Shown: in pieces, positions 1-64,000 of the stretch | How positions within the stretch are numbered: the stretch's first letter is position 1 | Layout: each line of letters starts with the position of its first letter | Origin: Sulfuriroseicoccus oceanibius | GTDB lineage: Bacteria > Verrucomicrobiota > Verrucomicrobiia > Verrucomicrobiales > SLCJ01 | DNA: 64,000 bases | Direction of reading: 5' to 3' | NCBI RefSeq assembly: GCF_010681825.2 | Contig: NZ_CP066776.1 | Span: 1 to 64,000, forward strand | Translations under genes and position numbers: made by a program | Notes under the pieces: model-generated | Told to the model about the DNA's origin: nothing | What the model saw: the letters and a program-made list of their open reading frames with translations, nothing else | Database searches by the model: none

Positions 1-1020
1 GGCATCAAAGAGGACTACACTTTCGACACCTACGTCGTCGGCACCCACAACCGCTTCGCACACGCAGCGGCCATCGCCGTCGGCAAAGCACCTGCCCGCA
101 ACTACAACCCGTTCTTCCTTCACGGCGGCACCGGATTGGGCAAAACCCACCTCATGCAGTCGATCGGCCACAAGCTGATCCGTGGCCGCAAGCGCACCAA
201 GGTGGTTTACCTTACCTGCGAGCAGTTCACCAACGAGTTCATCGACGCGATTCAGCGCAACTCGCTGACCCCATTCCGTGAGCGCTACCGCAGCGTAGAC
301 GTTTTGCTGATCGATGACATCCAGTTCCTCATCGGCAAGGACCGCTCCCAGGAGGAGTTCTTCCACACCTTCAACGCGCTCTTCGACAGTCAGAAGCAGA
401 TCGTCATCAGCAGTGACCGTCCGGCAGCCGAGATTAAGAACCTGGAACCACGTCTGGTTTCCCGCTTCGAATGGGGCCTGACCGCAGAGCTTCAAGCTCC
501 GGACACCGAAACCCGTATCGCCATTCTCCGCCGCAAGGCCCAGCAATGGGGCGTCCACGTCGAAGACGACATCATTCAGTTCCTCGCCGAGCGCATTCGT
601 AACAACGTGCGCCGTCTCGAGGGCGGTCTGATGCGCCTGGCATCGTACGCATCGCTCTCCGGTGAGCCATTGGTCATGGACCACTGCGAACACCTGCTGC
701 GCGACATCCTCCAGCAGGAATCCAAGACAACCATCACCATCGATGGCATCCAGCGCAAAGTCGCCGAGCACTTCGACATCCGTCTGGCGGACATGAGCAG
801 CAAGCGCCGTCCCGCACACATTGCGTTCCCACGTCAGATCGCCATGTACCTTTCCCGTCAAATGACCGGTGCCTCGCTCACCGACATCGGCGACTCGTTC
901 GGCGGCCGTGACCACGGCACCGTGATCTACGCCTGCAAGAAGGTGGAAGATCGCTCGAAAAAAGAAGAAGATCTGCGCCGCACGCTCTCTCTCATCGAGG
1001 ACAAGATCCGCCGCGGCTAA
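1..1020 (+). CDS. dnaA: Chromosomal replication initiator DnaA (5' truncated by window)
   Basis: The reading frame is open from base 1, so the N-terminus (domains I-II) lies outside the window. DnaA binds DnaA boxes at oriC and melts the origin as an ATP-bound oligomer. Visible are the AAA+ Walker A GGTGLGKTH (about 124-150), Walker B LLIDD (about 301-318), and the C-terminal helix-turn-helix with signature GGRDHGTV. In the usual signature the residue after RDH is Thr, which contacts DnaA-box bases; here it is Gly. The gene ends with RRG-TAA at 1020 and is followed by dnaN 167 bp downstream in the same direction, the standard dnaA-dnaN order. Confidence 0.98.
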   Translation, partial: GIKEDYTFDTYVVGTHNRFAHAAAIAVGKAPARNYNPFFLHGGTGLGKTHLMQSIGHKLIRGRKRTKVVYLTCEQFTNEFIDAIQRNSLTPFRERYRSVDVLLIDDIQFLIGKDRSQEEFFHTFNALFDSQKQIVISSDRPAAEIKNLEPRLVSRFEWGLTAELQAPDTETRIAILRRKAQQWGVHVEDDIIQFLAERIRNNVRRLEGGLMRLASYASLSGEPLVMDHCEHLLRDILQQESKTTITIDGIQRKVAEHFDIRLADMSSKRRPAHIAFPRQIAMYLSRQMTGASLTDIGDSFGGRDHGTVIYACKKVEDRSKKEEDLRRTLSLIEDKIRRG

Positions 1021-1095
1021 CCGCCGCAAGCGCATCACCCTCAACAACGCAAATTCTCGCATCAGCAGGCAAAATCCGCGGACTCCGCGGGCCCT

Positions 1096-1120
1096 ACCCC
1101 AACATTTTGTGGGGGGGGTA
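1096..1120 (+). terminator. Possible hairpin after dnaA
   Basis: A CCCC...GGGG stem with inner ACA/TGT pairing around a T-rich loop lies 75 bp after the dnaA stop. It lacks a proper U-tract, so it may be a weak terminator or simply a G-run in the dnaN leader. No DnaA-box-like TTATCCACA is visible in the 1021-1187 gap, so oriC is probably not here. Confidence 0.25.
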
Positions 1121-1187
1121 AACTTTTGCCTGCCGATGTCGTGATTTTTCCTTTCGTCCGCTCGGAATTCGTGCATGGATTAGCACC

Positions 1188-2288
1188 ATGAAATTCCGCA
1201 TCACGAAGGACGATTTCCTCGACGGACTGCAACAGGTCCAACACGTGGTCAGCTCGCGCGCGACCCTCCCCATTTTGTCCAACGTCCTGCTCGAAGCTCG
1301 GGACGGCGAACTCAAACTGACCACCACCGACCTCGACGTCGGCGTGAGCTGCGGCGTTTCAGCAGACGTGGAACGTGCAGGTGAAACCACCCTCCCGGCA
1401 CGCCGTCTGGCATCGATCATCCGTGAACTGCCAGCCAACGACATCGACATCGAAGTCGATGCCAAGAACGTTGCCACCATCCGCAGCGGCCCAAGTTTCT
1501 TCCGCATCATCGGCCTTCCTGGCGAAGACTTCCCACGCCTGCCTGACTTCCAGGAGTCGCGTGAGTTCAAACTCTCCCAGGCCGTCCTCCGCGACGGACT
1601 CAAGAAGACATCGTACGCTATCTCGACCGACGAGACCCGCTACGTCCTCAACGGCATCTTCGCCTCGTTCCGCGACGGCAAGCTCTCGCTCGTCGCCACC
1701 GACGGCCGCCGCCTCGCCATGGTCGAAAACGAGATCGAGTTCCCACAAAGCCAGGAAATCGACATCATCATTCCTACCAAGGCCGTGAGCGAACTCCAGC
1801 GCCTCCTCGGCAACGAAGGCGAAGTGAAGATCTTCGCATCGGAAAGCCAGGTCGCATTCGAACTCAACGACGCCGTGCTCATCAGCAAGTTGATCGAAGG
1901 CAACTACCCGAACTACCGCCAGGTCATCCCGGCATCGACCAAGGAGCGCATCGTCATCGACCGCGACATGCTCTACACCATCGTCAACCGTGTCTCGCTC
2001 CTCGCGCCAGACAAGACCAGCTCGGTGAAGCTCAGCTTCGGCCCGGACAGCATCGAAATCGCGTCGTCCGCACAGGAAATCGGTGAAGCCCAGGAAACAC
2101 TTCCAGTCACCTATTCCGGCAGTGAGTTCTCCATCGCCTTCAACCCGGACTTCCTCATGGCTCCTCTCCGCGCACTCAGCGAAGACAGCATCTACCTCGA
2201 CCTTACCGACGAAATGAGCCCGGGCGTGATCCGCACCGAAGGCTCGTTCCTCTACGTGTTGATGCCAATGCGCATCAACCAAGGGTAA
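1188..2288 (+). CDS. dnaN: DNA polymerase III beta subunit (sliding clamp)
   Basis: The 366-residue protein has the normal length for a beta clamp, the ring-shaped dimer that tethers Pol III to DNA. It begins MKFRITKDDFLDGLQQVQHVVSS and shows the three repeated clamp domains, with family motifs such as the RATLPILSNVLLEA stretch near residues 24-37, DGRRLAM near 172, and the C-terminal LMPMRI that forms part of the partner-binding pocket. It lies directly downstream of dnaA on the same strand and ends in a strong intrinsic terminator, so dnaA-dnaN probably form one unit. Confidence 0.98.
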   Translation: MKFRITKDDFLDGLQQVQHVVSSRATLPILSNVLLEARDGELKLTTTDLDVGVSCGVSADVERAGETTLPARRLASIIRELPANDIDIEVDAKNVATIRSGPSFFRIIGLPGEDFPRLPDFQESREFKLSQAVLRDGLKKTSYAISTDETRYVLNGIFASFRDGKLSLVATDGRRLAMVENEIEFPQSQEIDIIIPTKAVSELQRLLGNEGEVKIFASESQVAFELNDAVLISKLIEGNYPNYRQVIPASTKERIVIDRDMLYTIVNRVSLLAPDKTSSVKLSFGPDSIEIASSAQEIGEAQETLPVTYSGSEFSIAFNPDFLMAPLRALSEDSIYLDLTDEMSPGVIRTEGSFLYVLMPMRINQG

Positions 2289-2315
2289 GCACCCGCTAGA
2301 AATCGACTTCTAATA

Positions 2316-2350
2316 ACGCCCGACCGCTCACAGCGGCCGGGCGTTTTTTA
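2316..2350 (+). terminator. Intrinsic terminator after dnaN
   Basis: The arms ACGCCCGACCGCT and AGCGGCCGGGCGT enclose a CAC loop and are followed directly by six T. It lies 28 bp after the dnaN stop. Confidence 0.9.
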
Positions 2351-2395
2351 TTTTCACCAACCTGCGGGCGCAGTCGGTCGACATCAGATCAATCC

Positions 2396-3868
2396 ATGCT
2401 TTGGTGGAACCTCCATCTCCCCAGCAATCCATCCATCATGACCAACCCGCTCCACCTCCTAACCAAATCACTGGCTCCGGTGCCTCAGCCGATCGCATCG
2501 ACCAAGCCCAGCATGAGCAAAAACGAATGGATGCTCTATTGGCTGATTTTCGCCGGAGGCTTTCTCTTCTCGCTCTGGATCTCGCTGGCCTCAAAAGGCT
2601 TCAGCCTGGACGATGAAATCACCCACTACCTTTTCTCCCATCAGGCCTGGGGCAACCCAAAGCAGCTTCTTAACGAGTGGACTCGACCAGGACGCAACCT
2701 GATCCACTTCCCATTCGCCCTCATGCCACTGATGGCGGTGCGCGTGGTCACACTCGTCCTCGCAGCCATCGTCGTTTGGCTTGCCACAAAGCTAGCCGCC
2801 GCTTTCAACCTCAAACACCTTTGGTTGATCCCGCTCTTCATCTGGTTCGAGCCATGGTACGTCGCCCTCTCCGGTGCCGTCCTCACCCAGACGCCTTTCG
2901 CACTGGTCGCACTCATCGGCATCTATGCGCTGATCACCGGCCGCCACGGCATCTCAGGCCTGTGCTGGGGGTATCTCTCTTTAATCCGCCACGAAGGCAT
3001 CGCCTTCTCGTTGATGTTCTTTGTTTGGTTCCTCCTGCAGGGCCGATGGAAGGGTGTGGCGGGTGTCGTCGCTCCGATTGCGGTTTTCAACGTCGCCACC
3101 AAGATCTTCGCAGGTCATTGGCCGATCGCCATTTTCTTCGATTCCAAGCCGACGGAAATCTACGGCGAAGGAACCTTGTTCCACTTTGTCCCGACCACGC
3201 TTTGGTTCGCCGGGCCGATCATCGTCATTCTGGCGCTCATCGGCATTCCCCGCATGACTCGCGATTGGAAAGCTGTCTGGCCGCTGGTGGTCTACCCACT
3301 GTACTGGCTGATGCACACACTCATCTACTGGAAGGGCTTGTTCGCGTCCGGTGGTTACTATCATTTCCTCATGCCGATGGCTCCGGGCTTCGCCATCGCC
3401 GCAGCCTATGGCGTGAAAACTCTGATCGAGCTCGCAGGCGATCGCCCGAAAGTCGTGCGCGCGACCATGGTCGGCATCACCATCGCCGCCATCCTCCCCG
3501 CTGCCATCACGACGCGTCCATATCCGCGCGACCCGATGAAGAACGACCTCGACAGCGCGATGGCTTGGATCAACACCAACCGCCCCGATGCCCACACCAT
3601 CCTCTGCTGCAACATCTACTTCGACTACGCCAACCACCTGTGGGACCAGCCGAACCACAACATGCTCTACCGCAAGCCTGAGGAACAAACACCGGGAACA
3701 CTCATCGTCTGGGAATACAAGTACGCCGACATCAATGTGATCAACCGGTTCAAGCTCGACGACCTCAGCGCGCCCGACTCAGGCTGGACCCGCCACATTG
3801 CCTTCGGCTCCCAGCCGGCCGGTCCGACCGAAGGCCAACCCACCGTCGTCATCTTCGAAAAACAGTAG
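2396..3868 (+). CDS. Multi-pass membrane glycosyltransferase-like protein (GT-C type)
   Basis: A polytopic membrane protein of about 490 residues with roughly 9-11 hydrophobic segments and a soluble C-terminal part. An acidic motif SLDDEITHY follows the first membrane segment; GT-C enzymes (ArnT/PMT-like, which use polyprenyl-phosphate sugars) carry such a catalytic acidic loop there. Start choice is uncertain: ATGs at 2396, 2438 and 2513 are in frame, and the last (MSKNEWM) sits just before the first membrane segment and looks most natural. It faces a GT2 glycosyltransferase across a shared terminator; a DPM1-like enzyme would supply lipid-linked sugar to a GT-C transferase. The exact substrate cannot be told. 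Confidence 0.7.
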   Translation: MLWWNLHLPSNPSIMTNPLHLLTKSLAPVPQPIASTKPSMSKNEWMLYWLIFAGGFLFSLWISLASKGFSLDDEITHYLFSHQAWGNPKQLLNEWTRPGRNLIHFPFALMPLMAVRVVTLVLAAIVVWLATKLAAAFNLKHLWLIPLFIWFEPWYVALSGAVLTQTPFALVALIGIYALITGRHGISGLCWGYLSLIRHEGIAFSLMFFVWFLLQGRWKGVAGVVAPIAVFNVATKIFAGHWPIAIFFDSKPTEIYGEGTLFHFVPTTLWFAGPIIVILALIGIPRMTRDWKAVWPLVVYPLYWLMHTLIYWKGLFASGGYYHFLMPMAPGFAIAAAYGVKTLIELAGDRPKVVRATMVGITIAAILPAAITTRPYPRDPMKNDLDSAMAWINTNRPDAHTILCCNIYFDYANHLWDQPNHNMLYRKPEEQTPGTLIVWEYKYADINVINRFKLDDLSAPDSGWTRHIAFGSQPAGPTEGQPTVVIFEKQ

Positions 3869-3903
3869 CGGATAGTCGCACAAGCCAAGCTCACAAAGAG
3901 AAA

Positions 3904-3936
3904 CGGGCGCCGGTGATCCACCGGCGCCCGTTTTTT
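3904..3936. terminator. Bidirectional terminator between convergent glycosyltransferase genes
   Basis: A perfect stem CGGGCGCCGGTG / CACCGGCGCCCG is followed by six T on the plus strand. It serves the GT-C gene and probably also the convergent GT2 gene. Confidence 0.85.
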
Positions 3937-3961
3937 GTTTTAAACTGTATTAGCCAAGAGG

Positions 3962-4765
3962 CTAGGCCCCCTCGGCAGCCACTTCCACTGCAGGTCGCTC
4001 GGCGGTGACCACTGGCTTCGGCATGCTCAGCGGGCGGTGTTCCCACAAGTTGTACTTGAGGATGCAGTAGATCGCACGGACACCATCGCGCCAGCCGATC
4101 TTCTTGCCTTCCTCGTAGCTCCGGCCCTGATAGGAAATTCCGACTTCGTAGATCTTGGCGCGCATGGCAGCCATCTTCGCTGTGATTTCCGGCTCAAAGC
4201 CGAAGCGGTTCTCGCAGATATCGATGCTCTGAATGATCTCACGGCGGAACGCCTTGTAGCAGGTCTCCATGTCGGTCAGGTGGAGGTTGCTGAACATATT
4301 CGACATCATGGTCAGGAACTGGTTGCCCATCGAGTGCCAGAATGCCAACACACAGTGCGCGTTGCCGGTCAGAAAGCGTGAGCCGTAGACCACGTCCGCA
4401 CCATTATCGAGCAACGGACGCACCAGCGCCGCGTAGTCACCCGGCCAGTATTCCATATCCGCGTCCTGGATCAGCACGTACGGCTTGGTGCAGTGGGAAA
4501 TCCCGGTGCGCAACGCTGCGCCCTTGCCCTGGTTGACGTCGTGACGGAAAACCCGCACGCGCTCGCGCTCGTTGGCAATGCGCTGGATCTCATCCCAAGT
4601 CCCGTCGGACGAGCAATCGTCCACGATGACCAACTCGCCCACCTCGCCACGGACCAACACGGCATCCACGACTTCAGCGATGGTGGCGGCTTCGTTGTAT
4701 GCTGGCATCACAATCGACAAAATGCCGACGGAATCCTCGGTGACTGGTGGTTGCTTCATCATAAC
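3962..4765 (-). CDS. GT2 family glycosyltransferase (dolichol-phosphate mannosyltransferase-like)
   Basis: About 267 residues if translation starts at the ATG-ATG pair at 4765 (MMKQPPV); the frame extends upstream to 4846 but that part overlaps the hflX upstream region and looks non-coding. The GT-A fold motifs are clear: SIVMPAYNEAATI at the start, VDDCSSDGT, and the metal-binding DADMEY of the DXD type. There is no C-terminal membrane domain, as in DPM1-type enzymes that charge polyprenyl phosphate with a sugar at the cytoplasmic membrane face. It is convergent with a GT-C-like gene, which could use its product. Confidence 0.85.
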   Translation of the reverse strand, partial: VMMKQPPVTEDSVGILSIVMPAYNEAATIAEVVDAVLVRGEVGELVIVDDCSSDGTWDEIQRIANERERVRVFRHDVNQGKGAALRTGISHCTKPYVLIQDADMEYWPGDYAALVRPLLDNGADVVYGSRFLTGNAHCVLAFWHSMGNQFLTMMSNMFSNLHLTDMETCYKAFRREIIQSIDICENRFGFEPEITAKMAAMRAKIYEVGISYQGRSYEEGKKIGWRDGVRAIYCILKYNLWEHRPLSMPKPVVTAERPAVEVAAEGA

Positions 4766-4930
4766 AAATTTGGGAAAGGGATCGCGGGGTGTAGTTGGGG
4801 GCCAATGTTCCACGCCCCTGCCTGGATGCAACCAATTCCACGTCACGGGTCAGACGCAGTCCTTGTCCTCGCAGATGCCACCGCATCACCGCGTGCAGAA
4901 TTGATAGGCCGGTGCTACAGTGCCACCGAT

Positions 4931-6238
4931 ATGTCCGATATGTTCGAAGTGCGGGAACGCCCGCAAATGGTGGAGCGCGCGTTGCTCGTCCACGTCTACC
5001 AACACCGCCGCGATGAAGAGGAAAGCCAAAGCCTGCTCGAAGAGCTGGGCGAACTGGTCAAGACCCTCGGCATCGGCGTCGTGGATTCCGTGTTGGTTCG
5101 CGCCCCCAAAACCACCGCCCGCTACCTCATGGGCAGCGGCAAAGCGGACGAAATCATGACCCACGCCCACGCACTGGACTGCGACTGCATTGTCTTCGAC
5201 AACGAAATCTCCCCGGCCCAGCAGCGTGCATGGGAAGAAGAAAGCAAGATCTGCGTCATCGACCGCCAGGAGGTGATTCTCGACATTTTCGCCCAGCGCG
5301 CCCAGACCAAGGAAGCCACACTCCAGGTCTCGCTCGCCCGCATGCAGTACGCCCTACCGCGGATGGCTCGAATGTGGACCCACCTCGACCGTCAGGGCGG
5401 TGGCTCCGGCGGCGGCAAAGGCGGTGCCGGAGCCGCCCGTGGTGAAGGTGAAAAGCAGATCGAGGTCGACAAACGCCTCGCCCGCGAACGCATCGCACGC
5501 GTTAAAGCCGAACTCGAAGACGTTCGCAAAATCCGCATGACCCAGCGCAAGGAGCGCATGAAAACCCCGGTGCCCGTTGCCGCCATCGTCGGCTACACAA
5601 ACGCCGGCAAGTCATCTCTACTCAACCTGATGACCGACAGCGACGTCCTGGCGGAAAACAAACTCTTCGCCACCCTCGACACCACCACCCGCCGTATCGA
5701 ACTTCCAGACGGCCAGCCGCTTCTGCTCACCGACACCGTCGGCTTTGTGCGCAACCTGCCACACCGTCTGGTCGAAGCCTTCAAGGCGACTCTGGAAGAA
5801 GCCACTCTCGCCGACTTCCTCGTCCACGTCGTCGACGCATCGAGCGCGGAAGCCAAAAAGCACGGCCGCACCACGATCGAAGTATTGACCGAACTCGGGG
5901 CCGAGGAAAAACAGATAATCACCGTCCTCAACAAGATCGACTGCGTTGAGGACCAGGACCGCCTCAACGAACTCAAGTCCGAGTTCCCGAATGCCGTGCT
6001 CATGTCGGTGAAGGAGCATATCGGCGTCGATGACCTCGTCGCCCGCATGAACCAAATGCTCCACGACCGCGTCGTCCGCGCCGACTACCGGGTACCCGCC
6101 TACCGCGGCGACATCATCGCCCGCCTCCACTCGGATGCCAAGGTGCTCAAACTCGACTACGACGAAGCCGATGCCGTGATCACCGCAGTGGTCCCGAAGC
6201 AGCTCGAAAGCTTCTTCGACGAGTTCAGGGTGAGGTAG
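4931..6238 (+). CDS. hflX: GTPase HflX (ribosome-associated)
   Basis: The 435-residue protein starts at MSDMFEVRE (4931); the open frame upstream is the antisense shadow of the neighbouring gene. HflX binds the 50S subunit, splits stalled or hibernating ribosomes and hydrolyses GTP. The N-terminal HflX domain is followed by a Gly-rich linker (GGGSGGGKGGAGAARGEGE) and helical arm, then a G domain with G1 GYTNAGKSS, G3 DTVGF and G4 NKID. A C-terminal extension of about 60 residues follows. The gene is divergent from the GT2 gene and convergent with the zinc-ribbon gene downstream. Confidence 0.95.
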   Translation: MSDMFEVRERPQMVERALLVHVYQHRRDEEESQSLLEELGELVKTLGIGVVDSVLVRAPKTTARYLMGSGKADEIMTHAHALDCDCIVFDNEISPAQQRAWEEESKICVIDRQEVILDIFAQRAQTKEATLQVSLARMQYALPRMARMWTHLDRQGGGSGGGKGGAGAARGEGEKQIEVDKRLARERIARVKAELEDVRKIRMTQRKERMKTPVPVAAIVGYTNAGKSSLLNLMTDSDVLAENKLFATLDTTTRRIELPDGQPLLLTDTVGFVRNLPHRLVEAFKATLEEATLADFLVHVVDASSAEAKKHGRTTIEVLTELGAEEKQIITVLNKIDCVEDQDRLNELKSEFPNAVLMSVKEHIGVDDLVARMNQMLHDRVVRADYRVPAYRGDIIARLHSDAKVLKLDYDEADAVITAVVPKQLESFFDEFRVR

Positions 6239-6254
6239 CAACTCCCCTCGGGAG

Positions 6255-6977
6255 CTAGCGGATCACCGCCTTGAAGATCCCCTTCACGGCACCAATCAAG
6301 ACGTCTGCCACATCGAAGCCATCAAAGGCGGTGAACCCACCTGCGCCAGCGGTGGAATTCCCGCTCCCCGACCAGTCACGCGGCATCTCGCTCTCCGCCT
6401 GACGCATCGTTTTCCGTTGGTTCTCGTCGAGATCACCGTACATCTGCCGCGCGCGGGCGGCCTCGTGCGCCTGATGCATGTGCTTACCTCCGGCACGCCA
6501 CCACTCCATCAACCGTCGGAGCTCACCACCTTCAACCCACACACCGTGGGCCCCGCACTGGTCCAACAACACACCACTGCGCCCGCCGAAATTGATGTGA
6601 TGCATCCGCTCGGCACAAATCGGACACTTGCGGTACACGATCTCGCGCTTTTCTCCGAAGTCCTGAGCGATTTGCTCCAACCCCTTGAAGTCGAGCCAAA
6701 CAAATGGGTTTGTCTTCTGTTCGAGCAGGTACTCCAACTCGCCTGGGTTGAAGAACATTCCAAAGCAGGTGGTGCAGCGCTCAATGGTCACCGGTTCCGA
6801 TGTCTCGAACTCGATCACATCCAACGCAGTCTCACAGTGCGGACACGGCATCTCATCATTGGTGCCCAGATCGCGAAAGTTGATCTCACGCAAGTCAATC
6901 TGCTGACGTACTCCGCAGTAGGGACAAAACGTCATCCCACCTGCTTCCAGCCGGCCACCACAACTCGAACATTTCAT
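6255..6977 (-). CDS. Zinc-ribbon protein with two zf-TFIIB-like modules
   Basis: About 240 residues from MKCSSCGG (6977); an upstream in-frame ATG at 7076 would add 33 unlikely residues and leave only 5 bp to the divergent neighbour. Visible are an N-terminal CxxC...CxxC ribbon, then CPHC...RCTTCFGMFFNPGELEYLL and CPICAERM...QCGAHGVWVEGGELRRL, two copies of the zf-TFIIB pattern whose second half ends in GEL. A Gly/Ser-rich linker and a short hydrophobic C-terminus follow. Members are widespread in Verrucomicrobia and Planctomycetes; no biochemical role is known to me. Confidence 0.75.
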   Translation of the reverse strand: MKCSSCGGRLEAGGMTFCPYCGVRQQIDLREINFRDLGTNDEMPCPHCETALDVIEFETSEPVTIERCTTCFGMFFNPGELEYLLEQKTNPFVWLDFKGLEQIAQDFGEKREIVYRKCPICAERMHHINFGGRSGVLLDQCGAHGVWVEGGELRRLMEWWRAGGKHMHQAHEAARARQMYGDLDENQRKTMRQAESEMPRDWSGSGNSTAGAGGFTAFDGFDVADVLIGAVKGIFKAVIR

Positions 6978-7081
6978 ACGCGAATAATCTGGCGTCACCC
7001 GCTCCCTCACCGCAAGCCTAGAGTCACCCGCAGAAGCAACCCTGCCCGAATCCCAGTCGAACGCATCATTTCCCATCAGTC

Positions 7082-7984
7082 ATGCGCCCGTTTCTCAACC
7101 AATCATCCGTCGTCCTCGCCGAAGGCGCCATCGCCGAACGCCTGCGCAACCACCACGGCATCACCCTGCACCCATCGCTTTTCAACACACCGCTGATCTA
7201 CGATGAGGAAAAGGCAGAGCTCATGGCATCCGTGTATCACGAGTACACAGCTGTCGCCGATGCCTTCGACTTGCCCATCCTCCTCTCGGCTCCGACGTGG
7301 CGACTCGACGCACAGCGGGTTGCCGCTGCCGGAGTCCCATCGTCGATCAACCGCGATGCAGTTCATTTCATACGGGAAGTCCAGCAGGCCGCGGCCCGCC
7401 CCGAAATGATCCGCTGCGGTGCCCTGCTCGGCCCAGCCAACGATTGCTACACACCCGAACTTGCCCTCAGCGCGGACGATGCCGAGCGATTCCACACACC
7501 ACAAGCGGAAGACCTGGCCACAGCATTGCCCGATTTCCTTCTCGCCCAAACACTGCCCGCCGTCACCGAAGCCTTGGGACTGGGGCGCGCGATGAAAAGC
7601 ACAGGCATCCCCTTCATCCTCAGCTTCTGCATCGGGCGCGACGGAAGAATCCTCGACGGCACGCCGCTGGACGCCGCCATCCACCATCTCGACCGGGCAC
7701 TGGACAGCACCCCGCTCGGCTACATGATCAATTGCTCGTACCCTACGTTCCTGCACGCGGAGGAGCTCATCCCATCCGCCGTCGAGCGCCTCATCGGCTG
7801 CGACGCCAACGCCTCGTCCAAAGACCTGAGCGAACTCGAATCCGCGGACCACTCGGAACAAGACAAACTTGAACATTGGGCCGACGCCATGGTCCGACTC
7901 AACCAACAACACGGCATCAAAATCCTCGGCGGCTGCTGCGGGACCACACCAGCCCATCTGCGCGCCATCTGCGACCGACTTTGA
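7082..7984 (+). CDS. Homocysteine S-methyltransferase family protein
   Basis: The 300-residue TIM-barrel protein has the zinc-thiolate signature of the family: INCSYP with the first Cys, and GGCCGTTPAHLRAI near the C-terminus with the paired Cys. Such enzymes transfer a methyl group from S-methylmethionine, betaine or another donor to homocysteine. The length matches the single-domain MmuM/BHMT-like group rather than MetH, and no cobalamin or folate domain is attached. The donor cannot be decided from sequence. It stands 73 bp upstream of serS on the same strand. Confidence 0.85.
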   Translation: MRPFLNQSSVVLAEGAIAERLRNHHGITLHPSLFNTPLIYDEEKAELMASVYHEYTAVADAFDLPILLSAPTWRLDAQRVAAAGVPSSINRDAVHFIREVQQAAARPEMIRCGALLGPANDCYTPELALSADDAERFHTPQAEDLATALPDFLLAQTLPAVTEALGLGRAMKSTGIPFILSFCIGRDGRILDGTPLDAAIHHLDRALDSTPLGYMINCSYPTFLHAEELIPSAVERLIGCDANASSKDLSELESADHSEQDKLEHWADAMVRLNQQHGIKILGGCCGTTPAHLRAICDRL

Positions 7985-8057
7985 TAACCGCCCCGAGTTC
8001 CGCCCACCCAACATATCGCCTTGAGTCTTGGCGTGAGACGTTTACCGTCTCCGCACT

Positions 8058-9329
8058 ATGCTCGATATCCGGCTTCTCCGCGAAAACCCAGATGACATCA
8101 AAACCCGCGTCCGCAACCGCGGAGGCGATGCCTGGCAACTAGTCGACTCCGTGCTCGAATGCGACGTCGAGCGCCGTCGGCTCGAAACCGACCTGCAGGC
8201 CCTGCAGCAGGAACGCAACACACTCTCGAAAGAGATCGGACGCATCAAACGCGAAGGCGGCGACGCCGATGCCATCCAGGACCAGGTCCGCGGCATCAAC
8301 GACAAGATGAAGGCCATCGGCGAAGAAAAAGACGCCGCCGACCAGCGCCAGCGCGATCTCTTGCTCCAGATCCCGAACGTCCCACACACCGACTGCCCGG
8401 TCGGCGCTGATGAGGAGTCCAACCCGGAAGTGCGCGTCTGGGGCGAAAAGCCAAGCTACGATTTCGAGCCTCTCGATCACGTCGAGCTCACCGCCAAGCA
8501 CGACATGCTCGACTTCGACAACGCCGCCAAGATCGCTGGCAGCGGCTATGTCATTTTCAAAGGCGACGGCGCCCGTCTCGAGCGCGCGCTCATTCAGTTC
8601 CTGCTCGACGTCCAGACCCGCGAGCATGGCTACACCGAAGTTTCACCGCCATTCCTCATCAACCGCGACTGCATGTTCGGAACCGGCCAGCTGCCGAAGT
8701 TCGAAGATGACATGTACGGCGTAGAAGAGAACTCGGTCTTCCTCGCCCCGACCGCAGAGGTGCCAGTGACCAACATCGAGCGCGAAAACCTACTCGCGCA
8801 CGACGTCCTGCCAAAGGCCTACACCGCTTACACTCCGTGCTTCCGCCGCGAAGCAGGCAGCGCGGGCCGCGACAACAAAGGCCTCATCCGTATGCACCAG
8901 TTCGACAAGGTCGAGATCGTCCGCATCGAACGCCCGGAGCGCAGCGAGGAAGCACTGGAAGAACTGACCGGCCACGCAGAGGCCATCCTGCAAAAGCTCG
9001 GCCTCCACTACCGCCTGATCGAACTCTGCACCGGCGACATCGGATTCTCCGCCACCAAAACATACGACATCGAAGTCTGGGCACCAGGCCACGGCAAGTA
9101 CCTCGAAGTCTCCAGCTGCTCGAACTTCGGCGACTACCAGGCCCGCCGCATGAATCTGCGCTTCAAGGACGAAAATAAGAAGAACCGCTTCTGCCACACC
9201 CTCAACGGCTCAGGCACCGCGCTTCCTCGTCTGTACGTCGCACTCGTCGAAACCTACCAGCAGGCCGACGGCACCATCCGCATCCCGGAGGCTCTCGTCC
9301 CATACTTCGGCGCCGAACAAATCGGCTAA
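8058..9329 (+). CDS. serS: Seryl-tRNA synthetase
   Basis: The 423-residue class II synthetase has the expected length. The N-terminal tRNA-binding coiled coil runs to about residue 110 (LETDLQALQQERNTLSKEIG region). Class II motifs follow: motif 2 with FRREAGSAGRDNKGLIRMHQF and motif 3 with NGSGTALPRLYVALVETYQ, carrying the conserved Arg. It charges tRNA-Ser, and usually tRNA-Sec if the organism uses selenocysteine. A strong terminator lies 13 bp after the stop. Confidence 0.97.
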   Translation: MLDIRLLRENPDDIKTRVRNRGGDAWQLVDSVLECDVERRRLETDLQALQQERNTLSKEIGRIKREGGDADAIQDQVRGINDKMKAIGEEKDAADQRQRDLLLQIPNVPHTDCPVGADEESNPEVRVWGEKPSYDFEPLDHVELTAKHDMLDFDNAAKIAGSGYVIFKGDGARLERALIQFLLDVQTREHGYTEVSPPFLINRDCMFGTGQLPKFEDDMYGVEENSVFLAPTAEVPVTNIERENLLAHDVLPKAYTAYTPCFRREAGSAGRDNKGLIRMHQFDKVEIVRIERPERSEEALEELTGHAEAILQKLGLHYRLIELCTGDIGFSATKTYDIEVWAPGHGKYLEVSSCSNFGDYQARRMNLRFKDENKKNRFCHTLNGSGTALPRLYVALVETYQQADGTIRIPEALVPYFGAEQIG

Positions 9330-9342
9330 GCCAAACGATCAC

Positions 9343-9388
9343 AAAAAAAAGCCCTGCGGGAACCAATGTCCCGCAGGGCCTTTTTTTT
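9343..9388. terminator. Bidirectional terminator between serS and PEP-CTERM gene
   Basis: GCCCTGCGGG and CCCGCAGGGC arms are flanked by eight A on the left and eight T on the right. It ends serS on the plus strand and the first PEP-CTERM gene on the minus strand. The same stem sequence is reused at 10460-10503. Confidence 0.92.
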
Positions 9389-9414
9389 GTAAACTCGTTC
9401 TGAGTCGCAGCACC

Positions 9415-10296
9415 TTACGCGCGGCGCCGGCGCATCATCAACAACGCACCACCAAGCACCGAAAGCATCGCTCCAGCAGGCTCGGGAACCGCAACCACAA
9501 CACCCGACGCCGTCACCGGATCCGAAACCACGCCAAGCTCGGACCAGGTGAGCGATCCATCAAAGCCTGCACCGACGCCGCCCAAGTCCTGGTTGAAGCT
9601 ATTGCCCTGCTCTGACGTCCCCGCCACATAGCGCAATGCGGTGTCCTGGTCGATCGAGATCCCCGCATCCGCAAGAGCCGACACCAGCGACGAAAAGTCG
9701 ATCGCGAACGACAAATAGTAATCAACCGCCCCTTTGTTCTCCTTGTCCAAATCGAGGGGCTCACCAACCGGCACGTCCGCCGAGGTAACCGCACGCCAAT
9801 CATAGAAATCAGTCGCCGCAGCGCCACCGAGGAACGTCCCAAACCCTTCGGACTTCAATGAGTCCTCAGAGGTGATCACTCCGGTCGGACTCCAGATTCC
9901 CACCTGACCCTTTTTATTGTTCACACCAACGAAGACATCCAAGGTCCCGTCGTTGTTGGCATCGATTCCAGCAAACAGGGCTCCATTGTAGCCAGGGCTT
10001 CCTTGGTCCGCTCCCAGGCGGAAACGGAACGCGATCGTACCGTCGGTGACCGACGAGGTACCGGCGTCATCGAAGCTCGTCAGGAAGAAGTCGTTGTTGG
10101 CATCGCTCACCAGGTCGGACTCTGGCTGACCAGTCTGCTGGTCGATCACAGGCTCCCCGTTCTCATACGGCACTGCCGTCCAACTGCCATCCAAACTCGG
10201 TGACGTGAGAGTCAACGCCGCATGCGCGTTACCAACCGCAAGCCCCGCGATTCCAGCAAAAGCTAACACCTTCGCACTTTTGATTAAATTGTTCAT
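9415..10296 (-). CDS. PEP-CTERM sorted secreted protein (paralog 1)
   Basis: About 293 residues from MNNLIKS (10296), chosen because it aligns with the start of the neighbouring paralog and begins a standard signal peptide ending NAHA. The mature part starts ALTLTSPSLDGSW and carries Asp-rich stretches (IDANNDGTLDVFVGVN) of calcium-binding look. The C-terminus is a classical PEP-CTERM tripartite signal: VPEPAG, a hydrophobic helix, then RRRR, recognised by an exosortase that anchors or exports proteins in exopolysaccharide-producing bacteria. The adjacent gene is a close paralog in the same orientation. No enzymatic motif is visible. Confidence 0.85.
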   Translation of the reverse strand: MNNLIKSAKVLAFAGIAGLAVGNAHAALTLTSPSLDGSWTAVPYENGEPVIDQQTGQPESDLVSDANNDFFLTSFDDAGTSSVTDGTIAFRFRLGADQGSPGYNGALFAGIDANNDGTLDVFVGVNNKKGQVGIWSPTGVITSEDSLKSEGFGTFLGGAAATDFYDWRAVTSADVPVGEPLDLDKENKGAVDYYLSFAIDFSSLVSALADAGISIDQDTALRYVAGTSEQGNSFNQDLGGVGAGFDGSLTWSELGVVSDPVTASGVVVAVPEPAGAMLSVLGGALLMMRRRRA

Positions 10297-10349
10297 GTCG
10301 ATAGTAGATTTGTGACCTGGGGGCGGTTCGCGGATCCGGTACACGAGCT

Positions 10350-10365
10350 GTTGAGCATTTTCAAC
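10350..10365. promoter_or_regulatory. Palindrome upstream of PEP-CTERM paralog 1
   Basis: The 16-bp imperfect palindrome GTTGAGCATTTTCAAC begins exactly 54 bp upstream of the ATG. The paralog has GTTGAGGTTTCTCAAC at the same spacing, so this is a candidate operator or leader hairpin kept after duplication. Confidence 0.45.
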
Positions 10366-10459
10366 CCAGACTGCGAAAAATCATCAAAACTCCCGTCACA
10401 TAACTTATTGAGGCTAAACAATCCGCTACGCCCCCCCTCTCCGACCATCCACCCAAGAC

Positions 10460-10503
10460 ACAAAAAGCCCTGCGGGTTCCGAAGATTCCCGCAGGGCTTT
10501 GTA
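10460..10503 (-). terminator. Terminator of PEP-CTERM paralog 2
   Basis: The stem GCCCTGCGGG/CCCGCAGGGC, with an added A/T-rich base, is followed on the minus strand by a run of five T. It has the same stem as the serS terminator. Confidence 0.85.
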
Positions 10504-10524
10504 AAAAGATCTGGTCGGCGATTC

Positions 10525-11433
10525 CTAGCTGCGACGCTGACGACGCATCATCAAAAGTGCACCGCCAAGAGCCGCCATCATGGTTCCGGCCGGCTCAGGA
10601 ACCGCAGACGGAGCGGTACCGTCAGCGGTGATCGGATCGGATGTAGCTCCGATATCAGACCATGGCAACGATCCGTCATACCCGGCACCAACGCCACCAA
10701 GGTCCTGGTTGAAGCTGTTGCCCTGCTCCGAGGTACCCACCACGTAGCGCAGTGCGGTGTTCTGATCGACCGTAATTCCAAGGTCACCGAGGGTCGAAAC
10801 CAAGGTCGCGAAATCAATGGCGAACGAGAGGTAATAGTCCACAGCTCCCTTGCTCTGCCCGTCCAAATCGAGCGGTGCGCCGTCAGGCACGTCGGCCGTC
10901 GTGATGGCACGCCAGTCATAATCCACACCATTCGTGTCGAGAGCGGAGCCCCCGAGGAAATCCCCGAAGCCCTGCGACTTCAACGAGTCGTTGGTGGTGA
11001 TCGGCCCGGTAGGGCGCCAGATACCAACCTTCTTGTTGGCATCCGCTCCGGAGAAGTTCACCCCGACGAACAAATCCAACGAACCATCACCCGTCGCATC
11101 AATACCCGCGAACAATGCACCGTTGTACCCCGCACTCCCCTGGTCCGATCCCAAACGGAAACGGAATGCCAAGGTACCGTCGGTCAACGATTCGGTACCA
11201 CCGTCATCAAACTGCGTGAGGAAGAACGGGTTGGTCGTATCACTCACCAAGTCGGCCTCAGACTGACCGGTTTGCTGGTCGATTACAGGCTCGCCGTTCT
11301 CGTAGGGCACTACGGTCCAGCTCTCATCCATGCTCGACGACGTCAGCGTCAATGCAGCCTGGGCGCTGCCCATCGAAAGGGCTGCAAGAGCGAGAACTAA
11401 GTGGGTTGGTTTCATGGCGCTGAAATTCGTCAT
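10525..11433 (-). CDS. PEP-CTERM sorted secreted protein (paralog 2)
   Basis: The 302-residue protein is a tandem paralog of the preceding gene: it shares VPYENGEPVIDQQTGQ, AFRFRLG.DQGS.GYNGALFAGID and SFNQDLGGVGAG. It has a signal peptide (cleavage likely after GSAQA) and ends in VPEPAGTMM, a hydrophobic helix and RRQRRS, the exosortase sorting signal. An internal ATG at 11415 could also start the protein, but the 11433 start aligns with paralog 1 and its leader. Each paralog has its own terminator, so they are likely independently transcribed. Function is unknown beyond surface or matrix location. Confidence 0.85.
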   Translation of the reverse strand: MTNFSAMKPTHLVLALAALSMGSAQAALTLTSSSMDESWTVVPYENGEPVIDQQTGQSEADLVSDTTNPFFLTQFDDGGTESLTDGTLAFRFRLGSDQGSAGYNGALFAGIDATGDGSLDLFVGVNFSGADANKKVGIWRPTGPITTNDSLKSQGFGDFLGGSALDTNGVDYDWRAITTADVPDGAPLDLDGQSKGAVDYYLSFAIDFATLVSTLGDLGITVDQNTALRYVVGTSEQGNSFNQDLGGVGAGYDGSLPWSDIGATSDPITADGTAPSAVPEPAGTMMAALGGALLMMRRQRRS

Positions 11434-11486
11434 GCTGATAATAAATTTGTCTCCTAGGACAGTGTTTGGGTGTTCATACAGGCATT

Positions 11487-11502
11487 GTTGAGGTTTCTCA
11501 AC
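11487..11502. promoter_or_regulatory. Palindrome upstream of PEP-CTERM paralog 2
   Basis: The perfect inverted repeat GTTGAGGTTTCTCAAC begins 54 bp upstream of the ATG, the same spacing as the similar palindrome at 10350-10365. The rest of the 11503-11683 gap is A/T-richer than the genes and shows nothing else I can name. Confidence 0.5.
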
Positions 11503-11683
11503 CTAATACATGAATTGAAACCAAAAAAAGTTTTTCAAGCCCTTCACGCTTAACAAAATCGACACCTTATCACTTAAGGCATCTTAACTAAAATTCGCCT
11601 ATTGAGGCCCCTTGCGGGCATTCGGGATTCAGCCCTGCCAGCAGCACTGACAAATCCAGTCAGCCCGCTATGATGGCGAGGCG

Positions 11684-12439
11684 ATGATTCTGCGAACCCT
11701 CCTCATTCTTCTCATTCTCCCCGCCTGGTCCGACGCGCGCTCACCGGTTCCAGACAACTGCCGCCAACTCGTGGTGGCCATTGCCCCAAACTCCAGCTCC
11801 AGCCACGCACGGCTCGCAGTCGCCGAACGGCCGCGCGGCGGTGGACCGTGGCAATGGGTGAGTTCCCCCTCACCCGTCCGGCTCGGCCACGCAGGCCTCG
11901 CTTGGGGCCTGGGCTTGCACCCCATTCCCAGGGGCGCACATCTGAAAAAAGAAGGCGACGGCAAAGCGCCATGCGGTGCATTCGCCATCGGCCCTGCTTA
12001 CGGCACGCTCGCGCCTGCCTCCGTCAAGCGCCGCCCGAACATGCGCTACACCCGGATTGGCGAGGGCGACTTGTGGGTGGAAGACTCGTCATCCCCTCAT
12101 TACAACCGCCACCTCAAGCTTCCCAACGACCGCCCCGCTCAGAGCGACTGGGAGAAAAAGCAGCAAATGAAGCTCAACGACAATGCCCACAAGCTCAAAG
12201 TCTTCATTGCTCACAACGCTCCGCCCAAAGTCGTCCCCAATGCCGGCAGTGCGATCTTCTTCCACATCTGGCGCAATGGCGGCAAACGCGCCACCAGTGG
12301 CTGCACGGTGATGCCGGAAGCCAGACTACGCCAACTCATCCAGTGGCTCGACCCGAAGGCCCGACCCGTCTACGTGCTGCTCACTGCAGAGGATTACCGC
12401 AGGCTGCAGAAGCAATGGAATCTTCCAGACCCGTTCTAG
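11684..12439 (+). CDS. Secreted L,D-transpeptidase-like protein (YkuD family)
   Basis: The 251-residue protein has a short signal peptide (hydrophobic residues 2-15, ending DAR). The catalytic region IFFHIWR...ATSGCTVMPEARL carries the conserved His and the nucleophile Cys of the YkuD fold (HxnS/TxGC). These enzymes cross-link peptidoglycan stem peptides or attach proteins to them in the periplasm. It resembles the COG3786 branch, in which the KxDGKAPxGxF motif (KKEGDGKAPCGAFAIG here) precedes the catalytic part. It lies 18 bp upstream of the Na/Pi cotransporter-like gene and may be cotranscribed with it. Confidence 0.82.
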   Translation: MILRTLLILLILPAWSDARSPVPDNCRQLVVAIAPNSSSSHARLAVAERPRGGGPWQWVSSPSPVRLGHAGLAWGLGLHPIPRGAHLKKEGDGKAPCGAFAIGPAYGTLAPASVKRRPNMRYTRIGEGDLWVEDSSSPHYNRHLKLPNDRPAQSDWEKKQQMKLNDNAHKLKVFIAHNAPPKVVPNAGSAIFFHIWRNGGKRATSGCTVMPEARLRQLIQWLDPKARPVYVLLTAEDYRRLQKQWNLPDPF

Positions 12440-12457
12440 CGTATCGCATCAACGACC

Positions 12458-14278
12458 ATGCTCAGCCGGACTCCAGCCCCCCGCATCATCCGTCCGATCG
12501 CACTCGGGCTCGTGGCGCTGGCAATCCTCGGCAGTCTGCTGCTTCCGACGCATGCCGCGGATCCCCTTTCGAACGAAGCCTCTGGATCCGAGCTCAACCT
12601 GACCATGATGCTGATCCAGTTGCTCGGTGGGTTGGCCCTCTTTCTCTTTGGCATGGAGATGATGGGCGATGGCTTGAAGGCGGCCGCCGGCTCGAAGATG
12701 AAGGACATTCTGGCACGCTTCACCACGAACCGGGTCAAAGCCGCCATCACCGGAAGCGTGGTCACCGCGCTGATCCAGTCGTCCTCCATCACCACCGTAC
12801 TGGTGGTGGGCTTTGTCTCCGCCGGGCTGATGAGCCTCACTCAGTCGGTCGGGGTGATCATGGGGGCCAATGTGGGCACCACCATCACGGCACAGATTGT
12901 CGCGTTCAAAGTGGAAGAAGCGGCGCTGGCCATGGTCGCGGTTGGCTTTGCCATGATCTTCATCGGCAAGCGCGACCGCATCCATCAGATCGGCCGCATC
13001 ATCATGGGACTGGGACTTGTCTTCGTAGGGATGGACGTCATGAGCGACGGCATGGCGCCGCTACGCACCTACGAGCCGTTCATCGAACTCATGGCACAGA
13101 TGCAACAACCAGCACTAGGCATCGTCATCGGCGCCCTTTTCACGGCGCTCGTCCAATCGTCTTCAGCCACCACGGGCATCGTGATCGCGCTCGCCAGCCA
13201 GGGAATCCTGCCGCTCAGCGCTGGCATCGCGTTGATCTTCGGCGCGAACATCGGCACCTGTGTCACCGCAATGCTGGCCACTCTGGGCAAGGGGCGCGAA
13301 GCCAAGCAGGTCGCATTTGTCCACGTCGTCTTTAACGTGATCGGCGTGCTCATCTGGCTCCGCTTCATCCCTGATTTGGCCTCATTCGTCGAGTCTTTCT
13401 CTCCTCCACCCGAACAGGAGGGGCTCAGCCAGCACGAGTTGTTTGCCGCCAGCGTTCCTCGCCAAGTGGCCAATGCCCACGCTGTTTTCAATATCTGCAA
13501 CACACTCCTACTTCTCCCATTTGCCGGCCTTATCGCCCGCCTCACCCAACGTGTTCTACCACGCAAAGAAGGAGAACTCCTCACTATCAAGTATCTCGAC
13601 AAGCACGCCCTCGACGTACCGTCCCTCGCACTTCACAGCGCACGTCTTGAGGTGGCCCGGCTCGGCGACCGCGCCCTGCGCATGCTCGACGGCATCCCCG
13701 CGCTGATCGTCAAACGCGACCAATCCGTCTTTGCCTGCATCGCCCGCCAACAAGAACAAGTTCAGACTCTGGACCGCGAGATCGCCAACTACATGGCTCA
13801 CATCCAGTGCGGCGACCTCAGCCAGGAAGAGGCAGCCGAGTACCAATCCATCATGCTCGCCAACAGCTCGTTGGTCGCTATTTGCAACATCATCGCTGAC
13901 GACACCGTCGAGATCGCCCGCCGTTCGATCTACGACAAATTGCGCACTAGCCAAACCATAACGGAACTCGCGGAGCATCTGATCCCCGCCGTCCGTGACG
14001 CCCTCTCCAATGCCGTGCTCTGCGTGCGCTCAAAGGACCCGGCCGATGCTGAACTCGTTCTCGCCGCCAACCATCACGTTAAGCACATCGCCAACGAATG
14101 CTTCCGCAGCCACGGTCACCGCTTCGAGTCCCCAGCGGACCTCCCTCTTTTCCGACTCAAGACCAATCTGGTCGACGCCCTGCGCCGCATCTATTCTCAC
14201 TCGAAAAAGATCGCGTACACGGTGATTCCCGCGCCGGAGCCAAAGGACGCCAGCTCACCCTCCATCGCGAAGCGATGA
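12458..14278 (+). CDS. Na/Pi cotransporter family protein with PhoU-like domain
   Basis: The 606-residue inner-membrane protein has two inverted Na/Pi cotransporter repeats, each with the QSSS signature (ALIQSSSITT near residue 107 and ALVQSSSATT near 232), and Gly-rich GANVGTT/GANIGTC loops. The C-terminal part from about residue 390 is helical and PhoU-like, probably regulating flux. The family imports phosphate with sodium or, in some bacteria, senses it. The last codons and the TGA stop coincide with the left inverted repeat of an inserted family B element, so the native C-terminus may have been changed by that insertion. Confidence 0.88.
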   Translation: MLSRTPAPRIIRPIALGLVALAILGSLLLPTHAADPLSNEASGSELNLTMMLIQLLGGLALFLFGMEMMGDGLKAAAGSKMKDILARFTTNRVKAAITGSVVTALIQSSSITTVLVVGFVSAGLMSLTQSVGVIMGANVGTTITAQIVAFKVEEAALAMVAVGFAMIFIGKRDRIHQIGRIIMGLGLVFVGMDVMSDGMAPLRTYEPFIELMAQMQQPALGIVIGALFTALVQSSSATTGIVIALASQGILPLSAGIALIFGANIGTCVTAMLATLGKGREAKQVAFVHVVFNVIGVLIWLRFIPDLASFVESFSPPPEQEGLSQHELFAASVPRQVANAHAVFNICNTLLLLPFAGLIARLTQRVLPRKEGELLTIKYLDKHALDVPSLALHSARLEVARLGDRALRMLDGIPALIVKRDQSVFACIARQQEQVQTLDREIANYMAHIQCGDLSQEEAAEYQSIMLANSSLVAICNIIADDTVEIARRSIYDKLRTSQTITELAEHLIPAVRDALSNAVLCVRSKDPADAELVLAANHHVKHIANECFRSHGHRFESPADLPLFRLKTNLVDALRRIYSHSKKIAYTVIPAPEPKDASSPSIAKR

Positions 14279-14466
14279 CTTACCGGTTAGCCAGCGGATT
14301 CATCCGCTGGTCTGGTCGCTTCAATCAATTCGCGCCGGAGGTGCGGTTTACCTCGCGGATCCTGCCCCCCCAGACTCCTGTACACCGTCCCTACGGGACG
14401 CTGCATCCGGGCACTGATGACCGGAGGTTGAAACCTCCGGCTAACCGGTAATCTGTCGCTTCGCGA
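14265..14466. repeat. Family B repeat element, full copy with terminal inverted repeats
   Basis: A 202-bp element whose ends form an imperfect 28-bp inverted repeat: outer TCGCGAAGCGA and inner TACCGGTTAGCC are identical, with a 5-bp variable piece between them. Inside are hairpins GTCCCTACGGGAC and CCGGAGGTTGAAACCTCCGG. A second copy in opposite orientation lies at 28778-28921. The left end overlaps the 3' end of the Na/Pi gene. It encodes no protein and fits a MITE- or REP-like non-autonomous element. Confidence 0.75.
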
Positions 14467-14506
14467 CGAATTGACGACGCCGGAGCCTAATTTAGCTCCA
14501 TTCGTC

Positions 14507-15361
14507 TCATGCGCTCTTCTTCAACACGCCATAGCGAGGGCTCACCACGAAGGCCACCGCAAACGCAGCGCCCAGCAACAGGACGATCGTCGGTCCCTGC
14601 TCGATGTCGGCCCACCAGCCGATGAAAATTGCCGAAACCGAAACCACCGCGCCGATCACCCCACCGCCCCAAAACAACTTGGAGGTCGCGTTGGTGAACA
14701 AAAACATGATCGCCGCCGGAGTCACCAGCAGACCGAGCGCCAGAATGCACCCCACCGCTTGGAGCGAACTGATCAAAATCAGAATCAACAAGCCCATCAG
14801 CAAGTAGTTCAACGCACGCACCGGCACCCCGAGAGAAGCCGCCACGTTGGGCTCGAACAACATCATCACCAACGGCCTCTGTAACGCGGTCATCACCGTC
14901 AGAGCCACCAACGCAATAATGAACGACACCCAAAGGTCACCATTGCTCATGTGCATGATGCTGCCAAACAACCACTCGGAAAGCTCACTCTGCACGCCGA
15001 TCCTCCGCAAGATCACAATCCCGCCCGAAAACGCCGCCGTATACAAAATCGCCAGCGCCGAGTCATGGTCGATCCGCGAACCCCGCGACACCGCCAACGA
15101 CCCCAGACCGACAATCAACGCCGCAATCAACGCCCCAAGGAACGCACTCCAGTCACTCAAGCCCGTGATCAGAATCGCCACTGCAATCCCCGGCAGCAAC
15201 GCATGGGACAGTGACCCCACTTTCAGCGCATCCCGTCGCAGCACCACAAAAGCACTCGCGTAACCGTTTGTGAACCCGATCAGCAACGCGGCCACAAGCG
15301 CCCGCAAGTTGAACTGATGCTGTAACGGCTCGGCAAGCCAATCGATAAACTCATTCATCAT
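14507..15361 (-). CDS. Zn/Mn ABC transporter permease (ABC-3 family)
   Basis: The 284-residue protein has about 8 hydrophobic segments and matches the ZnuB/MntB permease family, for example in the ALLPGIAVAIL and GLLVTPAAIMFL stretches. It forms the membrane channel for the metal delivered by the solute-binding protein encoded at 16707. It is the last gene of a four-gene minus-strand operon, 17 bp after the ATPase gene. Metal specificity (zinc or manganese) cannot be decided from the permease. Confidence 0.9.
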   Translation of the reverse strand: MMNEFIDWLAEPLQHQFNLRALVAALLIGFTNGYASAFVVLRRDALKVGSLSHALLPGIAVAILITGLSDWSAFLGALIAALIVGLGSLAVSRGSRIDHDSALAILYTAAFSGGIVILRRIGVQSELSEWLFGSIMHMSNGDLWVSFIIALVALTVMTALQRPLVMMLFEPNVAASLGVPVRALNYLLMGLLILILISSLQAVGCILALGLLVTPAAIMFLFTNATSKLFWGGGVIGAVVSVSAIFIGWWADIEQGPTIVLLLGAAFAVAFVVSPRYGVLKKSA

Positions 15362-15378
15362 CGTGTCAGGTCGTCAAA

Positions 15379-16215
15379 TCAGAGGGTCGCCCCATTTGCC
15401 ACCCCAGCCGGGTGATGTTTTGCAGCCTCGTTAAAGGCGGCCTCCAGATCAGGCGTCAACCGCAACTGCCCGCCGTACGCCTTGCGAATGTTGTCCCAAG
15501 TGAATGTCTCGCTCACTTGCCCGAACGCGACCTGCTCACGCGCCACAATCAGCACCTCATCGAAAATATCAGGAACGGTTGCCAACTCGTGGTGCGATGC
15601 CACGACGAGGCGACCCTCGCCCGCCAAGCGCTTGAGCACCTCGATCAACCCCTCAGCCGCCGGCCTGTCCAGCCCGGTGAAGGGCTCGTCCAACAACAGC
15701 ACATGAGCCTGCTGGGCCAACGCCCGCGCAATGAACGCCCGCTGCTGCTGCCCTCCGGAAAGCTCACTGATCTGACGGTCCGCCAAATCTTCCAAATGCA
15801 TTTGCTCGATCGCTTCGGCCACCATGCGATCATCGTCCTTGCGGAACGAACGCCACCACCCCGTCTGCGGGTAGCGCCCCATTTCCACCACACCACGCAC
15901 CGTGATCGGAAACGACCAATCGATTTGTTCGCGCTGCGGCAGATACGCGATTTCACGGCTCCATTTTGCCACTTGGGCACCCCGCCAGAGCACCTCGCCG
16001 GAAGCAGGCGTCATCAGTCCGGCAATCGTCTTGAGCAAGGTGGACTTACCGGCGCCATTGGGACCAACCAGCGCGACACAGTTACCGCACGAGCTCGCCA
16101 GGCTGACATCACTCAGCGCGCGGTGTTCACGATAGTTCACACACAGACCATTCACCACCAGCTCGTGGTGATGACCGCAGTGCGCACAATTGTCATGGGT
16201 TTCGTGACTCATCAA
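15379..16215 (-). CDS. Zn/Mn ABC transporter ATP-binding protein
   Basis: The 278-residue ATPase has Walker A GPNGAGKST, the signature LSGGQQQR, Walker B VLLLDEP and the switch His in ASHHE. Its N-terminus is unusual: HETHDNCAHCGHHHE, a His/Cys-rich tag that could bind zinc. It starts at the ATG-ATG pair at 16215, 9 bp downstream of the 152-residue unknown gene, and is followed by the permease. Confidence 0.92.
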   Translation of the reverse strand: MMSHETHDNCAHCGHHHELVVNGLCVNYREHRALSDVSLASSCGNCVALVGPNGAGKSTLLKTIAGLMTPASGEVLWRGAQVAKWSREIAYLPQREQIDWSFPITVRGVVEMGRYPQTGWWRSFRKDDDRMVAEAIEQMHLEDLADRQISELSGGQQQRAFIARALAQQAHVLLLDEPFTGLDRPAAEGLIEVLKRLAGEGRLVVASHHELATVPDIFDEVLIVAREQVAFGQVSETFTWDNIRKAYGGQLRLTPDLEAAFNEAAKHHPAGVANGATL

Positions 16216-16224
16216 ATTCGCTGG

Positions 16225-16683
16225 TTAATTCTCCTCCTCCGGCACCGCAATGCGTACACGCTCATCCGCGAAGCCTGCCACCCGCAGCATCACCCCCTGC
16301 TTCTCCGCACCTGCAGGAAGAACCGCCACCTCCACCGCACTCTCGGGCGCACCCTCGACAGCGGCAAAGTCCGCCTCTACATCAAACACCCACTCGTCGG
16401 AAGCACCGACCATCTCGATCGCCACCACTTCCTCCTGCAGCCCATCCTCCTCGAAGACCAAGCGCGCCAATTCATTGCCATCCTGACGCACGACCACTTG
16501 AGCCGGAGTGTGGGAAACCCAAACCAACAACTCGGCAGACTCCAAGTCCACCTCCGTCGGGTCAGCGCCCCCGTCGGCCACCGCCACCGCAGGATCAGTC
16601 GAGGTCAACCGCCAAACCGGCACCGCAATCAGGCCAAGGCCAACGGCCACGAGCAATGTGAGAAACAAAGGAGACGTGCGCAT
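16225..16683 (-). CDS. Unknown membrane-anchored protein within metal ABC operon
   Basis: The 152-residue protein has one N-terminal membrane segment (about residues 6-25) and an acidic, beta-rich exported part with an LLVWVSHTPAQVVVR stretch. I do not recognise the family. It sits 23 bp after the metal-binding protein gene and 9 bp before the ATPase gene, so it is very probably cotranscribed. Position suggests an accessory role in metal handling in the periplasm, but no Cys or His cluster is present, so it is not an obvious metal chaperone. Confidence 0.7.
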   Translation of the reverse strand: MRTSPLFLTLLVAVGLGLIAVPVWRLTSTDPAVAVADGGADPTEVDLESAELLVWVSHTPAQVVVRQDGNELARLVFEEDGLQEEVVAIEMVGASDEWVFDVEADFAAVEGAPESAVEVAVLPAGAEKQGVMLRVAGFADERVRIAVPEEEN

Positions 16684-16706
16684 GGATCAGTCGAATTTCG
16701 TCGCAA

Positions 16707-17621
16707 TTACTCACCCAGCCCGTCGGCGATCGCTTCCACATTGTGGCGGATCATCGCTACAAAGCTCGACGCACCGTCGGCAATCAGCGGCTCGCCCAAC
16801 TTCACGCCTGTCTCCCGCTGCAGGGAAATCACTCCTTTGTTGCGCCCGCCCCGCTCGGGGAACACGGCAGCCACCCCTTCCTCACGCAAAATTTTCGAAG
16901 CCGCCGCCAAATCTTTGGCGGTCGCATCCTGCTCTGGGTTCAATCCTTGCACCGCTACCACCTCAAAGCCGAACTCCTTGGCAAAATAACCAAATGCTGT
17001 GTGCGCCGTTACCAACTTGCGCTTGTCGCGCGGCACCACCGCCAGTTGCTTCGATGCCCAAGCCTTCAGCTGACGCAGCTCGGCAGCGTACTTCGCTGCA
17101 TTCTTCTTGTACTCGGCTTTGCCCGCGGGATCGACCTTGCCGAATGCCGCAGCCACAATCCTAGCTGCACGCTCGGTGTGCCCGATGCTGTGCCACCAAT
17201 GCGGGTCCACCCCGCCGGCACCGTGAGTCGGACAGCAGGCATAAATCGACTCATCCCCCACCCGCAGCGACGGGATCTTCCGCCCGACCTCCACCACCTC
17301 CGGACCGTCCGCCCCCAAAGTGTCACGCAACGCTCCAAGGCTCGTCTCCATCCCCTTGCCAGCCGCCAACACCAGCGCCGACGACTGAATCATCTGCATG
17401 TCCGAAGGACGCAGCTCCAAGTGGTGTGGGTTCCGGTCCTCGCCCACCAAATCAATCACCTCCACACGAGTACCGCCAACCTTGCCCGCCAAGTCCGCCA
17501 TCAACGGATGCAGCGCAGTCACGCGCATCGCCGGCTCGGCCGCCACCAGGCCGACCAGCCACATCGCCACCAGCCCGATCCAGGCGGTTGCCCATCTTTT
17601 CTGCGCAGGTTGATTCGTCAT
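16707..17621 (-). CDS. Zn/Mn ABC transporter solute-binding protein (ZnuA/TroA-like)
   Basis: The 304-residue secreted protein has a signal peptide ending near VAAEP. Cluster A-1 metal-binding features are visible: NPHHLELRP (first His), DPHWWHS (second His), AHTAFGYFAKEFG (third His) and PLIADG (Asp ligand). It lacks the long His-rich loop of many zinc-specific ZnuA proteins, so Mn or Fe cannot be excluded; a DESIYACCPTHG loop with two Cys is unusual. It is the first gene of the operon, and a short palindrome lies 31 bp upstream of its start. Confidence 0.88.
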   Translation of the reverse strand: MTNQPAQKRWATAWIGLVAMWLVGLVAAEPAMRVTALHPLMADLAGKVGGTRVEVIDLVGEDRNPHHLELRPSDMQMIQSSALVLAAGKGMETSLGALRDTLGADGPEVVEVGRKIPSLRVGDESIYACCPTHGAGGVDPHWWHSIGHTERAARIVAAAFGKVDPAGKAEYKKNAAKYAAELRQLKAWASKQLAVVPRDKRKLVTAHTAFGYFAKEFGFEVVAVQGLNPEQDATAKDLAAASKILREEGVAAVFPERGGRNKGVISLQRETGVKLGEPLIADGASSFVAMIRHNVEAIADGLGE

Positions 17622-17651
17622 GCGCCCAGCTTAGCGCAAAGAATCCACTAA

Positions 17652-17666
17652 TGCAAATATCTTGCA
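17652..17666. promoter_or_regulatory. Candidate metalloregulator operator upstream of the metal ABC operon
   Basis: The inverted repeat TGCAAATATCTTGCA (5-bp arms, 5-bp A/T spacer) lies 31 bp before the solute-binding protein ATG. A Fur/Zur-type repressor is the expected regulator of such an operon, but the motif is not one I can match to a named regulator. Confidence 0.4.
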
Positions 17667-17776
17667 ACAAGAGCCGCCAGTGCGCCAACAGCCCCGATCT
17701 TGAGCGTAAAAACACGGATCACCCAATCTCCCACCAGCCCCCCATCGGTTCCGACAAGGTGACCGTTCATTGGGTA

Positions 17777-19963
17777 TTATTCCTGAATCACTTTGGACAC
17801 CGTCTCAGCAATCACCTTCGCCCCGTCGGCGTTCGGGTGGATGTGATCAGGGAACCACTCCGGATGTCCTGCCAGAGGTTTCGCCATATCAATCAACGTC
17901 ACCTGCTCGGCAGCCGCCGCCTTGGCGATCGCTTGGTTGATCTCCTCCACACCTGGATCTCCGAAGAACTTCTGACCGGGAAAGAGTGGAGCCAACGGCC
18001 CCCAAACCAGCACCCTCGGATAGGTGTTCAGCGCCTTGTACTGCTGCAGCAACTCGCGGTAGTCGCCAACGAAGTCGTCCTTCCCGAACTTCTTCCAGTC
18101 CATGATATCGTTAATGCCCAAATTGCAGATCACAATGTGAGGTTCGAACTTCAGGGCATCCTGATGTTCCTTCATGAACAGAAACGCCCGCTTCTGTTTT
18201 CCACGCATCGACTTCTTCACCACGCCCCGCCCCGGATTTCCAAAGTTGCGCACCTCGTAACGATCTCCGAGCAACTTCTGCAACCGGGCCGGATAGCTAT
18301 TCTCGCCCCGATTGGCAATTCCCGAGCCAAAAGTGATGCTGTCTCCGATACACGCCACGCGGATCACATCACGCTTTGGGGCTGTCTTTGCACGCTTCAC
18401 CTGACCGCGCTCGACATTTCCGCTCGGCTTCACGTCGTCCCAGTCATCGGTACGGAACGGGCTCGCTGGTAGCCCGGCCTCATTGACCAAATTACAGACC
18501 GGATCGTTCGCCCAGCCATAGCGCACCGCGATAGGGTCCCGCACTTCGGGGCTCGCCACTTCGATATAGCCGTTGCTAACCCGCGCCGCAGCCGGATGCC
18601 AGACTTTGTCCCGCCCCGCAATCTCGAAGCCAACCAAATCCCCACCATCCGCAGCTCGCATCCCCTGGCTGAACTCGAAATCGATAAACCCTCGCCCGTT
18701 CTTGAACACACTGCGCTTGTACAGCGGGCCATTGGCGACCACGTCCTCGCCATAGGTCATTGAGAGAGCCAACAAAGCCAGCCTCTCACCCACCGGCTTT
18801 TTGTTGCGCGGGTGCACGTCGGTCGGATGCCCCACGTCGATCGCTACGGCCATCCCCACATTGTCCAGCCGACGCGTAGCCTCCAACTGTGCCTCACGGA
18901 ATGGTGCCCACGGCCGGTTCAAGCCAGGCAACTGCACATGATACACGGGCAACTTGTCGTTCTTCCATGCCGCGCGCCATGCCCGCACCAGCACTTCAAA
19001 CTTGTCCCGGTTCACTTCAACCGGCACCGGCGCACCACCTCCTCCATCGACTGTGGCATTCGATTCCCCCTGATACCAGAGCACGCCCTTCACAGGCAGT
19101 GGCAGAAAGCGGGCAACCCCAGCATCCCAGAGAAAATGGGGAGCGAATGGATGCGGCGGAGACTTCTTCTTCAGCTGTGGATCTGCCAACCAGTGCGCCA
19201 CATTGTGAGCCGCGCGCTGCCGACACCATTGAGGATAGTCTTCGTTCTTGAACCAATCGCCAAGGAAGTCCCGCAGCAGCGGTGAGCGCTCCATGGCTTC
19301 GCGCGGGATATGCGCTTCGATCGGCGATCCACCCACCGCGAAATGCACCACCCCGATCGGCACGTCGACCGACTCGCGCAAACGCCGCGCGAAATGATAA
19401 CCCACCCCGGAGAACCCCGGCACCACCTTCGATGTTGCCGCCTGCCAACCCGGTGCCTGGTAATAGGTCTCGATCGTCATCTTCTTCAAGAAATCCACCG
19501 AGTACTTCTGCCCGCCCGGATGCAGGGTTCCCTCATAATTCAAAACCCGGATCGCAGTATCATCGGCAGCCGCTGCGGCTTCGCGCCCCCCCGTGCAATC
19601 CTTCAACCTCCACCGCATGTTGGACTGCCCGGTTGCGACCCATACGTCGCCAACCAATACATCCTGCAGCACCAGCTCCCCGCTGGAGCCCACCACTTTC
19701 AACTCGCCCCCCTGGGCAGCCGCTGGCATCGGCTCCAACGCCACACGCCACTTTCCGTCCTGATCCGCCCGACCAGCCACCTGCTGCCCGCCAAACGTCA
19801 CCGTCACTTTCTCCCTAGGGGCCGCAGTCCCCCAGACCGGAATCCCGGCATCCCGCTGCAACACCATGTGGCTGGAAAATGGCGCTGCGAGTTCCAACGC
19901 GGACACGCCCACCACACCGGCAAACACCAGCACCAAAAAGTAAATCCATTTCAATTGGTTCAT
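17777..19963 (-). CDS. Sialate O-acetylesterase fused to a second SGNH hydrolase
   Basis: About 728 residues from MNQLKW (19963), which starts a signal peptide; the open frame reaches 20059 but the extra 32 residues precede a good export signal. The first part (about 25-500) is a SIAE-type esterase: QRDAGIPVWG, nucleophile GQSNM near 113, and WYQGESN. From about residue 530 a GDSL/SGNH domain follows with GDSITFGSG, GIND and DHIHPN, giving Ser, Asn and Asp/His catalytic blocks. Such enzymes remove acetyl or acyl groups from glycans. Two complete esterase domains in one secreted chain suggest action on a multiply acylated polysaccharide. Confidence 0.85.
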   Translation of the reverse strand: MNQLKWIYFLVLVFAGVVGVSALELAAPFSSHMVLQRDAGIPVWGTAAPREKVTVTFGGQQVAGRADQDGKWRVALEPMPAAAQGGELKVVGSSGELVLQDVLVGDVWVATGQSNMRWRLKDCTGGREAAAAADDTAIRVLNYEGTLHPGGQKYSVDFLKKMTIETYYQAPGWQAATSKVVPGFSGVGYHFARRLRESVDVPIGVVHFAVGGSPIEAHIPREAMERSPLLRDFLGDWFKNEDYPQWCRQRAAHNVAHWLADPQLKKKSPPHPFAPHFLWDAGVARFLPLPVKGVLWYQGESNATVDGGGGAPVPVEVNRDKFEVLVRAWRAAWKNDKLPVYHVQLPGLNRPWAPFREAQLEATRRLDNVGMAVAIDVGHPTDVHPRNKKPVGERLALLALSMTYGEDVVANGPLYKRSVFKNGRGFIDFEFSQGMRAADGGDLVGFEIAGRDKVWHPAAARVSNGYIEVASPEVRDPIAVRYGWANDPVCNLVNEAGLPASPFRTDDWDDVKPSGNVERGQVKRAKTAPKRDVIRVACIGDSITFGSGIANRGENSYPARLQKLLGDRYEVRNFGNPGRGVVKKSMRGKQKRAFLFMKEHQDALKFEPHIVICNLGINDIMDWKKFGKDDFVGDYRELLQQYKALNTYPRVLVWGPLAPLFPGQKFFGDPGVEEINQAIAKAAAAEQVTLIDMAKPLAGHPEWFPDHIHPNADGAKVIAETVSKVIQE

Positions 19964-20134
19964 CACACAGTATTCAACGGGATCCCCCCGAAAAAACAAT
20001 CGCCCACACGCATGGTTCAAGTTGGCACCATTGAGATCCACCTCGACCTCAGCCCCCAATCATGATTGAAACTTGCGCCCATGCGCCCCATCCAGCAAAG
20101 TGGGCGCTGCTCAATTCGAGCATTTGCTACTGTC

Positions 20135-21175
20135 ATGAGATCCATCCGCATCATCAACGGCGTCCGCGCCGCCTTCATGCTTCTTTGTTTTTGGCTTGGA
20201 GGAGTGATGGCTCTAGGCATCGAGGAATCCTTCCTCCTCGGAGCAACGGTTGGTGGCTTCATCGCCTCGATCTTTGTCGCCGTGGAAATCCTCGCCTCCA
20301 ACTGGAGTATCCGCGGGTTCACCACCGGCACCTTTGGTCTGCTGATCGGCATCTTCTGCGCCTGGCTGGTCACTCGTATCGATATCTTCGAATTCGACTG
20401 GATCGACGGCATCCCCTACGGCGACGAAATCCCCATCATCTACAAGCTCTCGATCTACTTTGGACTCGGCTACATCGGCACCAGCCTCGCAGTCCGCAGC
20501 AACCGCGATGAATTCTCATTCATCGTCCCCTACATGCGCTTCCGCCAGGAAGGCCTGCAGGAATACCCCACAATCCTCGACAGCAACATCCTGATCGACG
20601 GACGCATCCGCCAACTCGTCAAAATCAAGTTCATCAACGGTCCATTCGTCGTCCCGCGCTTCGTGCTCGACGAACTGCAGCTCCTCGCCGATTCCACCAA
20701 CCCGGCCCGCCGCGAGCGCGGCAAACGCGGACTCAACATGGTCTCGGAGCTCCAAGACGCCCACGAGGTCGAAGTCAACGTTCACGACGACTACATCGAC
20801 AACAAACGGCTCCCCGTGGACACCCGTCTGATTCAGATCGCCCGCCGCCTCAGCGCACGCCTGATGACCAACGACGTCAACCTGGCCCAGGTCGCGAAAG
20901 TCCAGATGGTCCCGGTGCTCAACCTCAATGAGCTCGCCAATGCGATGCGCCCGCAGTTGCTCATCGGCGACACCATCGAACTCGAGCTCACAAAGCCCGG
21001 CAAAGACGCCCACCAAGCCGTCGGATATTTGGAAGACGGCACCATGATTGTGGTCAACCACGCCAGCCAGTTCATCGGCCAATCCGTCGAAGTTCTCGTC
21101 TCCTCGACCATCCAGACCTCATCCGGGCGCCTCACCTTCGGCGAACTCGCCAAGCCGGAAGACGACAGCAAATAA
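20135..21175 (+). CDS. Membrane-anchored PIN-TRAM protein (YacL-like)
   Basis: About 346 residues from MRSIRII (20135). Three or four N-terminal membrane segments (to about residue 125) precede a PIN nuclease domain with acidic residues in LDSNILIDGR, the DEL of VLDELQ, and TND. A C-terminal TRAM domain (GDTIELELTKPGKDAHQAVGY region) probably binds RNA. The layout equals Bacillus YacL, a predicted membrane-associated RNase of unknown target. Its start region is divergent from the esterase gene. Confidence 0.88.
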   Translation: MRSIRIINGVRAAFMLLCFWLGGVMALGIEESFLLGATVGGFIASIFVAVEILASNWSIRGFTTGTFGLLIGIFCAWLVTRIDIFEFDWIDGIPYGDEIPIIYKLSIYFGLGYIGTSLAVRSNRDEFSFIVPYMRFRQEGLQEYPTILDSNILIDGRIRQLVKIKFINGPFVVPRFVLDELQLLADSTNPARRERGKRGLNMVSELQDAHEVEVNVHDDYIDNKRLPVDTRLIQIARRLSARLMTNDVNLAQVAKVQMVPVLNLNELANAMRPQLLIGDTIELELTKPGKDAHQAVGYLEDGTMIVVNHASQFIGQSVEVLVSSTIQTSSGRLTFGELAKPEDDSK

Positions 21176-21199
21176 GCCAGCCCCCCCCTCTGCACGGTT

Positions 21200-21500
21200 G
21201 CCAGTGGATCGCTCCGCTCCGATTGGGATTTGGATAACGAACTAGCCGCCGCCTGCCAGTGCTCCGGCAACGATTTTCCTGAAAAGGAAACGCACTTCCT
21301 AGGGGGCGCCACATCGCATCATGCACCCGCAGCGCGGGCGGGACGGCATTCCTGCCGTCGATGTGTGACTCCGCAGTTCCTCTAAATCCCCAATCCCACG
21401 CAAAGCTCGGGCGACCGGAGACCACGGCCTACCCGGCAACGAGGCGCACTACGTTCCGATCCGGATTGGGATAACGATAAGGATAAAGACGGCAACAGCG
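21200..21500. repeat. Mosaic family A repeat fragments
   Basis: The hairpin GACGGCATTCCTGCCGTC (21342-21359) with its upstream GCGCAGCG-like context is a family A end. Inverted hexamer runs of GATAAC/GATAAG type flank it (about 21222-21241 and 21466-21490). Together with the family C fragment this fills the 578-bp gap between the PIN-TRAM gene and the insertion sequence; no gene is visible. Confidence 0.6.
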
Positions 21501-21514
21501 ACTCCACGCCAACG

Positions 21515-21680
21515 CACCAAGCCCCAGCCCGTCCCTGAAAGGGAACCGCAAACCAGCCCAGGGTGACGGGAGCCTCAGGCGACCCCACCCTGGGTTAACG
21601 GACCGTCCACCACCCCGGCCGAGCGAACGGTTCCACCACACCAACAAACCCGTCCGACGGCCGCCGATCCGGTAGTGTGC
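21515..21680. repeat. Family C repeat, degenerate copy
   Basis: It shares the AAACCAGCCCAGGGTGACGG core, the GAGCCTCAGGCGACC stretch and ACCCTGGGTTAA with the copy at 33024-33227, then diverges. The arms CCCAGGGT and ACCCTGGG are inverted. Its right end lies next to the left end of the IS256-family element. Confidence 0.6.
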
Positions 21681-21686
21681 CAAAGC

Positions 21687-22992
21687 TTCTGCAAAAAGGG
21701 TCATGATGATTGATTAGGTTTTTAACAAAACAAGAACCCCTAATCGTCACACCATGACCCCACGACCAGATAAGACCACAACGCCGCAGTTGAAAAGTAT
21801 TCTTGCCGAGCAGGAAGATTTTCTGAGGCCCTTGGTTCAGAAATTGATGCAGGAGATGCTCGAAGAAGAAATGAACGAGACACTCCAGGCGGTAAAATCA
21901 GAACGCAGCGACAGACGCCGAGGTTATCGCAGCGGCAGTTATCAACGCAGTCTCCTGACACGGGTAGGAAGGATCGAGCTGCGCGTTCCTCAAGATCGCG
22001 ACGGACTCTTCAGCACCGAGATCTTCGATCGCTATCAACGCAGCGAGAAGGCTTTGGTAAGCACCCTGATCGAAATGTACGTGCAGGGCGTCTCGACACG
22101 TAAAGTCGCGCAGATCACCGAGGAGCTCTGTGGTCACCGAGTTAGCGCCAGTGTGGTAAGCAGGCTGAACAAAACGTTGGATGAAGAGCTTGAGAACTTC
22201 GCCCGACGCAAGCTCAGCCATGCCTATCCCTATCTCATCCTGGATGCCCGGTACGAAAAGGTTCGGGAGAACGGCGTGGTGCGCAGCCAGGCTGTGTTGA
22301 TCGCCATTGGCATCAGTTGGGATGGGCGACGGGAGGTCCTTGCGACCGAGCTCGATCAAAGGGAAAGCGGAAGCAGCTGGAAGAACTTCCTACTTCAACT
22401 CAAGCAACGCGGACTGACGGGTGTTGAGTTCTGCGTGACTGATAACCATGCCGGCCTGCGACGAGCTATCAGCGAAGTGCTTCCCGAGGCGCTATGGCAA
22501 CGCTGCTACGTCCACTTCCTTCGCAACGCTCTTGATCATCTACCTCGCAAGCATGACGACGACTGCTGCACTGAGCTGCGCTGGATCTATGACCGTCGAG
22601 ACATCAATGAAGCGCGTCAGGATCTGCGGGCATGGTTGGCGAAGTGGGGAGGCAAATACCACAAGCTCTGTGACTGGGTCGAAAGTGAGATCGAAGAAAC
22701 GCTTACCTTTTATCGACTTCCCAGAGAGCATCACAAGCATCTCAAAAGTACGAATATGCTCGAGCGACTCAATGAGGAGATTAAGCGTCGTACGCACATT
22801 ATCCGAACCTTCCCCAACAAGGCTGCAGCCCAACGTTTAATCCGGGCTGTCACGCATCAAGTCCATGAGCAGTGGATCGATCAACACCGCTACCTGAACA
22901 TGGATCACCTCAAAGAAGCCCAAAAGCTCAGCCTTACTTCAAATCAAACGTCCGCAGCCTGATCATCATCCTTCAAAGCCCTTTTTGCAGAA
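21687..22992 (+). mobile_element. IS256-family insertion sequence (intact)
   Basis: A 1306-bp element bounded by inverted repeats TTCTGCAAAAAGGG (21687-21700) and its complement (22979-22992). It contains one full-length transposase gene. Flanking bases do not show an 8-9 bp target duplication, so either the exact ends differ slightly or the flanks have changed since insertion. Its base composition is lower in GC than the neighbouring genes. It lies in a repeat-filled gap and breaks no visible gene. Confidence 0.85.
21754..22962 (+). CDS. IS256-family transposase
   Basis: The 402-residue DDE transposase has the mutator-type architecture: LILDARYEKVRENG with the first Asp, CVTDNHAGLRRAI with the second Asp, and the STNMLERLNEEIKRRT block with the catalytic Glu. 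The length is full and the frame is uninterrupted, so the enzyme may be active. It is framed by the inverted repeats of the element. Confidence 0.95.
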   Translation: MTPRPDKTTTPQLKSILAEQEDFLRPLVQKLMQEMLEEEMNETLQAVKSERSDRRRGYRSGSYQRSLLTRVGRIELRVPQDRDGLFSTEIFDRYQRSEKALVSTLIEMYVQGVSTRKVAQITEELCGHRVSASVVSRLNKTLDEELENFARRKLSHAYPYLILDARYEKVRENGVVRSQAVLIAIGISWDGRREVLATELDQRESGSSWKNFLLQLKQRGLTGVEFCVTDNHAGLRRAISEVLPEALWQRCYVHFLRNALDHLPRKHDDDCCTELRWIYDRRDINEARQDLRAWLAKWGGKYHKLCDWVESEIEETLTFYRLPREHHKHLKSTNMLERLNEEIKRRTHIIRTFPNKAAAQRLIRAVTHQVHEQWIDQHRYLNMDHLKEAQKLSLTSNQTSAA

Positions 22993-23029
22993 CTTGACGT
23001 ACATAACCGCCGATCCTGCGCCGATACAA

Positions 23030-23130
23030 CGCCCCGATTAGGATATCGATAAGAAGCCTCGCCTCGCATGGGTGGCAGTGGACGGCCCACTCCGATCAGG
23101 ATTTAGATAACGATAAGGATAAAGACCAGC
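23030..23130. repeat. Inverted partial family A hexamer tract
   Basis: GATTAGGATATCGATAAG and GATAACGATAAGGATAAAG stretches are the reverse complement of the TTATCC-rich run seen in the full family A copies. With the terminator downstream it accounts for the 319-bp gap 22963-23281. Confidence 0.5.
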
Positions 23131-23163
23131 CGCCCTACCGCGACGAACCGCCTTTATCCACAC

Positions 23164-23208
23164 AAAAAAGGCAAGGTGCCGATGCCACTGGGGCGCCAAC
23201 ACCTTGCC
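23164..23208 (-). terminator. Terminator of the PEPCK-like gene
   Basis: The arms GGCAAGGTG and CACCTTGCC enclose a 21-nt loop and are followed on the minus strand by six T. Confidence 0.8.
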
Positions 23209-23281
23209 AACCATATACAACCAAATTTTTAGAGTCCCCGCCGGACCTTTGCGTGTACCGGCGGAGACTGAAGCTCAAGGC

Positions 23282-25213
23282 TTACTCGAACTCTTCGCTG
23301 ACGAGGGTCTCGTGATCGATGAGCTTCTGGTAGTCTTCGATCGAGCCGCCGTTCAAGCAGGTTTCGATAATCTCGCGCCCCACTGGGTGCAGGTCCTCGT
23401 GGAGGAACTGGCGGATCTCCTGGTGGAAGAAGTCGCGCAGGATCTCAGCACCCTTGTCGTAGGCCTCGGTGCCAACCTCTGGCTGCTTCTCCACGGTGAA
23501 GAACCAGCTGCCAAGTGGGCGACCTTCGATGAGGATCGACTTCGGAGTCCAGCCGAGGAGTGGGCAACGCGACTCACTGAGCTGCGAGCGCTTGAAGTTC
23601 GCACCACCGCGGCGGGCAAGAAGCTCACGGGTGATCCACTGCGGGATGAAGCCAACGTTCCAGGAACCAACGTGCTGGTTAGGAATCAGCACGTAGCGCA
23701 CTGCCGGAGTTTCCATGATCTGCTCAAGCAAGAGGTTTGCCTGGTCGACACGGCGTCCGGTAGCGAACGGCCAGTACGATCCCACACCCTCACTCGACAT
23801 GCCACCGGTGTCCACGATACTTGGGTTCGCGTGGCCACGTGGTGCCACCAAGCGCCACAGCCAAGCGAGTGCTGGCGGAAGCAGGTGGAACATACCGAGG
23901 ATGCCGTAGGTCGGATCTTCCTTGGTGCAAGGCGGGCAACGCACACCGAACGAGCGGATGTCGACGTTAATCTTACCAGGGTGAATGTCTGGCACGGTGC
24001 CGCGAGGAACGACCACACGTGGGTTCGGGCATGGCTTGCCTGGCTCGTCTTCGATGTGCTCCCAGATCAAAGCGGTGCTGCCTGGATTTGCATCGATGTT
24101 GAGGAAAAGGAGCGGCTTGCTCGGAGTCACGGTGAGGCGCTCGAGGTGTGGATCCACGCCGTACTTGTCGATGTGGTTCACACGGACGAACCATGCAGCT
24201 TCCGCGTCAGCAACGGTCAGCTTGCCTTTGCCATTTTCTTCCGGTGGGTAGCAGGCGGCCATGTCGTCGGTGACAGGGCTGAGCGAGCAGGAGCTCGGAA
24301 GCGAGAGGAAACGCTGTTCACCCGAGATGATGTTGGTACCAACCTTGAGTGTGTTGTTGGCCTCACGGTGAACCGGCTCGAGCATTTCACTCTTACCACC
24401 ACCGGATGCACCCTCGTGGGAGATGACCACGCTGTTCTCGTAAGGAGTGACCACGCGCACGGTCGAGCAGTGCATGGTGATCCACTTTTCTTCCTCACCG
24501 ATGTTGAGAAGCACACCGTAGATACCCTTCTTGGCCGATGGCCCTGGGTACAGGTTGTAAGCGAAGAGCTCGTGGAGACCCGGTGTACGGTTGTGAACCA
24601 CGACCTGCTTGCCGTCGAGATGGGTGTGACGGAATGGTGGGGCAACGTAAATCACTGCACGCACGTCGAAGTCTTCCGGTACTTCGTTGGAAGGAAGCAT
24701 CCCCTGAAGGAGTGCGAGACCGTAGGCGAAGAAGCCTGCGTTTGCTGGAGCAATCACGAGAGCGCCGACGCCCTTGCCGTGGATACCAGCCTGGAATGGG
24801 AAGATCGCGAGATCCTGTCCCTTGAGCCATTCGAAGGTCTCATCGCGCATACCGTCGAACTCTTTGCCGAAACGCTCGGAGAAAGTCGGCTTGTCGGTAG
24901 GCAGCTTGTCACCGATGACCATGCAGTCCGGGTCACGGCGGCGCATGTACGGCTCAACGTAGTTGGCCGAGATGCCGTTCTTCACTTTGCATGCACGTGC
25001 TTCGAGAACCATCCCCTTGCCAGGAACCTCGTAGGCGACATCGTGCCAGCCTTCCGCGTCAGCATCGCGAACGGCAAGTTCGGCGAGCTGTTCTTCACTT
25101 TCAGCAACCGTCACGGACGGGGCTGCAGCCAATACGTCGAACGCTTCTTTCGGAATCGAATAAGGCAGCGTTGACGGGTCAAATGATGCTGTTGTTGTGT
25201 TACTCATAAGCAT
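23282..25213 (-). CDS. PEPCK-fold P-loop protein, probably DUF4914 family
   Basis: The 643-residue cytosolic protein has no signal peptide. A P-loop SHEGASGGGKSEM near residues 270-282 resembles the kinase-1a motif of the PEP carboxykinase/HPr kinase superfamily (HPr kinases have GxSGxGKSE), and FLNIDANPGS with SYWPFATGRR further on are in the expected order. It lacks the FPSACGKTN loop of GTP-type PEP carboxykinase, so calling it PckG would be wrong. From memory the length and motifs fit DUF4914, found in Bacteroidetes, Clostridia and Verrucomicrobia. Substrate unknown; phosphoryl transfer is an inference. The start may be the second ATG at 25207. Confidence 0.7.
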   Translation of the reverse strand: MLMSNTTTASFDPSTLPYSIPKEAFDVLAAAPSVTVAESEEQLAELAVRDADAEGWHDVAYEVPGKGMVLEARACKVKNGISANYVEPYMRRRDPDCMVIGDKLPTDKPTFSERFGKEFDGMRDETFEWLKGQDLAIFPFQAGIHGKGVGALVIAPANAGFFAYGLALLQGMLPSNEVPEDFDVRAVIYVAPPFRHTHLDGKQVVVHNRTPGLHELFAYNLYPGPSAKKGIYGVLLNIGEEEKWITMHCSTVRVVTPYENSVVISHEGASGGGKSEMLEPVHREANNTLKVGTNIISGEQRFLSLPSSCSLSPVTDDMAACYPPEENGKGKLTVADAEAAWFVRVNHIDKYGVDPHLERLTVTPSKPLLFLNIDANPGSTALIWEHIEDEPGKPCPNPRVVVPRGTVPDIHPGKINVDIRSFGVRCPPCTKEDPTYGILGMFHLLPPALAWLWRLVAPRGHANPSIVDTGGMSSEGVGSYWPFATGRRVDQANLLLEQIMETPAVRYVLIPNQHVGSWNVGFIPQWITRELLARRGGANFKRSQLSESRCPLLGWTPKSILIEGRPLGSWFFTVEKQPEVGTEAYDKGAEILRDFFHQEIRQFLHEDLHPVGREIIETCLNGGSIEDYQKLIDHETLVSEEFE

Positions 25214-25659
25214 GTGATTGTCGTGGGTGACGAGTCTCTATCGTCTAGCTGACAGGACCAGTCAAAAGAATCGGAGTTCGCTGATTCGGGCTATCCAAAA
25301 ATCCAAGCCGCGACTCAATCAGCGGCATAGATGACGCAAAATTCGTGATTTTAATATCGTTTTTTCGAACGCCTAAAAAGCTCGAATCCACGCTAATTCA
25401 CCAATCCCCCGCGATGGTAACATCCATTCGTGCAAATTCCGTCACACGCTGGGCCGCCCTATGCCCCTCCATGCCACCCGCCGCTAATCCCGACAATCTA
25501 TCGGCTGATAATGGACATCCCCTGAATCCCGCCGAATCTTATCTCCCGGCTGTCGACAGTCGTACCGACGGTAATCAGCCCCGCATTCTCGCGGTCAGCA
25601 TTTTGGCAGAGCTCGGAATAAAGACCGCCCCCCCATTGCGCACCTTCACCCTTTTTACT
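25214..25659. other. Divergent intergenic region, no gene seen
   Basis: The 446 bp between the PEPCK-like gene and the alpha-galactosidase-like gene must hold both promoters. The plus-strand frame is open through much of it, but its translation is Pro/Ser-rich without a signal peptide or homologous look, so I treat it as leader. No operator or hairpin stands out. Confidence 0.5.
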
Positions 25660-28170
25660 ATGAACCTGAAGCACCTCGTCATCCCATCTCTGGCGATCGG
25701 CATCTGCTCCCATGCAGGCGCCATCGATTACCCGGGCACCAAGCCAACCGATGCCAAAGCACAGGCTGCGGAAAGCGCCTTCACATTGGAAAACAACTTG
25801 CTCAGCGCCACCTGGACGGTGAGCGACGGCAAAGTCACCGGCCCCAACCTCACCAACAAAGAAACCGGTGAGGTCTTCACCTCTGGCGATTCGCTCTTCT
25901 CCCTCGCCACCAAGCCACAGGCGCAAGACCCGGACCGCATCTACGTCGGCATGCGCAAAACCGCCGACGAAATCCAGGCTGTCCTTTCCAACGACGGCAA
26001 AAACTGGGAAAGCATCGGCAGCTTCCCGTTGAGCGAACTCCCTGGCAAACTCAAAGCCGTCCGCATCGGCAAAACCAGCAGTAATGGCGGCGACAACGAT
26101 TACGCAGACGCCGGCGCCATGGGCGTGTGTGAGATCCAGGAAGTCCAGGTGCGCAACGAAGCCGGCACTATCAACGACCTGACCGCCAAACCGTCGTCCA
26201 TCCACAAATCATCGCGCGAAGGCACGTCACTTGAGATCGCCAACGAGCAGATCACCATCAACGCCAACGCCAACAGCGCCACCTTCGCTGAGTACGAGAC
26301 ACCAGCCGACTGGACCTTGCTCTCGTGCAAGATCAAAAAAGGCTCGGACAAAGGCATGAGCTGGGGCCCAGGCATCACACTGCGCTTCGACGACGGATCG
26401 TTCGCCCTACTCAACATTCGTGAAAAAGGGCAGTTCACCCTCCAAGGCCCGGGCGGCGAACGCCTCGTAAACAAAGAAGTCACCCCGTCGCTTACCTGCG
26501 ACCTGACCTCGAACGCCTTTACCCTTAAGGGAGAGGTCCAGCACAAGGACACCGAAGACGGCCAGCTCATCGGCGCCACCTTCGCCAACGCAGACAGCGG
26601 CATCCACGTGCGCTGGTCCGCCGAGCTCCTCGACGGCTCGAACTACGTGCGCCAGAACTACACCATCGCCAGCAACTCGGAGATCACCATCCACGGCTTG
26701 GAGTTCATCAGTGGCAGCGCGGACGGAGCGAAGCAGATCGGAACCGTCCCAGGCAGCCCGGTAGCGAGCAGCTCCCTCTTCTTCGGGGTGGAAATGCCAT
26801 TCACTGCCAACTACTTCAGCCCTGATGGGTTCCGCAGTGGATTCCCGTGCAACCTCCCTCTGAAGGAAGGCGTCAAATACGACTTCGCCTCGGTCATCGG
26901 TGTCTATCCGGAAGACCAACTGCGCCGCGCCTTCGCCTACTACATGGAGCGCGAGCGCTCAACCCCATACCATCAGTTCCTCCATTACAACTGCTGGTAT
27001 GACCTCGGTCTCAACCCAACCCGCGAGACCTTCTCCCAAGTGATCAAAGACTACCACCGCGAGCTCACGGTGGAGCGCGGCGTCAAAGTCGACTCGTTTG
27101 TCATGGACGACGGCTGGGACGACTACAATGCCGGGCTCTGGGAGTACAACCGCCAGAAGTTCCCGAATGGGTTCGACGAAGTCTCGAAGCTCGCACGCGA
27201 AGCCGACAGCAACCTCGGTGTCTGGATCTCGCCACTCGGAGGTTACTCCGGTGCCACCGAGCGCACCGAGCACGCCAAGAAAATGGGCCTCATCGAGTCG
27301 ACCATGGACCTCTCGCAGCCGGGCTACTACAAGTGGTTCTACGAGAAGTGCCTCGGCTTCATGAAGGACCACGGCGTGAACTACTACAAGTGGGACAAAG
27401 CCGGCAGCGGCGTATCCCCTCACTTCATGGCGTTGATCCAGTGCGGACGCGAACTCAAACAGCACGATCCCAAGCTCTTCATCAACGTGACCGTCGGCAC
27501 GTGGCCATCGCCATTCTGGCTCAACCACATCGACTGCACGTGGCGCACTGGCACCGGTGACGTGGCGTGGATGGGCGTGGGCGACGAGCGCGAGCAATGG
27601 CTCACCTTCCGCGACTGGGGATGCTACGAGAAGTTCGTCAAACCTGCACCGCTCTACCCATTGAACTCTGTGATGCACCACGGACTCGTGGCCGGCCCGC
27701 ACTTCCAAGGCGCCAAGGTCATGAAAGCCGGCGTCAAGATGAAGAACGCCGCCCGCTCGTACTTCGGTACCGGTGCCAACCTGCTCGAATTGTACCTCAC
27801 CCCATCAGTGATGACCGAGCAAGCCTGGGACGAAGTCGCCGAAGCCGCCAAGTGGGCAAAAGCCAATGAAGAGATCCTCGTCGACAGCCATTGGGTCGGC
27901 GGCGACCCACTCAAACTCGGCGTCTACGGTTGGGCCTCGTGGAGCCCGGAAAAGAGCATCATCACCCTCCGCAACTCGTCGGATCAGCCTCGCGAACTCA
28001 CCATCGACATCGCCCAAGCTCTCGAAGTGCCAAAAGGCTATGCTGTGAAGTTCAACGCCAAGAACGCCTACCCTGACCAAACCTATCAGGAAGGTGAAAT
28101 CAGCGGAGAGACCACCTTCAAACTCGAAGGCTTCGAGGTGCTCTGCCTCGAACTCATCCCTGTGAAGTAA
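25660..28170 (+). CDS. Secreted alpha-galactosidase-like glycoside hydrolase (clan GH-D, GH36-like)
   Basis: About 836 residues from MNLKHL (25660), which opens a signal peptide ending SHAGA. An N-terminal beta-sandwich region of about 430 residues leads to a TIM barrel with MDDGWDDY near 481 and NYYKWDKAG, whose Asp (about 579) is the likely nucleophile, as in GH27/GH36. CTWRTGTGDVAW may hold the acid/base Asp. A C-terminal beta domain ends LELIPVK. It would release alpha-linked galactose or a related sugar from polysaccharide outside the cytoplasm. The exact GH family and substrate are uncertain. Confidence 0.8.
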   Translation: MNLKHLVIPSLAIGICSHAGAIDYPGTKPTDAKAQAAESAFTLENNLLSATWTVSDGKVTGPNLTNKETGEVFTSGDSLFSLATKPQAQDPDRIYVGMRKTADEIQAVLSNDGKNWESIGSFPLSELPGKLKAVRIGKTSSNGGDNDYADAGAMGVCEIQEVQVRNEAGTINDLTAKPSSIHKSSREGTSLEIANEQITINANANSATFAEYETPADWTLLSCKIKKGSDKGMSWGPGITLRFDDGSFALLNIREKGQFTLQGPGGERLVNKEVTPSLTCDLTSNAFTLKGEVQHKDTEDGQLIGATFANADSGIHVRWSAELLDGSNYVRQNYTIASNSEITIHGLEFISGSADGAKQIGTVPGSPVASSSLFFGVEMPFTANYFSPDGFRSGFPCNLPLKEGVKYDFASVIGVYPEDQLRRAFAYYMERERSTPYHQFLHYNCWYDLGLNPTRETFSQVIKDYHRELTVERGVKVDSFVMDDGWDDYNAGLWEYNRQKFPNGFDEVSKLAREADSNLGVWISPLGGYSGATERTEHAKKMGLIESTMDLSQPGYYKWFYEKCLGFMKDHGVNYYKWDKAGSGVSPHFMALIQCGRELKQHDPKLFINVTVGTWPSPFWLNHIDCTWRTGTGDVAWMGVGDEREQWLTFRDWGCYEKFVKPAPLYPLNSVMHHGLVAGPHFQGAKVMKAGVKMKNAARSYFGTGANLLELYLTPSVMTEQAWDEVAEAAKWAKANEEILVDSHWVGGDPLKLGVYGWASWSPEKSIITLRNSSDQPRELTIDIAQALEVPKGYAVKFNAKNAYPDQTYQEGEISGETTFKLEGFEVLCLELIPVK

Positions 28171-28183
28171 TACTCAGCCAAAC

Positions 28184-28226
28184 AAAAGCGCCCCGGCCAG
28201 CATCTCGCTGACCGGGGCGCTTTTTT
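28184..28226. terminator. Bidirectional terminator between glycosidase and VOC genes
   Basis: The stem AGCGCCCCGG / CCGGGGCGCT has four A before it and six T after it, and lies between two convergent genes. Confidence 0.9.
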
Positions 28227-28236
28227 GTCGATTGTT

Positions 28237-28611
28237 CTATCGCTCAAGAATCTCGATCTCGTAGCCATCCGGGTCTGTCACGAACGCCATCTTGCGCCCA
28301 CCGGTGGTGAACTTCTCACGCCAACCACTCGGCCAGATCTCGATCCCTTCGTTCTCCAGACGATCGCAGTAGCTCACGATGTCCTCGACGCCCACTGCCG
28401 TGTGCATCAGGTCCTCAGGCACGGCGACTTCGTAGTCCGGCGACCAGCAGAGCTCAAGCAGATGGTCGTTGCCGGGCAGACTCAAGAAGGCCAGCTTGTT
28501 GCCGGCTGGCGAATCCTTGCGATCCCCCAACTCAAAGCCAAGCTGCTGGTAAAACGCGATCGTGCGGTCCAAATCCGCGACTCGAATACGGGTATGAAGA
28601 AACTTGATCAT
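28237..28611 (-). CDS. VOC-superfamily protein, lactoylglutathione lyase (glyoxalase I)-like
   Basis: About 124 residues from MIKFLHTRI (28611); the frame runs to 28686 but the upstream part is not protein-like. The metal ligands of glyoxalase I are present in order: His of LHTRIRV, Glu of LLELCW, His of MHTAVGVED and Glu of YEIEILE. Glyoxalase I isomerises the methylglyoxal-glutathione hemithioacetal to S-lactoylglutathione. The H/E/H/E set and length support this, though other VOC enzymes share it. Confidence 0.82.
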   Translation of the reverse strand: MIKFLHTRIRVADLDRTIAFYQQLGFELGDRKDSPAGNKLAFLSLPGNDHLLELCWSPDYEVAVPEDLMHTAVGVEDIVSYCDRLENEGIEIWPSGWREKFTTGGRKMAFVTDPDGYEIEILER

Positions 28612-28777
28612 GCCTGCATTAACCGCCGCCTCTGAGATTCCGTCAACGATTATCCCCGGATCGCCGCCCACCACGCCGTGTACCATTTAAAAGCTCACCT
28701 TGTCGTACCCCGTGAGGATCGGGGCCTCACATCGACGACTTTGGCAGCCAGGAGATGACTCTGAGCGATCGAGAGCG

Positions 28778-28921
28778 TCGCGAAGCGACAGATCACCGGT
28801 TAGCCGGAGGTTTCAACCTCCGGATCCCTGTGCATGAATGAGGCGTCCCGTAGGGACGGTTTACAGGAGTCAGGGGATCACCTCGATAAACTGCACCTCC
28901 GGCGCGAGTTGATTGGAGCGC
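28778..28921. repeat. Family B repeat element, one-ended copy (inverted relative to 14265-14466)
   Basis: It carries the TCGCGAAGCGACAGAT end, ACCGGTTAGCC, the CCGGAGGTTTCAACCTCCGG hairpin and the GTCCCGTAGGGAC hairpin, then the GCGCGAGTTGATTG interior, matching the reverse complement of the first copy. The second terminal inverted repeat is missing. It lies in the 407-bp gap 28612-29018, which otherwise shows no gene. Confidence 0.7.
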
Positions 28922-29018
28922 CTTCACCATTGGACGAATCCGTCGGCATCGATGCTCGCACCTGGCCCCGCTCAACAATACCCTCCGCTCCACCGCCAAT
29001 TTGGCCATTCACTTGGCC

Positions 29019-30026
29019 TCAGTTCACCAGCACCGCACGATAGCGCACCGAGTTGTCGCGCACCTTCTGCATTGCCGTGTTCACATCGGCCATCGCAAAC
29101 TCCTCAATCACCGGAGCGACGCCGCATTGATCACTCACCCGCAGCATGTCGCGAATCTCCGCACGACCACCAATCGGGCTCGACATGATCCGCCGACGCT
29201 TCACCAGCATCGGGAACAACGGCACACTCAACGGCTCGTCCGGCACTCCTACAAAGCTCATCGTTCCATCGGACTTCAAAAGGTTGAGATACAATTCCAC
29301 CTGCAATGCCTTCGGCACCGTGCTCACGATCAAATCCAACGGCTTGCCCTGGTAGTTCTCCAACGCCCCCTCCTCGCGTACGTTGACCGCGCTGGAAGCC
29401 CCATAACTGGCCGCCTCCTCCGCCTTGTCCGGGCTGGTGGTAAATGCCACCACCTCGTTGCCCAACGCACTGGCAAACTTCACCGCCATGTGCCCGAGCC
29501 CGCCAATTCCAACAACGCCAACGCGCTGGCCACCGATCATTCCAGCATGCCGCAACGCGGAGTACACCGTGATCCCACCGCACATCAATGGCCCGGCAAA
29601 ACGTGATTCCACCCCATCCGGCAACGGAAACGCAAAGCGCCCGTCCACGATCAAGTGGTCGGCAAACCCACCAAAGCCATCGCCGATCACACTCTTGGTT
29701 TGGTCGCACATGTTCTCATTGCCACTGACGCACTCGTCACACTCGAGGCATGCCGATCGCTGCCAGCCCACGCCCACGCGGTCGCCCGCCTTCAGGTGGG
29801 AGATTGCTCCGCCCACTTCCACCACCTCGCCGACCACCTCATGGCCGGGCACCAGCGGGTACTGGCTCATCCCCCAATCGTTGTCGATCATGTGCACATC
29901 ACTGTGGCAGATTCCACAATGCGTGACTTTGATCACAATGTCCGTCGTTCCGTTCGGCTCGGCATCGATCGACTTGAATTCCAGTGAGGATCCAACAGAA
30001 GTAGCAGCGTAGGTTTTCAGATTCAT
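29019..30026 (-). CDS. Zinc-dependent alcohol dehydrogenase (cinnamyl-alcohol dehydrogenase-like MDR)
   Basis: The 335-residue medium-chain dehydrogenase has catalytic zinc ligands in CGICHSD, GHEVVGEV and PLMCGG, structural zinc Cys in CLECDECVSGNENMC, and the NADP-binding GIGGLGHMAVKFA. It matches the YahK/AdhC-type aldehyde reductase group, which reduces diverse aldehydes to alcohols with NADPH. It is monocistronic by position. The substrate cannot be told. Confidence 0.9.
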   Translation of the reverse strand: MNLKTYAATSVGSSLEFKSIDAEPNGTTDIVIKVTHCGICHSDVHMIDNDWGMSQYPLVPGHEVVGEVVEVGGAISHLKAGDRVGVGWQRSACLECDECVSGNENMCDQTKSVIGDGFGGFADHLIVDGRFAFPLPDGVESRFAGPLMCGGITVYSALRHAGMIGGQRVGVVGIGGLGHMAVKFASALGNEVVAFTTSPDKAEEAASYGASSAVNVREEGALENYQGKPLDLIVSTVPKALQVELYLNLLKSDGTMSFVGVPDEPLSVPLFPMLVKRRRIMSSPIGGRAEIRDMLRVSDQCGVAPVIEEFAMADVNTAMQKVRDNSVRYRAVLVN

Positions 30027-30121
30027 GGTAGTGGGTCAGCGTAGGTTGCCACACGCTACGTTTAGGAATCTCCGCTGGGCGCGGGATAATCCCATTCCTC
30101 CTACCTACTCGCTCCCCGCTA

Positions 30122-30178
30122 CAAAAAAAAGACCCGCCACCCACCGGTCCGGAGACCATTGGCAGATGACGGGTGACA
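30122..30178 (-). terminator. Probable terminator of ilvBN
   Basis: An imperfect ACCCGTCATCTGCCA / TGG-GCGGGT stem is followed on the minus strand by eight T, 26 bp downstream of the ilvN stop. Confidence 0.65.
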
Positions 30179-30203
30179 ACCAAAAGGTTCTAAAGAATAC
30201 GGC

Positions 30204-30758
30204 CTAGGTCGGCTCTTCACCACGGGCCATCACCACCTTACCGGTGCGGACGGTCTCCACGACGTCGAACTTCATCAGCATGCGCAATGCCGCGTCGATC
30301 TTCTCTGTGTTGCCTGGGATCATCGCCACCATCGACTCCATGGTCATGTCGACCACTTTGCCGTTGAAATGCTCGATGACCTGCAGCGCCTCGGTGCGAT
30401 CGTCGGATCCGACGCGCATCTTCACGAGGATCAACTCCTTCACCACCGAGTCACTCGAATCGTGCTCGGAGCAGTGAATGACGTCGATCAACTTGTTCAC
30501 TTGGCGGATGATCTGATCGAGGATTGCCGGGTCACCGGACACCCCGATGGTCATGCGGGAAAAGCGCGAGTCACGCCCCTGCGACACCACCAGCGAGTCG
30601 ATATTGTAACCGCGGCGCGAGAACACCTGCGCAATACGCGCAAGCACACCCGGCTCGTTGCTGACGTGAACCGACAACGTGTGCCCACCTTCGTGGACCG
30701 CTGGCGGAACGTTTTTGGAATCTGTTGTGATAATCTGACCTTGGGTCATGGGAATCAA
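30204..30758 (-). CDS. ilvN: Acetolactate synthase small (regulatory) subunit
   Basis: The 184-residue protein has an N-terminal ACT domain with HTLSVHVSNEPGVLARIAQVF, the valine-binding feedback site, and a C-terminal domain that activates the catalytic subunit. The usual length is about 160-180. The start may be ATG 30758 or 30749. It follows ilvB by about 100 bp on the same strand; the gap holds a stem-loop. Together they make acetolactate or acetohydroxybutyrate for branched-chain amino acids. Confidence 0.95.
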   Translation of the reverse strand: MIPMTQGQIITTDSKNVPPAVHEGGHTLSVHVSNEPGVLARIAQVFSRRGYNIDSLVVSQGRDSRFSRMTIGVSGDPAILDQIIRQVNKLIDVIHCSEHDSSDSVVKELILVKMRVGSDDRTEALQVIEHFNGKVVDMTMESMVAMIPGNTEKIDAALRMLMKFDVVETVRTGKVVMARGEEPT

Positions 30759-30779
30759 AAGTGTTGAGAGTTGAGGTAA

Positions 30780-30801
30780 GGCCGCTCACATCCGAGCGGC
30801 C
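30780..30801 (-). other. Stem-loop in the ilvB-ilvN gap
   Basis: The perfect 8-bp arms GGCCGCTC and GAGCGGCC enclose a 6-nt loop. No T-run follows, so it is more likely an mRNA-stabilising or processing structure than a terminator. Confidence 0.5.
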
Positions 30802-30860
30802 AATGGTGCGCGGCAGGCGGGGAGAATCACTCCACTCACCTCCGCGCGTCGCATATTGGC

Positions 30861-32591
30861 TTAGGTCGAGCCGGTTGGCTTGGCCATCTTGTGCTTCGGT
30901 GGCTCGATCAGCATGTCTTCCAATGCAGCACCCGCCGGAATCATCGGGAACACATTCTCTTTCTTAATGCACTCCGCGTTGATCAGAACCGGCACGTCGT
31001 TGATCTCCATCGCCTTCTCCAACACTTTGCGCACGTCCGCAGGACGACGAATGTTGAACGCCTTGGCGCCATACGCCTCAGCCAGCTTCACAAAGTCCGG
31101 GTTGCCCTCAAGATCCACGCCGCTCTCACGGTCGTCGAAGAACAACTCCTGCCACTGACGCACCATGCCCAGGTAGTGGTTGTTGAGCACAATAATCTTC
31201 ACCGGCAGCTTGTGAATCATCGCGGTCGACAGCTCGAACAAAGTCATCTGGAAACCACCGTCACCCACAATCGCGCAAACCGGAACATCCGGAGCCGCAA
31301 ACTGAGCACCAATCGCCGCAGGGAAACCAAAGCCCATCGTGCCCGCACCACCGGAGCTGATCCAGTAGTTTGGAACGCGTGTCTTGTAGAACTGCGCAGC
31401 CCACATCTGGTGCTGGCCCACGTCAGTCGTCACAATCGCCTTGCCTTCGGTCACCTTGTAAAGCTCGTCGATGACCTGCTGCATGCGCAGACCACCCTGC
31501 TTGCGGTAGCTCAATGGATACTTCTTCTTGTAGCCGTCCAATGTGTTGAGCCATGCCTCGGTCGGGCAAGCCGCCACGTGCTTGGCGAGCTCTTGAATAG
31601 CCACCTTGGCGTCAGCCACCACGTGCACGTCCGCCTTGATCATCTTGTCCATCTCCGAATTGTCGATGTCGATGTGGATGATCTTCGCGTCCTTGGCGAA
31701 CTTCGGAGCCTGACCAATAATGCGGTCGTCAAAGCGGGAGCCAATGTTGAGCAACACGTCACACTCACAAACCGCCTTGTTGGCGTAAGCCGTGCCGTGC
31801 ATTCCCAGCATTCCCAATGCCAGGTCGTGATCTTCAGGGAACGCGCCCTTGCCGAGCAAAGTCGTGGTCACCGGCGTCTTCATCTCTTCCGCCAATGCGG
31901 TCAGCTCCTCGTGTGCGTCGGCAATCAGCACACCATGACCCGCAAGGATCAGCGGACGCTCGGCCCCACGCAACAACTGCGCTGCTTCGACAATCGCCGC
32001 TTTGTCCACCTTGAGGTGACGCTCTGGGTTGTAACCAGGAAGGTCTGGCGCAGCATCCAAATCACCGCTGAATGGACCTTGGCTGATGTCCTTTGGAATA
32101 TCGATCAACACAGGGCCCGGACGGCCGGTCGTGGTGATATGGTAAGCTTCGCGGGTAATGCGTGGAATGTCGTTCGTGTTGCGCACCAGATAGTTGTGCT
32201 TCACCACCGGCATCGTGATGCCGAAGATATCCGCTTCCTGGAACGCATCCTTACCCAACATCCATGTCACCTGCTGACCGGAGATGATGATCATCGGCAC
32301 CGAGTCCATCTGAGCGGTCATCAATCCGGTGATCGTGTTACCAGCACCTGGGCCGGAGGTCACGAGGACAACCGCTGGCTTGCCGGTGACGCGGGCGTAG
32401 CCGTCCGCCATGTGTACCGCACCCTGCTCGTGGCGGGTGAGCACAAACTTAAGATTGCTCTCCACGGTCTCGAGTGCGTCGAAAATTGGGATCGCAGCGC
32501 CGCCGGAATATCCGAAGACGTACTCGATCCCAAGTTGGTCGAGTGTTTTCACCAGCGCCTGGGCGCCGTCCAGATTCAGTTCGTTGTCCAT
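30861..32591 (-). CDS. ilvB: Acetolactate synthase large (catalytic) subunit
   Basis: The 576-residue ThDP- and FAD-dependent enzyme starts [21 protein letters not shown], with GAGCTC-free leader and a GAGGT ribosome-binding site 9 nt before the ATG. Motifs include the ThDP-activating Glu in the [11 protein letters not shown] region, [16 protein letters not shown], and the Mg-ThDP motif [15 protein letters not shown]...[13 protein letters not shown]. It catalyses the first common step of valine, leucine and isoleucine synthesis. The protein is full length and clustered with ilvN. Confidence 0.97.
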
Positions 32592-33357
32592 GATAATGAC
32601 CTCGGGTTGGTGGTCGAAGAGATCGCCGCAGATGCGCCACCCTCAACTCCCACGTGAGTATCGGAGCGGAATTTCCATTTCAAACCACTAAAAGTCAACA
32701 CTTTTAGCCAAAAGCCACCCGCCAGCCTCGATTCCACGATCAAAAATCGCACTTTCGAGCCAAAACACACCCGATCCACGCCTCAAAAATCCACGAAAAT
32801 CGACCTATCGGACACATAACCACCAGATCCAACACCCCAATTTTCAAGAAAACCATCCCAGCGGCCGCCCGACGCCCTATCTCCCCCACGACTCCCAGAA
32901 TTCCCAGCCCTCCTCTATTACTCACGCTGAGCAACGAAGCCCCCCCCAGCCAGCCACCAAAACAAGAAAGCACCGGAGGTGCGTCCCAACGTAGCCCATG
33001 CCAACGGCATGGGTGACAGCCTCGAATGCCACTAACTTAAGGCCCATCACCGTCAATTCCTCCCTGCAAGGGAGACGCAAACCAGCCCAGGGTGACGGGA
33101 GCCTCAGGCGACCACACCCTGGGTTAATCGACGCCCCCATCCGGCCAAGCGTTCGATCCCGCCAAACCGCAGCGCCCACCCGCAGGCCGCTCTCGATACG
33201 ACGATATGCCCTAAGTTAGTGCCATTCGTGACAGCCCCGCCCTCACACCAAGCCCTGCAAGGGCGGCCCAATCCCCCGCATCACGCCCGGCTCCCTCCCC
33301 TCATCCCTCCCCTATTCACTGGACGTGCTGGGGAGGCGGGCACAGAGTGTCCGAATC
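32592..33357. other. Long intergenic region between ilvB and polX
   Basis: About 766 bp divergent region. A weak sigma70-like box TTGACT lies on the minus strand at 32698-32693, with a poor -10 near 32675-32670, which could serve ilvB. No leader peptide rich in branched-chain codons and no T-box-like structure was seen. The half nearer polX is a family C element. Otherwise it is A-rich low-complexity sequence. Confidence 0.5.
33024..33227. repeat. Family C element with terminal inverted repeats (MITE-like)
   Basis: A 204-bp element with 16-bp ends GAATGCCACTAACTTA (33024-33039) and the complement TAAGTTAGTGCCATTC (33212-33227), one mismatch between arms. The interior holds the inverted CCCAGGGT/ACCCTGGG pair. 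It has no coding capacity of its own. Copies are at 49412-49613, and degenerate at 21515-21680 and 53357-53540. Confidence 0.8.
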
Positions 33358-35115
33358 ATGAGCAACGGAGCACCGAACGTCAGCCGCGACACCCTGGCCA
33401 CCACCCTGGAGCAAATTGCGACTCTGCTGGAGTTGCAGGGCGAGAACCCATTCAAGACCCGCGCCTACCGCAATGGCGCCGAAACCGTCCGCAGCTACGA
33501 CGGTGACATCGTTGCCATCGCCGCCAACAACGAACTGGCAGGCATTCCCGGCATCGGCAAAGCGCTTCAAGACAAGCTCCACGAGCTGGCCAGCACCGGG
33601 AAACTCGAGTTCTACGACAAACTGCGCGCCCAGTTCCCCGATACCATTTTCGAACTCTTCGAGATCCAGGGACTTGGCCCAAAGAAAATCAAAGCACTCT
33701 ACCAGGAACTGGAAGTCGGCTCGATTGCACGCCTGAAAGAAGTCTGCGAATCCGGCGAAGTCTCACAGCTCGGCGGATTTGGCAAAAAAACCGTCGCCAA
33801 TATCCTCGAGGCCATCGCGTTCCGCGAGCAAAACGCCAGTTCGTTCGACCGCAAAACCGCTACCCACGCCGCAGAAATGATCTGCGACTTCCTCCGCACA
33901 CTGCCCGATGCCGGACAAATCGAAGTAGCCGGATCGCTGCGCCGCGGCAAGGAAACCGTCGGTGACCTCGACTTTCTGGTCACGACCAAGAACCCACAAG
34001 CCGTCTGCGACGCATTCGCCGCCGCTCCATTTGTCGACCGCACCATCGCCCACGGATCAACCAAGGTTTCGATCAACCTGGACAACGGCCTGCAGTGCGA
34101 CCTACGTGCCATTTCCGCCGACGAGCTTCCGTTCGCCCTCAGCTACTTCACCGGCAGCAAGGAGCACAACGTCGAAGTCCGCTCGCGGATGCGCAAACGC
34201 GGTGTCTCGCTCAATGAGTACGGACTGACACCAATCGACGAGGCGAATGCTCCGGAGATCCCAGAAATCCGCACCGAAGCCGACCTTTATAAATTCCTCG
34301 AACTCGATTACATCCCACCGGCACTGCGCGAGAACCGCGGCGAGTTCGATGCCGCCGCAGAAGGCACACTGCCACGACTGATCGAACTGGGCGACCTGCG
34401 CGGCACGTTCCACAACCACACCGTTGCCTCCGACGGCAATGCCACGCTGCGGGAAATGGCGGAGGCCGCGATCGATCTCGGCCTGGAGTATCTTGGAATT
34501 GCCGATCACTCGAAGTCGTCGTTCCAAGCCAACGGCCTCGATGCCTCGCGCCTGCAGTGGCAGATCGACGAAATCCGCAAACTCAACGACGAGTTCAAAC
34601 AAGAGGGCGTGAACTTCCGTGTCTTCGCCGGCTCGGAGGTCGATATCCTCAAAGACGGGTCGCTCGACTTCCCAGACGACGTGCTCGCCCAACTCGACTA
34701 CGTCGTGGCCTCGGTGCACAACGCATTCACCCTGCCGGAAGCCCAGCAAACCCAGCGCATCATCGACGCCATCAGCAACCCACACGTCACCATGCTCGGC
34801 CACCTCACCGGCCGCTTGTTATTGAAGCGCGAGCCATACGCCGTGGATGTCAATGCCGTCATCGATGCCGCCGCCGAAACCAAAACCATCATCGAACTCA
34901 ATGCCAACCCACGTCGCCTCGACATGGACTGGCGCCACTGGCACAGCGCCCGCGACCGCGGCGTGCTCTGCTCGATCAACCCGGACGCCCACTCCACCAA
35001 AGGCCTGCAAATGCTCCGCTTCGGCATCGACGTCGCCCGCAAAGGATGGCTCCGAAAACAAGATGTGCTCAATACGCGGACGACGAGGGAGGTTGAAAGG
35101 TACCTTAACCTGTAG
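33358..35115 (+). CDS. polX: DNA polymerase/3'-5' exonuclease PolX (family X with PHP domain)
   Basis: About 585 residues from MSNGAPN (33358). The N-terminal helix-hairpin-helix region (PGIGKALQDKL, GLGPKKIKALY) precedes a nucleotidyltransferase core with GSLRRGKETVGDLDFLV and CDLRAI, giving the three catalytic Asp. The C-terminal PHP domain (FHNHTVASDG, IADHS, DAHST) is a metal-dependent exonuclease. It is a repair polymerase for gap filling. It is convergent with creC across a long inverted repeat. Confidence 0.95.
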   Translation: MSNGAPNVSRDTLATTLEQIATLLELQGENPFKTRAYRNGAETVRSYDGDIVAIAANNELAGIPGIGKALQDKLHELASTGKLEFYDKLRAQFPDTIFELFEIQGLGPKKIKALYQELEVGSIARLKEVCESGEVSQLGGFGKKTVANILEAIAFREQNASSFDRKTATHAAEMICDFLRTLPDAGQIEVAGSLRRGKETVGDLDFLVTTKNPQAVCDAFAAAPFVDRTIAHGSTKVSINLDNGLQCDLRAISADELPFALSYFTGSKEHNVEVRSRMRKRGVSLNEYGLTPIDEANAPEIPEIRTEADLYKFLELDYIPPALRENRGEFDAAAEGTLPRLIELGDLRGTFHNHTVASDGNATLREMAEAAIDLGLEYLGIADHSKSSFQANGLDASRLQWQIDEIRKLNDEFKQEGVNFRVFAGSEVDILKDGSLDFPDDVLAQLDYVVASVHNAFTLPEAQQTQRIIDAISNPHVTMLGHLTGRLLLKREPYAVDVNAVIDAAAETKTIIELNANPRRLDMDWRHWHSARDRGVLCSINPDAHSTKGLQMLRFGIDVARKGWLRKQDVLNTRTTREVERYLNL

Positions 35116-35117
35116 GC

Positions 35118-35217
35118 AGGTTTTATGTTTTAGGTGATTACGTTTTAAGCGACCTCACCAACCTAGAGCGCAGCCCAACGCTCCATAAAACGTAATCACC
35201 TAATCACATAAAACCTC
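35118..35217. repeat. Long inverted repeat between polX and creC
   Basis: About 31-bp arms, beginning AGGTTTTATGT and ending GTGATTACGTTTTA, pair with only a few mismatches across a 38-nt loop. The right arm touches the creC stop codon. It could act as a bidirectional transcription barrier, but it has no U-tract of terminator type. Confidence 0.7.
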
Positions 35218-36649
35218 ACACCGGCACCCTCATCTCCGCTCTGGCTCCAGAACCGTCAGGGCGGTTCTGAAGCGTTACCGACCCGCCGTGGAGTTCGATG
35301 GCCTGGCGGACGAAGCACAGCCCAAGCCCCGAGCTCTTACGGCCGGATTCCGGACGCGCCAGCGAATAGAACCGATCAAACACACGGGAGATCGCGTACT
35401 CCGGGATTCCAGCGCCTTCGTCCTCCACGATCACGCGCACCTCGCTCTCGTCAGTTCCATCGACGGTGACGCGCACCTCGCCGTCGGCTGGTGAAAACTC
35501 GACTGCGTTCTGCACTAAGTTCCCCAGCGCCATCTCAAGCAGGAACTCCTCACCGCGCACGACCGCCTGGCCGCGACACTCGGCAACCACACGCGGCCCA
35601 GCAGCTACATCCATAGGCCGGGCGTGGTCGACCACCCGATGCACCACCTTTGCCAAGTCCACGGGTTCGTCGCACTCCACGCTGTCGCGCGACTCCAACG
35701 ACGCCAGCGCCAACAATTGATCGTTCAAACTTTGTAGCCTCAACGACTCCGATCGGATGTTAGCGAGCAATCGCTCACGCCGTTCCGGCGGCAACTCGGC
35801 ATCAAGCAATTCCACCGCGCCCCGGATCGCAGCCACCGGCGACTTCATCTCGTGGGTCATGGTCTGAACGTACGACTCGACGTAACTGCGACCGTCGAGA
35901 GCCTCGCGCATGTCCTCTACCGCGTCGCCGAGCACCCGTAAATGCCTTCCAGGCATCTTAGGCGCCGCTGATCTTTCGCCCCGGCTCACCGCTTCCGCGT
36001 GGCCGGTCAGCACCCGCAACGGATGCGTCACCCAGCGTGAAAGCAGCCACCCCAGCACCAGCAAAGCCACCGCACCACCCCAAGCCAACGCTTTGATCCG
36101 CTTCCTCGTTTGCTCGATGAACACAAGCAAACTGCGCTGCGGCTTCGAAACCGTGAGCGATCCGATAATCTCGCCCCCACTCACAATCGGCGCCGCAACA
36201 TACATCACCGATGACGCTAGATCCGACTCGTCCAACCGCGACGACCTCGCTCCATACTCCCCGGCCAAGGTGAAAGCCACGTCGCGCAGATGCAAATAAC
36301 TGCGCCCGACATTCTGAGACTGCTCGGAGTCGAACAGAACCACGCCCTTTGCATCGGTCACATAGACATTCAGCGTAACGTCCTGCTTCAGCAGGTCATA
36401 GATCGCGGCGCGCAATTCACGCCGGTGTGCACGCCGCAAGCCTTCGCCCATCGTTGCGTCCACTTCCCCATCCCGCTCAATCTGGGCCGACACCACGCCC
36501 GCCAGCACCTCGGCAATGTCGACCATCGGCTCTTCCGCCGCTTCCAGATACTGCCGCTCAACCCGCTCTAACACAGGGTTCAACACAAAGACCACACCGA
36601 CCACCGCGATGAGGACAAAGCCGAGCAGAATGCGAAGGGTCAGGCTCAT
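35216..36649 (-). CDS. creC: Sensor histidine kinase, CreC-like
   Basis: The 477-residue inner-membrane kinase has a membrane segment at the N-terminus, a periplasmic sensor of about 150 residues, a second membrane segment near 190, a HAMP region, HisKA with THEMKSPVAAIRGAVELLD (His near 265), and an HATPase with NLVQNAVEFSP and GAGIPEY. The overall pattern and the DAKGVVLFDSE sensor stretch match CreC, which in Enterobacteria answers growth in minimal medium. It follows the creB gene by 50 bp and is probably cotranscribed with it. Confidence 0.85.
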   Translation of the reverse strand: MSLTLRILLGFVLIAVVGVVFVLNPVLERVERQYLEAAEEPMVDIAEVLAGVVSAQIERDGEVDATMGEGLRRAHRRELRAAIYDLLKQDVTLNVYVTDAKGVVLFDSEQSQNVGRSYLHLRDVAFTLAGEYGARSSRLDESDLASSVMYVAAPIVSGGEIIGSLTVSKPQRSLLVFIEQTRKRIKALAWGGAVALLVLGWLLSRWVTHPLRVLTGHAEAVSRGERSAAPKMPGRHLRVLGDAVEDMREALDGRSYVESYVQTMTHEMKSPVAAIRGAVELLDAELPPERRERLLANIRSESLRLQSLNDQLLALASLESRDSVECDEPVDLAKVVHRVVDHARPMDVAAGPRVVAECRGQAVVRGEEFLLEMALGNLVQNAVEFSPADGEVRVTVDGTDESEVRVIVEDEGAGIPEYAISRVFDRFYSLARPESGRKSSGLGLCFVRQAIELHGGSVTLQNRPDGSGARAEMRVPV

Positions 36650-36699
36650 AAGATCAGAATCATTGCGTCTTTGGCACTCCGCCTGCGGTCCACCCGTTG

Positions 36700-37431
36700 C
36701 TACAACGGTGCGTTGTCGATCTGCTCCAAGCTATAGCCAATCCCCCGATGCGTCTTGATAAGGTCCGCGGTGGGGCTCACCTGCCGCATCTTCGCGCGCA
36801 AGCTCTTGATATGCGTATCCACCGTGCGCTCCATCGACGCCTCAGGTTCTTCCCACGCGGCGTCCATCAATTGCGCACGGGAGAACACCCGCCCCGGACG
36901 CTCCTCCATTACCGCTAGCAAACGGAACTCGTAGCGCGACAATTCCAACGTCTCGCCAAAATACCGCACCTGCCAACACTCACGGTCAATCACCAGCGGG
37001 GAGGAATCTTCCATTACCGCTCCGGTTTGACCGACCGCTGGTGCCACCGCACCCTCCGCCCGACGCAACACAGCCCGCACCCGCGCATTGAGTTCACGCG
37101 GACTGAATGGCTTTGTCACATAGTCGTCGCCACCGATTTCCAACCCGACCACACGGTCGATCTCACTGGCACGCGCGGTAAGGAAGATCACCGGCACCGC
37201 CGACGACTCCCGAAGCTTGCGGCACAGGTCGAACCCGGTCATATCCGGCAACCCAACATCCAGCACAACCAGGTCGAAGCGGGCCGCATCCAGCTTCTCC
37301 AACGCCTCGCCGCCCGTGGCACAAGCCTCGGAGTCAAAGCCATCGGCTTCCAGCGAGTAGACAATGTTATCGCGGATGGAAGGTTCGTCCTCGACGATCA
37401 GGATGCGACGACGTGTGGTGGAATCAAACAT
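36700..37431 (-). CDS. creB: Response regulator, CreB-like (OmpR/PhoB family)
   Basis: About 243 residues from MFDSTTRRRIL (37431); the frame extends upstream to 37554 but not with protein-like sequence. The receiver domain shows ILIVEDEPS acidic pocket, LVVLDVGLPDM with the phospho-acceptor Asp, and TAR. The C-terminal winged helix (LSRYEFRLLAVMEERPGRVFSRAQLMD) binds DNA. CreB binds TTCAC direct repeats 11 bp apart; such repeats stand before the creD unit 3.3 kb away. Confidence 0.87.
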   Translation of the reverse strand: MFDSTTRRRILIVEDEPSIRDNIVYSLEADGFDSEACATGGEALEKLDAARFDLVVLDVGLPDMTGFDLCRKLRESSAVPVIFLTARASEIDRVVGLEIGGDDYVTKPFSPRELNARVRAVLRRAEGAVAPAVGQTGAVMEDSSPLVIDRECWQVRYFGETLELSRYEFRLLAVMEERPGRVFSRAQLMDAAWEEPEASMERTVDTHIKSLRAKMRQVSPTADLIKTHRGIGYSLEQIDNAPL

Positions 37432-37546
37432 AGCGTATGTGAAGAATCGTTCGGGAGAATGGCAGGAAGAACCGCAGAGCGCTAGCGGGAAGATGCATCG
37501 ATAAATGGAGCGCTGCGATAGCGAAGAGCTGCACCTATCCCACCCC

Positions 37547-37727
37547 GACCACAAGAGTGTGGTCGCTCCATACGCATCGCGCGTGACACAGGCTCCTTAT
37601 CTTTATCCTTATCCAAATCTCAATCGGAGCGCAGCGATACCGATAGGGATCCCGATAGCGAACAGGATCACCTCCCACCACCCGATCCATGCACGCGCAG
37701 CGCGGGAGGGACGGCATTCCTGGCGTC
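37547..37727 (+). repeat. Family A repeat, full copy
   Basis: It runs from the hairpin GACCACAAGAGTGTGGTC (37547-37564) through a TTATCC-like hexamer run and GGAGCGCAGCGAT to the second hairpin region GACGGCATTCCTGGCGTC (one mismatch). It separates creD from creB in a 327-bp gap and may break what was one operon. Confidence 0.8.
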
Positions 37728-37758
37728 GAATCGCAGAGCTTCCGTTAGTTCGGCAACC

Positions 37759-39018
37759 TCACCCCTTCGCCTGGCGCATCGCACTGGCTCCTCCCGGCGG
37801 CATGGGCGGTGGGGTTGGCTTGGCTTTGCGCCCCCCGAACTTCTCCCCCCAATCCACCTTAGCCGTGGTCATCATCAACAGCGCCAGAGTCACAATCGCC
37901 CCGATGGTAATGGTAAGCCCACTCAATCCATCAAAGAAGAAGCTGTAGCTAAACAACACCATGTACGCGAACTGCGCCGGCAACGAAATGCGCGTGATCC
38001 GCCCCCCTCCCACCGCGTGCAGATACCCATTCACCAACACCAACGACACCACCGCCGAGATCGCAAACGCCGGCAACAACGCCACCACATCGACCAGATA
38101 GGCAAACAACAACTGGAACGCAAAGCACCCGGCAGCCAGGAAGAAGTAGTTCATCGGGTGCAGGTTGATGCCACGCACCGCGCCGAAAATCAGCAACACA
38201 GCAAAGAAGAACAACAACGACACCGGAGCAAAGAAGCTGATCCTTGCAGCCACCGGTCCGGCGTTCAACGCCTTGGGCATGTCCATTCCAATCGACTGCG
38301 CACCGATCACATCGGGATAGCTCCAGACAAACTTCCAACCGTCACCGCTACGTTCCCGTTCTACCGGCGACCCCGTTCCCTCGGGGAAGTTGACCTCATC
38401 GAAGCTCGTGGTCATCACCAGTTCGAAATTCTGCACGCGATCGGTGTCGCCCAGCAGATAGCCCCAACGGTCTAGCCCACGGCTGTCATACGCGACGCGC
38501 AACGGCACACTCCCATGCGGCGGCACCACCACGGCTTGTGTGATCACACCTTCGCTAGGCACCTGTGCACTGGAATCGAGATCGCCGAGCACGAAGGCAA
38601 AGTTCGTGTAACTCGCCTCCTTCGCCGGCAATTTGAACGAGACATAGATGGTTTGCGCGATCGGCGTGGGGTTTGGAATCTCGTACTGTGCGTGGAAGCC
38701 CGTCTTGTATCCGCGGTACCAGAACAAGCCCTTGCGCAACGGCTCATAGTCCAAATCCACAGCGATCCGACTCGACCTCGGCCGCACGAAGCTGCGCCCC
38801 TTTTCGCCGGTCGGCGAGACATACCACGCCACCGGATGCGCCTGGGCCATTGACGGCCCCCAGTTCCCCGCCACCCCTTTATCCATCTCACGCGCACCAT
38901 CCTCGGTGCGGTAGGTCAATGCGCCGCCAAGTAGAAACCACGCCACCGCGGTGCAGCCGAAAATAAACACCGTCGCCAACAATCTCCGTACAGTCAGTTG
39001 ATTCTTCATTTCTTCCAT
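37759..39018 (-). CDS. creD: Inner-membrane protein CreD
   Basis: The 419-residue protein has an N-terminal membrane segment, a periplasmic beta-rich part of about 230 residues, and five or six membrane segments ending in a Pro-rich tail. The ALLPAFAISAVVSLVLVNGYL and GLSGLTITIGAIVTLALL segments fit CreD. In Enterobacteria CreD is induced by CreBC and helps envelope integrity and colicin or beta-lactam tolerance. The upstream gene, 35 bp before it, encodes a secreted partner. The start may also be the ATG at 39009. Confidence 0.85.
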   Translation of the reverse strand: MEEMKNQLTVRRLLATVFIFGCTAVAWFLLGGALTYRTEDGAREMDKGVAGNWGPSMAQAHPVAWYVSPTGEKGRSFVRPRSSRIAVDLDYEPLRKGLFWYRGYKTGFHAQYEIPNPTPIAQTIYVSFKLPAKEASYTNFAFVLGDLDSSAQVPSEGVITQAVVVPPHGSVPLRVAYDSRGLDRWGYLLGDTDRVQNFELVMTTSFDEVNFPEGTGSPVERERSGDGWKFVWSYPDVIGAQSIGMDMPKALNAGPVAARISFFAPVSLLFFFAVLLIFGAVRGINLHPMNYFFLAAGCFAFQLLFAYLVDVVALLPAFAISAVVSLVLVNGYLHAVGGGRITRISLPAQFAYMVLFSYSFFFDGLSGLTITIGAIVTLALLMMTTAKVDWGEKFGGRKAKPTPPPMPPGGASAMRQAKG

Positions 39019-39053
39019 TCGTTAAATTTTTCGATCCAATCGTTCATCTCTTC

Positions 39054-40724
39054 TCACAGGCTCGCCTTGCGGTAGAACACCGACACCTTGGGCGCAGCGT
39101 CTCGGAACAACTGCTTGCTAAGGACCAGCCATTTGCCCGCGCCTCCTCCCTCAACAATTTCCAGGTTCCCCTCCAACGCAGTCGCCTCGTAAGCCGGCGG
39201 CAACCACAAGCGCCAGCTCATCTCGTGCGCGAACAACGGAGTCGCAGGCAGCTCCAACTCCAGCCGACCGTCAACCGGCGCCAGCTTCTCCAACTCTGAA
39301 GTAAACGAGTACTTCACCACAGACACGCCGTCCTTTCCGGTTCCCACCGGCACATCGAGACTTCCGTCCGCATTCACCAGTGGATCCACCCGCATGCCAT
39401 CGACCGCACACCCGAGCAACGCACTACCAGCGGGAAGCTCAAGCCGCCAACGAATCGGCGCATCATGGGCAATCGTCACTTGCCCTTCGGAGAGCGATCC
39501 TCCATTCACCGCCACTTTGGTCGACATCTCCGACTTCCGGATCACCGCCTCGGCCGTCTGCAACCGCTCGCGCTCCACCCACTCGAGCTCCACCTCCTCA
39601 CCGGCATTGGATTCCACCCGGATACGCTGCACCTGTGCGCTTACCGGCCGTTGATACCAATCCGGCAATTCCGCGTCCATACCCCAATCACGGACGCCCT
39701 CCACCGATGTCACATCCACTGCGGCATCAGTTAGAACGGATGCAACCACTGGCACCTCGAGCCCTCCCTCCAATTGTGGCCACTGCCAACTCCACCCATT
39801 CCCGTCTGGATCAAGAGGCAACGAATAACCCACCGACACCTTGCGGGACGCAGCGCCATCCGCCGCCCACTGAAGCCGCACCATCCGCATGCCATCGCGC
39901 ATCCCGAATCGTTGCCAGTTGACCAGGCCCGCACCAAACAAGTCCTGAACGAGCGCACCAGCCGGCAGCAACAACACCGCAGAATCCGCATCGGCCTCAT
40001 CCGGGTTGGCCAAGTTCATCCGCAACACCATCGCCACCTGCAAATCCCCCTCCTCTTCCACCACCACAGCGCTCGCCCGCGCACTCCACTCCGGAGCCAC
40101 GTCCGGCCGATCATCGACCAGCACGACAGCGACCTCGCCACCTTCAGCCGGCAACAAGAAACCTCCGCCGCCGGCATCCACGGCACCACGGACCTTCGCC
40201 AGCTTCCCATCCTCCAAGTTCTCCAATTGCAAACGCACCCGGTTGGCGGGATGCACATCCAAAGCCAAAGTTTCGTTAGTTTGGACATCGAGGGCAAAAT
40301 CGATCTGCACATTGTGATCGCCGCGCCCCTCGACCACCAAACAAATCCTCCCATCACGGGTGACCAGCGTCGCCTCATCCGGCGCCACCCTCGTGATCGC
40401 GTATCCTGCATTCAAAATCGGCACCAACTGTGGAGCATCCTGCAACGAGCGCACTGCAACCTCCACCCGCCCGGCATTCCCTGCCTCAGCCCCAAAATCC
40501 ACCGTATAGCAAGCCGACCGCACAACCGCCCCGACCGGTAATGTCGGTTCATCCTCTGCATTCGCCGCATCCGCCTCCCGCGCTGCCTTCGCCATTTCCA
40601 GCGCAAAGGCATCCAATGGCAACGTGACCCTGGCTCCCTGTAATGCGCGTTCTTCGTCGTCGGCATGCCCAATCGCACACCAACCCAACAACAACCCGAT
40701 AACAATTCGTGGATGGATTTTCAT
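39054..40724 (-). CDS. Unknown secreted protein cotranscribed with creD
   Basis: About 556 residues from MKIHPRIV (40724), which starts a clear signal peptide ending IGHADDE. The start is fixed by the GTGAA array upstream, which would fall inside a longer frame. The mature protein is almost all beta-strand-like and acidic, with no catalytic motif or repeat I can name, and no membrane anchor at the C-terminus. Since it is the first gene after a CreB-type operator and lies 35 bp before creD, it probably works with CreD at the outer face of the inner membrane. Confidence 0.75.
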   Translation of the reverse strand: MKIHPRIVIGLLLGWCAIGHADDEERALQGARVTLPLDAFALEMAKAAREADAANAEDEPTLPVGAVVRSACYTVDFGAEAGNAGRVEVAVRSLQDAPQLVPILNAGYAITRVAPDEATLVTRDGRICLVVEGRGDHNVQIDFALDVQTNETLALDVHPANRVRLQLENLEDGKLAKVRGAVDAGGGGFLLPAEGGEVAVVLVDDRPDVAPEWSARASAVVVEEEGDLQVAMVLRMNLANPDEADADSAVLLLPAGALVQDLFGAGLVNWQRFGMRDGMRMVRLQWAADGAASRKVSVGYSLPLDPDGNGWSWQWPQLEGGLEVPVVASVLTDAAVDVTSVEGVRDWGMDAELPDWYQRPVSAQVQRIRVESNAGEEVELEWVERERLQTAEAVIRKSEMSTKVAVNGGSLSEGQVTIAHDAPIRWRLELPAGSALLGCAVDGMRVDPLVNADGSLDVPVGTGKDGVSVVKYSFTSELEKLAPVDGRLELELPATPLFAHEMSWRLWLPPAYEATALEGNLEIVEGGGAGKWLVLSKQLFRDAAPKVSVFYRKASL

Positions 40725-40746
40725 AACACCCCGACTCTGCCGAGTG

Positions 40747-40787
40747 ATTATGAAATGATTGTGAAGCCACGGTGAATTAGCCGTGAA
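40747..40787 (-). promoter_or_regulatory. CreB-type operator array and promoter of the creD unit
   Basis: On the plus strand GTGAA repeats at 40761, 40772 and 40783, plus ATGAA at 40750, are spaced exactly 11 bp. On the minus strand this reads TTCACGGCTAATTCAC and continues, an exact TTCAC-N6-TTCAC cre-tag. CATAAT (40752-40747) is a good -10, so the array replaces the -35 as in PhoB-type activation. The ATG of the secreted protein is 23 bp downstream of the -10. Confidence 0.75.
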
Positions 40788-40809
40788 AGCCTGCGTTTTT
40801 GCTTCCACC

Positions 40810-40985
40810 GACCACAAGAGTGTGATCGCTCCATACGCATCGCGCGTGACACGTGCTCCTTATCTTTATCCTTATCCAAATCCTCATCGGAGCGCAGCGA
40901 TCCCGATCCCGATAGCGATAAAGTTCACCTATTCTCGCCCGAACGATGCACGCGCAGCGCTGGGGGGACGGCATTCCTGCCGTCG
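40810..40985 (+). repeat. Family A repeat, full copy
   Basis: Begins with hairpin GACCACAAGAGTGTGATC (one mismatch), passes through a TTATCC hexamer run and ends with GACGGCATTCCTGCCGTC. It fills much of the 348-bp gap between the creD unit and map. Confidence 0.8.
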
Positions 40986-41013
40986 GATCGAGCAAGATCG
41001 ATCCTCCCCCCCA

Positions 41014-41048
41014 CAAAAAAACCGAAGCCCCTGGAACGAGGCTTCGGT
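41014..41048 (-). terminator. Terminator of the adk-map unit
   Basis: The stem ACCGAAGCC / GGCTTCGGT with a 10-nt loop is followed on the minus strand by seven T. Confidence 0.85.
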
Positions 41049-41072
41049 TGAAAATCATCAGGTTTCCGAACC

Positions 41073-41852
41073 TTAAATTCCGACCGGCTTCTCGATCCGG
41101 CGGTCACGCGGCGTAAGGATTTCCGCCTTCTTCTTACCCACCGCCACGGTGTGCTCGAAGTGCGAAGAGAACGCCCCATCGCGGGTCACGACCGTCCAAT
41201 CGTCTTCAAGGATCCGCACCGCGGCGCTGCCTGCGTTCACCATTGGCTCGATCGCCAGGATCATGCCTTCCTTGAGCTTTGGACGTGCGCCCTTGCGGCC
41301 GAAGTTCGGCACTTGTGGCTCTTCGTGTAGTTTGCGGCCGACACCATGGCCAACAAACTCACGCACCACGCGGAAGCCATGGGCCACGACCACTTCCTCA
41401 ACGCTGGCACAAAGATCACCCAACATATTGCCGTCCACCGCATGCTCGATCGCAGCGTGGAGCGACTCTTCGGTAGCGTAAAGCAAACGATGGGTCAGCG
41501 GGTCCATATCACCCACCGGCACGGTGATCGCATTGTCACCGATCCAGCCATCCTTCACCACACCGACGTCGATCTTGACGATGTCGCCGAGCTGGATGCG
41601 GCGCTCACCGCCGATGCCATGAACCACCTCCTCATTCATCGAGATGCAGATGGTTCCTGGAAAACCATGGTATCCCAGGAAGGCGCTCTTGAGGCCCATC
41701 TTCGCGATCATCTCGGCGGCGAACTGGTCGACCTCGCCGGTGGTCACACCTGGTTTGATGACGTCGGCGGTTGCCAACAGCACATCACGGGCGGCCTCAC
41801 CGGCGGCACGCATGCCATCGAGAGCTTTTCCTTTGCGGAGTGGGATCGTCAT
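41073..41852 (-). CDS. map: Methionine aminopeptidase type I
   Basis: The 259-residue enzyme removes the initiator Met from nascent proteins. The metal-binding residues are in place: KIDVGV Asp, GDNA Asp, GHGVGRKLHE His, LAIEPM Glu and SHFEHTV Glu. The N-terminal Zn-binding extension of some long forms is absent. Its start codon overlaps the adk stop by 4 bp (ATGA), a sign of translational coupling. Confidence 0.96.
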   Translation of the reverse strand: MTIPLRKGKALDGMRAAGEAARDVLLATADVIKPGVTTGEVDQFAAEMIAKMGLKSAFLGYHGFPGTICISMNEEVVHGIGGERRIQLGDIVKIDVGVVKDGWIGDNAITVPVGDMDPLTHRLLYATEESLHAAIEHAVDGNMLGDLCASVEEVVVAHGFRVVREFVGHGVGRKLHEEPQVPNFGRKGARPKLKEGMILAIEPMVNAGSAAVRILEDDWTVVTRDGAFSSHFEHTVAVGKKKAEILTPRDRRIEKPVGI

Positions 41853-42592
41853 TTTTCTTGGGTGTCAGGTTTGAGTAGGTCGAGAATGCTGCGTGATACA
41901 TCGTCTGGCAAGCGAGACCCGTCAACCCGACGCAATTTCCCAATCTCGGCATAGTGGTCGATCACCGGCACCGTCATATCGAGGTACTCTTGGAAACGCC
42001 CGCGGAACACATTCACGTCGTCATCCGTGCGGCGAACCAATTCCCCACCGCAGTCCGGACAGGCATCGTTCATCGAGTTCACCCGGCCGCCAAGACGCAA
42101 TGGCTGGCCGCAACCACCGCACAACACACGGCGTGCCACGCGTGCTTCCAGATCGGCCTGCATCACATCGAGCACAATCACCGCATCAAGCTCCTGCCCG
42201 CGTTCGCGCATCCACTGGTCGAGCAACTCGGCCTGGTGCAGTGTGCGCGGGAAGCCATCGAGGACAAACCCGCCGCCGCCGTGCTCACCGACTTCATCGT
42301 CGACCACTTCCATCGCGACCTCGTCAGGCACCAGGCGCGCCTGGCTCATGTACTCGCGGCAACGCTCACCGAGCTCGGTCCCGCGCGCCATGTGGTCACG
42401 GATCGCCGATCCCGTCGACAGATGGAACAAGCCCAACTCATCAGCCAATACCTTCGCCTGACTTCCCTTACCCGACGCTGGAGGCCCAACCAGGACCACT
42501 CGCAACACCGACGATTCATCTTTTGCGCTTTCGCTATTCACCCCGCAAAACTCGCATAGAACGAGTCCATCGCAAGTGGCTTGGAGTTCCAT
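41849..42592 (-). CDS. adk: Adenylate kinase
   Basis: It interconverts AMP, ATP and ADP. The P-loop VGPPASGKGSQAK, the AMP-binding DGFPRT and the LID with Zn ligands CGGCG...CPDCGG are visible; the Zn-type LID is typical outside Enterobacteria. The start is uncertain: the ATG at 42592 adds an odd Cys-rich N-terminus, and a GTG at 42541 (VNSESAK) gives a more usual 230-residue protein. It overlaps map, as in the ribosomal secY-adk-map order, but no secY is adjacent here. Confidence 0.95.
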   Translation of the reverse strand: MELQATCDGLVLCEFCGVNSESAKDESSVLRVVLVGPPASGKGSQAKVLADELGLFHLSTGSAIRDHMARGTELGERCREYMSQARLVPDEVAMEVVDDEVGEHGGGGFVLDGFPRTLHQAELLDQWMRERGQELDAVIVLDVMQADLEARVARRVLCGGCGQPLRLGGRVNSMNDACPDCGGELVRRTDDDVNVFRGRFQEYLDMTVPVIDHYAEIGKLRRVDGSRLPDDVSRSILDLLKPDTQEK

Positions 42593-42669
42593 CCAGTGGA
42601 CGGAGCACTCTCCGAGCCTCCATTAACAAGCCGCGCCACACCGCATTCAGACGCCGTACCGAACCCGCG

Positions 42670-43839
42670 CTACTCCATCTCGAGCCCCGCCGCCTTCCAC
42701 GCATCCATGCCACCGGCCACGTTGATGAGATTCTTCACCCCGGCATCGCGCAGCGCCTTGCACGCGCGCAAACTACGCCCCCCTGCTTTGCAGATGACGT
42801 AAACAGAGTCCAGCCCCTCGCACTCCGCGCACACCGCATCAAAGCGCTGCTTCAAAGTGCTCAATGCTTCCAGCCTCGATCCCGGTGCACGCCCACTGGC
42901 GAACTCTTTCTCCTCCCGCACATCGAGCACGACGGCACCTGCGGGCACCCCATTGCGGATCACATCCCACAGGCCGGTCACTGAGATGTTGCGCACGCCC
43001 TCGGCGGCAAACTCCGGCATACCGGAATCTCCCGGCAGCCCACAGAAACCCTCATAGTCCACCAACCCGGTCTGGGTCGGGTGGTCGCCGCACAACTTGC
43101 ACTGAGGGTCGCGCCGCACCGCAAACGAGCGGAACGAGGTCGTCAGCGCATCGTAGTGCACCAATTTCCCCAACGGCGGTTCGCCAACTCCGGCCAACAA
43201 CTTCACCGCTTCCATCGCCTGCATCGATCCAATCACCCCGGGCAGCGCACCAATCACCCCCGCCTCGGCACACGATGGCACCGCATCAGGAGCTGGCGGT
43301 TCAGGAAAAAGACAGCGGTAGCATGGCCCGCCCAAATGCGGCGCAAACACACTCACCTGCCCTTCGAACAACAAGATCGAGCCGTACACATTCGGCTTCT
43401 TCAGCAACACTGCCACATCGTTGCTCAGGAAGCGCGTTGGGAAGTTATCCGTTCCATCCAGAATCACATCGTAGTCAGCCGCGATCTCCTTTGCATTCGC
43501 CGCCGTGAACCGCACTTCGTGCACATCCACCTGCACGTTCGGGTTGATCTCTTTCAACCTCTCCACCGCAGATGCCAACTTACTCCGCCCGACCCCGGAC
43601 TCGCCGTGGATAATCTGACGCTGCAAGTTGCTACGTTCGACCACATCCGCATCGACCAATCCGACCCGCCCGACCCCGGCCGCCGCAAGATACATCGCCG
43701 CGGGAGACCCCAGCCCACCGGTGCCAATGCACAACACCGCCCCGTTTTTGAGTCGTTGTTGTCCGTCGGTGCCAAACCCGGGCAGAGTCAGGTGCCGTGC
43801 GTAGCGATCCAGTTCGTCGCGGTTGAGCGTGTGATCCAT
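42670..43839 (-). CDS. ThiF/MoeB-type adenylyltransferase fused to rhodanese
   Basis: About 389 residues from [10 protein letters not shown] (43839). The N-terminal E1-like domain has [17 protein letters not shown], the Arg-rich NLQRQ and a zinc site CYRC...CKLC. A rhodanese domain from about residue 290 carries VICKAGGRS with the active Cys. Such MoeZ/MOCS3-like fusions adenylate the C-terminal Gly of ThiS, MoaD or similar proteins and pass on sulfur for thiamine, molybdopterin or thiolation pathways. No partner protein gene lies nearby, so the pathway is open. Confidence 0.9.
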
Positions 43840-43958
43840 GCGCGCATTATCGCGCCCCCTCTCCCCGAGGCAAGTCACCGCATCCCTTATCCTCATCGCT
43901 ATCGCGATCCCCCCCCAATCGGAGAGCTCCCGCCAATTCAACGACCTCCCCGTCCGCC

Positions 43959-44128
43959 GACCACATGAGTGTGGTCGCTCCATACGCTTCGCGGGAGCCC
44001 TGCACTCGTTATCTTTATCCATATCCAAATCCTCATCGGAGCGCAGCGATCCCGATAGCGATAAAGTTCACCTACTCCCGCCCGATCCATGCACGCGCAG
44101 CGCTGGGGGGGACGGCATTCCTGCCGTC
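43959..44128 (+). repeat. Family A repeat, full copy
   Basis: Runs from the perfect hairpin GACCACATGAGTGTGGTC through the TTATCTTTATCCATATCC run to GACGGCATTCCTGCCGTC. It lies in the 364-bp divergent gap between the MoeB-like gene and the dnaJ-like gene; a further hexamer stretch is at about 43885-43910. Confidence 0.8.
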
Positions 44129-44203
44129 GAATCGGGAACCGCCGCCCCACATCAACCGCCGCCGCATCCACCGCCCAACAAACAAACGTATCGCCATCGA
44201 GCT

Positions 44204-45145
44204 ATGAACTTCCGCGACTACTATGAGGTCCTCGGTGTCTCCAAAGACGCCACGGCTGACGAAATACGCAAAGCCTTCCGCAAGCTCGCCCGCAAATACC
44301 ACCCAGATGTGGCTGAGGACAAAGAAGCCGGTGAGGAGAAGTTCAAACAAATCAACGAAGCCTACGAAGTCCTCGGCGACCCTGAAAAGCGCAAGAAATA
44401 CGATACCCTCGGCCAGAACTGGAACCAACCCGGTGCCGGGTTCACAGGCGCCGCCGGCGGTATGGGACAAGGCGGATACGAATACCACTTCAGTGGCACC
44501 GGCTTCTCCGACTTCTTCGAGCAATTCTTCGGTCGCGGTGCCCATGGTATGGCAGGCATGTCCGGAGGTGGCTACAGCGATCCCTTCAGTCGCCCGTCGG
44601 GCCCACGCAAAGGCGTCAGCGTGGATGCTGACCTGCTGGTCTCGCTCGAGGAAGCCTTCACCGGTGCCCAGCGCAAGCTGCGCCTCCAGGCACGAGACTC
44701 CGGCGAAGTGCGCGAGGTCACTGTCAAAATCCCGAGAGGCGTGGAAGACGGCCAACTCTTGCGCGTCCGTGGCTACGGGGGAGAAGGGATCAACGGCGGC
44801 GATCCCGGAGACCTTTACCTTCACGTCCGCATCGAGAGCCATCCGTTCTTCACCGTCGACCGCAGCGATCTCCTGTGCACGCTCGATCTGGCGCCATGGG
44901 AAGCCATGTTCGGCACCAAAGCGACCATCAAGACCCTCAAGGGGAAAATCAGACTCACCATCCCGCCCAATACCGAAGCCGGAGAAACACTCATCGCCTC
45001 AGGCATGGGCATGCCCCGTTCAGACGGCACCACCGGTGACCTTCACGCCACCGTCCGCATCGTGGTCCCGGAAAACCCGGACCCCGAAGAACGCGCGAGA
45101 TGGGAGCACCTACGGGATACCAGCACGTTCAAGCCGAGGGAGTAA
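44204..45145 (+). CDS. DnaJ-class co-chaperone without zinc finger (CbpA-like)
   Basis: About 313 residues from [11 protein letters not shown] (44204), the natural start of a J-domain; the frame extends upstream only through repeat DNA. The J-domain (1-70) has the HPD motif in KYHPDV that stimulates DnaK ATPase. A Gly/Phe-rich region (75-140) and two C-terminal beta-sandwich domains follow, with no CxxCxGxG zinc repeats, so it is a type B protein like CbpA. It helps DnaK in folding. DnaK is not in this window. Confidence 0.93.
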
Positions 45146-45157
45146 CCAAACCCTGTT

Positions 45158-45190
45158 CATAGGTCCCATTAGTCCAATAGGTCCTATAAG
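45158..45190. repeat. Short degenerate GTCC repeat
   Basis: Three imperfect units, GTCCCATTA, GTCCAATAG and GTCCTATAAG, in a row between the dnaJ stop and the secDF terminator. Confidence 0.4.
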
Positions 45191-45212
45191 AAAGCCCCCC
45201 TACAGAACCCAC

Positions 45213-45249
45213 AAAAAAACCGGCGCACCCAGAAGGACGCGCCGGCTTT
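45213..45249 (-). terminator. Terminator of the tgt-yajC-secDF unit
   Basis: The stem CCGGCGC / GCGCCGG with a 12-nt loop is followed on the minus strand by seven T. Confidence 0.85.
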
Positions 45250-45270
45250 GATTTGAGTACTTGAGGTCGC

Positions 45271-47694
45271 TTACTCGTGGTCCGCCTGAGCGGTACGGGC
45301 GAGCTCTTTCGCAGCCTCGGTCTCCTGCACTTCCTTGCGCAGGTTCTTGCCGGTGCGCTTCGACCACCAGAGAGTCACTGGCGATGCCACGAAGACCGAC
45401 GAGTACGTACCGACGATCACACCGATCAGAATGGTCAGCGAGAAGTCACGCATGCCAGGACCACCGAAGATGGTCAGCGTAAGCAGCGTCAGGATCGTGG
45501 TGCCCGAGGTAAGGAGCGTACGGCTCAGGGTTGCGTTCAATGCGTCGTTGACGATATCCGCTACGTTGCCGCTCTTATTCTGCAGGTTCTCACGGATACG
45601 GTCGAACACGACGATGGTGTCGTTGATCGAGTAACCTGCGATCGTGAGGAACGCACCGACCTGGATGACGGACATCTCAATGTTGAGCAGCACCGCAATA
45701 CCGCCGGCAATGATCAAGTCGTGCACCAAGGCAGCCAAGGCACCCACCGCGAACGAGAACTCATAGCGCAAGCTGATGAAGAGCATGATCGCCAGCAAGC
45801 CGACACCGAGAGCGACTCCCGATTCGGTCAGCAACGATTTACCCATGGCCGGCCCCACACTCTGCACGCTGTGCGTCACGATCAGGTCGCCATTGCCATC
45901 CTGCTCGCCGAGCACTGGGATATCGCTGCGCAGGTGGTCGATGATACCGAGGTTTGTCTGGTTGCCGTCGTCATCAAACTGACTGAGCGCGGTGTTGTCC
46001 GCTGCGTGGATCGTCACGAACGTTCCAGCACCGGAAACATCGCCCTGGGCCTGAACCACCGGCTGCTGAGCCAGGTTCAACTTGGCCAACGAATCCTTCA
46101 CCTCGGCAACGGTGATCTCTTTGTCGCCTGGGACTTTGAACTGAATCTCGTCACCACCGCGGAAGTCGATGCCAAGTGCATTCTCTCCCTTGATGCCGAA
46201 CGAGGCGAGCGCCACGGCGATCACACCGAGCGACACCACCAAGGCGAGCTTGCGCTTGCCGATGAAGTCGAAGGTCGGAACCTTGAACTTGCCGCCGATG
46301 GAAAGCTTCTCCAGCAATCCGCCGGTCATCAGCCACCAGAAGCAAACTCGGGTGACAATGAGCGAGGCGAACAAGGAAGCCACAATACCCACCATCAAGG
46401 TCACAGCGAAGCCGCGCACGGCGTCGGTCGCCATCACGAACAAAATCGCAGCCGTGATCAAGGTGGTCAGGTTGGCATCAAAAATCGCCGAGAATGCCTT
46501 TTCGTAAGCAGCCTCAATCGCAGCACCAATCGACTTGCCGTTGGCGCGCTCTTCCTTCAAGCGCTCGTAGATCAGCACGTTGGCGTCCACCGCCATACCG
46601 ATGGTCAACACGATACCGGCGATACCCGGCATGGTGAAGGTGAATTGGAATGCCGCCATGATGCCGAACAACAAGATGATGTTCACCACCAGACCGAAGA
46701 TGGCGATGAAGCCAGGCAAACGGTAGTAGATCGCGACAAAGAAGAGCGTCAGCAGCAAACCGGCCACACCAGCGAGCAAGCCCTGGCGCACCGCGTCTTT
46801 ACCGAGTGACGGCGAGATCGAGCGTTCGTCGACCACTTCCATCGCTTCTTCCAATGGGTTGTTGAGCGCGTTGGCGAGACCTCGGGCTTCCGCGTCGCTT
46901 GCCATACCGGAGATCTGACAACTGCCACCAGCGATAGCTTCGTTGAGGTTCGGTGCGCTGATCACCTCACCGTCGAGGACGATGGCGAGGCGGCGGCCCA
47001 CGTTATCTTTGGTGATCTCGAAGAACTTGGTAGCGCCTTCGCTGTCGAAGTTGAGGTGGACGATGTTGCCTTCACCCGGAATGAACCCACCGGACGATTG
47101 CTTCACGTACTTACCGCTGAGCACCGGCTCACGCTCCAAAAGCACCTGCTCGGTGCTCTCGAGGTTCCCCTGCTTGTCGTAATGCTCAAGCGTCTTGAGG
47201 TCGTAGCCACCAACATATTCCGTCCCGGCTTCCACTTCTGGAGCGAGAGTCGACGACTGCGGGTGAAGCAAGTGGAAGTCGAGCTTGGCAGCTTTTTCCA
47301 ACTGCTCACGAATGCTGTCGCGCTGGCTGTCCTCGATGCCAGGCATCTGGACAATGAGCTGGTCGTCACCGCGCTCGAACAACTTGAGATCCGCACTGCC
47401 CATCTCATTGAGACGCTGGCGGATCACCACCTTGGCCTGCTCCAGAGCGGTAGGAGAAAGCTCCTTGCCTGGGGTTGGTCGCAGTTCCAACACAAACGAG
47501 CTACCACCAGCCAGGTCGATACCGCGCTTGAGGCGCTTCTCCGGCGGATACGCTCCGAACAAACCAATCACCACCAGGGTGACGGTGAGCATGGTTCCAA
47601 TCCAGCGCTTCTTGGCCGGGTTCTCCGTGGCGAAGTACCAGAAGAACGTGGCAAGAATGCCGAACGACAGGGCGAAAATAAGAATAGGGTCCAT
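45271..47694 (-). CDS. secDF: SecD-SecF fused protein-export membrane protein
   Basis: The 807-residue protein joins SecD (to about residue 475) and SecF (about 480-790) in one chain with about 12 membrane segments and two large periplasmic domains. The GIDLAGGSSFVLEL near the N-terminus and GIDFRGGDEIQFKV in the second half are the paired D1 motifs, and GMAVDANVLIYERLKEE and SINDTIVVFDRIREN are the conserved membrane motifs. SecDF uses the proton gradient to pull secreted proteins across. It follows yajC on the same strand. Confidence 0.96.
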   Translation of the reverse strand: MDPILIFALSFGILATFFWYFATENPAKKRWIGTMLTVTLVVIGLFGAYPPEKRLKRGIDLAGGSSFVLELRPTPGKELSPTALEQAKVVIRQRLNEMGSADLKLFERGDDQLIVQMPGIEDSQRDSIREQLEKAAKLDFHLLHPQSSTLAPEVEAGTEYVGGYDLKTLEHYDKQGNLESTEQVLLEREPVLSGKYVKQSSGGFIPGEGNIVHLNFDSEGATKFFEITKDNVGRRLAIVLDGEVISAPNLNEAIAGGSCQISGMASDAEARGLANALNNPLEEAMEVVDERSISPSLGKDAVRQGLLAGVAGLLLTLFFVAIYYRLPGFIAIFGLVVNIILLFGIMAAFQFTFTMPGIAGIVLTIGMAVDANVLIYERLKEERANGKSIGAAIEAAYEKAFSAIFDANLTTLITAAILFVMATDAVRGFAVTLMVGIVASLFASLIVTRVCFWWLMTGGLLEKLSIGGKFKVPTFDFIGKRKLALVVSLGVIAVALASFGIKGENALGIDFRGGDEIQFKVPGDKEITVAEVKDSLAKLNLAQQPVVQAQGDVSGAGTFVTIHAADNTALSQFDDDGNQTNLGIIDHLRSDIPVLGEQDGNGDLIVTHSVQSVGPAMGKSLLTESGVALGVGLLAIMLFISLRYEFSFAVGALAALVHDLIIAGGIAVLLNIEMSVIQVGAFLTIAGYSINDTIVVFDRIRENLQNKSGNVADIVNDALNATLSRTLLTSGTTILTLLTLTIFGGPGMRDFSLTILIGVIVGTYSSVFVASPVTLWWSKRTGKNLRKEVQETEAAKELARTAQADHE

Positions 47695-47786
47695 AATGAA
47701 TCAATGACGCGACGGCGCATCAGCCGCGCATAATGGGAAGGATCAGTGGGGGATGGCAACGCCTGAATCGCCCTACTGCAAAGAAT

Positions 47787-48143
47787 TTACTTCTTTTCTT
47801 CCTTCGCTGGAGCCGATCCGGCCTTTTCGTCGTCTTTGGTCACGACGGTGGCGACAGCGCTCTTTTCGAACTCAATCTTCACGTTGTCGGCCACTTTGAG
47901 CACGAGTGTGCGCTCTTTCACGTTGGCAACGATGCCGTTGATGCCGCCGATGGTGACGACCTTCATGCCGGTCTTGAGCGACTTGACCTTGGCTTCGAGC
48001 TCCTTCTGACGCTTGCGCTGCGGGCGGATCAGAATGAAGTAGAACATGACGAACATGAGAACCATCATGATGACGGTGCCCATTGGGTTCCCCTGATTGC
48101 TTTGAGCGAGGAGTTCGAGTGATGATGCGAGGTTTGTGTTCAT
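47787..48143 (-). CDS. yajC: Preprotein translocase subunit YajC
   Basis: The 118-residue protein has one N-terminal membrane segment (VIMMVLMFVMFYFILIRPQRKRQKE), a beta-rich YajC domain (GMKVVTIGGINGIVANV) and a Lys/Glu-rich tail. It associates with SecDF. The order tgt-yajC-secDF is the conserved arrangement in many bacteria and supports cotranscription. Confidence 0.95.
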   Translation of the reverse strand: MNTNLASSLELLAQSNQGNPMGTVIMMVLMFVMFYFILIRPQRKRQKELEAKVKSLKTGMKVVTIGGINGIVANVKERTLVLKVADNVKIEFEKSAVATVVTKDDEKAGSAPAKEEKK

Positions 48144-48178
48144 AAGCTATTGATAGGAAAAGGATTCGCGAAACCGCT

Positions 48179-49312
48179 CTAATAATTGCGGGCTTCGTAG
48201 CGCTCGATGAACTCATTCTTGAATTCCTCGAATCGATTGGCGCTGATGGCCTCACGCGCTTGCTGCATAAGGGTGAGAAAGAAATGCAGATTATGTAGGG
48301 AAAGCAACCTCAATCCGAGGATTTCTCCCGCTTTGATCAGGTGTCTAATATAGGCTCGCGAGAACGGAAGCACGGTAGGGTGCGTATCCGGATGCAGCGG
48401 CGAAGTATCGAACTCGTGACGTGCGTTCTTGAAGTTGATCGGACCATCGAAGGTAAACGCCATGCCATTGCGGGCGACTCGGGTTGGCATCACGCAGTCA
48501 AACATATCCACCCCGCGGGCGATCATCTCAAGCAACTGCGGCGGCGTGCCCAACCCCATCGCATAGCGCGGCTTGTCTTCAGGCAGGAACGGCACGGCAT
48601 GATCCATGGCGCGCATCATTTCCACTTCCGGCTCACCCACACTCACACCTCCGATCGCATAGCCATCGAAGCCAAGATCGACCAGCGCACGGGCCGAGCG
48701 CTCGCGCAAGTCCGCATACACCGAGCCCTGGACAATTCCAAAGTGCAACTGCCGCCCGCCATCCGTAGCCTCCGGACGGTTGGCATCCACCCAGTCGCGG
48801 CAACGCTTGGCCCACCGGGATGTCAGGTCGGTGCTCTCTTCCGCATAACTGCGCTCGCACGGGTACGGCGGGCACTCGTCGAAAAGCATCGCAATGTCAC
48901 TACCCAGGCGCGCCTGGATCTCCATCGAAACCTCCGGCGAGAGCATCATCGCCGCGCCATTCAGGTGGTTCTGGAAGCGCACACCTTCTTCGGTGATCTT
49001 GCGCAGCTTTGCCAACGACCACACTTGGAATCCACCTGAGTCCGTCAAAATCGGGCGCTGCCACTGCATGAAATTATGCAACCCGCCAAATTGGTCGATC
49101 ACATCGAGCCCCGGACGGAGGTAGAGGTGATACGTGTTGCCCAGAATAATCTGCGCCTCGATCGCCAACAAATCGTCGGGGTGCAGGGTTTTAACGGTCC
49201 CCTGGGTTCCCACCGGCATGAAAATCGGCGTCTCAATCACACCGTGCGGCGTGGTCAGGCGCCCGCGCCGTGCTTTTGTCGTGGCGTCGGTATGCAGCAG
49301 TTCGAATGACAT
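48179..49312 (-). CDS. tgt: tRNA-guanine transglycosylase lacking the zinc cysteines
   Basis: The 377-residue TIM-barrel enzyme exchanges G34 of tRNAs with GUN anticodons for a queuosine precursor. Catalytic Asp residues in DSGGFQV and DMFDCVMPTR and the substrate-gate GGVSVGE are present. Unlike the family norm, where CxCxxC plus His bind zinc, the corresponding region reads DTSPLHPDTHPTVLPFSRAY without any Cys; the last His in LHNLHFF remains. The gene starts the tgt-yajC-secDF unit. The gate resembles the preQ1-type (Val before Gly-Glu) but with Ser instead of Ala. Confidence 0.94.
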   Translation of the reverse strand: MSFELLHTDATTKARRGRLTTPHGVIETPIFMPVGTQGTVKTLHPDDLLAIEAQIILGNTYHLYLRPGLDVIDQFGGLHNFMQWQRPILTDSGGFQVWSLAKLRKITEEGVRFQNHLNGAAMMLSPEVSMEIQARLGSDIAMLFDECPPYPCERSYAEESTDLTSRWAKRCRDWVDANRPEATDGGRQLHFGIVQGSVYADLRERSARALVDLGFDGYAIGGVSVGEPEVEMMRAMDHAVPFLPEDKPRYAMGLGTPPQLLEMIARGVDMFDCVMPTRVARNGMAFTFDGPINFKNARHEFDTSPLHPDTHPTVLPFSRAYIRHLIKAGEILGLRLLSLHNLHFFLTLMQQAREAISANRFEEFKNEFIERYEARNY

Positions 49313-49411
49313 GGCGGACGATCGACGGGAGCGGCCGGAAAATCAAGCGGTGAGGGAAGCAACCCAATGGGCCCTATAAACCCTGGAGGAACTGTTGGAA
49401 ATCACAGGTAT

Positions 49412-49613
49412 GAATGGCACTAACTTAGTCCGAGCGTCGTCAATTCCGCGCTGAAAGCGCGTCTCATACCAGCCTGGGGTCAGCGAGCCTCAGGCGAGCG
49501 CCACCCCAGGCAACTCCGCCCCCCATCCGGCCAAGCGTTCGATCCCGCCAAACCGCAGCGCCCACCCGCAGGCCGCTCCCGACACGACGACGCACCCCAA
49601 TTTGGCACCATTC
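49412..49613. repeat. Family C element, near-full copy
   Basis: A 202-bp element with left end GAATGGCACTAACTTA (49412-49427) and a degenerate right end TTTGGCACCATTC. The interior stretch from CCATCCGGCCAAGCG to the Arg-like GCCCACCCGCAGGCCGCTC is almost identical to the copy at 33024-33227. It fills the 352-bp gap between tgt and the Cys-rich gene; no gene is visible there. Confidence 0.8.
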
Positions 49614-49664
49614 ATGACAGGCATCATCACCGCAACGCCCCTCTGAAAACTCCCAAACTGAACA

Positions 49665-50339
49665 CTAGCAAACTTCTTCAGCATTCAGCTCGCCCAGTAG
49701 ATCCCGCCCGCAAATCATAGAAAGCCGCTCCAGCTCCGGCGCGAGCGCCACTTTTGCCGGCTGCCCGTCTGGATCCGGTCGACCACAGTGGGTGCAACTG
49801 GAAAAACCAGCGTAGCCCGGCGCCTTCTGCGGATCGTTCTCCGGCGATGGCAAAGTCAGCACCGGACGTTCACCACGCCGCCCACTCTTGACCAATAATG
49901 GATGCAGCCAGCATGTCAGCGGTTTGTGGAACCAGGGATCAAACCCATGCGCCATCGAATAGCGCTGGATTGCACAACGACCGAGCTCGTCGAGAAAGGC
50001 ACAGCGGGTGCGCGGAAAGTGCGACGGATAGTCCTTCGCCAACAAATCAACCGCCGACGGGACCGCCCGCGTCTTAGTCCGCCCGCGCCCGGTCGTTTCA
50101 AACAAGGACTCCACCGGAGTCTCCAAATCAGCGAATGCCTGCGGCTGCTCTGCGACCAGTTGTTCAATATGCTCACGCTCCTCCGACGAGAGATAGACTC
50201 CGTCATGACAGCATGTGGCACGACAGCGTTCCAACTGGCAAGCGCGTACCCGTTGGTCAAATGCGGGAAAATCGATGGCCGCCTCACGCACTTGATCGCG
50301 CAAAATGGCAGCGGTTTGCTGATGTTGAGTGAGGCCCAT
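49665..50339 (-). CDS. Cys-rich metal-binding protein (DUF3109/YkgJ-like)
   Basis: About 224 residues from MGLTQHQ (50339), supported by AAAGGA nine bases before the ATG. The pattern CQLERCRATCCHDG, then RCAFLDELGRCAIQRYS and KPLTCWLHPL, and a late CTHCGR resembles the DUF3109/YkgJ proteins, whose eight or so Cys probably bind an iron-sulfur cluster or zinc. The function is unknown. It is divergent from rpsU. Confidence 0.75.
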   Translation of the reverse strand: MGLTQHQQTAAILRDQVREAAIDFPAFDQRVRACQLERCRATCCHDGVYLSSEEREHIEQLVAEQPQAFADLETPVESLFETTGRGRTKTRAVPSAVDLLAKDYPSHFPRTRCAFLDELGRCAIQRYSMAHGFDPWFHKPLTCWLHPLLVKSGRRGERPVLTLPSPENDPQKAPGYAGFSSCTHCGRPDPDGQPAKVALAPELERLSMICGRDLLGELNAEEVC

Positions 50340-50443
50340 ATCCGGTATCCTTTTACCATTCTCCGGATCGCGGCTGAGATCCACTCTGAATGACTGGATC
50401 TCAGACCGTTGCATCCCCCGCGCCGCGGCACCACATTTCCCCC

Positions 50444-50472
50444 TTGACGCGATTGGGATGTGAACCTACGTT
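50444..50472 (+). promoter_or_regulatory. Candidate sigma70-type promoter of rpsU
   Basis: TTGACG and TACGTT boxes are separated by 17 bp, about 85 bp before the rpsU start. Confidence 0.4.
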
Positions 50473-50558
50473 CCCCACCCCTTGCCAGACCAAGGTGAGT
50501 GACAATTCATTGTCGCTGCAATTCCCTTCATTTTTCGATTTAGAAAGAACATACGATC

Positions 50559-50786
50559 ATGCCAGAGGTAACCATCAACAAAGGCGAGCCAGTCGACCGC
50601 GCACTCAAGCGCCTCAAGTCCAAAATGGAATCCGAGGGAATCCTCGAAGAAGTTCGCCGCTTGCGCGCATTCGAGACCCCAACCCAGAAGCGTCTCCGCA
50701 AGTCCCGCGCCGCTGCCAAGCGCGCTAAAGTCCGTTGGAAATTCTCGATGAGCGACATCAAGAAGGAAGCCGCTGAGAATGCCTAA
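50559..50786 (+). CDS. rpsU: Small ribosomal subunit protein bS21
   Basis: The 75-residue basic protein begins MPEVTINKGEPVDRALKRLK and has the RLRAFETPTQKRLRKSRAA block of bS21, which sits near the anti-Shine-Dalgarno region of 16S rRNA and helps initiation. It is monocistronic, with its own promoter-like boxes and terminator. Few genes in this window have strong ribosome-binding sites. Confidence 0.97.
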   Translation: MPEVTINKGEPVDRALKRLKSKMESEGILEEVRRLRAFETPTQKRLRKSRAAAKRAKVRWKFSMSDIKKEAAENA

Positions 50787-50837
50787 TTTCCCCGAAGGGA
50801 ATTGCCTTCAGCTCCGCTGAAATTTCTCTGAATCACG

Positions 50838-50873
50838 ACGACCGCAGCAGGCCCAGCCGCTGCGGTCGTTTTG
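50838..50873 (+). terminator. Terminator of rpsU
   Basis: The perfect 11-bp stem ACGACCGCAGC / GCTGCGGTCGT with a 10-nt loop is followed by TTTTG. Confidence 0.85.
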
Positions 50874-50945
50874 TATATCCAGCCCGGTACCGTAGATCCT
50901 CCTGGCGCAGGATCCGGCACCGCCACGGCCCAAGGCACCAAACCG

Positions 50946-50975
50946 TTGACCCCCAAGAGGTGCCCTCTTTATAAT
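50946..50975 (+). promoter_or_regulatory. Candidate promoter with long rho leader
   Basis: TTGACC and a perfect TATAAT are 18 bp apart. A transcript from here would carry a leader of about 385 nt before rho (50983-51367), in which no gene is visible. Long leaders with autogenous attenuation are known for rho in other bacteria. Confidence 0.55.
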
Positions 50976-51367
50976 TTCCCTTGCGTTTATACGGGATCCC
51001 CTCAAATTATACCCCGTAAGCCGCTGGTGCCTGACACCCGCCCGATTGACCCAGTGATCACGGGGGATCCCTCCATTCCCAGCGCTTCCACCGCATGCCA
51101 CGTCCCGGCAGCGTGACGTTCCTACAACGCCCCCGCCCGGACACCGCGCGATCCGCATCTACGGACCACTGCATCCCAAGCGAGCAGACCCAACCGGATG
51201 GCAAGGCAATCCCCCACCGACCGAACAACTGCACCCGCATGGAGCCATAGGCGGATGATCATTCCCTGATCTACCCAGCCCTCACTTCCTTCATCACCGC
51301 ACGTAACGAGCAGCGGCACCAAACACACGCCGTCCTCCCAGCTCCTTCTGATTTCCCCAATTCTGGT

Positions 51368-53287
51368 ATGTCCGAATCCGACAACACTCCTCCAACCGGC
51401 GCCGAAGACGCCCAAGCCGCGCCGAAGAAGAAGACCACGCGCAAAAAAGTAGCGGCAAAGAAAACCGCTGCCAAAAAGACCGCGGCAAAGAAGACGACTA
51501 CCAAAAAGACGGCAGCCAAGAAAACCACCGCGAAGAAAACGACGCGCAAAAAGGCAGCCACCAAGAAAGTCGCCAGCGAGGCACCTGCGGAACCAACACC
51601 GGCTCCAAAAGCAACGTCCACTGACGAATCTCCAAAGCGAGACATCAAGCCCGCTGCGGAAAAACCCGCACCAGAAAAGACGGCACCACCAAAGGAGAGC
51701 ACACCTCCAGCCCAACCTGCTGCAAATACGCCCGCCCCTCAATCCGCACCGACCGAGGAACCATCCAAACCCAAGGTCACACGCGAATCCATTTCCCGCC
51801 GCCCACGACGCGACAACCGCGAACGGACCGACGATCAAGACGAACGCGGCGAGCGCAACGAGCGCAATGACCGACGCGGCGGACGCCGCAACGACCGCGA
51901 TCGCGATCGCGAACCGTCAGACTCAAACGACGAGCAAGGCGAGCGCTCAGATCGCAATGACCGGCGCGGAGGACGCCGCAACGACCGACGCGGTGGACGT
52001 AACAACCGCGACCGCAACCGACGCGGCGGGCGCAACAACCGCCGCGGACGCCGCAACGACAACGACCAGCCAGACGTCGACACCGATCACGATTTCGACG
52101 AAATCGACGACGATCCAAACGTCAAGCCAGGCTTCCGCGACCGCAAGCGCAACCGCGAGCAACTCAAACTCGACACCGCGCGCCCATGCGAAGGGTTCCT
52201 GGAGATTTCCACCAAAGGATTCGGCTTCCTGCGCACCCGCCAGTCCGGCTTCCAGCCATCGCCATCAGACGTCTTCGTCCTCCCGGACACCGTGCGCCAC
52301 TTCGGCCTGCGCCAGGGCATGATGATTATCGGTGAAGCTTGTGACGGCCCGCGCGGCCCGCAGATGACCGACGTCAAATCCGTCAACGGCCGCTCACCGG
52401 AAGCCTTTAAGGCGCTTTCCTACTTTGAGGAACTGACCGCGATCAACCCGGATCGCCGTTTCGTTCTGGAAACCACACCGGATCGTTACACCACCCGCGT
52501 GATCGACATGATGACCCCGATTGGCCGAGGCCAGCGAGGACTGATCGTCGCCCCACCGCGCGCCGGTAAGACCACCCTGCTTCAGCACATTGCCGAAGCC
52601 ATCAGCGAGAACTACGAGGACGTTCACTTGATGACATTGCTCATCGACGAGCGTCCGGAAGAAGTCACCGCACTCACCCGCTCGCTGCCGAACGCCGAAG
52701 TATTTGCCAGCTCAAACGACAACGACGCCCGCAGTCACATGCGTGTCGCCGAGTTCGCCATCGAGCGCGCCAAGCGCCTCGTCGAAGAAGGGCGTGACGT
52801 CTTCATCCTGCTCGACTCCATCACCCGTCTCGGCCGCGCGTTCAACAACGCCAAGCGAGGCAAAGGCCGCAGCATGTCGGGCGGTGTCGATATCCGCGCA
52901 CTGGAAATTCCACGTAAACTCTTCGCTGCCGCGCGCAACACCCGCGAAGCAGGCTCGCTGACCATCATCGCCACCGCGTTGATCGAAACCGGAAGCCGCG
53001 CCGACGACCTGATTTTCCAGGAGTTCAAAGGCACCGGTAACATGGAACTGGTTCTCGACCGCAAGATCGCGCAAAAGTACGTCTACCCAGCCGTCGATAT
53101 CTTCCGCTCCGGCACCCGCCGCGAAGAACTGCTGCTGCCGCCACACCAACTGGCGAAGATCTCACTCATCCGCCGCGGTCTCTCGGGCCACAAGCCGATC
53201 GAAGCCATCGAGCGCTTGCTCACCTTCCTTGAGCGCTTCCCGAACAACGCGCAGATGCTAATGGAGATCAAAGCCCAGGGATACTAA
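51368..53287 (+). CDS. rho: Transcription termination factor Rho with long disordered N-terminal extension
   Basis: The 639-residue hexameric RNA helicase is longer than the usual 420. Residues 1-250 are low-complexity: KKTAAKK-type Lys/Ala repeats like histone H1 tails, then a Pro-rich part, then RRGGRRNDR repeats like RGG domains. The conserved part starts near 265: cold-shock RNA-binding domain (EISTKGFGFLRT), Walker A APPRAGKTT near 396, Walker B FILLDSITRLGRAF, and the C-terminal secondary RNA site. The gene stands alone with a long leader and a strong terminator. Confidence 0.97.
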   Translation: MSESDNTPPTGAEDAQAAPKKKTTRKKVAAKKTAAKKTAAKKTTTKKTAAKKTTAKKTTRKKAATKKVASEAPAEPTPAPKATSTDESPKRDIKPAAEKPAPEKTAPPKESTPPAQPAANTPAPQSAPTEEPSKPKVTRESISRRPRRDNRERTDDQDERGERNERNDRRGGRRNDRDRDREPSDSNDEQGERSDRNDRRGGRRNDRRGGRNNRDRNRRGGRNNRRGRRNDNDQPDVDTDHDFDEIDDDPNVKPGFRDRKRNREQLKLDTARPCEGFLEISTKGFGFLRTRQSGFQPSPSDVFVLPDTVRHFGLRQGMMIIGEACDGPRGPQMTDVKSVNGRSPEAFKALSYFEELTAINPDRRFVLETTPDRYTTRVIDMMTPIGRGQRGLIVAPPRAGKTTLLQHIAEAISENYEDVHLMTLLIDERPEEVTALTRSLPNAEVFASSNDNDARSHMRVAEFAIERAKRLVEEGRDVFILLDSITRLGRAFNNAKRGKGRSMSGGVDIRALEIPRKLFAAARNTREAGSLTIIATALIETGSRADDLIFQEFKGTGNMELVLDRKIAQKYVYPAVDIFRSGTRREELLLPPHQLAKISLIRRGLSGHKPIEAIERLLTFLERFPNNAQMLMEIKAQGY

Positions 53288-53314
53288 CCCACGGCGCCCA
53301 CTTCAGAATCAAAC

Positions 53315-53343
53315 AAAAGGGACCGCTCATGCGGTCCCTTTTT
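53315..53343 (+). terminator. Terminator of rho
   Basis: AAAGGGACCGC / GCGGTCCCTTT with a 4-nt loop and five T follows the rho stop by 27 bp. Confidence 0.85.
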
Positions 53344-53356
53344 CGTATCGAGCCAA

Positions 53357-53540
53357 AATGGCACTGCGTCACTCTCCAGCCTCGCCGATGGCGAGGCTCA
53401 TAACAGCCAGGGGGCAACGAGTCTCCGGCGAGTGCCACCCCAGTTAACCCCGTTCAGCCATCATCGGCCGAGCGCAGGGCTCCGCCAGAACGCCGGACAC
53501 TCCCGATGGCCGCTCCCAACACGGCGAGACACCTTATACC
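53357..53540. repeat. Family C element, degenerate copy
   Basis: ATGGCACT at the left, the AGCCAGGGGGCAACGAGTC and GGCCGAGCGCAGGGCTCCGCC stretches and GATGGCCGCTCCCAAC follow the order of the better family C copies. Ends are eroded. Confidence 0.5.
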
Positions 53541-53554
53541 ATATGCATCCATGC

Positions 53555-53791
53555 TCAGTCCCCACCGCCCGAGCCAAAATCAGGGCCCGGTTCGGATTGA
53601 TAATGAGGAATGCACTTCTTCAGCAAACGGATCAACGTCCAATGAAGGGTCAGGCAGGCGGCGCCAAAAGCCAGCATCACCTCCAGCAGCGAATAGCCAC
53701 GGGGCATCATCAGCACAAACGCCCAAAAAAAGCACCCGCCCAAGCAGGCTAGCTCGATCACAACCAAGACAATCGTTCCAAGTACCTTCAT
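53555..53791 (-). CDS. Small membrane protein of unknown function
   Basis: The 78-residue protein has two hydrophobic segments (about residues 4-29 and 36-56), a basic RLLKK stretch and a Gly-rich tail. I do not recognise a family. It lies 58 bp downstream of the thioredoxin-like gene on the same strand, so the two could be cotranscribed. The short length and lack of homology evidence keep confidence moderate. Confidence 0.5.
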   Translation of the reverse strand: MKVLGTIVLVVIELACLGGCFFWAFVLMMPRGYSLLEVMLAFGAACLTLHWTLIRLLKKCIPHYQSEPGPDFGSGGGD

Positions 53792-53849
53792 AAACCGAGC
53801 TTGCCAGCGCCGCAGCCTCAGCTCGCGACGCCGGCATCAATGAGATCGA

Positions 53850-54713
53850 TTAGGACGCTCCGGCCAATTCCTTGGCACGTTGCTGGCTTTTCTCGGAAAG
53901 CTTGGAGATATCAAAGGTCACCGTCCGCCCATTCTCCATCACCAAGGTGATGCGGTTGCCACTGAGCGACTGGAACTTGGCGGTGATCGTTTTCCCACCC
54001 TCCGCGCTTACCCACGATTCCATCACCGGCACCTCAGGCTCGGCAGAGATCTCGGCTCCCCCCCCAGCCATCATCCTGGCCGCTCTCTGCGCCCCTGAAA
54101 CCAGCTTATCAAGGGGAACGGACATCTCGGTGCCGTTATCCTGCCGCTTGAGCACCATGGACTGACCGTCTTCGCTCAGCCGAACAAACGTTCCAAGGTA
54201 GACGTTGCCCGGGCCGAGAAGTTGCCAGGCATTGGCATACTGGTAGGGCTTTTGATCCAACTCTCCATCCAGCCCCTGCTTCACTAGCTTACGGACGCGG
54301 GAGAACTCCTTCGAGCCCTTCATATCCGCATACTTGCTGCTGGCAAACCACAAACTTTGGTCAGCAGAAACGATCACAGCTTTGGGAATCGTATGACCAA
54401 GCGACTTGTCCCGAAACCGTCCGACGACCACAGGTGAAACCTCCTGATACCGGACCTTGGCTTTGCTACTGATATAGACCACCACCGAATGACGGCGGAA
54501 ATTCTTGAAGGCTGCCAAACTGGCAGCGTTGCATGGGCCTCAACTAGACGTTTCGTCAGTGAGCACGAATGCGAGCGCCTTGCCCTTTTCCTTGGCCTCG
54601 GCAATGGCTTCATCGAGCTGCTTCTCGCGGTAGACGTGCCGCGGCATTTCGAACCCGGCTTGAGCGCACACAGCGGCCGCCAGCAGGGCAATGACGGTTT
54701 GTTTGATCTTCAT
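53850..54713 (-). CDS. Secreted thioredoxin-like/SHD1 protein with in-frame TGA at the CGPC motif (candidate selenoprotein)
   Basis: The ATG at 54713 opens a signal peptide (MKIKQTVIALLAAA, cleavage near AQAG). The frame runs through DEAIAEAKEKGKALAFVL to DETSS, then TGA (54542-54540), then GPCNAASLAAFKNFRR and on in the same frame to 53850, 287 residues in all if TGA is decoded. The TGA takes the place of the first Cys of the CGPC redox motif (residue 58), and TIPKAVIV supplies the cis-Pro of a thioredoxin fold. Two SHD1-like beta domains follow; the second (GKTITAKFQSLSGNRITLV...ISKLSEKSQ) is clear. A hairpin fitting a bacterial SECIS follows the TGA. The alternative is a recent nonsense mutation. 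If no recoding occurs, only a 222-residue remnant could be made from internal starts. Confidence 0.7.
54511..54542 (-). other. Candidate bacterial SECIS element downstream of in-frame TGA
   Basis: On the minus strand the TGA is followed by 12 nt and then GCTGCCA-GTT-TGGCAGC, a perfect 7-bp stem (54527-54511) with an apical loop starting with G. The loop begins 19 nt after the TGA. As I recall the bacterial SECIS model, it asks for a small stem-loop about 16-37 nt after UGA with a G in the first two loop positions; this fits. Confidence 0.65.
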
Positions 54714-54973
54714 AGAACGCTGGTATGAACACGGCGCTAGATCAACACAAGCCGAAAGCTGGGATCATGCGAAAATTGGAAAGACCAACAGACACCAACC
54801 CGTCCTCGGCAAGCACCCAAATCATGACCATCCACGGCTGGTCATGGACAATCACCCAAAAAGCACCGTAATTACCTCAGTCCGAGGCTTGCCATCGCCC
54901 CGCACAATCAATCAACGTTTGGATTGCACGCTACCGGCAGTGCCTCCATGCTGCCCCCGATTTTTCGCCACCC

Positions 54974-57127
54974 ATGAGCCAGATTATCACCATCGGATTC
55001 GACGAACTTCCATCCCACGGGGCACTCATCCTGCCCAACCGCCTGGAGTTTTCCCACCTCCTCCACCTGGAGAAGGAGCTCAGTGGCCGCCAGATCCTGT
55101 ACTTGGCAGAGGACGGAGGCGCTTACGACGGACTGACTCAAACCCACCTTGAAAAGGAAGGCACCGACGCCGTGGCATTCGCCATCGACGAACCCGCACC
55201 GGAAGAACTCCTGCAGATCGTAGGCGATCACATCAAAGCCGGTGGTATGGCGGTATTCGTGCCGGGCAAGGTCACCGAACGCCGAGCCACCACCCAGACC
55301 GTGCGCCCACAGGCTCTGGAGGTCCTCACCAGCCTCAATGTGCCGGTCATTCCAGCGTTCGTCGAAACCCCGCGCAACACAGTGCTCGCCACCGAGTCCA
55401 CCGACGACTACCCCGAGGCCATCCTCGTGCTCGGAGAAGAAATCCCGGCCGACAAGGCATCCCCCGCAGCGTTCCTCGAGAATGTCTACATCAGCGGAGA
55501 GGCCGCCTACGCCACGCTGCCCGTACTCAAAAAGAACCTGGCACGCGTCCTCCTCGAAGGACTCAAGCGCCACGCCAACAACGCCGGACTCATCGACGGC
55601 ATGGACGGGTCCGAACTCGCCTACGGCCGCATCCTCGCAGCATCACTCGCTCTGGCAGGTGAGCTGAAGAAGCAGACGCAAAAAGAACGCGTCGCCATCA
55701 TTCTACCTCCAGGCCGCGCCGGACTCATCGCCAACCTGGCGGTCGTCTTTGCCAACAAAGTCCCGGTGAACTTGAACTTCACCGCCGGAGCAGGTGCCGT
55801 GGAGTCTGCCATCCGCCAAGCCGATGTCGATAAGTTCATCACGGTGGATAAGTTCGTGCGCAAAATGCAGGCGTTCCCGTGGCCTCCAACCCGCGACCTC
55901 ATTTTCCTCGAGCGCCTGCTTCCATCGCTCAAAGGGTCGATGACCCGCTGGTTCATCGCCAGCAAGTTCCTCTCGGCCGAGTTCATCGCCAACCGTCTGC
56001 AGCTGCCGAAAAAGGGTGGCGACCGCGAGGCCGTGCTGCTCTTCACCAGCGGCTCGTCCGGTGAACCCAAAGGCGTGGCGCTCAGCCACCGCAATGTGTT
56101 GGCCAACGTGAACCAATTCGGTGCGCGTCTCGACCTCCATCACGAAGACTCCGTTTTGGGCTGCCTGCCGCTCTTCCATAGTTTTGGCTGCACGGTGACG
56201 CTGTGGTACCCGGTGATCGAAGGCCTGACGCTGGTGACCTATCCGTCCCCGGCCGAGACGGTGAAGCTCGCCGAATTGATCGAGCAACACAAAGTCAGCC
56301 TGCTGGTGGCGACTCCGACCTTCCTCCGTGGCTACCTCCGCCGCGCCAAGCCAGAGCAACTTGAGTCGCTCAAGCTGGTCGTGACCGGAGCGGAAAAGCT
56401 GCCCGCCACGTTGCGTGAATCCTTCGCCAAGCGCTTCGGCAAAGAAGTTCTGGAAGGCTACGGACTGACCGAGACCTCACCGGTCACCAACGTCAACCTG
56501 CCAGACCCGACGCCAAAGCCCGATGACCAGGACCTCCCAGTGCTCCCAACCGCACGCGCAGGCTCGGTCGGCCACATGGTGCAAGGTCTCGCCATCCGCA
56601 TCACCGATCCCGCCACCGACGAACCGCTCCCGATCGACCAACCGGGCATCATTTGGTTCAAAGGCGCCAATGTCTTCGGCGGCTACCTCAACAAACCGGA
56701 AACCAACGCGGAGATCCTACAAGACGGGTGGCTGCGTACCGGCGATATCGGCCGCCTCGACCACGACGGCTTCCTCTACATCGAAGGACGCCTCTCACGC
56801 TTCTCAAAAATCGGCGGAGAAATGGTACCTCACGAACGTGTCGAAGAACTCATCGTTCAAGCACTCGGACTCGAGAACCAGGACGAACGCTGCGTCACCG
56901 TCGTCGGCCTGCCGGACGAACAAAAAGGCGAGCAACTGGTGCTGCTTTCCACCGTTTCAGCCGGCAACCCGGGGCAGGAAATCATCGACCTTCGCTACCG
57001 CCTGCTGGAAATGAAAGTGCCATCACTCTGGATCCCGAAAACCATGATCCCCGTCAACGAGATCCCATTGCTGGCATCCGGCAAACTCGACATCCGCGGC
57101 TGCGAAGCTAAAGCCAAGGGCGAATAA
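54974..57127 (+). CDS. Aas-like protein: degenerate acyltransferase fused to acyl-ACP/acyl-CoA synthetase
   Basis: The 717-residue protein has an N-terminal PlsC-like region of about 200 residues whose catalytic HX4D motif seems replaced (PNRLEFSHLLHLE), then an AMP-binding domain: LLFTSGSSGEPKGVALSH near 356, EGYGLTETSP near 496, TGDIGR and the C-terminal lid Lys in ASGKLDIRG. It would activate fatty acids with ATP, probably onto ACP, for phospholipid repair as in Aas. The acyltransfer half may be inactive or altered. It starts 260 bp from the divergent thioredoxin-like gene and is followed by the MidA-like gene 45 bp downstream. Confidence 0.85.
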   Translation: MSQIITIGFDELPSHGALILPNRLEFSHLLHLEKELSGRQILYLAEDGGAYDGLTQTHLEKEGTDAVAFAIDEPAPEELLQIVGDHIKAGGMAVFVPGKVTERRATTQTVRPQALEVLTSLNVPVIPAFVETPRNTVLATESTDDYPEAILVLGEEIPADKASPAAFLENVYISGEAAYATLPVLKKNLARVLLEGLKRHANNAGLIDGMDGSELAYGRILAASLALAGELKKQTQKERVAIILPPGRAGLIANLAVVFANKVPVNLNFTAGAGAVESAIRQADVDKFITVDKFVRKMQAFPWPPTRDLIFLERLLPSLKGSMTRWFIASKFLSAEFIANRLQLPKKGGDREAVLLFTSGSSGEPKGVALSHRNVLANVNQFGARLDLHHEDSVLGCLPLFHSFGCTVTLWYPVIEGLTLVTYPSPAETVKLAELIEQHKVSLLVATPTFLRGYLRRAKPEQLESLKLVVTGAEKLPATLRESFAKRFGKEVLEGYGLTETSPVTNVNLPDPTPKPDDQDLPVLPTARAGSVGHMVQGLAIRITDPATDEPLPIDQPGIIWFKGANVFGGYLNKPETNAEILQDGWLRTGDIGRLDHDGFLYIEGRLSRFSKIGGEMVPHERVEELIVQALGLENQDERCVTVVGLPDEQKGEQLVLLSTVSAGNPGQEIIDLRYRLLEMKVPSLWIPKTMIPVNEIPLLASGKLDIRGCEAKAKGE

Positions 57128-57172
57128 TCACACCACCCGGCCGCCCCTCCAAACCTCCCCAAATACAATTAC

Positions 57173-58264
57173 GTGTCGTCTCAGTCCCCGCAATCCGGAG
57201 CATCTCCCCAAACCACCCGCCGCGTTCTCGACGACATGTTCGAAGAGAACCAGAACACAGTTCCGCTCGAGGACTTCGTACACACCGCCCTTCACGACGA
57301 AGAGATCGGCTACTACGCCTCGGCCATTGCCACTGTCGGGCGATCGGGCGACTTCTCCACCTTTGCCACCGCCAACAACGACCTGGCACGCGGGATGGCG
57401 GAAGCGATCCGCCGCTCTGGCCTGCGCGACATTATCGAAGTCGGTGCCGGCAGCGGCCAGCTCGCCCGTGAGGTGATCAAAGCGCTCGGCCTGAGCAGTC
57501 GCATCACCAAACGTCTGCGCTACCACATCGTCGACACCTCCGCGCCACTGGTTGAGCACCAGAAGAAGGCGCTACGCTCAGTCTTCCCCACCAAAGTTCA
57601 GTGGCATGACTCGGTAGCCGACGCATTGGAATGCATTGGCCGCCCCGCCTTCATCTTCGGCAATGAGTTGATCGATGCCTTCGCTCCCGTCGTGCTCATG
57701 TGGCGGGAAACCCAACAGAATTGGGCGGAGATTTGCCTCCACCGCAACGACGTCAACGGCATCGCCGAAATCGCCCGCACCACGAAGGATCTCGAGAACT
57801 TGCTCGGCGTCCCGGCTTCACAATTCACCGCGACCCAAACCGCCGCATGGCCGGGTGGCAAGCCGCCCTACCGTCAGCGCATCGAACTTCACGCCACGTT
57901 CCGCGACTGGTGGGAGGAATGGTCCACCGCCCTCCCGGAGGGCAGCGAAGTCTGCTGGATCGATTACGGCGACACCTTCCCCGAGCTCTACCACCGCGAA
58001 CCAAATGGCACCCTGCGCGCCTACTTCCGCCACGAGCGCCTCACGGGCTCGGCGGTCTTCACCCGAATGGGCAAACAAGACATCACCAGCGATGTGAACT
58101 TTTCCGACATCCGCCAATGGGGCGAATCGTTCGGGCTCACCACCATCCACGATTGCCGCCAATCCGAATGGCTCGCCGCCCAGGGCATCCAGCTCACCAC
58201 CACCGACGGCGCCCCTGCAGAAGAAGCCCACGACGCCTTCCGCGTGGTGGCGTTCAGGAAATGA
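57173..58264 (+). CDS. SAM-dependent methyltransferase, MidA/NDUFAF7-like (COG1565)
   Basis: About 363 residues from a GTG start at 57173. The family pattern is visible: PLEDFVHTALHDEEIGYYA, GDFSTFATAN, the SAM-binding IIEVGAGSGQLAREV and GNELIDAFAPVV. Mitochondrial members methylate an Arg of complex I; the bacterial substrate is unknown. It is likely cotranscribed with the acyl synthetase gene. A run of eleven C lies 46 bp after the stop. Confidence 0.85.
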   Translation: MSSQSPQSGASPQTTRRVLDDMFEENQNTVPLEDFVHTALHDEEIGYYASAIATVGRSGDFSTFATANNDLARGMAEAIRRSGLRDIIEVGAGSGQLAREVIKALGLSSRITKRLRYHIVDTSAPLVEHQKKALRSVFPTKVQWHDSVADALECIGRPAFIFGNELIDAFAPVVLMWRETQQNWAEICLHRNDVNGIAEIARTTKDLENLLGVPASQFTATQTAAWPGGKPPYRQRIELHATFRDWWEEWSTALPEGSEVCWIDYGDTFPELYHREPNGTLRAYFRHERLTGSAVFTRMGKQDITSDVNFSDIRQWGESFGLTTIHDCRQSEWLAAQGIQLTTTDGAPAEEAHDAFRVVAFRK

Positions 58265-58368
58265 GAGCGGGACGGGGCCGCTGGCGGCTCGTTTTAGGGA
58301 ACCGCAGATTCCCCCCCCCCCGCGGATTCTATCTAATTCGCCTCCGCACGTCGTGGAGACTCCGCACC

Positions 58369-58700
58369 ATGCCCGCGCAGCGCAGGAGGGACGGCATTCC
58401 TGCCGTCGAATCGGAGAACGCCGCCAGCTCGAGAACCTGGAACTCACCCCACCCCGCGACGACCACATGAGTGTGGTCGCTCCAGACGCTTCGCGTACCC
58501 TCACCACTCGTTATCCTCATCTTTATCCGAATCCTCATCGGAGCGCAGCGATCATTGCACCGGCGACGATTGCGATATCGATAAGAATTCCCCCACCGCA
58601 CCATGCACGCACAGCGCGGGGGAGGACGGCAGGACTCTCGCTGTCTTTATCTTCTACAATCTCCGCGTCTTTGAGCCACTACCACAGTCTTTGGCATTCC
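58369..58700 (+). repeat. Family A repeats left of the RAYT locus
   Basis: First a lone end hairpin GACGGCATTCCTGCCGTC (58390-58407), then a long copy from GACCACATGAGTGTGGTC (58461-58478) via the TTATCC-like run and GGAGCGCAGCGATC to GACGGCAGGACTCTCGCTGTC, extended by about 75 bp (CTTTATCTTCTACAATCTCC and on). The same extension is found at 61905-61975. The last bases reach the stop codon of the transposase gene. Confidence 0.8.
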
Positions 58701-58705
58701 GCGGG

Positions 58706-59986
58706 TCAGAACTGGCTACCCCACACTCGTTTGACTAGATTCTTCAGCGTGTAATGCGCCTCGTCGGCAATCCGACCATCTCCCCTCGGATCACGCATTT
58801 TTGTCGCGAACGTTTTCCTTCGCGGCGAGAAACACTCCGCATACCGCTCATGCGCGTGCTCGACGAACGACTTCGTCCCAATCACCACGCTATCACTGAA
58901 GTAACGTGTGCGACGCAGCAAATACTTCGTCACTCCCGGCTGCTCCGAATCCACCTCGGGACGCCCCGCTCGAACCAACAAACGCTGCTCGCGTGTCGCC
59001 TCTCCTCTTTCCACTGCCGACCTCGCCTCCTCATAGCGCGCCGCCAACTCCCTCTCAATCACATAGGCGATCAACTTACGGTACGTTTCTCGCGCCCTGT
59101 CATCACCTCGCTCCCAGCTATCCACCGGGCAATCCACCGCCTTGCAGATCCCGCGGCGTGCACGCCTACTCCCACCAACTTCGGCCTCGGCCCAGCCACA
59201 CCAACGATACGCCACCGGATCATCCACCAGCCCTGCTCGCACCGGGTTCAGTTCAATATAGAGCGCCACGTTGCGCATCGCCTCATCACTGCCGATCAGC
59301 ACACTCTTGAAGCGCGACATCCACAACGTCCCTCTGCGCTCATGACGCTTGTTATACCATCTGGTGAAACGCACTTTCACCGCGTTCATAAAGCGTGAAA
59401 TGTCGCACATCCGCGCCAGCATCCGTTCGATCAGCTCAGCCCGCGCCTTCTCCTGACCACGCTCACCCAGCCGCTTCAACTGCTGGGCAAATTCATCCAC
59501 CGCGTTCCGCGAGTACAGGCAGCTGATATGTTTGAGCAGCAGCTCTTCTCCGCCCGGCTCACGGAACTTTGCCAATGCCTTCTCCGCGTCCGGCACCACG
59601 GCCAACACGTGGAAATGGTTCCCCATCACCGCATAGGTCACCACCCGCACCATCGAGAACCTCGCCATCTTCCAGATCAGCTTCTTCAGAGCCTCCTTCT
59701 CCACATCATCGAAGAACACCTCGCCCCCAACCGTGCGGCTCATCACATGATAACAGGCATCCTCACCTTTCTCCCCCAGCATCCGCTTCTGCGGGCGCCT
59801 CAAATTCACCACATTCCCCTCCAGATCCTCGCTCACACCCCACCATCCTGCGCCAACATGCGCCGCCGTTTTCGCTTCAATCGCAACCAGCGCCTCCCGC
59901 GCCGCAGCACCCATACTTCCGAGCTTTTTCGCCGCTTTCATACCACCCGATACGCCGCCAACCAGCGTGTCGGACTCACTTGACAC
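58706..59986 (-). CDS. REP-associated tyrosine transposase (RAYT, Y1 family)
   Basis: The 426-residue protein starts at GTG 59986 (read MSSESDTL). Y1 transposase features: CYHVMSRTVGGEVFF strand, the HUH motif in AVMGNHFHVLAVVP, and the catalytic Tyr in FTRWYNKRHERRGTLW, followed by ELNPVRAGL. A C-terminal part of about 140 residues (YFSDSVVIGTKSFVE) is typical of the long verrucomicrobial forms. RAYTs process single-stranded REP hairpins and are thought to spread them. It lies between two family A repeats in direct orientation, the likely substrates. Confidence 0.9.
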   Translation of the reverse strand: MSSESDTLVGGVSGGMKAAKKLGSMGAAAREALVAIEAKTAAHVGAGWWGVSEDLEGNVVNLRRPQKRMLGEKGEDACYHVMSRTVGGEVFFDDVEKEALKKLIWKMARFSMVRVVTYAVMGNHFHVLAVVPDAEKALAKFREPGGEELLLKHISCLYSRNAVDEFAQQLKRLGERGQEKARAELIERMLARMCDISRFMNAVKVRFTRWYNKRHERRGTLWMSRFKSVLIGSDEAMRNVALYIELNPVRAGLVDDPVAYRWCGWAEAEVGGSRRARRGICKAVDCPVDSWERGDDRARETYRKLIAYVIERELAARYEEARSAVERGEATREQRLLVRAGRPEVDSEQPGVTKYLLRRTRYFSDSVVIGTKSFVEHAHERYAECFSPRRKTFATKMRDPRGDGRIADEAHYTLKNLVKRVWGSQF

Positions 59987-60239
59987 CTGCAGTCATTTTG
60001 CCCCAGCCAACTCCCGCCTCAGTCCAGCCACACCAACGAGACGCCACCGGATTCAGATCAATGTAAAGCGCCACGTTGCGCATCGCCTCATCGCTGCCGA
60101 TCAGCACACTCTTGAAGCGCGACATCCACAACGTCCCTCTGCGCTCATGACGTTTGTGATACCACCTGGTGAATCGCACTTTCACCCCGTTCATAAAGCG
60201 TGAAAAGTCGCACATCCGCGCCAGGGACTCACTTGACAA
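59976..60239 (-). pseudogene. Internally deleted tandem copy of the RAYT gene
   Basis: An 87-codon frame begins TTG-TCA-AGT-GAG-TCC (same MSSES start region as the full copy), jumps to LARMCDFSRFMN (residue about 187 of the full gene), keeps the catalytic Tyr block and the SRFKSVLIGSDEAMRNVALYI stretch in two pieces, then lacks about 14 residues after LNPV. The HUH motif is gone, so it cannot be active. It joins directly to the start of the intact gene, as expected of a tandem duplication with internal loss. Confidence 0.85.
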
Positions 60240-60283
60240 GTGCAGTCATTCTATCACTACTTTCCTCAATCAGCATTTAAAGA

Positions 60284-60460
60284 CTATTTGTCTGAATTCG
60301 CTCCTTTTGAAGCACGCTTTTCACTGAAATTAAAGGATTGATCACTCCGCTGTGATGCTTCTGTGTGCAGAACGTTTGCAGGCACCCGAGGCTTCCTCGG
60401 TGCTGGACCCGGTACCGTTGGTTTGGGCCGATTCCCTGACGATTGTGAGTTTCCACTCAT
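60284..60460 (-). pseudogene. Duplicated C-terminal tail of the adjacent membrane protein gene
   Basis: A 58-codon frame from ATG 60460 contains QSSGNRPKP, VPGPAPRKPRV and TEASQRSDQS, which match the tail of the next gene (QSSENRPKP, VPGPAPRKPRV, KEASQQSTDS). A TAA precedes the ATG in frame, so no membrane part is attached. It is a remnant of a tandem copy. Confidence 0.75.
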
Positions 60461-60509
60461 ACCTGTTTGGCTTGTTTAAAATCCTGCTAAATGAGCATTA
60501 CGTCGCGCC

Positions 60510-61376
60510 CTATTTCTCCGAATCAGTAGACTGCTGCGATGCCTCTTTGCGCATATCGTTATCACCTACACGCGGCTTCCTAGGCGCAGGTCCCGGCACA
60601 GATGGTTTAGGTCTATTTTCTGATGATTGCGGACTTTCGCTCATACTAACAAAAGGGTCGGCTGATTTCAGTGGTAAGTCAACCTTTGAATAAACGACCA
60701 CAGAGAAGGCCCACAACAAAAATACAAAGCTCAAGATACCCAGCTGAATGCCCCTTAGCACTGCATTCATGCGTCGCCGATTCACTTTTTGGTTTCCGAC
60801 AGCAGCCTTCACATAGAGATCGGCCATCTGAGATTTCATTTCGCTCTCAGGATCACCGACCCAGACATGATTAAGCTCTTCCTTAACGCTCTCAATGTTC
60901 GATAAATGCTCTCTAATGTCGTTGGCATCTAGGCACTCATCCTGAAGGGCTATCAAGGTCTCGTCTGCGAAGCGTTGGACAAGTTGCACGTAACCTTGTC
61001 CCTTGTCCATGCTTGCCGCAAGCTCTCTAGCAGTGTGAACTATCTCAGCGGGATCCTTGAGATACTCATACGTGAACCCCCAGCCCAACACCCAGACAAG
61101 CTTAAACACAGCTAGGAGGTACAACACAGAGGCTACCACTGAAGGGATAAAAAAAGCATAATCAACGCCAGCGTTCCAGCCACCCTCACCCGCATACTGG
61201 GACCAAAGGAAGACGATTCCTGCACCTAGCAGGGCGAAAACTTTCACAAGAGCAATCACTCGCTCTCGGATCTTATCGCACCGATCAAGCTGATATTCGT
61301 ACGACTCTTTCGCATGCTCAAAAATATACTGATCATATGGTGCGATCATAGTTTGAGAGATATTGCCCAATAACAC
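60510..61376 (-). CDS. Unknown three-segment membrane protein in the RAYT island
   Basis: The 288-residue protein has a charged helical N-terminus, two membrane segments (about 41-60 and 73-98), a cytosolic helical region of about 100 residues, a third membrane segment (about 207-230) and a Pro/Ser-rich polar tail. I do not recognise the family. Codon use and composition are lower in GC than the core genes around it. Position between transposase genes and a duplicated tail next to it suggest an accessory, recently acquired gene. Confidence 0.7.
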   Translation of the reverse strand: MLLGNISQTMIAPYDQYIFEHAKESYEYQLDRCDKIRERVIALVKVFALLGAGIVFLWSQYAGEGGWNAGVDYAFFIPSVVASVLYLLAVFKLVWVLGWGFTYEYLKDPAEIVHTARELAASMDKGQGYVQLVQRFADETLIALQDECLDANDIREHLSNIESVKEELNHVWVGDPESEMKSQMADLYVKAAVGNQKVNRRRMNAVLRGIQLGILSFVFLLWAFSVVVYSKVDLPLKSADPFVSMSESPQSSENRPKPSVPGPAPRKPRVGDNDMRKEASQQSTDSEK

Positions 61377-61385
61377 AGCAGACCA

Positions 61386-61690
61386 TCAAGCCAACGACGA
61401 ATAAACCGCGACACTCTGCACACCCGACTGCTCATCGGCAAGCCATTTCACTCCGCCTCCACCAACTCCCGCAGATTCTCCCTCAAATGGACGGATTTCA
61501 GGCGGTTTCGCCCGACTCCCCACACATCCGGGGCACAACAAATCCCGCACGGCTGCAGCAACCACCGCCCCCTCGTCGTCTAGCCGCTGTGACTTGAAAC
61601 ACGCCTGCCAGAACACACCGGTCACGCCGTCTTCCTTGTTCGCGCGCGGGCAACCGGCCCATTCACGGACTTCATCACCCAGCCCAGATC
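61386..61690 (-). pseudogene. Decayed transposase fragment (RAYT-like)
   Basis: The frame reads CPRANKEDGVTGVFWQACFKSQRLDDEGAVV in pieces; this order of ARRANxEDGxTGxFWxxRFKSQ and LDDEGA is typical of Y1-type transposases and corresponds to the region after the catalytic Tyr in the intact RAYT. No HUH motif or full C-terminus is found. The frame upstream runs into family A repeat DNA. Confidence 0.45.
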
Positions 61691-61722
61691 TGACAACCTG
61701 ACACTCGTCCCGTCCCCGCGTC

Positions 61723-61975
61723 GACCACATGAGTGCGGTCGCTCCATACGCGGCGCGTAATCCCATCGCTCCTTATCCTTATCCAAATCCTCATCGGAGC
61801 GCAGCGACATTCCGCCAGCGACGATTGCGATCTCCATAACGAGCCCCCCTTCAATACCACACTATACCCGCGCAGCGCGGGAGGGACGGCAGGACTCCCG
61901 CTGTCTTTATCTTCTACAATCTCCGCGTCTTTGCGTCTCTGCGTGAGCCACTACCTCAGTCTTTGACATTTCACC
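61723..61975 (+). repeat. Family A repeat right of the RAYT locus
   Basis: From GACCACATGAGTGCGGTC (61723-61740) via the TTATCCTTATCC run and GGAGCGCAGCGAC to GACGGCAGGACTCCCGCTGTC (61885-61905) and the same 70-bp extension as the left copy. It ends 22 bp before the valS start. With 58461-58700 it forms direct repeats about 3.26 kb apart. Confidence 0.8.
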
Positions 61976-61997
61976 GGTCAGATCTAGTTTTCCCGTC

Positions 61998-64000
61998 ATG
62001 GCAGGATCTCAGAACACCAACGAATTGCCGAAGGCCTACGAGCCGACGGATGTCGAAGAAAAGTGGCAGCGCCGCTGGATCGACGGCAAGTGCTTTAGCG
62101 GCAACCCGGCGTCGGACAAAGACGCCTATTCCATCGTGATCCCGCCGCCGAACGTAACCGGCATGCTCCACCTGGGACACGTGTTGAACAACACCATCCA
62201 GGACATCCTCGCCCGCCGCGCACGCCAGCAGGGCAAGGAAGTCATGTGGCTCCCAGGCTGCGACCACGCCGGCATCGCCACCCAGGTGCGCGTGGAAAAA
62301 GAACTGCGCAAAACCGAAGGCAAAACCCGCCACGACCTCGGACGTGACGCATTCCTCGAAAAAGTCTGGGAATGGAAAGAAGACCACGGTGGCATCATTT
62401 TCAAACAACTGCGCCGCCTCGGCTGCTCACTCGACTGGGAACGCGAACGCTTCACCCTCGACGAAGATTACACCGAGTGGGTGCTGCATGTGTTCGTCCA
62501 GCTCTTCAAGGAAGGCTTCATCTACCGTGGCAAGCGCATGGTCAACTGGTGCCCGATCTCGCTCACCGCGTTGTCGGACGAGGAAGTGATCATGAAGCCA
62601 CAGCGCTCGAAGCTTTACACGATGCGCTACGAGATCGTGGATCGCCCGGGTGAGTTCTTCCTGATCGCCACCACGCGTCCCGAGACCCTCATGGGGGACG
62701 TGGCCGTGGCCGTTCACCCGAATGACGAGCGTTACAAAGATCTCATCGGCAAAAAAGTGCGCCGCCCATTCCCAGCCGCCGAAATTCCAATCATCGCCGA
62801 CGAACACGTCGAGATGGAGTTCGGAACCGGTGCGCTCAAGATCACTCCTGCCCACGACCCGGCTGACTTTGAAATCGGCCAGCGCCACGACTTGGAAGCC
62901 ATCGACGTCCTCACACCGGACGGCAAGGTCAACTGCCCTGAATGCCCTGAACTCCACGGACTCGACCGCTTCGCCGCCCGTAAGAAGGCTGCCGAGATGC
63001 TCGAAGAGATGGGCTTGATCGAAAAGATCGAAGACTACGAGAACAACGTCGGCTTCTCCGAGCGTGCGGACGTTCCTGTGGAACCACGCCTCTCGATGCA
63101 GTGGTTCCTCAAATACCCTGCCGTCGATGACGCTGCCGCCGCTGTCGCCAACGATGAGATCACCTTCCGCCCGGCCCGCTGGAAAAAGACTTACGCCCAC
63201 TGGATGGAAAACCTCCAGGACTGGTGCATCAGCCGCCAGCTGTGGTGGGGCCACCGCATCCCGGTCTGGTACCGCAAGGAGAAGGCATTCGAACTGCGCG
63301 AAGCCGCATCGCTCGACGTCGCCAACCTCGAAGCCGGTGACCTTCACGTAGGCACCGAACCACCAGCCGATGCCGAAAACTGGGAACAAGACGCCGACGT
63401 GCTCGACACCTGGTTCTCGTCGTGGCTGTGGCCATTCGCCACCATGACCAAGGTCGGCGAGAAGAGCGACACGCTGAAGAAGTTCTACCCGACCACCGAC
63501 CTGGTAACCGGACCGGACATCATCTTCTTCTGGGTTGCCCGCATGATCATGGCCGGCTTCCACTTCGAAGGGCAGAAGCCGTTCAACAACGTGTTCTTCA
63601 CCTCGATTATCCGCGACATCAAAGGTCGCAAGATGTCGAAGAGCCTCGGCAACTCGCCGGACCCACTCGACCTCATGGCCGAGTACGGCGCCGACGGCCT
63701 GCGCTTCGGCTTGATGCGCATCGCCCCGACCGGTACCGACGTGAAGTTCGACGAGTCGCAGATCGGTGAAGGCCGCAACTTCGCTAACAAGCTCTACAAC
63801 GCAGTGCGTTTCCGCCTTATGCAGGGCAACGCCGGCACGTCCAGCGACCTCGACATCACCGAACTCGAGCTGACCGATGTTCACATCGACATCCTCGCCA
63901 AGCTCGATCAACTCGCGATCGACCTGGAGAACGCCTACGCGGATTATCAGTTCAACACCGTCACCCAGGTGCTCTACCAGTTCTTCTGGAACGAGTACTG
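61998..64000 (+). CDS. valS: Valyl-tRNA synthetase (3' truncated by window)
   Basis: The frame is open from ATG 61998 (MAGSQNTNELPKAYEPTDVE) to the window end, 667 codons of an expected 850-950. Class I signatures are present: PPPNVTGMLHLGH near residue 51 and KMSKSLGN near 546, with the editing domain (TTRPETLMGD...HPNDER) between them. It charges tRNA-Val and hydrolyses Thr-tRNA-Val. The start lies just past a family A repeat, so any promoter may be within or near the repeat. Confidence 0.97.
   Translation, partial: MAGSQNTNELPKAYEPTDVEEKWQRRWIDGKCFSGNPASDKDAYSIVIPPPNVTGMLHLGHVLNNTIQDILARRARQQGKEVMWLPGCDHAGIATQVRVEKELRKTEGKTRHDLGRDAFLEKVWEWKEDHGGIIFKQLRRLGCSLDWERERFTLDEDYTEWVLHVFVQLFKEGFIYRGKRMVNWCPISLTALSDEEVIMKPQRSKLYTMRYEIVDRPGEFFLIATTRPETLMGDVAVAVHPNDERYKDLIGKKVRRPFPAAEIPIIADEHVEMEFGTGALKITPAHDPADFEIGQRHDLEAIDVLTPDGKVNCPECPELHGLDRFAARKKAAEMLEEMGLIEKIEDYENNVGFSERADVPVEPRLSMQWFLKYPAVDDAAAAVANDEITFRPARWKKTYAHWMENLQDWCISRQLWWGHRIPVWYRKEKAFELREAASLDVANLEAGDLHVGTEPPADAENWEQDADVLDTWFSSWLWPFATMTKVGEKSDTLKKFYPTTDLVTGPDIIFFWVARMIMAGFHFEGQKPFNNVFFTSIIRDIKGRKMSKSLGNSPDPLDLMAEYGADGLRFGLMRIAPTGTDVKFDESQIGEGRNFANKLYNAVRFRLMQGNAGTSSDLDITELELTDVHIDILAKLDQLAIDLENAYADYQFNTVTQVLYQFFWNEY

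Follow-up and report, generated by a model that had tools for sequence, protein, structure and literature searches.

A cre/blr tag upstream of creD has been reported in E. coli, Aeromonas and P. aeruginosa, and S. maltophilia is reported to have a variant of it (PMC4689548, PMC3660660). Activation of creD by CreBC is reported for the first three organisms, while in S. maltophilia CreBC is described as lowering creD expression (PMC4689548), so that the sign of the regulation is not fixed. As given in the same source, the S. maltophilia creD promoter has a degenerate tag, TTCACACTCGCTTCAA, before creD and beside creBC, made of a pair only and located 80 to 65 nt before the start codon (PMC4689548). 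The region upstream of creD in E. coli MG1655 reads TTCAC-N6-TTCAC-N5-TTCAA-N10-CATAGT. Among the titles listed from the PMC open-access literature, none is a regulatory study linking CreBC or the cre tag with Verrucomicrobiota. The other system that has to be considered is the Pho box, since the boxes of the PhoB family also consist of direct repeats in 11-bp steps, and in some phyla TTCAC-like repeats serve as Pho boxes. In PhoB promoters the -35 element is replaced by the array, with 10 bp to the -10.

We have analyzed a window of 64,000 nucleotides (the whole stretch, positions 1 to 64,000 of contig NZ_CP066776.1) of the verrucomicrobium Sulfuriroseicoccus oceanibius, in which an array of four words in exact 11-bp steps (40787–40750) precedes a group of genes that includes creD, creB and creC. 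The features are the following:
40783–40787, minus strand: subsite 1 (distal), TTCAC, in register with the exact pair; its position is conserved though the search pattern did not demand it
40772–40776, minus strand: subsite 2, TTCAC, part of the exact pair
40761–40765, minus strand: subsite 3, TTCAC, part of the exact pair; lies over the -35 of the predicted promoter (geometry from the aligned arrays)
40750–40754, minus strand: subsite 4 (proximal), TTCAT, matched by the four-fold pattern
40734–40739, minus strand: predicted -10, CAGAGT, 10 bp after subsite 4; the full pattern (array and -10) has an exact match in the window
40725–40727, minus strand: predicted leader of about 3 nt, with the transcription start near 40727, from the position of the -10 and the start-codon peak
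39054–40724, minus strand: gene A, 556 aa, the first gene behind the array, with a signal-peptide-like start and no Pfam, NCBIfam or PDB family
37759–39018, minus strand: gene of a creD-like inner-membrane protein, 419 aa; matches the C-terminal part of PF06123 (34.8 bits, cut-off 23)
36700–37431, minus strand: creB, OmpR-type response regulator (NCBIfam CreB equivalog, 326.2 bits, cut-off 273)
35216–36649, minus strand: creC, sensor kinase (NCBIfam CreC equivalog, 533.3 bits, cut-off 356)

Read on the minus strand from 40787 to 40722, the sequence is TTCAC GGCTAA TTCAC CGTGGC TTCAC AATCAT TTCAT AATCACTCGG CAGAGT CGGGGTGTT ATG. The initial annotation had placed GTGAA at 40761, 40772 and 40783 and ATGAA at 40750, in 11-bp steps, exactly where they are found, and its minus-strand TTCAC-N6-TTCAC is present upstream of the creD unit as two exact overlapping pairs (40761–40776 and 40772–40787). 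The final T of the proximal subsite is common in relatives (30% of the aligned arrays). A four-fold array with up to two mismatches matched once in the window and in none of 100 dinucleotide shuffles. The genome scan that had been proposed as a check gave 14 exact TTCAC-N6-TTCAC pairs over the 3.5 Mb, while the reversed control gave two; apart from the window array, only 1637754–1637780 has three exact TTCAC in register. A dispersed intergenic repeat (CATACGCATCGCGCGTGACA ... TTATCTTTATCCTTATCCAAAT) was also detected, as a near-exact pair with one copy directly upstream of the array (40832–40881) and the other between creD and creB (37569–37618); related words are found at 44009–44030, 21465–21486 and 23101–23122.

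The array shares with the cre/blr tag of E. coli and Aeromonas, the site of CreB/BlrA, the same word, the 11-bp phase, the regulator family and creD as a target. The description of this tag as known from Enterobacteria is too narrow, as the tag is also reported in Aeromonas, P. aeruginosa and, as a variant, S. maltophilia (PMC4689548). There are differences too. The described tag is a pair, whereas here there are three to four regular subsites and TTCAT is accepted as well; the first target is gene A, which belongs to a family without a name; and the ATG lies 22–25 bp behind the last subsite, in contrast to the longer leader and purine-rich word of E. coli creD. In the latter, TTCAA-N10-CATAGT indicates that the distance to the -10-like word also fits the geometry of the array. 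The S. maltophilia tag is further from the start codon than this one, and the lowering of creD by CreBC reported there (PMC4689548) is unlike the activation that we propose.

The four genes behind the array are on one strand in the order gene A, creD, creB, creC, although the 327-bp gap between creD and creB makes a single transcript for all of them uncertain. The CreB- and CreC-like proteins announced for this neighborhood are confirmed as such, both being encoded on the minus strand and both above their NCBIfam equivalog cut-offs, with 48.7 and 38.5% identity, respectively, to the E. coli proteins. The array had been assigned to a creD unit, which is correct in that creD belongs to it, but the first gene is that of the secreted protein A and creD comes second. 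The creD-like protein, over the PF06123 cut-off and beside creBC, is under the NCBIfam CreD equivalog cut-off (36.9 vs. 275 bits). Gene A had no Pfam or NCBIfam family at E ≤ 0.001, 12 of its homologs had no credible Pfam or PDB match, and its single-sequence AlphaFold2 model (mean pLDDT 41) was too poor for use. Searched with a PhoB model, the genome yielded two full-length OmpR-type regulators, CreB itself and a PhoB-like protein (3466092–3466757). In the recognition helix region the window CreB (ERTVDTHIKSLRAKMR) hardly differs from E. coli CreB (DRTVDTHIKTLRAKLR) and is unlike the PhoB of the same genome (TRTLDTHIKRLREKIG).

Conservation of the repeats in relatives, another of the checks proposed at the outset, was found upstream of the gene A-creD unit. 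Gene A homologs are present in 25 of 93 related genomes, and 21 of these have an in-phase array upstream, made of at least three exact TTCAY in 20 of them and of a pair in G038. The four without it are G058 and G082, in both of which gene A runs into a contig end, G006 and G071; the match in G006 is weak (25.7 bits), lies within a frame of 1470 aa and possibly does not represent an ortholog. The spacers vary freely between gene A loci while TTCAY and the phase are kept, at protein identities of 19–34%. The order gene A-creD is also kept, often with creB-creC behind. The relatives probably belong to the order Verrucomicrobiales, given that in G063 (family f2) a gene adjacent to an array shares 83% identity with the corresponding one of Haloferula sp. 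BvORR071.

The array is also conserved together with CreBC. CreC was over the cut-off in 37 of the 93 genomes, including 23 of the 25 with gene A. Triple TTCAY arrays were found in 35 of the 37 CreC-positive genomes (164 matches, one control match) and in 16 of the 56 CreC-negative ones (32 matches, eight control matches), a difference with a Fisher p of 8e-11 that overstates independence because the genomes are related. Some of the CreC-negative triples are simple tandem repeats, DnaA-box-like runs or a single sequence common to eight g3 genomes, which precedes a sigma-factor-like gene in the annotated loci. The conserved TTCACTTCACTTTCATCCGTAATTCATGATAAA stands upstream of this gene in g3 genomes without CreC (L079–L083, L085, L157). 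Triple TTCAC runs located 134–151 bp before dnaA in two CreC-negative genomes (L158, L159) are probably DnaA boxes.

A pattern of three TTCAY plus the -10 matched 41 of 387 genomes of the phylum and its reversed control none; eight of the 41 correspond to the common g3 sequence. In another family of the same class (f9) the pattern was found in 18 of 36 genomes, 14 of them with CreC over the cut-off and one more with a broken copy, compared to one CreC among the 18 f9 genomes without a match. At least six f9 loci (L281, L283, L288, L291, L292 and L304) have creC on one side of the array and an E. coli-type creD on the other. In three f9 genomes (G172, G216 and G437) array and -10 are present without CreC, indicating that the pattern does not belong exclusively to CreB.

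The anatomy of the promoter was derived from a profile of 84 distinct arrays of CreC-positive relatives, aligned on the last repeat. They were drawn from among the matches listed, with the arrays of G020, G048, G055 and G065 entered in part, and include close relatives as well as some arrays located inside genes; left out were 17 loci of CreC-negative genomes, L028 and L043, arrays with more than six subsites and those lying too close to a locus end. Although the search asked for three subsites, a fourth one 11 bp further upstream was conserved. Downstream of the last repeat, A at +11 (60%), T at +15 (62%) and G at +8 (57%) stood out; for a transcription start near +22 they would be the -11 A, -7 T and -14 G, respectively, of an (extended) -10. 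The A-N3-T signature 10 bp after the last repeat was present in 42 of the 84 arrays, compared to 0–12 at 49 other offsets, the exact signature being absent from the other half. There was likewise a peak of ATG at +22 (19 arrays) and +23 (15), i.e., 34 of 84, with 50 having no ATG there; it comprised 15 of the 20 gene A rows and 19 of the 64 others. In the f9 arrays, where the pattern did not demand an ATG, it was found at +21 to +24 in 15 of 18 and at +22 or +23 in 11. A -10 ending about 6 nt before the ATG would fit the peak of the relatives; in the window the ATG (40724) is at +25, with a predicted leader of about 3 nt.

On this evidence the conserved -10 is probably the element 10 bp downstream of the last repeat, CAGAGT in the window. 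The initial annotation had chosen CATAAT, a word that does exist at 40752–40747 but overlaps repeat 4 and is not conserved in the 84 arrays, so that this choice is probably wrong; in the predicted promoter, too, the array covers the -35 position, at subsite 3. As the start codon peaks 22–23 bp after the last repeat, the mRNA is probably leaderless or nearly so and, judging from the spacing, transcription would start at or just before the start codon. Such starts may be general in this genome. In a rough look at the 36 ATG-started window frames of 200 aa or more, Shine-Dalgarno-like words preceded two, compared to four in the background stretch, so that leader-poor starts may be usual here and not special to the array. 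A -10-like A-N3-T was somewhat common just before the ATG of these frames.

The core of the first interpretation, a conserved cre-type array beside genes for CreB and CreC, is supported by the sequence comparisons. We consider it likely that the array is the operator-promoter of the gene A-creD(-creB-creC) unit, activated by CreB and giving a near-leaderless transcript; the binding, the activation, the start and the signal are the parts of this proposal that we infer. Phosphorylated CreB would occupy the four TTCAY subsites in the form of two dimers, arranged in tandem on the same face of the DNA, and, from there, take the place of a -35 element and help RNA polymerase at the weak -10 (CAGAGT) located 10 bp on, an activation geometry of the PhoB type. 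Transcription would then start a few bases from the ATG, leading to a leaderless or near-leaderless mRNA. The same module of array, -10 and start codon would control further envelope genes, forming a wider CreBC regulon both in the order and in another family of the class.

Simple 11-bp TTCAY repeats do occur in some relatives (G018:C59, G070:C275 and G059:C97), so chance or a plain tandem repeat has to be considered as the origin of the array. This origin is refuted by the conservation in relatives, with different spacers around a constant word and phase in loci of divergent proteins, together with the shuffles mentioned above, and its probability is practically nil; moreover, a 10-bp period gave matches in only 18 of the 93 genomes, mostly perfect tandem repeats, compared to 51 for the 11-bp period. 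A more serious competitor would be a Pho box, bound in phosphate starvation by the PhoB of the genome and not by CreB. It has in its favor the 11-bp boxes of this family, TTCAC-like in some phyla, the presence of the PhoB-like regulator and the layout itself, with an OmpR-type regulator, direct repeats and the -35 replaced by the array. However, the word is another one, and a TTCAY pair was found in none of 26 pstS-like upstream regions (500 bp; 30 loci fetched, L361, L362, L366 and L370 left out), that of this genome included, and the pst locus of this genome was likewise free of the tag. Besides, the triple arrays track CreC, this one sits in the creBC locus, and the helix residues match those of E. 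coli CreB and not those of the PhoB. With the only other full-length OmpR-type regulator found being PhoB-like and the pstS regions lacking the tag, a Pho box is very unlikely. Words similar to TTTGTGAC recur upstream of pstS (L341–L347, L351), where they may represent the Pho-type site used in the order.

Two further alternatives concern the position of the -10 and the sign of the regulation. If the -10 were CATAAT (40752–40747), repeat 4 would overlap it and the leader would be of about 15 nt; this word is nearer to TATAAT than CAGAGT, and both are present. Yet the 84 arrays conserve no -10 at that place, while they do conserve the A/T signature located 10 bp past the last repeat, and in two families the distance from the downstream -10 to the start codon is fixed, so we regard this promoter as unlikely. 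Slightly less probable still is that CreB represses, or binds with another regulator, the array being an operator and not an activation site. Here the precedent is the creD of S. maltophilia, lowered by CreBC, against which stand the three organisms with reported activation of creD (PMC4689548). The locus has no good -35 of its own. The spacing between array and -10 is that of an activation site if compared with the PhoB geometry, and activation by CreB from the array, at the downstream -10, is the reading that we retain.

Beyond gene A, the genes found behind arrays in CreC-positive relatives include those of CreD, VIT/VWA proteins, membrane proteins of the VanZ-like, DUF817 and DUF4153 types, an alpha/beta hydrolase, a calcineurin-like phosphoesterase and a class-A penicillin-binding protein, and in some relatives the array precedes creB or creC. 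By annotation only, this putative regulon points to envelope functions. The genome of S. oceanibius has a second array with one mismatch (2137650–2137608), followed at the same spacing by a -10 (GATGCT) and by an ATG at +22; its 257-aa product has 28–31% identity to array-borne genes of two relatives. Most of the 14 exact pairs lie inside genes and were not taken as regulon members. We discarded as regulon members the pairs at 497343 and 497851, which are two copies of one element, TTATTCACA, presumably a DnaA-box-like word, before a LamB-type porin gene. The copies of this DnaA-box-like element (AATAACTCACCCYGATTTCACAAGTTATTCACAA) are 508 bp apart, at 497332–497359 and 497840–497867 (L001 2833–2860 and 3341–3368). 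Also discarded was the exact triple at 1637754–1637780 (L006 2755–2781), where the -10 signature is absent; it is in reverse orientation to the adjoining NlpC/P60 gene.

The site is thus of a known kind but located in a distant phylum, and what is new is the longer array, its rigid spacing to the -10 and the ATG, and the first target. The comparisons suggest that an envelope-stress switch of gut and water bacteria also operates in this phylum, with a layout that recurs in the relatives; both the CreBC word and its role at creD seem to be preserved across phyla. For the wider proposition, a CreBC envelope-stress regulon throughout Verrucomicrobiota with a rigid operator/-10/ATG module of ca. 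65 bp, leaderless mRNAs and new families including gene A as a CreD partner, we see the chances as evenly balanced. If true, the module would consist of four TTCAY subsites in phase, a spacer of 10 bp, a weak -10, a further 6–7 nt and the ATG; activation by CreB alone would set the starts of both transcription and translation; and the regulon would hold families not tied to CreBC before, gene A among them. The rigid spacing would make the regulon findable by pattern and its transcription starts predictable to the base, and an orphan-like envelope system of Verrucomicrobiota would be tied to a studied one with a readable regulon. Gene A, a secreted protein family that travels with CreD, is a candidate for the missing CreD partner.

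Follow-up and report, generated by a model that had tools for sequence, protein, structure and literature searches.

The window analysed here is a stretch of 64,000 nucleotides from the genome of Sulfuriroseicoccus oceanibius. On its minus strand lies a frame of 287 codons, which starts with an ATG at 54713, ends with a TAA at 53850-53852 and is interrupted by a TGA at codon 58. The question raised by this locus is whether that TGA terminates translation or is read as selenocysteine (Sec). The features of the gene are listed below.

53850..54713, minus strand: putative selenoprotein gene of 287 codons and a stop codon; the TGA at codon 58 is taken as Sec
54657..54713, minus strand: probable signal peptide, residues 1-19, MKIKQTVIALLAAAVCAQA (direct reading of the sequence, no signal-peptide program)
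54264..54653, minus strand: thioredoxin-like domain, residues 21-150, with the cis-Pro place at Ile109-Pro110 (predicted structure)
54540..54542, minus strand: TGA (Sec) codon 58, the sole in-frame TGA, in the context TDETSS-U-GPC
54531..54542, minus strand: codons of the UGPC redox motif, residues 58-61
54511..54527, minus strand: SECIS hairpin GCTGCCA-GTT-TGGCAGC, a perfect 7-bp stem with the loop GTT at 54520-54518
54066..54236, minus strand: first SHD1-like beta domain, residues 160-216 (rests on the predicted structure alone and is less well supported than the second)
53859..54029, minus strand: second SHD1-like domain, residues 229-285 (2hbp, Z 8.5)

The sequence-only reading had proposed a selenoprotein on the basis of a single TGA in an otherwise open frame of 287 codons, the position of that TGA at the first Cys of a CGPC motif, and a 7-bp stem with a G-first 3-nt loop 12 nt from the TGA. 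These observations held: the coordinates were confirmed, the motif is UGPC at codon 58, and the hairpin is as described. Its expectation that a simple pipeline would call only a truncated protein of 222 residues was also borne out, as a mechanical ORF finder returned a truncated 222-aa frame starting from a TTG at 54518. The selenoprotein reading as a whole was supported, and every refutation test that could be run came out in its favour.

Reading frame and selenocysteine-decoding machinery

TGA terminates 13 of the 31 long frames in the window and is thus a normal stop in S. oceanibius; on this ground, a general reassignment of TGA was rejected. The single-contig 3.5-Mb genome carries selA, selB, selC (tRNA-Sec) and selD. 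SelA was matched with 376 bits and SelB with 306 bits (cut-off 242), while the tRNA-Sec gene scored 65.8 bits and was given the anticodon tca by ARAGORN. The absence of these genes had been named as a refutation of the selenoprotein reading; all four are present, and the refutation failed. The selD gene, next to that of tRNA-Sec, itself contains a TGA in the catalytic Sec loop (SSCAG-U-ASKLG), a known Sec site.

L014, about 4919-6045 (genome contig C1 near 1189918-1191045), minus strand in L014: selD, with the tRNA-Sec gene directly upstream

Like the window gene, selD combines a UGA at the catalytic site with a downstream hairpin whose loop is GTT, although SelD is an unrelated enzyme and its hairpin lies further off (33 nt). 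The mechanical ORF list included only the part of selD after its TGA. Directly downstream of selA there is a phosphonate-type ABC transporter (L013 3564-7335, minus strand), whose genes we take, by our own reading, to encode a phosphonate-type binding protein, an ATPase and two permeases.

We examined the sequence past the TGA in homologous genes. Between close homologues, third codon positions account for most of the differences past the TGA (5, 7 and 31 at positions 1, 2 and 3 in one example), and the frames after the TGA stay open over about 170-230 codons. From this selection on the sequence we infer that the region after the TGA is translated and under purifying selection. The third-position bias and the open frames together rule out decay and sequencing error. 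Of the two further refuting cases that had been foreseen, gene decay is ruled out by the intact frames under constraint past the TGA, and a misread TGC or TGT is excluded by more than 50 separate TGA copies at the same codon.

One observation concerns the window outside this gene. At 58706-59986 (minus strand) stands a gene that we take, naming it from our own reading, to be a REP-associated-type transposase, and right upstream of it a short second frame (59976-60239, minus strand) matches its middle part. The short frame is inferred, from sequence alone, to be a partial duplication of the transposase gene.

A proposed Sec/Cys family with a conserved hairpin

When 388 genomes of the phylum were searched, a different family of the order proved to hold a protein of 37% identity whose TGA stands at the equivalent position; elsewhere, Cys forms were found. 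An early scan of genome contigs with peptide stretches of the window protein had found no relatives, because the stretches used were not conserved. A profile run against 387 genomes of the order found the family in 162, and TGA-bearing homologues in at least 66. All 52 distinct TGA copies that were mapped have the TGA at one alignment column, that of Cys58, where nearly all other homologues have Cys; the proposed check of residue 58 for Cys or TGA was thus met by nearly all homologues. The genome counts rest on the best-scoring matches, and the shared column on the mapped copies. A family of this size, with Sec and Cys forms, goes beyond what the sequence-only reading could see.

The presence of TGA follows that of the decoding machinery. 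SelA was detected in 120 of the 387 genomes; where the best-scoring matches include a TGA copy, 61 of 66 genomes have it, versus 2 of 41 where those matches are all stop-free (Fisher 3e-21). The five TGA genomes without detected SelA are all drafts, and three of them have a tRNA-Sec over the cut-off. In a different family of the class, the two genomes with a TGA copy likewise have SelA, and a genus within the order of S. oceanibius in which no SelA was detected (g2) carries Cys forms. When a DNA pattern of UGPC plus hairpin was run against 84,980 genomes, all 28 matches were Verrucomicrobiota by record title, among them the cultured Roseibacillus ishigakijimensis (KCTC 12986), whose copy of the gene occupies 3178-3858 on the minus strand of L136.

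The hairpin itself was compared with published criteria for bacterial SECIS elements (PMC13188914), which call for a loop of 3-9 nt, a stem of 4-16 bp, a gap of 16-37 nt, a G in the first two loop positions and an energy of -7.5 or lower. The window hairpin satisfies them: it begins 12 nt past the TGA, its 3-nt GTT loop begins after a gap of 19 nt, and the computed energy is -10.5 for the isolated stem and -13.1 over 45 nt. An Rfam search of 53800-55000 gave chance matches only and no SECIS family. About 5% of synonymous recodings of the window protein yield a comparable hairpin at that place. Taken alone, the hairpin is therefore weak evidence, and the argument that chance could hardly have placed it there was weaker than claimed.

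Comparison across the family turns the hairpin into strong evidence. In 44 distinct TGA copies with equal TGA-hairpin spacing, 5.27 of 6 stem positions pair, versus 4.10 +/- 0.11 (maximum 4.48) in 2000 synonymous-codon shuffles, and the loop opens with GU in 43 of the 44. Six of the seven pairs change on both sides (31 covarying cells versus 10 +/- 2.7), and sliding the stem drops the paired cells to at most 52%. The Cys homologues, in contrast, have a stem pairing score of 2.9: the hairpin that follows the TGA is kept in TGA copies and not in Cys copies. A covariance model built without the window scored the window site at 56.9 bits, with the next match at 12.3; it also found the distant TGA copies L163 and L166, and no Cys homologue reached E 0.01 with it. 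The UGA and the coding letters contribute to these scores. Some family hairpins contain a 1x1 mismatch, and in the UPTC/UATC subfamily (L121, L123, L124, L126 and the second copy of L073) the hairpin lies one codon further from the UGA, with a spacing of 22 nt in most. These results show that the TGA copies conserve the hairpin as an RNA element.

The active-site motif takes the forms UGPC, UPTC, UHAC, USLC and UGST, besides the two-Sec forms UxxxxU and UxxU. Some homologues have no second Cys (UGST) and a few copies have neither Sec nor Cys, so the chemistry may differ between subfamilies. In a tree of 70 N-domains, the Sec/Cys labels can be explained only by three or more changes on well-supported branches, with a total of about five; since the root is not known, the direction of these changes is not shown. 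Tandem paralogues occur in L073/L125, L074/L097, L083/L113, L084/L114 and L109; L109 has three adjacent copies, one with Sec, one with Cys and one lacking both. Two-Sec paralogues were seen in L117, L118 and L119, where an extra TGA stands five codons before the site (UxxxxUGST), and in L120, where it stands three codons before (UxxU). In these forms the distance to the single hairpin is 28-34 nt from the first UGA and 19 nt from the second, and this one hairpin could possibly serve both. The gene neighbourhood is common only to close relatives; it revealed no functional partner and no conserved neighbour that points to a substrate.

Protein architecture and relation to known systems

A structure model computed from 24 sequences (pLDDT 84.9) predicts a thioredoxin fold followed by two small beta domains. 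Sec58 lies at the start of a helix (residues 59-72) and Ile-Pro 109-110 at the cis-Pro place; U/C58, C61, I109 and P110 are invariant positions. Residues 21-150 of the model resemble solved structures of DsbH-type proteins and thioredoxins with Z 8-10, and the SHD1 domain of Sla1 (2hbp) matches residues 229-287 with Z 8.5 and rmsd 1.7 over 59 residues. The SHD1 Pfam score of the window protein (15.9 bits) is below the gathering cut-off of 23.7, and 2 of 24 members match that model at E up to 0.1, the best at 1.4e-4. The SHD1-like domains named by the sequence-only reading were thus upheld by fold, with a Pfam score below cut-off; its signal peptide is kept as probable, by direct reading only. 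From the N-terminus alone we infer that the window protein is very likely exported. A single SHD1-like domain is the rule in most homologues; there are two in the window protein and in L130, and the C-terminal part differs in L148, L163 and L166.

Several other matches were rejected. Those to Pfam PGG and DUF2442 were below cut-off, that of the window protein to NCBIfam MnmH (E 0.079) was far below it, and Foldseek matches to Tudor domains (53BP1, SETDB1) had an rmsd of 14 and arose because two small beta barrels stand in a row. A sequence search of the PDB gave nothing significant.

The way in which this UGA would be decoded is already known; the family itself is read as new. Bacterial UxxC thioredoxin-fold selenoproteins (PMC13188914), listed as Sec-Trx, the PF13098 thiol:disulfide interchange proteins, SaoT and HUIPC, likewise have Sec first in UxxC and a SECIS right after the UGA, and the window protein would share their dependence on SelA, SelB and SelD; it differs from them in its signal peptide and C-terminal SHD1-like domains. 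The best structural matches include 7tkv (Z 10.0), 3f9u (Z 9.4) and 2ju5 (Z 8.7), and many thioredoxins score alike. DsbH-type oxidoreductases (2ju5, 7tkv, 3f9u) are exported thioredoxin-fold proteins with a CxxC-type site, as here, but they have Cys in place of Sec and are only 8-17% identical in sequence. To our knowledge, no SHD1 domain occurs in DsbH-type proteins; SHD1 (PF03983) of yeast Sla1 binds NPFxD peptides in endocytosis. The closest catalogue entry by description is GOS_C of marine metagenomes (PMC2398784), which is the Omp28_seleno model NF045500 and combines UxxC with a thioredoxin-like fold. NF045500 had no match in the window genome or in genomes G379, G523 and G506, and in the remaining genomes tested its matches were no better than E 0.17 and lay elsewhere.

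No Pfam or NCBIfam model (June 2026) matched the window protein over its cut-off. A 2026 review of prokaryotic selenoproteins, which covers 119 families and does not mention Verrucomicrobia, has none with clearly this architecture, and literature searches, outside whose scope subscription papers and preprints fell, found no paper describing the family. We consider it very likely that this is a real selenoprotein of a large family absent from the catalogues checked; no comparison was made with the 2008 GOS 'Trx-like 3' reads (cd02950-like, PMC2398784), and priority is not fully settled. With less assurance, we lean towards a bolder reading, in which this is a large, lineage-bound and unrecorded Verrucomicrobiota family that includes two-Sec forms where a single hairpin could serve both UGAs.

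Alternative explanations and proposed role

The alternative that survives best concerns the reaction rather than the decoding: the selenoprotein may be mainly a peroxidase, a methionine sulfoxide reductase or a metal-binding protein. Sec often serves peroxide reduction, some paralogues have UGST without the second Cys, and two members show remote similarity to the Redoxin Pfam model (E 0.017). Against this, the window protein has the full UxxC and the cis-Pro place, and its structural neighbours are DsbH-type proteins and thioredoxins. We hold this alternative to be possible but clearly the less probable one.

The next two alternatives deny Sec insertion, and both are very unlikely. In one, the UGA is a true stop and the later part is a separate gene with an internal TTG start, as the ORF finder suggests with its 222-aa frame in the window and a 166-aa TTG frame in G379. 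However, the two genomes have this TTG at different codons, and in the window it falls inside a hairpin arm; a start there would cut the thioredoxin fold after the start of the active-site helix, and the TGA is tied to the presence of SelA. In the other, the UGA is read as Trp or Cys by a near-cognate tRNA or under a changed code. Low-level read-through of UGA by Trp-tRNA is common in bacteria, but this genome uses TGA as an ordinary stop, the codon falls on the catalytic Cys column, SelA and tRNA-Sec accompany the TGA, and the hairpin fits recognition by SelB. A pseudogene or sequencing error, with the TGA as a nonsense change or misread TGC/TGT in a Cys thioredoxin-like gene, has in its favour only the single base between these codons and the existence of Cys homologues, and is all but excluded by the 52 mapped copies from many genomes, nearly all with SelA, by purifying selection past the TGA, and by the hairpin that TGA copies conserve and Cys copies do not.

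We therefore return to Sec as the reading of UGA58. Its actual insertion is very likely, as inferred from sequence analysis without selenium or peptide data, and the gene very likely encodes an exported selenoprotein with a UGPC thioredoxin-fold site, whose selenium content and activity are inferred. In the proposed mechanism, SelA and SelD would make Sec-tRNA, and SelB would carry it and dock on the stem-loop after UGA58, so that the ribosome reads this codon as selenocysteine; without docking, ribosomes would stop at codon 58. The signal peptide would take the protein out of the cytoplasm. Its predicted fold is a thioredoxin-like domain that carries the active site Sec58-Gly-Pro-Cys61, with two SHD1-like domains behind it. 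Sec58 would most likely attack disulfides (or peroxides) of envelope substrates and Cys61 would resolve the intermediate, while the SHD1-like domains would probably hold partners or position the enzyme; attack, resolution and partner binding are all inferred. The type of reaction is the least certain step. We favour a disulfide reductase or isomerase, cautiously, as an inference without activity or substrate data.

The size of the family, its domain plan and its two-Sec forms are the main points of interest. It would add a widespread exported family, with R. ishigakijimensis as one cultured host, to the prokaryotic selenoproteome; by the logic of the ORF finder, annotation would fragment or miss its genes. 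The two-Sec forms offer a direct test of one SECIS decoding two UGAs. The natural Sec/Cys swaps, the lineages that lose Sec, and the tandem Sec and Cys paralogues provide material on why an envelope enzyme needs selenium.
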